Below, one piece after another: positions 1 to 10,490 of a DNA stretch of 10,490 bases (its first letter is position 1; each line of letters begins with the position of its first letter). Below the pieces are notes generated by a model. That model was not told the origin of the DNA and searched no databases. It saw only the letters and a program-made list of their open reading frames with translations. The stretch is from NCBI GenBank assembly GCA_021813595.1, contig JAKAKF010000183.1, positions 1-10,490 of the forward strand, given 5' to 3'. This stretch comes from a bacterium (GTDB lineage Bacteria; SZUA-79; Acidulodesulfobacterales; Acidulodesulfobacteraceae). Made by a program: the position numbers and the translations under genes.

Positions 1-2557
1 TATTTAAGTTATTTAAATGTTTTAAATTTTGCGAAGCTGAACCAGGGCCTTTTATTTCCTGTCCTCTTGAATTAATTTTATTTATAGCTGCGGTAATATT
101 TCCGTTATTGTCGGCAAATTTAAGAAATCTGTCGAGCGAACCTTTGTTGACCGCCATTCTGTCTATGCCTTCAACGGTTTGTTTTGCATTCCAACCCCTG
201 AAATTTGCATATGCCGTCAATTCGTTATCGGTTACGGAGACGCCGTCTTTTTTAAGAACCTGCATGTCATGTTCGATAGAATTTACGTCTTTTCTGGATT
301 TTAAAAAGCTGTCGTTAGCGGTACTAAACGCGCTATAACTATTTTTTAACGCGGAAGAAGCACCGCCCCATTGCTCTGCTTTTAAACCTTTCGTATGCGA
401 CAGTTCGGTAGATAAATTTTTAGCAAGATCATCGTTGAATGCTTTCTCGCGTATATTGCTCAACGAAGAACTTGATACCTGTTTAGCGGAAACTCCCAAA
501 TCTGCGGCTACCGCAAAAGGCATTCTATTTCCCATTAATTTCCCGACTCCGCGCAAAGGTTTAATATTAAATTTTAAACCTTCTTCCGTCATCCATTCGT
601 GCATAGCTTCCTGCTTGCTAATACCCATTTCTTTTGCGGTTTGCGCAATAGAGTTTGCAATTTTCCTTGCTGCCGTACCCTGCAAAGTATTATATTGACT
701 TCCCTTATTGCCGGAACTCACTCCGTTTTCAGCCATTAACATGCTTGTGGCTCCGGAAATAACGTTTTTAGCCGCAACGGCTTCATCCGATTTTGCGTTC
801 GTAAGTTTCTCTCCCATAACGGAATCCATGCTATGAGTAGCAATGCCGTTTATTCCAGTATTGCCTCCGCTTGCGGCATCTACTATCCCGCTTGCATTTT
901 GAGCAGCTGAAGCCCCCGTTTTTTCATCCGTATAACTATAGCCGCCCCCGAATAAACTCTGCTTAGTTAAATTTCCGAAAAGACCGTAATGTCCGGCAAG
1001 AGGCGTTCCGGCAGTGTCTCTTCTCGACGATATCATCTGATTTGAATTCCAATTATCCATATTTACAGCGTCCTGCTTTATGGCGCCGGTAGCCATAGTT
1101 CTTGAAGCGCCCGATACCCCGCTTCCTAAAGAAGAATCCAGACTTCCGGCAAACATAGCAAGCCCGTAACTCGAACCAGTCGCAAAATAGTAGGTTATTA
1201 AAGGCAGCGAGCTCATTAGCATTCCGCTCCAGCCGAACATAGACGATAAATAGTTATTATGCATAATTCCCATAGAAGCCAAAGAATAGCCGTAACCGGA
1301 AACCTGATTTACCCCTTCCAGTTGCATTATTACTTCCTGCATATAATTTATTACGGTGGCAAAAGGCGCCCATAAAACCATCCACAGGAGAAGCTGCGAA
1401 TACATCTTTGCATAACTGTGCCCGAAAGGAAACATTAAAAACATAAGAAGAAACACCCCTCCTACGCTTACCAAACCCTGCAAAACCCCGTACATCGACG
1501 GCAAGAATTGCGCTACGGTTAAACCTATCATGGCAAATGTGCTTTTCTGCTGCTGTTCGGCAATGGAAGTTCCGTAAGCGAGATTGTTTACGTTGGCTCC
1601 CGCCGCCTGAGCGTTTGCCGCTACGGCTTCGGAAACCGTATTAACGGCAAGCGTCTGCATTAACTGATTGCTTGCGCTCTGCGCTATATTAAGGATATCC
1701 GCGTTAACGAGTCCAAACTTCTGGTCGTATTGGGCTGCGGTAAGCCCCGAAGCCGCGGCTAAAGCAGGTTCTAAGCTTCCGTTAACGTAATTCTCCATAT
1801 CGTTCGTTATATCTGAATACGCCTGAGAGCATGTTATAGTGCTTTGCGTTACAGGATTCTGGTTTTCGTCGTAATAAGTGGTCAAAAGATTTGCTCCGGC
1901 TCCGGTTGCGTAAGTTCCGTAATACTGCCACAAACCTACCGAAGTAAGCCCTGAATAGTTGGGAGCAGTATTGTCGGTCGCATCTCCGGCAAGCTCTATC
2001 TGCTGGTCCGAAAGATATCCCCTTAATATACCGGGCTCGACGCAGTTACCGAAAAACTGGTTATAATTGCTTAAAAGAATAGGGTCGTTAATAGAAGCGG
2101 AATAAGCTGCGCTCGGCATAGTCAGTGAAAGTCCGAGTCCGGAAGAAGTATAAGAGAGCGTATTGGGGAGAGAAAAAGCGTGTCCTATTACGTCGGCAAG
2201 GGTATTGCCTAACTGCGAGGCAAGACTGACGGGCACGGCTACTCCTATGGGAACTCTATTTACTATTCCTCCGTTAGGAACATTAGGATTTACATGATCT
2301 ATTATAGAAACGCTGACGTTAGGCACTATAAAAACCATATATACGAGAGCTATCGTTACGAACGCGGAAGGTATCCTGATATGAGCGTCCGCCATTCTTT
2401 TTGAAAAAGTCTGTATAAACGCCATTGCGAAAGCAAGCAATGCCCCGATTTTAGCAGCCATGGCAAACTGCGGAGAATATACCAAAGAAGAAACGGCCGA
2501 TAAAAGATACCATTCCAGGTAACCTGAACCGTAAGAATAAATAGGAAAAAGACTCAT
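1..2557 (-). CDS. traG: TraG, F-type conjugation mating-pair stabilisation protein (C-terminus off the left edge)
   Basis: The frame is open from an ATG at 2557 to the window edge, about 852 codons with no stop. The start is well supported by AAGGAGG just upstream, and ATGA overlaps the stop of the preceding gene. I read a short N-terminal segment, hydrophobic helices at about 36-54 and 64-84, a long polar, Asn/Ser/Thr-rich and presumably periplasmic stretch (about 90-340, with two cysteines near 172 and 243), then hydrophobic segments at about 341-378, 388-406 and 445-470. After that comes a Ser/Ala/Gly-rich hydrophilic tail with no membrane segments. This is the layout of the TraG_N family. 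F TraG is an inner-membrane protein of about 940 residues; its N-terminal part is needed for pilus assembly and its C-terminal part for mating-pair stabilisation and entry exclusion. Identification rests on topology, length and the traU/trbC context. Confidence 0.85.
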   Translation of the reverse strand, partial: MSLFPIYSYGSGYLEWYLLSAVSSLVYSPQFAMAAKIGALLAFAMAFIQTFSKRMADAHIRIPSAFVTIALVYMVFIVPNVSVSIIDHVNPNVPNGGIVNRVPIGVAVPVSLASQLGNTLADVIGHAFSLPNTLSYTSSGLGLSLTMPSAAYSASINDPILLSNYNQFFGNCVEPGILRGYLSDQQIELAGDATDNTAPNYSGLTSVGLWQYYGTYATGAGANLLTTYYDENQNPVTQSTITCSQAYSDITNDMENYVNGSLEPALAAASGLTAAQYDQKFGLVNADILNIAQSASNQLMQTLAVNTVSEAVAANAQAAGANVNNLAYGTSIAEQQQKSTFAMIGLTVAQFLPSMYGVLQGLVSVGGVFLLMFLMFPFGHSYAKMYSQLLLWMVLWAPFATVINYMQEVIMQLEGVNQVSGYGYSLASMGIMHNNYLSSMFGWSGMLMSSLPLITYYFATGSSYGLAMFAGSLDSSLGSGVSGASRTMATGAIKQDAVNMDNWNSNQMISSRRDTAGTPLAGHYGLFGNLTKQSLFGGGYSYTDEKTGASAAQNASGIVDAASGGNTGINGIATHSMDSVMGEKLTNAKSDEAVAAKNVISGATSMLMAENGVSSGNKGSQYNTLQGTAARKIANSIAQTAKEMGISKQEAMHEWMTEEGLKFNIKPLRGVGKLMGNRMPFAVAADLGVSAKQVSSSSLSNIREKAFNDDLAKNLSTELSHTKGLKAEQWGGASSALKNSYSAFSTANDSFLKSRKDVNSIEHDMQVLKKDGVSVTDNELTAYANFRGWNAKQTVEGIDRMAVNKGSLDRFLKFADNNGNITAAINKINSRGQEIKGPGSASQNLKHLNNLN

Positions 2558-3039
2558 AATCCCTCCTTAGAGGAAATTGATTTAATAAATTCAAATATTC
2601 TCTTAGAAACGATTTTTTTTAGAAGAATGTTGTAAACTATAAAAAAAACTATTACGAAAATAAATCCGAACAGAGTAACGTATTGCTGGACATAGCGGCC
2701 GAAGATTAAAGAACTGTCAACTCCCATGTTTTCAATTAATAGCAGTAAATCAAAAATGAAAAATATACCGAGAAGTTTACCGGCTAACCATCTTGATTTT
2801 GTATCCGTATTTTTCGGGTCGAAAAACATATAGGCAAGCGTCGCCGAAATAAAAACCATTGCAGCGTTAAAGAAATAAAAAGTCCTGAAAACTTTGAGCG
2901 ACATTAATTCAGGTTTATATAAAGAAAATCCCGAAGGAATCAAAAATCCGCTAATTACGGTAAATACGACAAGGAAAAAGAGAAAGGGTTTGATTCCGGT
3001 CGCTACTTTGGATTTAAAAAAATTAGCGCCTAATTTCAA
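2554..3039 (-). CDS. four-helix inner-membrane protein of unknown function, coupled to traG
   Basis: This 161-residue protein has hydrophobic segments at about 17-38, 53-72, 87-103 and 120-141 and basic residues after the last one (KKIVSKR), so a four-pass inner-membrane protein is likely. I recognise no family. AGGAG (3052-3048) lies 8 nt before a TTG at 3039, which I take as the start. Another TTG two codons upstream (3045) is only 2 nt from the Shine-Dalgarno. The 5' end overlaps the OmpA-family gene by 17 nt, and the TGA stop overlaps the traG ATG as ATGA, so all three are probably translated together. The position suggests a transfer-apparatus accessory or assembly factor for TraG, but that is inferred from position only. 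Confidence 0.75.
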   Translation of the reverse strand: MKLGANFFKSKVATGIKPFLFFLVVFTVISGFLIPSGFSLYKPELMSLKVFRTFYFFNAAMVFISATLAYMFFDPKNTDTKSRWLAGKLLGIFFIFDLLLLIENMGVDSSLIFGRYVQQYVTLFGFIFVIVFFIVYNILLKKIVSKRIFEFIKSISSKEGL

Positions 3040-3592
3040 TTTCAACTCTCCTGTTGATTTTGTTTATATCCGATATATAACAACATTTTCCGTATCCTTT
3101 GACTTTTGCTTTGACGTTTAAGAATTTTTTCGCCGATTCCGCTCTCTTAAGCGCAAGCCAATCATTATATTTTTTAGTTCCGAAATGGTCGGTATAACCG
3201 ATAATAGTTATATTTTTCTTATTTTTTAGCAAAGGTTCGATTTTGCTTAACCGATATTTCATCGCCGGAGTTAGATTATAACGGCTAAACGCAAAACCGG
3301 ATACCGTATAAGGAATCTCTTTAGCGGGCTTTTTGGAATGTTTTAGGCTTTTATATACATTATTCAGAGCTAACTGCGAAAATATCTTATGCGTCAATTT
3401 CGAGATATGGTAATTGAAATGCTTATAAGGCTTTAAAGGCGTAATTCGTTGCGATTTCGTCAAGGTATAAGTCAGATTTGCGACGTAATATTTATCATAA
3501 TGAACATTTCGCTGCCTTGTGTAGGCAAAAGCCGTCGAACTCAAAAATAAAAAAACGATAGATGAAAATAAAATAATTTTCCGCATGAACAT
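3023..3592 (-). CDS. OmpA-family peptidoglycan-binding envelope protein
   Basis: This 189-residue protein has a clear signal peptide (basic MFMRK, hydrophobic core, SSTAFA before the likely cleavage at about 23). The C-terminal ~90 residues form an OmpA/Pal/MotB-like domain: the IGYTDHFGTKKYN motif (about 131-143), the ALKRAESAKKFL helix (147-158) and a terminal NRRVEIEIR strand (180-188). D135 and R150 are at the positions that bind diaminopimelate in OmpA domains. The middle (24-100) is basic and unfamiliar, and I see no lipobox or beta-barrel. AGGAG lies 6 nt before the ATG. It is the first gene of the OmpA-4TM-TraG overlap group, directly behind a promoter/operator box. It may anchor the transfer channel to peptidoglycan; that role is inferred from context. 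Confidence 0.88.
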   Translation of the reverse strand: MFMRKIILFSSIVFLFLSSTAFAYTRQRNVHYDKYYVANLTYTLTKSQRITPLKPYKHFNYHISKLTHKIFSQLALNNVYKSLKHSKKPAKEIPYTVSGFAFSRYNLTPAMKYRLSKIEPLLKNKKNITIIGYTDHFGTKKYNDWLALKRAESAKKFLNVKAKVKGYGKCCYISDINKINRRVEIEIRR

Positions 3593-3609
3593 AAAATGCT
3601 CCTATATAA

Positions 3610-3652
3610 ATTATATAACTTTAAGTTTACAAAAATATATAAAAAAAGTCAA
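3610..3652 (-). promoter_or_regulatory. promoter with palindromic operator upstream of the OmpA-4TM-TraG unit
   Basis: On the minus strand TTGACT (3652-3647) is followed after 17 bp by TAAACT (3629-3624). The perfect palindrome AACTT-T-AAGTT (3627-3617) overlaps that hexamer. TATAAT (3615-3610) lies just downstream and is an alternative -10 without a good -35. The core 3613-3632 recurs at 8658-8677 with one mismatch, at the palindrome centre. An operator over the -10/start region would suit a repressor. If TATAAT is the true -10, the palindrome sits in the spacer as an activator site would. Confidence 0.6.
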
Positions 3653-3677
3653 ATTATGAATATATATGCAATGAATT

Positions 3678-4466
3678 TTAATAAACAGAACGAATAGGTC
3701 CGCTCATTTGCCATTTTCCAAAAGTGTAGTTAAAGGACAGAGAAATATAAGTCGGATTACCGTCGCAATCATCGTAAAAACTTTCTGGATACGCCAAAAA
3801 ACCATCAGACGATACGACGTCTTTGTAACCTTTGCATAACCCCTTTGGAATTGTATAATGTTTTCCGCCTAAAAAATTCAGTTCATACGCTCGGACAGGA
3901 AACATACTTACAACCGTCCATAATGGAAAACCGTTTTCCTCTTGACCTGCTGTATAGTCAGTTATGTTAATCATATGTCCAAGGCTATTGATATGAACAT
4001 TTATTTTTTTATCTTTAAGCAACGCATTTATCACGGGACGTTCGCCGAGCCTGCAGGCAATAAAAAGAGCCGTCTGATAATGCCGCCCTTGAGCGTTTAT
4101 ATTATTATAAACATTTTGATAATTTTTTAGTATCTTAGAAACAACTTGGGCAAGAAAACGAACCCTCTTTATTTCGGCATTTATTGGTAAAAAATGGTGA
4201 TTTAAGTTTGTATTATTCGAAACACCTTTCCTTATATTTCCGCGATAATCTCTGATTAAAACCCTTAAATCTGCGACAGTGAAGGAAACATGTTTATCGA
4301 TTAACTTATTAATAATTTTAATATCTGAAAAACTAATTATTTTTCTATGCAAAATGGCACTCATTTCTGGATTATTGCTTTTTATATTTCCCGATGTCGC
4401 CGCACAACCAGACATTATAAGCGGAATAATCGATAAGATAAAAATACTTAAAATAATTTTTTTCAT
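3678..4466 (-). CDS. lipoprotein with an ankyrin-like repeat, function unknown
   Basis: With the ATG at 4466 this is a 262-residue protein starting MKKIILSIFILS. The lipobox IMSG-C21 marks it for lipidation, and Ala at +2 favours the outer membrane if Lol sorting applies. Residues about 122-158 read like one ankyrin repeat: N-x-NAQGRHYQTALFIACRLG, then a helix PVINALL and a terminal VHIN, matching the family's TALHxAxxxG...V..LL...N pattern. The remainder (160-262) is aromatic-rich with cysteines at about 211 and 234 and resembles nothing I know. A TTG at 4478 would add four residues; I prefer the ATG because MKK is a typical lipoprotein start, although no Shine-Dalgarno is visible. It begins 39 nt after the nuclease-like gene, with no promoter seen between them. 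Confidence 0.75.
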   Translation of the reverse strand: MKKIILSIFILSIIPLIMSGCAATSGNIKSNNPEMSAILHRKIISFSDIKIINKLIDKHVSFTVADLRVLIRDYRGNIRKGVSNNTNLNHHFLPINAEIKRVRFLAQVVSKILKNYQNVYNNINAQGRHYQTALFIACRLGERPVINALLKDKKINVHINSLGHMINITDYTAGQEENGFPLWTVVSMFPVRAYELNFLGGKHYTIPKGLCKGYKDVVSSDGFLAYPESFYDDCDGNPTYISLSFNYTFGKWQMSGPIRSVY

Positions 4467-4505
4467 ATTAACAAACAAGTTTTTTTCATTAAAAGAATTA
4501 AATAA

Positions 4506-5012
4506 TCAATAAATATTCGTTTCAATTGAAAGTTTTTTATTTTTATACACACGATAATAACAAATTTCATTATCGTCCAATATTCGTTTTTCTTCTTCTG
4601 TAAGAGGTTCTGTATATATAAAATCTACGATAAAAAGAAAAAACTTATAATCTTGAAAATCACCGTTGTTGCAAAAGTCTTTACTTGCTTTTACGGAAAT
4701 AAATTGATCTATAGCCGTTCCCCACCCCCAATTTGCATTTTTATGATTCCTTTTTATTTCAAATAAAATTTTGTTATTTTTATCTATAAAATCAAGTTTA
4801 TTTTTCCTTCCAAAAGAATTAAAACCTTTTTTATCTGGTTCTAATTCTACTTTACAATATTGATAATATAAATTTTTAAAAAAAGGTTGCAACACCCAAT
4901 CTTCAATTCTGAATTGTTTTTTGACTTTATTCTTGGATTGTTTTTTGTCTTCAAAAAAATTTTCTTTATAACTCGCAAATTCAGAATATCTATCAAAACA
5001 GCCCTTTATCAT
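4506..5012 (-). CDS. PD-(D/E)XK nuclease-like protein, possibly the C-terminal part of a longer gene
   Basis: The 168-residue reading frame carries a PD-(D/E)XK-type signature: D74 in KLDFID, then E85-x-K87 on the strand KILFEIK, followed by a helix with Q103 in AIDQF. That spacing (D-x10-E-x-K) fits the core of restriction-endonuclease-like folds, which cleave or bind DNA with a metal ion. An Arg/Lys-rich N-terminus and a short C-terminal beta segment surround it. No methyltransferase or other restriction subunit is in the window. There is no Shine-Dalgarno before ATG 5012, and the sequence immediately upstream (5009-5133) looks coding in other frames, so the true protein may start at 5133. 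This stretch is visibly more AT-rich than traU and traG, consistent with separate acquisition. The nuclease assignment comes from the motif only. Confidence 0.6.
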   Translation of the reverse strand: MIKGCFDRYSEFASYKENFFEDKKQSKNKVKKQFRIEDWVLQPFFKNLYYQYCKVELEPDKKGFNSFGRKNKLDFIDKNNKILFEIKRNHKNANWGWGTAIDQFISVKASKDFCNNGDFQDYKFFLFIVDFIYTEPLTEEEKRILDDNEICYYRVYKNKKLSIETNIY

Positions 5013-5133
5013 TTCTTTTTTTTAGATGATTCGTGTTGTTTCCAACAATTAAAAACTAATTCATCAAATTTAAAATATTTTTTAAAATTTATTTCATTTT
5101 CTAAAAAAAATCTTCTAATTGTTTTTTATTCAT
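5009..5133 (-). pseudogene. apparent N-terminal coding region of the nuclease-like gene, split by two homopolymer frame breaks
   Basis: From ATG 5133 the frame reads MNKKQLEDFF and stops at TAG right after a T8 run (5110-5103). Stepping back one base at the T8 opens LENEINFKKYFKF and onward, which looks like a normal continuation. That frame ends at TGA 5011-5009, just after an A8 run (TCT AAA AAA AAG AAA TGA). A second -1 step there leads into the nuclease frame through AAA GAA ATG ATA. With one extra base in each run there would be a single protein of about 210 residues. The cause could be sequencing error, decay, phase variation or ribosomal slippage; sequence alone cannot separate these. 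Confidence 0.5.
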
Positions 5134-5185
5134 TCTTAATTTTTACAATTATGTAAATGCCTAATACAATAGTTTTATTATTAAA

Positions 5186-5214
5186 ATTATATATCCAGGT
5201 TAAAATAAAATCAA
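5186..5214 (-). promoter_or_regulatory. likely sigma-70 promoter for the nuclease-like gene
   Basis: On the minus strand TTGATT (5214-5209) is followed by a 17-bp spacer and a consensus TATAAT (5191-5186). Initiation would be near 5180, about 45 nt before the ATG at 5133. The -35 overlaps the stop codon of the GGDEF gene, so it lies exactly where a new transcription unit would begin. Called from consensus match and spacing only. Confidence 0.45.
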
Positions 5215-5945
5215 ATCTCGTTCAACACCCCCGTAAGAGAATCCGTTATCTCTACCATTCTTTCTTTTCCCCTTGCGATAATCCTGTTCCTGCCGCTTTC
5301 TTTAGCGGCATACAAAAGCTCGTCCACGTGTTTTACGATATCTTCGACATTTTCATCTAATTTTTCGCCTGCCTCGATAACCCCCATGCTTACCGTAATA
5401 TAACCGACATCTTTAATTTTTTCTTTGGCAATAGCCGTTTTAATCCGAAAAGCAACCATTACCGCATCCGTTAAAACAGAATTTATGAGCAAAACCATAA
5501 ATTCTTCTCCGCCGAATCTCGCCGCGTAGTCTTCCGTCCTTACCGTTCTTGCAAGAATATCCGCAAATGCCTTTAAAACTTCGTCCCCTTTGTCGTGGCC
5601 GTAATCGTCGTTTATTTTTTTGAAATGGTCTATATCGAGCATAATTACCGAAAACGGAATATTTCGTTTAACGCTTTCTTCGTGGATTTTAGCAAGTAGT
5701 TTATCAAGATACCTGCGGTTGTATAGCCGGGTCAAATGGTCTTTTACGTTGGAATTTTTTAATTTCATAATTTCGGTCTCTTTTTGCGAACGGGAATGGA
5801 ATTCGTAAAAATATACGAACAAAGCAAGGATAAACAAGAAAAAAATAATTATATTTACGGCGGATATACCGAGAAAAGCGGTATTGACGGAAATAAATAA
5901 AATAATTAACAAAACTGCCTGAACCAACGATATCTTTGAAATCAA
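5211..5945 (-). CDS. membrane-bound GGDEF diguanylate cyclase
   Basis: This 244-residue protein should make cyclic di-GMP from two GTP. Two hydrophobic segments (about 7-27 and 30-48) anchor it in the inner membrane with almost no periplasmic sensor. A short helix leads to a full GGDEF domain (about 67-225): entry motif DHLTRLYNRR (69-78), metal-binding MLDIDHFKKIND (102-113), the active-site variant GGEEF (145-149), and an RxxD inhibitory site RTED (136-139) exactly five residues before it, so product inhibition is likely. The start is TTG 5945, which shares two bases with the upstream HD-GYP stop; GGAGG lies 10 nt before it. The last residues, TDSLTGVLN (234-242), again resemble a GGDEF entry motif and then stop, hinting that a second domain was lost. 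Confidence 0.93.
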   Translation of the reverse strand: MISKISLVQAVLLIILFISVNTAFLGISAVNIIIFFLFILALFVYFYEFHSRSQKETEIMKLKNSNVKDHLTRLYNRRYLDKLLAKIHEESVKRNIPFSVIMLDIDHFKKINDDYGHDKGDEVLKAFADILARTVRTEDYAARFGGEEFMVLLINSVLTDAVMVAFRIKTAIAKEKIKDVGYITVSMGVIEAGEKLDENVEDIVKHVDELLYAAKESGRNRIIARGKERMVEITDSLTGVLNEI

Positions 5946-6532
5946 GCGGCAATTACCTCCAGAAAAGCCGAAACGACGTTTTCGTCAAAATGCGTTCCTG
6001 CGCCATCTTTAATAATTTTTATGGCTTCCTCTTTAGAAAAAGCTTTCTTATAAGGTCTTTCGTTTACAAGAGCGTCGAAAACGTCCACTACGGCTACTAT
6101 TTTTGCCGGAAGGCCTATTTCGTCGCCTTTAAGTCCGAAAGGATAGCCCGTTCCGTCAACTTTTTCATGATGGTCCCTGACTATGAGGCTTATCGGCTCA
6201 AATACGCTTTTTAGTAATTCGTAACCGGCAAGAGGATGCCTTTTAACCTCTAAAAATTCTTCTGCATCGAGCTTACCGGGCTTATTCAAGATATTATCGG
6301 GAACGGCTAATTTTCCTATATCGTGTAAAAGAGTGCCGTATTTTATGTTTTCGATAAAAGATTCGCTCAAATTTAACTTCCTTGCGGTTTCTACGGCATA
6401 TTTAATCATATTTTCGGAGTGTTTTTCAGTGTATGGATTTTTTAATCCAAGCGTTTTGGCTATAACGGTAAGCATTTCCAGTTTAGCTCTGCGTTCCAAA
6501 ATTATAGCTGAATAATTATAAAAGCCGTCCAT
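5942..6532 (-). CDS. stand-alone HD-GYP cyclic-di-GMP phosphodiesterase
   Basis: This 196-residue protein consists almost entirely of an HD-GYP domain, which hydrolyses cyclic di-GMP to pGpG or GMP at a two- or three-metal centre. Key residues are visible: H38 in EKHSE, HDIGK (70-74), H99 in KRHPLAGYELL, the DHHEKVDGTGYP motif (120-131) including an intact GYP, D150 in VAVVDVFDAL, and a C-terminal GTHFDE. No receiver, PAS or membrane domain precedes it, so activity may be controlled by expression or by a partner. AAAAAAAGG upstream of ATG 6532 gives a fair ribosome site. It overlaps the following GGDEF gene, so opposing c-di-GMP enzymes are co-translated. It is not part of canonical F-type transfer operons. 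Confidence 0.93.
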   Translation of the reverse strand: MDGFYNYSAIILERRAKLEMLTVIAKTLGLKNPYTEKHSENMIKYAVETARKLNLSESFIENIKYGTLLHDIGKLAVPDNILNKPGKLDAEEFLEVKRHPLAGYELLKSVFEPISLIVRDHHEKVDGTGYPFGLKGDEIGLPAKIVAVVDVFDALVNERPYKKAFSKEEAIKIIKDGAGTHFDENVVSAFLEVIAA

Positions 6533-6568
6533 AAAATTTTCCTTTTTTTATAAATAAATTAGGGATGA

Positions 6569-6596
6569 ATTTTACCGTTATCCGCATCAAGGTCAT
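6569..6596 (-). promoter_or_regulatory. possible promoter for the HD-GYP/GGDEF pair
   Basis: On the minus strand ATGACC (6596-6591), a 16-bp spacer and TAAAAT (6574-6569) form a weak sigma-70-like promoter 36 nt before the HD-GYP ATG. Matches are 4/6 and 5/6. Read-through from trbC is an equally plausible source of transcription. Confidence 0.25.
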
Positions 6597-6628
6597 TTCC
6601 CCAAGTTTTTTTGAATAAAAGAAAACCG

Positions 6629-6640
6629 AAGGAGGTGATC
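6629..6640 (+). promoter_or_regulatory. full-length Shine-Dalgarno of the 33-residue ORF
   Basis: AAGGAGGTGATC is complementary along all 12 bases to the usual bacterial 16S rRNA 3' end, and its GGAGG core is 8 nt before the ATG at 6644. No other gene in the window has so complete a ribosome site, which is the main reason to treat the short ORF as a gene. Confidence 0.65.
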
Positions 6641-6643
6641 GTA

Positions 6644-6745
6644 ATGCTGATAATCAGTTTTGCTATTTGTTTTAAGGCATTTATCGTTGTGAAGGCAAAA
6701 TTAATCATTGCTTTTCCTGGCAAAGAAAACAAAAATAACGAATAA
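6644..6745 (+). CDS. 33-residue hydrophobic small protein, possibly a membrane peptide or type I toxin-like
   Basis: ATG 6644 opens a 33-codon frame ending in TAA at 6743-6745. The product starts MLIISFAICFKAFIVV and ends in a polar PGKENKNNE tail. About 24 residues are hydrophobic, broken by lysines at 11, 17 and 19, so one short membrane-inserted or amphipathic helix is plausible. A perfect Shine-Dalgarno precedes it and a strong rho-independent terminator follows 18 nt after the stop, giving a compact self-contained gene between trbC and hd-gyp on the opposite strand. I know no family for it. Type I toxins and small membrane regulators have this size and build, but I do not see an antisense RNA gene with confidence. 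Confidence 0.55.
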   Translation: MLIISFAICFKAFIVVKAKLIIAFPGKENKNNE

Positions 6746-6763
6746 CAACGATTAATTGCTATG

Positions 6764-6802
6764 CTATGCTCCGCATATTAATTACGGGGCATAGTTTTTT
6801 TT
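6764..6802 (+). terminator. rho-independent terminator after the 33-residue ORF
   Basis: CTATGCTCCG (6764-6773) pairs with CGGGGCATAG (6785-6794) over ten base pairs including one T-G pair, around an 11-nt loop, followed directly by T8 (6795-6802). The U-tract orientation makes it a plus-strand terminator. The last two Ts are part of trbC's stop codon on the other strand, so the genes converge tightly. Confidence 0.8.
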
Positions 6803-7607
6803 AGCCTCTTAACATTTTTATTAAACTCCTTATATACCTCGAATGCGTCTTTTCTTCGATTTTCTTAAGCCCATATTCAATGCTTGCGTCGCCGTAAACC
6901 ACATATGCTTTAGCTTTATTATTATTCATAAAAGTTTCAGGATTATAATGCCTTACGTAAATAAGCGCCGGAACTTCCCTTATATGAAATTTATCGATAA
7001 TTAAAGGATCTATATCTACGTGCATATCGTAATAGCCCTTTTTACCCTTAAATTTAAGCAATTTTTTTATCCAATTGACTGTGGGCATAATATATGTAGC
7101 CGACCCTATTACGCCCCTTAATACCATCGTTATCGCTCCGTTAAGTCTTGCGTCTGTATATACGTAGTTTCTTAACGTAGAAAAAGGAATCGACGAAGAA
7201 ATAGCCAGAAATACTTTGCCCCTGCCTAAAAATATATTCCGTTCTTCTTTGATCATCCGCGAGGCGTTCATATTTTTTGGAATATAATTCGCAAATCTTT
7301 TATTTTTTAAGAAAGCATTCTCGTCCTGCATAACCATATCGCTTACGGTTTTAGATTCTATTTCGGAATAAAGTTTTTCGACGGTTTGCAGTTTTATATG
7401 TTTATTTACTTTAATATGAAGTTTCTTCGCTTTATTTACGATAGCCCTTATTTGCGAATCGTTAAGTGAATAGTTAGTTACGGGCGGATGAACGGATACA
7501 GCATTTTTTCTGTTTTCTATCCGTTTTATATAGGATTCTCCGGTAAGAGCTAAAAAAGAAAACAACAAAAATACCGACAATACTCCGATTTTGTATAACT
7601 TACGCAT
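6801..7607 (-). CDS. trbC: TrbC, F-type pilin assembly protein
   Basis: I start this at ATG 7607, which has GGGAGG in good position and lies 19 nt after traU; the frame stays open upstream to 7670, but that would overlap traU. The 268-residue product has a signal peptide (MRKLYKIGVLSVFLLFSFLA), so it is periplasmic. Residues about 131-255 match the TrbC_Ftype domain: a strand KVFLAISSSIP, SxxTLRNYV, the MVLRGVIGSA segment (161-170), DIDPLIIDKFHIREVPALIYV (198-218) with the VPA turn that in thioredoxin-like folds is the cis-proline loop, and a GDAS turn near 239-242. There is no CXXC pair, as expected for this family. The ~130-residue N-terminal extension is Lys/Asn-rich and unfamiliar. In F, TrbC is required for pilus assembly and follows traU as here. 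Confidence 0.88.
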   Translation of the reverse strand: MRKLYKIGVLSVFLLFSFLALTGESYIKRIENRKNAVSVHPPVTNYSLNDSQIRAIVNKAKKLHIKVNKHIKLQTVEKLYSEIESKTVSDMVMQDENAFLKNKRFANYIPKNMNASRMIKEERNIFLGRGKVFLAISSSIPFSTLRNYVYTDARLNGAITMVLRGVIGSATYIMPTVNWIKKLLKFKGKKGYYDMHVDIDPLIIDKFHIREVPALIYVRHYNPETFMNNNKAKAYVVYGDASIEYGLKKIEEKTHSRYIRSLIKMLRG

Positions 7608-7626
7608 TACCGTCCTCCCTTGAAGA

Positions 7627-8634
7627 TTAAAACGCACAGCAATCTTTTTCGTTAAATACCGTATAAACAAAGTTATCGCCTATATACGGCGGATTTTTAA
7701 ACATAGACCATAATACCGAATCCTGCCCTATCGGCTGAACCACAGGCTCTGGAACGGGCATAGACAAATCTAACCTTACCGCCGATTTTATCCAAATAGG
7801 GTCTGGAAAATCCTGACACCATAAGGTATATGTGAGCGGTCCTGTAGTTCCTTCCTGTATAAAATCCTGATGCATCATAAAAATAGTTTTACCGGCTATT
7901 GCGGCAGAATCCTGGACATAGTCTTTAGAACCCCCGGTATCTCCGTCTAATGGAAATACGCTTCCCCAAGAACCCATACACCAGAATAAAGGGTCTAAAG
8001 GCTGATAAATTTGAGCGGAAACCGAATCGGCGATACAGGACAACTGGGCTGCAGGATTTGCGAAAAGAACCGTTTCCGGAGAGGCAAAAGCGGCTAATAT
8101 ATCCGACTGCCAGACGGGATTAGGCTCGGAAATATACGCTATCGCAGGAGAACCACCTATATTGCTTGACGCTTGAAGACATGATAAGTCGGTAAACAAA
8201 CCCATCATCGCCCATATCGGAAAAGTATAATAATGCGCCTGGAAAAATGCCATTTTATCCATTTTTTTCGCTCTCGAACCGCCTAAAAATACTCCGGCAG
8301 GATTACTCATGCCTATACCGAACGCCTGAAAGCAAAACGGTGTGGAAACTACTTCGGCAAGCTTATCCGGCGCCCAGAACGACAAAGTCGTGCCTATTCT
8401 TGGAACGGGCATAGTGCAGACGCATACGGGAGGCAGATAATCCTGCTCGTCCGGAATACCGGGAACTACTGGAACGCCCCCTACCCTAATAGGGAAAACG
8501 CCCATCCAGTCGATATTAGTTATTGGATTTAAGAAATAGCCGGTATCACAAACGGCATAGGATTTTAGGGGCGATAAAAATAAAAACAGGCATATTGATG
8601 ATAAGAATAATACTGTTTTTGTTATTTGTCTCAT
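7627..8634 (-). CDS. traU: TraU, F-type conjugative DNA transfer/pilus assembly protein
   Basis: This 335-residue protein is close to the length of F TraU (about 330). A signal peptide ending near LKSYA (22-27) exports it to the periplasm. The mature part starts CDTGYFLNPITNIDW and has ten cysteines (29, 71, 73, 101, 152, 200, 219, 273, 332, 333), which presumably form disulfides. CVCTMPVPRIG (71-81), the following FWAPDKLAEVVSTPFC and the WCMGSWGSVFPLDG block (218-231) fit TraU. In F it is needed for efficient DNA transfer and, to a lesser degree, pilus assembly. ATG 8634 follows AAGAGG. It is the first gene after a promoter/operator box and precedes trbC, but traW, which precedes it in F, is absent. 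Confidence 0.92.
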   Translation of the reverse strand: MRQITKTVLFLSSICLFLFLSPLKSYAVCDTGYFLNPITNIDWMGVFPIRVGGVPVVPGIPDEQDYLPPVCVCTMPVPRIGTTLSFWAPDKLAEVVSTPFCFQAFGIGMSNPAGVFLGGSRAKKMDKMAFFQAHYYTFPIWAMMGLFTDLSCLQASSNIGGSPAIAYISEPNPVWQSDILAAFASPETVLFANPAAQLSCIADSVSAQIYQPLDPLFWCMGSWGSVFPLDGDTGGSKDYVQDSAAIAGKTIFMMHQDFIQEGTTGPLTYTLWCQDFPDPIWIKSAVRLDLSMPVPEPVVQPIGQDSVLWSMFKNPPYIGDNFVYTVFNEKDCCAF

Positions 8635-8774
8635 AAAAACCTCTTAATTATAAAATCATATAACTTAAAGTTTACAATATAATTTCAAAAAAGGCAAGAA
8701 CATTTAAAATTACTGATAAAATATATAATTTAGCGGAGATTAATTCAGATTATACGAAAACTTAAAAAAAATGA
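8635..8774. other. intergenic region between the unknown membrane-protein gene and traU
   Basis: Apart from the promoter/operator box at 8655-8697 this 140-bp AT-rich gap shows nothing I can name. A T-run follows the stop of the upstream gene on the minus strand (8763-8770), but I find no convincing stem before it, so a terminator is not called. Confidence 0.4.
8655..8697 (-). promoter_or_regulatory. promoter with palindromic operator upstream of traU-trbC
   Basis: On the minus strand TTGCCT (8697-8692), a 17-bp spacer and TAAACT (8674-8669) are followed by the palindrome AACTT-A-AAGTT (8672-8662, overlapping the hexamer) and TATGAT (8660-8655). Spacing is the same as in the copy at 3610-3652, and the core 8658-8677 matches 3613-3632 at 19 of 20 positions. 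The box ends 23 nt before the traU ATG, against 20 nt in the other copy. Confidence 0.6.
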
Positions 8775-9566
8775 CTAACTGTTTATCTTATCACTTTTAA
8801 AATCTCTTTCTAATAACTTAAGCAATGAATTTTCACCGTCGATTATTTTTGTCTTTAATTTTTGTTGGTTAAATTTTAGTTTATTTGAATAATCATACAA
8901 CGACTTTATTAACGCCAATATAACTCTGGCATCTTCTTTATCGTGAGTTTTATTAAACAATAATTGTGCATTTTCAAACCTTGATAGCATAGCATTGTTC
9001 ATCGAAAAAGAATCTACAAACCCTTTCATTAATATGTAGCATTCTATTATAAGACTTCTTAAATTATAGTCTTTGATTCCGCCAATTAATTTAGCATTTT
9101 GTTCATAAATAATAAAATAATTCTGTGAAATAGGGTAATAATAATTAAAAACAAAATGCTGCAATTCAGATATAAGTTTTGCAATGTTCTTATTAGTTTC
9201 TATGGATGCTATCTGTAATAATGGATTTTCCATAATATCTTTATTTAATAATGATTCAGCTTCGTTAATATCATTTTCAAAATCAGTTGACGGATTATCT
9301 AATTTATCAATAATTTCACCTACTGATATGCTTTGTTTATCGTTGCCTTTCGTATAATGCAAATCCCAAATTGTCTTAATTTCTTGATATATACCTCTCT
9401 TTAAATTATCGATTATATTTTTCTCTTCTAATTTTTTGATTTCTAAATTATTTTGATGAGCTATTTTAACTTGTCTAATTGAAAACCAACCAGCCACAAG
9501 TCCGCCTATTAATGCCGCCACAATACTTGCAAACAAAACAATAACATGATCGGATAATTGTGCCAT
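8775..9566 (-). CDS. single-pass membrane protein with a helical cytoplasmic domain, function unknown
   Basis: From ATG 9566 this is a 263-residue protein. The N-terminal MAQLSDHV is followed directly by one hydrophobic helix (about 8-29, with GGLVAGW), then a charged, probably coiled-coil stretch (36-60: repeated Leu/Ile with Lys/Glu). A long Asn/Lys/Leu-rich, apparently all-helical domain without recognisable catalytic motifs follows, ending in a basic tail. The frame is open to a TTG at 9620, which would add 18 residues; neither start has a good Shine-Dalgarno. The TTG would leave 19 nt to the upstream truncated gene, whereas the ATG puts the start immediately before the membrane helix. 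Base composition resembles the nuclease-like gene more than traU, consistent with cargo DNA. I cannot assign a function. Confidence 0.7.
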   Translation of the reverse strand: MAQLSDHVIVLFASIVAALIGGLVAGWFSIRQVKIAHQNNLEIKKLEEKNIIDNLKRGIYQEIKTIWDLHYTKGNDKQSISVGEIIDKLDNPSTDFENDINEAESLLNKDIMENPLLQIASIETNKNIAKLISELQHFVFNYYYPISQNYFIIYEQNAKLIGGIKDYNLRSLIIECYILMKGFVDSFSMNNAMLSRFENAQLLFNKTHDKEDARVILALIKSLYDYSNKLKFNQQKLKTKIIDGENSLLKLLERDFKSDKINS

Positions 9567-9639
9567 GATTGAATGATGCGTAGTATTTGCGATAACCTTA
9601 ATTACAATAGGATTTTTCAATGATTCTTACCGTAAAGAT

Positions 9640-9723
9640 TTATTTAACTTTTTTGTCAGAATGCATTTTAACCAATATTGTTCCAGCTTTATCTTCATTT
9701 AAAATTTGTTTAATAATTTTTCG
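9640..9723 (-). pseudogene. C-terminal remnant of a gene cut by the IS1595-family insertion
   Basis: Minus-strand codons from 9723 down to TAA 9642-9640 read RKIIKQILNEDKAGTILVKM and then HSDKKVK, which looks like a natural protein tail. Two codons further up the frame meets TAA (9729-9727), next to the start of the insertion sequence, so no start is available. The most economical reading is that the IS interrupted a gene that used to lie just upstream of the unknown membrane protein. The parent family cannot be told from 27 residues. Confidence 0.5.
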
Positions 9724-9734
9724 GAATTATGCAC

Positions 9735-9763
9735 TTGACAAAGCAAAACCGCCCTGATATACT
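9735..9763 (+). promoter_or_regulatory. strong extended -10 promoter for the IS transposase
   Basis: TTGACA (9735-9740), a 17-bp spacer and TATACT (9758-9763), with TG one base before the -10 (9755-9756), form a near-consensus sigma-70 promoter. The transposase ATG is 30 nt downstream, with GGAGG at 9780-9784. Confidence 0.75.
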
Positions 9764-9793
9764 TATAATATAAGTAATTGGAGGATTTAAAAA

Positions 9794-10490
9794 ATGAAAT
9801 TCACCCCGCCGAAATTTACCAGACTGAACGACATGGCCGCCATCGACATAGGCCGTCTCAAAGAAAACCAGGCAAGAAAGATACTCGAAGGGATAAGGTG
9901 GAAGGACGGCGTAACCTGCCCTCACTGCGGAAGTAAGGATGTAACAAGGCTTAAATCTGATAAGAATAAAAAAACAAGAGACGGCGTTATACAGTGCAAC
10001 CATTGCCGCAAGCAGTTCACGGTAACGACTAATACGGTAATGCACGGTTCTCATATAACTTTAAGGCAGTGGGTCCATGCCTTCTACTCCGTATGCACTC
10101 ATAAAAAAGGCGTGTCTGCCCTCCAGCTTCAAAGGGACTTAAGTCTCGGTTCCTACCGCTCCGCCTGGTATTTAGCCCACCGTATAAGGCTCGCTATGCA
10201 GGAGTTCGTCATACACGGAGCGTTAAAGGGAACCGTCGAAGTTGACGAAACATATATAGGCGGAAAGCCCAGAAAAACCGAAAACAAAAACCACAAAAGA
10301 GGCAGGGGAACGGACAAAGCTCCTGTAATGGTTTTGGTTGAGAGAAACGGTCGCTCTGTTTCCAGCCCTGTCGAAAACGTTACCGGAGAAACCCTTAAGT
10401 CCGCAATAAGGGAGACGGTGCACAAAAAATCCGTTATAATGACGGACGAGTGGAAATCGTACAGAGGTATAGGGAAGGACTTCGACGGCG
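9794..10490 (+). CDS. IS1595-family (ISXO2-like) transposase, C-terminus off the right edge
   Basis: ATG 9794, 9 nt after GGAGG, opens 232 codons that run through the window edge. The protein has the classic layout of IS1595 transposases: an N-terminal helical region, a zinc ribbon with C42-P-H-C45 and C68-N-H-C71, a helical DNA-binding segment (ITLRQWVHAFY onwards, 88-135), then the DDE nuclease core. The first catalytic Asp is in VEVDETYIGGKPR (148-160) and the second in IMTDEWKSYRGIG (215-227). The third acidic/Asn residue should lie beyond the window. It cuts and joins the ends of its own element. It uses GGC, AGG and CTC codons more often than the AT-rich minus-strand genes beside it, consistent with recent arrival. 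I see no frameshift in the visible part. Confidence 0.95.
   Translation, partial: MKFTPPKFTRLNDMAAIDIGRLKENQARKILEGIRWKDGVTCPHCGSKDVTRLKSDKNKKTRDGVIQCNHCRKQFTVTTNTVMHGSHITLRQWVHAFYSVCTHKKGVSALQLQRDLSLGSYRSAWYLAHRIRLAMQEFVIHGALKGTVEVDETYIGGKPRKTENKNHKRGRGTDKAPVMVLVERNGRSVSSPVENVTGETLKSAIRETVHKKSVIMTDEWKSYRGIGKDFDG

Follow-up and report, generated by a model that had tools for sequence, protein, structure and literature searches.

Repeated promoter units are familiar from IncP-1 plasmids and SXT-type elements, and the principle is not new. SetCD of the SXT/R391 elements has 11 promoters and AcaCD of the IncA/C plasmids has 19 (PMC4344509; PMC4542580). As described in the relevant passages of these two papers, one element-encoded regulator uses repeated sites before several operons, transfer operons included. 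The sites overlap a poor -35 hexamer or lie just upstream of it, and binding there activates the promoter and compensates for the lack of a good hexamer. In the F-type class, the regulons described in these passages (SXT, IncA/C) control their transfer operons through activators. KorA of the IncP-1 plasmid RK2 represents a different arrangement. Its short palindrome TTTAGCTAAA overlaps the -10 hexamer of the korA promoter, and the KorA promoters named in the source passages are not F-type transfer promoters.

The window analysed here is a stretch of 10,490 nt with a GC content of 37.0%. It carries a partial F-type conjugation cluster, nearly all of it on the minus strand (Table 1). For Ca. Acidulodesulfobacterium, the cited part of PMC6776010 gives GC contents of 37.35 and 35.52%, with which the value of the window agrees. 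Among relatives that carry a name, those nearest to the HD protein (P0124, 72%) and to the IS1595 transposase (P0244, 85%) are both labelled 'Deltaproteobacteria bacterium', closer relatives being nameless. These hints are too weak to assign a host. The TrbC protein scores 55.5 bits against TIGR02742, under the cut-off of 66.45, and its gene has an ATG with a Shine-Dalgarno-like GGGAGG at 7607. Two transfer units in the window, one beginning with an OmpA-domain gene and the other with traU, are each preceded by a copy of the same promoter-like module, here called copy A and copy B.

Table 1. Genes and promoter-like features of the window, with positions counted from its first letter.
Feature	Position	Strand	Remarks
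TraG, N-terminal part	2..2557	-	PF07916, E 6.4e-62; runs off the window
163-aa small protein, multi-pass membrane by sequence	2554..3045	-	copy A unit; no family above cut-off
OmpA-domain protein	3023..3592	-	PF00691, E 2.4e-11; first gene behind copy A
Promoter module, copy A	3608..3652	-	37/45 ungapped vs copy B; upstream of OmpA-like/small membrane protein/TraG unit
20-nt core, copy A	3613..3632	-	TTGTAAACTTAAAGTTATAT
11-bp palindrome, copy A	3617..3627	-	AACTT-A-AAGTT; possible operator, function inferred only
-10-like hexamer, copy A	3624..3629	-	TAAACT
-35-like hexamer, copy A	3647..3652	-	TTGACT; 17 nt before TAAACT; pair 9/12 of sigma-70 consensus
Ankyrin-like predicted lipoprotein (by eye)	3678..4478	-	Ank_3 20.1 bits, below cut-off
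168-aa protein of no known family	4506..5012	-	no Pfam, NCBIfam or PADLOC match
GGDEF protein	5211..5945	-	
HD-domain protein	5942..6532	-	relatives named HD-GYP
F-type TrbC	6801..7670	-	PF09673, E 9.8e-20; second gene behind copy B
TraU	7627..8634	-	PF06834, E 5.1e-83; first gene behind copy B
Promoter module, copy B	8653..8697	-	37/45 ungapped vs copy A; upstream of TraU-TrbC unit
20-nt core, copy B	8658..8677	-	TTGTAAACTTTAAGTTATAT
11-bp palindrome, copy B	8662..8672	-	AACTT-T-AAGTT; possible operator, function inferred only
-10-like hexamer, copy B	8669..8674	-	TAAACT
-35-like hexamer, copy B	8692..8697	-	TTGCCT; 17 nt before TAAACT; pair 8/12 of consensus, hand count
Membrane protein upstream of traU promoter	8775..9620	-	LapA_dom 19.8 bits, below cut-off
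IS1595 transposase	right end of window	+	

The first-pass annotation had described two boxes of 20 nt on the minus strand, and both lie exactly where it placed them, with 19 of 20 bases identical and the sole difference at the centre of AACTT-W-AAGTT. The boxes end 20 nt before the ATG of the OmpA-like gene (3592) and 23 nt before that of traU (8634). TTGACT or TTGCCT stands exactly 17 nt 5' of TAAACT, and TATAAT or TATGAT follows downstream, again as described. The annotation also held that the flanks of the boxes do not match, which is true only further out. The match extends without gaps to 45 nt (TTGACTTTTTTTATATATTTTTGTAAACTTAAAGTTATATAATTT and TTGCCTTTTTTGAAATTATATTGTAAACTTTAAGTTATATGATTT, identical at 37 positions), and outside these 45 nt identity drops to chance level, with 13/40 upstream and 5/15 downstream. 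Written as a pattern, the unit is TTGNCT-N17-TAAACTTWAAGTTATATRAT, and no longer pair appears among the direct repeats listed for the window. Identity within it amounts to 5/6 in the -35-like hexamer, 12/17 in the 17-nt spacer, 6/6 in TAAACT and 14/16 in the next 16 nt; five of the eight mismatches fall in the spacer. The edges of the match are sharp. Since the similarity spans the region contacted by RNA polymerase and then stops, they coincide with those of a core promoter. The placement before the two transfer genes is equal: the copies share a strand, and each occupies a short gap (85 and 140 nt) directly 5' of a transfer-unit gene.

The 20-mer match alone is only mildly unusual. Some same-strand pair of 20-mers with at least 19 identities was present in 13 of 400 third-order Markov copies of the window; an initial, smaller simulation had given such a pair in 0/40 windows and a 36/45 pair in 0/20. 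The extended 45-nt match exceeds chance, because 37/45 was reached neither in the 400 Markov copies (best 34/45) nor among 6000 pairs of simulated AT-rich upstream regions of 110 nt (maximum 33). None of these 6000 pairs attained 19/20 either (maximum 18). In the window itself, 11 upstream regions form 55 pairs, and only the OmpA/TraU pair scores 19/20 and 37/45. The regions taken for the ankyrin and LapA-like genes were offset from the start codon by 3 and 1 nt, which does not affect this outcome. The next best is ankyrin/HD with 18/20 and 27/45, a pair of the kind that arises by chance, as simulated windows average 0.6 pairs at 18/20 or better. With up to three mismatches allowed, the 16-mer TTGTAAACTTWAAGTT finds only the two boxes in the window, both as exact matches; matches this loose occur two or more times in 56 of 200 shuffles.

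The hexamer pair TTGNCT-17-TAAACT is predicted to be a fair sigma-70 promoter, and its spacing falls in both copies within the 16-18 nt of that class. Copy B is missing from the listing of the sigma-70 scan because its count of 8/12 is under the scan threshold of 9/12. The resemblance to sigma-70 promoters is weak evidence by itself, since such sites are no commoner in the window than in shuffles (35 against a mean of 33.5). We infer from the sequence that both copies are active promoters. Transcription is predicted to start about 7 nt after the -10 hexamer, near 3617 and 8662, and the predicted leaders of about 25 and 28 nt would carry Shine-Dalgarno-like AGGAG and AGAGG. Of the promoters listed for the window, the one closest to consensus belongs to the IS1595 transposase gene (TTGACA-17-TATACT, 11/12; 9735-9763, plus strand) and is unlike the shared transfer promoter. 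An RNA element was considered as well and rejected. There is no Rfam match up to an E value of 1, and the two putative leader pieces (46 and 53 nt, reaching into the genes) fold unlike each other, with z values of -0.41 and -2.12, the latter a mild signal equalled by 7 of 200 shuffles. A palindrome with a one-base centre cannot form a closed RNA hairpin.

We put at roughly 60% the probability that these are two copies of one sigma-70-type core-promoter unit of about 45 bp, which co-express the OmpA-like/membrane protein/TraG unit and the TraU/TrbC unit. The unit would begin with the -35 hexamer, take in the 17-nt spacer and the identical -10 hexamer, and end about 16 nt further on. One preformed promoter unit would have been used twice, with its copies presumably kept by selection, and the two transfer units of the interrupted F-type cluster would be expressed at matching strength and time. 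Each copy follows a gene without a transfer-family match (the ankyrin lipoprotein and the LapA-like protein), and from its position behind such cargo genes could therefore restart transcription of the transfer units. With TTGNCT and TAAACT 17 nt apart and suitably spaced from the genes, the module resembles any ordinary sigma-70 promoter. It differs in that an unrelated pair of such promoters would be unlikely to share 37 of 45 positions, including 14 of the 16 past the -10 hexamer.

A simpler version of this reading is a serious possibility, though less likely than not. Both units may share a strong, AT-rich, constitutive sigma-70 promoter whose palindrome is accidental and which has no dedicated regulator. 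Such a promoter fits the similarity of all 45 nt, which reaches beyond the palindrome. It fits also the commonness of such palindromes in AT-rich sequence, where arms of at least five occur in 26% of random 45-mers of the same composition, and two matches to the palindrome with up to one mismatch are reached in 58 of 200 shuffles. No regulator family was recognised among the window proteins scanned (ten and eight in two scans, which excluded very short frames). It explains less well why the 16 nt past the -10 hexamer, whose individual bases sigma does not read, are better conserved than the spacer, and why the core mismatch sits at the symmetry centre. Inversion of the site alone would give the same change.

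These last two features, the strong conservation past the -10 hexamer and the mismatch exactly at the palindrome centre, speak in favour of an operator. The palindrome overlaps TAAACT by its final four bases and extends to the predicted transcription start, and a repressor site over the -10 hexamer is plausible from this layout. The annotation had gone further and proposed a regulator coordinating the transfer genes. Of that proposal, the shared promoter-like module holds, with its common strand, matching distance, above-chance similarity and core-promoter edges; the palindrome is a putative operator, against a background of 26%. If a repressor exists, an element-encoded dimer would bind AACTT-W-AAGTT over part of the -10 hexamer and the predicted start. 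The bound dimer would block RNA polymerase and keep both units off, in the way proposed for KorA on IncP-1 plasmids. A wider form of this proposal, in which each transfer operon has AACTT-W-AAGTT over its -10 hexamer and start and the repressor thereby governs a KorA-like negative F-type regulon, is tentative and to our minds doubtful. A third copy of the palindrome is absent from the 10.5-kb window even at one mismatch, and hence none stands before the HD, GGDEF, ankyrin or LapA-like genes. The candidate repressor was not found in print by its site, the text matches to AACTTTAAGTT/AACTTAAAGTT being five titles on human ABCG2 and one on a mosquito-borne virus.

The locus can be set beside the described systems on this basis. 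By analogy, the IncP-1 KorA promoters share its geometry and the SetCD/AcaCD regulons its logic. As in KorA promoters, a palindrome lies over the -10 hexamer, AACTTWAAGTT sharing four bases with TAAACT in both copies as a putative operator. The KorA operator has a sequence unlike AACTT-W-AAGTT and is absent from the window at up to one mismatch, and no KorA-like family appears among the window proteins scanned. The SetCD and AcaCD sites are repeated before several operons of an element; the 10.5 kb of the window show two units with the module and no third palindrome within one mismatch. The sites of those activators are found at a -35 region without a recognisable hexamer, whereas here TTGNCT is present and the core overlaps the -10 hexamer. 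The module thus resembles a shared transfer promoter in its mode of action, and its assignment to either described circuit is not supported by the window.

A recent duplication, or the origin of both units from one source, could also have left two similar promoters without selection, the second a mere copy of the first. The similarity does form one ungapped block, as a duplication would. Its edges are nevertheless those of the -35 hexamer and of a point about 16 nt past the -10 hexamer, with unmatched flanks, and the mismatches concentrate in the spacer, whereas the edges of a neutral copy should fall anywhere and its changes be spread evenly. Eight mismatches are few, which leaves this argument suggestive and not decisive, and we regard an unselected copy as unlikely. 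Somewhat in the same range, and improbable in our estimate, is that TTGTAAACTTWAAGTT is the site of an activator or an alternative sigma factor, with the downstream TATRAT as the true -10 hexamer. TATAAT or TATGAT does follow both cores, but 17 nt before TATRAT there is no conserved -35 hexamer (the hexamer at that place is not the same in the two copies), TTGNCT-17-TAAACT being conserved instead, and the sites known for SetCD and AcaCD lie over or next to the -35 region (PMC4344509; PMC4542580, in the passages cited above). The chance similarity of AT-rich upstream DNA, which the simulated 20-mer pairs and the loose 16-mer matches in shuffles would allow, is rejected by the simulations for the 45-nt match, if not for the 20-mer alone, and with both copies preceding transfer-unit genes its probability is negligible.

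The module was also sought in other loci and genomes. The control set comprised 37 traU-containing loci, each 10 kb or longer (20 named genome records, 2 plasmids and 15 phylum-genome regions), with frames called mechanically (at least 80 codons, gaps of at least 50 nt); two of them, L001 and L051, come from one contig, and several sphingomonad loci with the same matches are probably near-identical. These loci gave one upstream pair at 18/20, whose members are the two readings of a single gap between divergent genes on a Campylobacter plasmid; the comparison is limited, as the loci are mostly GC-richer than the window and only L037 and L038 equal or exceed it in AT content. In the latter two, traU, traG and trbC lie head to tail, apparently in one operon. 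The exact AAACTTWAAGTT is missing from all 21 loci whose traU is only distantly related (30-39% identity at the protein level), and conservation of the unit across elements is thus not supported there. Two of 73 loci contain AACTTNAAGTT, and a similar pattern had served to retrieve one of them (L066). With up to one mismatch, the 20-mer is found in none of 297 genomes of the phylum of G003. With up to two, its matches number 9, spread over 8 of the 49 genomes from the phylum of G005, against 8 backward-control matches, which is background. A generic genomic motif is rejected on these counts. The gene traU itself is present in 15/297, 35/395 and 11/50 genomes of the phyla of G003, G001 and G005, with best scores of 241, 274 and 228 bits, and 15 regions around these genes entered the control set. 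Nine TraU proteins of the protein database (P0002-P0010) are 55-60% identical to that of the window; among the DNA loci searched, no TraU exceeds 46%. Viral contigs contained no exact match to the box and no traU or traG relative (98 pattern-matching stretches, none related), and none of the known plasmids nearly matches the window.

Several neighbouring genes deserve mention in their own right. In several lineages, the F-type clusters have genes for c-di-GMP turnover in the neighbourhood of trbC or traU. Examples include the HD and GGDEF genes after TrbC in the window (5211-6532), TrbC-GGDEF-HD upstream of TraU in L063 (3053-5505), TraU-EAL-TrbC together with HD and a diguanylate cyclase in the two Campylobacterota plasmids L037 and L038 (18773-30740), and, in L001/L051 from a MAG labelled Nitrospirae, an HD gene some 4.6 kb ahead of TraU. 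Searches by tblastn with the HD and GGDEF proteins of the window detected such genes in 4 of the 36 control loci that are distinct and 10 kb or longer, a count without a base rate. HD genes are frequent anyway, three of five genomes having 10-15 HD matches. Just behind the trbC stop codon, positions 6644-6799 of the plus strand hold a hydrophobic frame of 33 residues with a strong Shine-Dalgarno sequence, GGAGGTGAT, followed by an apparent stem-loop and T run (seen by eye, missing from the listing of the window scan). The 168-aa protein contains a D...FEIKR stretch, which we take to be reminiscent of PD-(D/E)XK nucleases. The ankyrin-like lipoprotein, encoded between transfer genes, reaches 19.5 bits against T4SS_AnkG, for which the cut-off is 500, and is a possible candidate for a surface or entry-exclusion role. 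The membrane protein upstream of the traU promoter has a weak PADLOC match to AbiEi (15.2 bits, E 0.0035).

If the module is a shared regulated promoter, it would provide a first handle on how conjugation is switched on in a lineage that is known from metagenome-type sequence. Its short motif could then be used to find the rest of the transfer regulon, together with its regulator.
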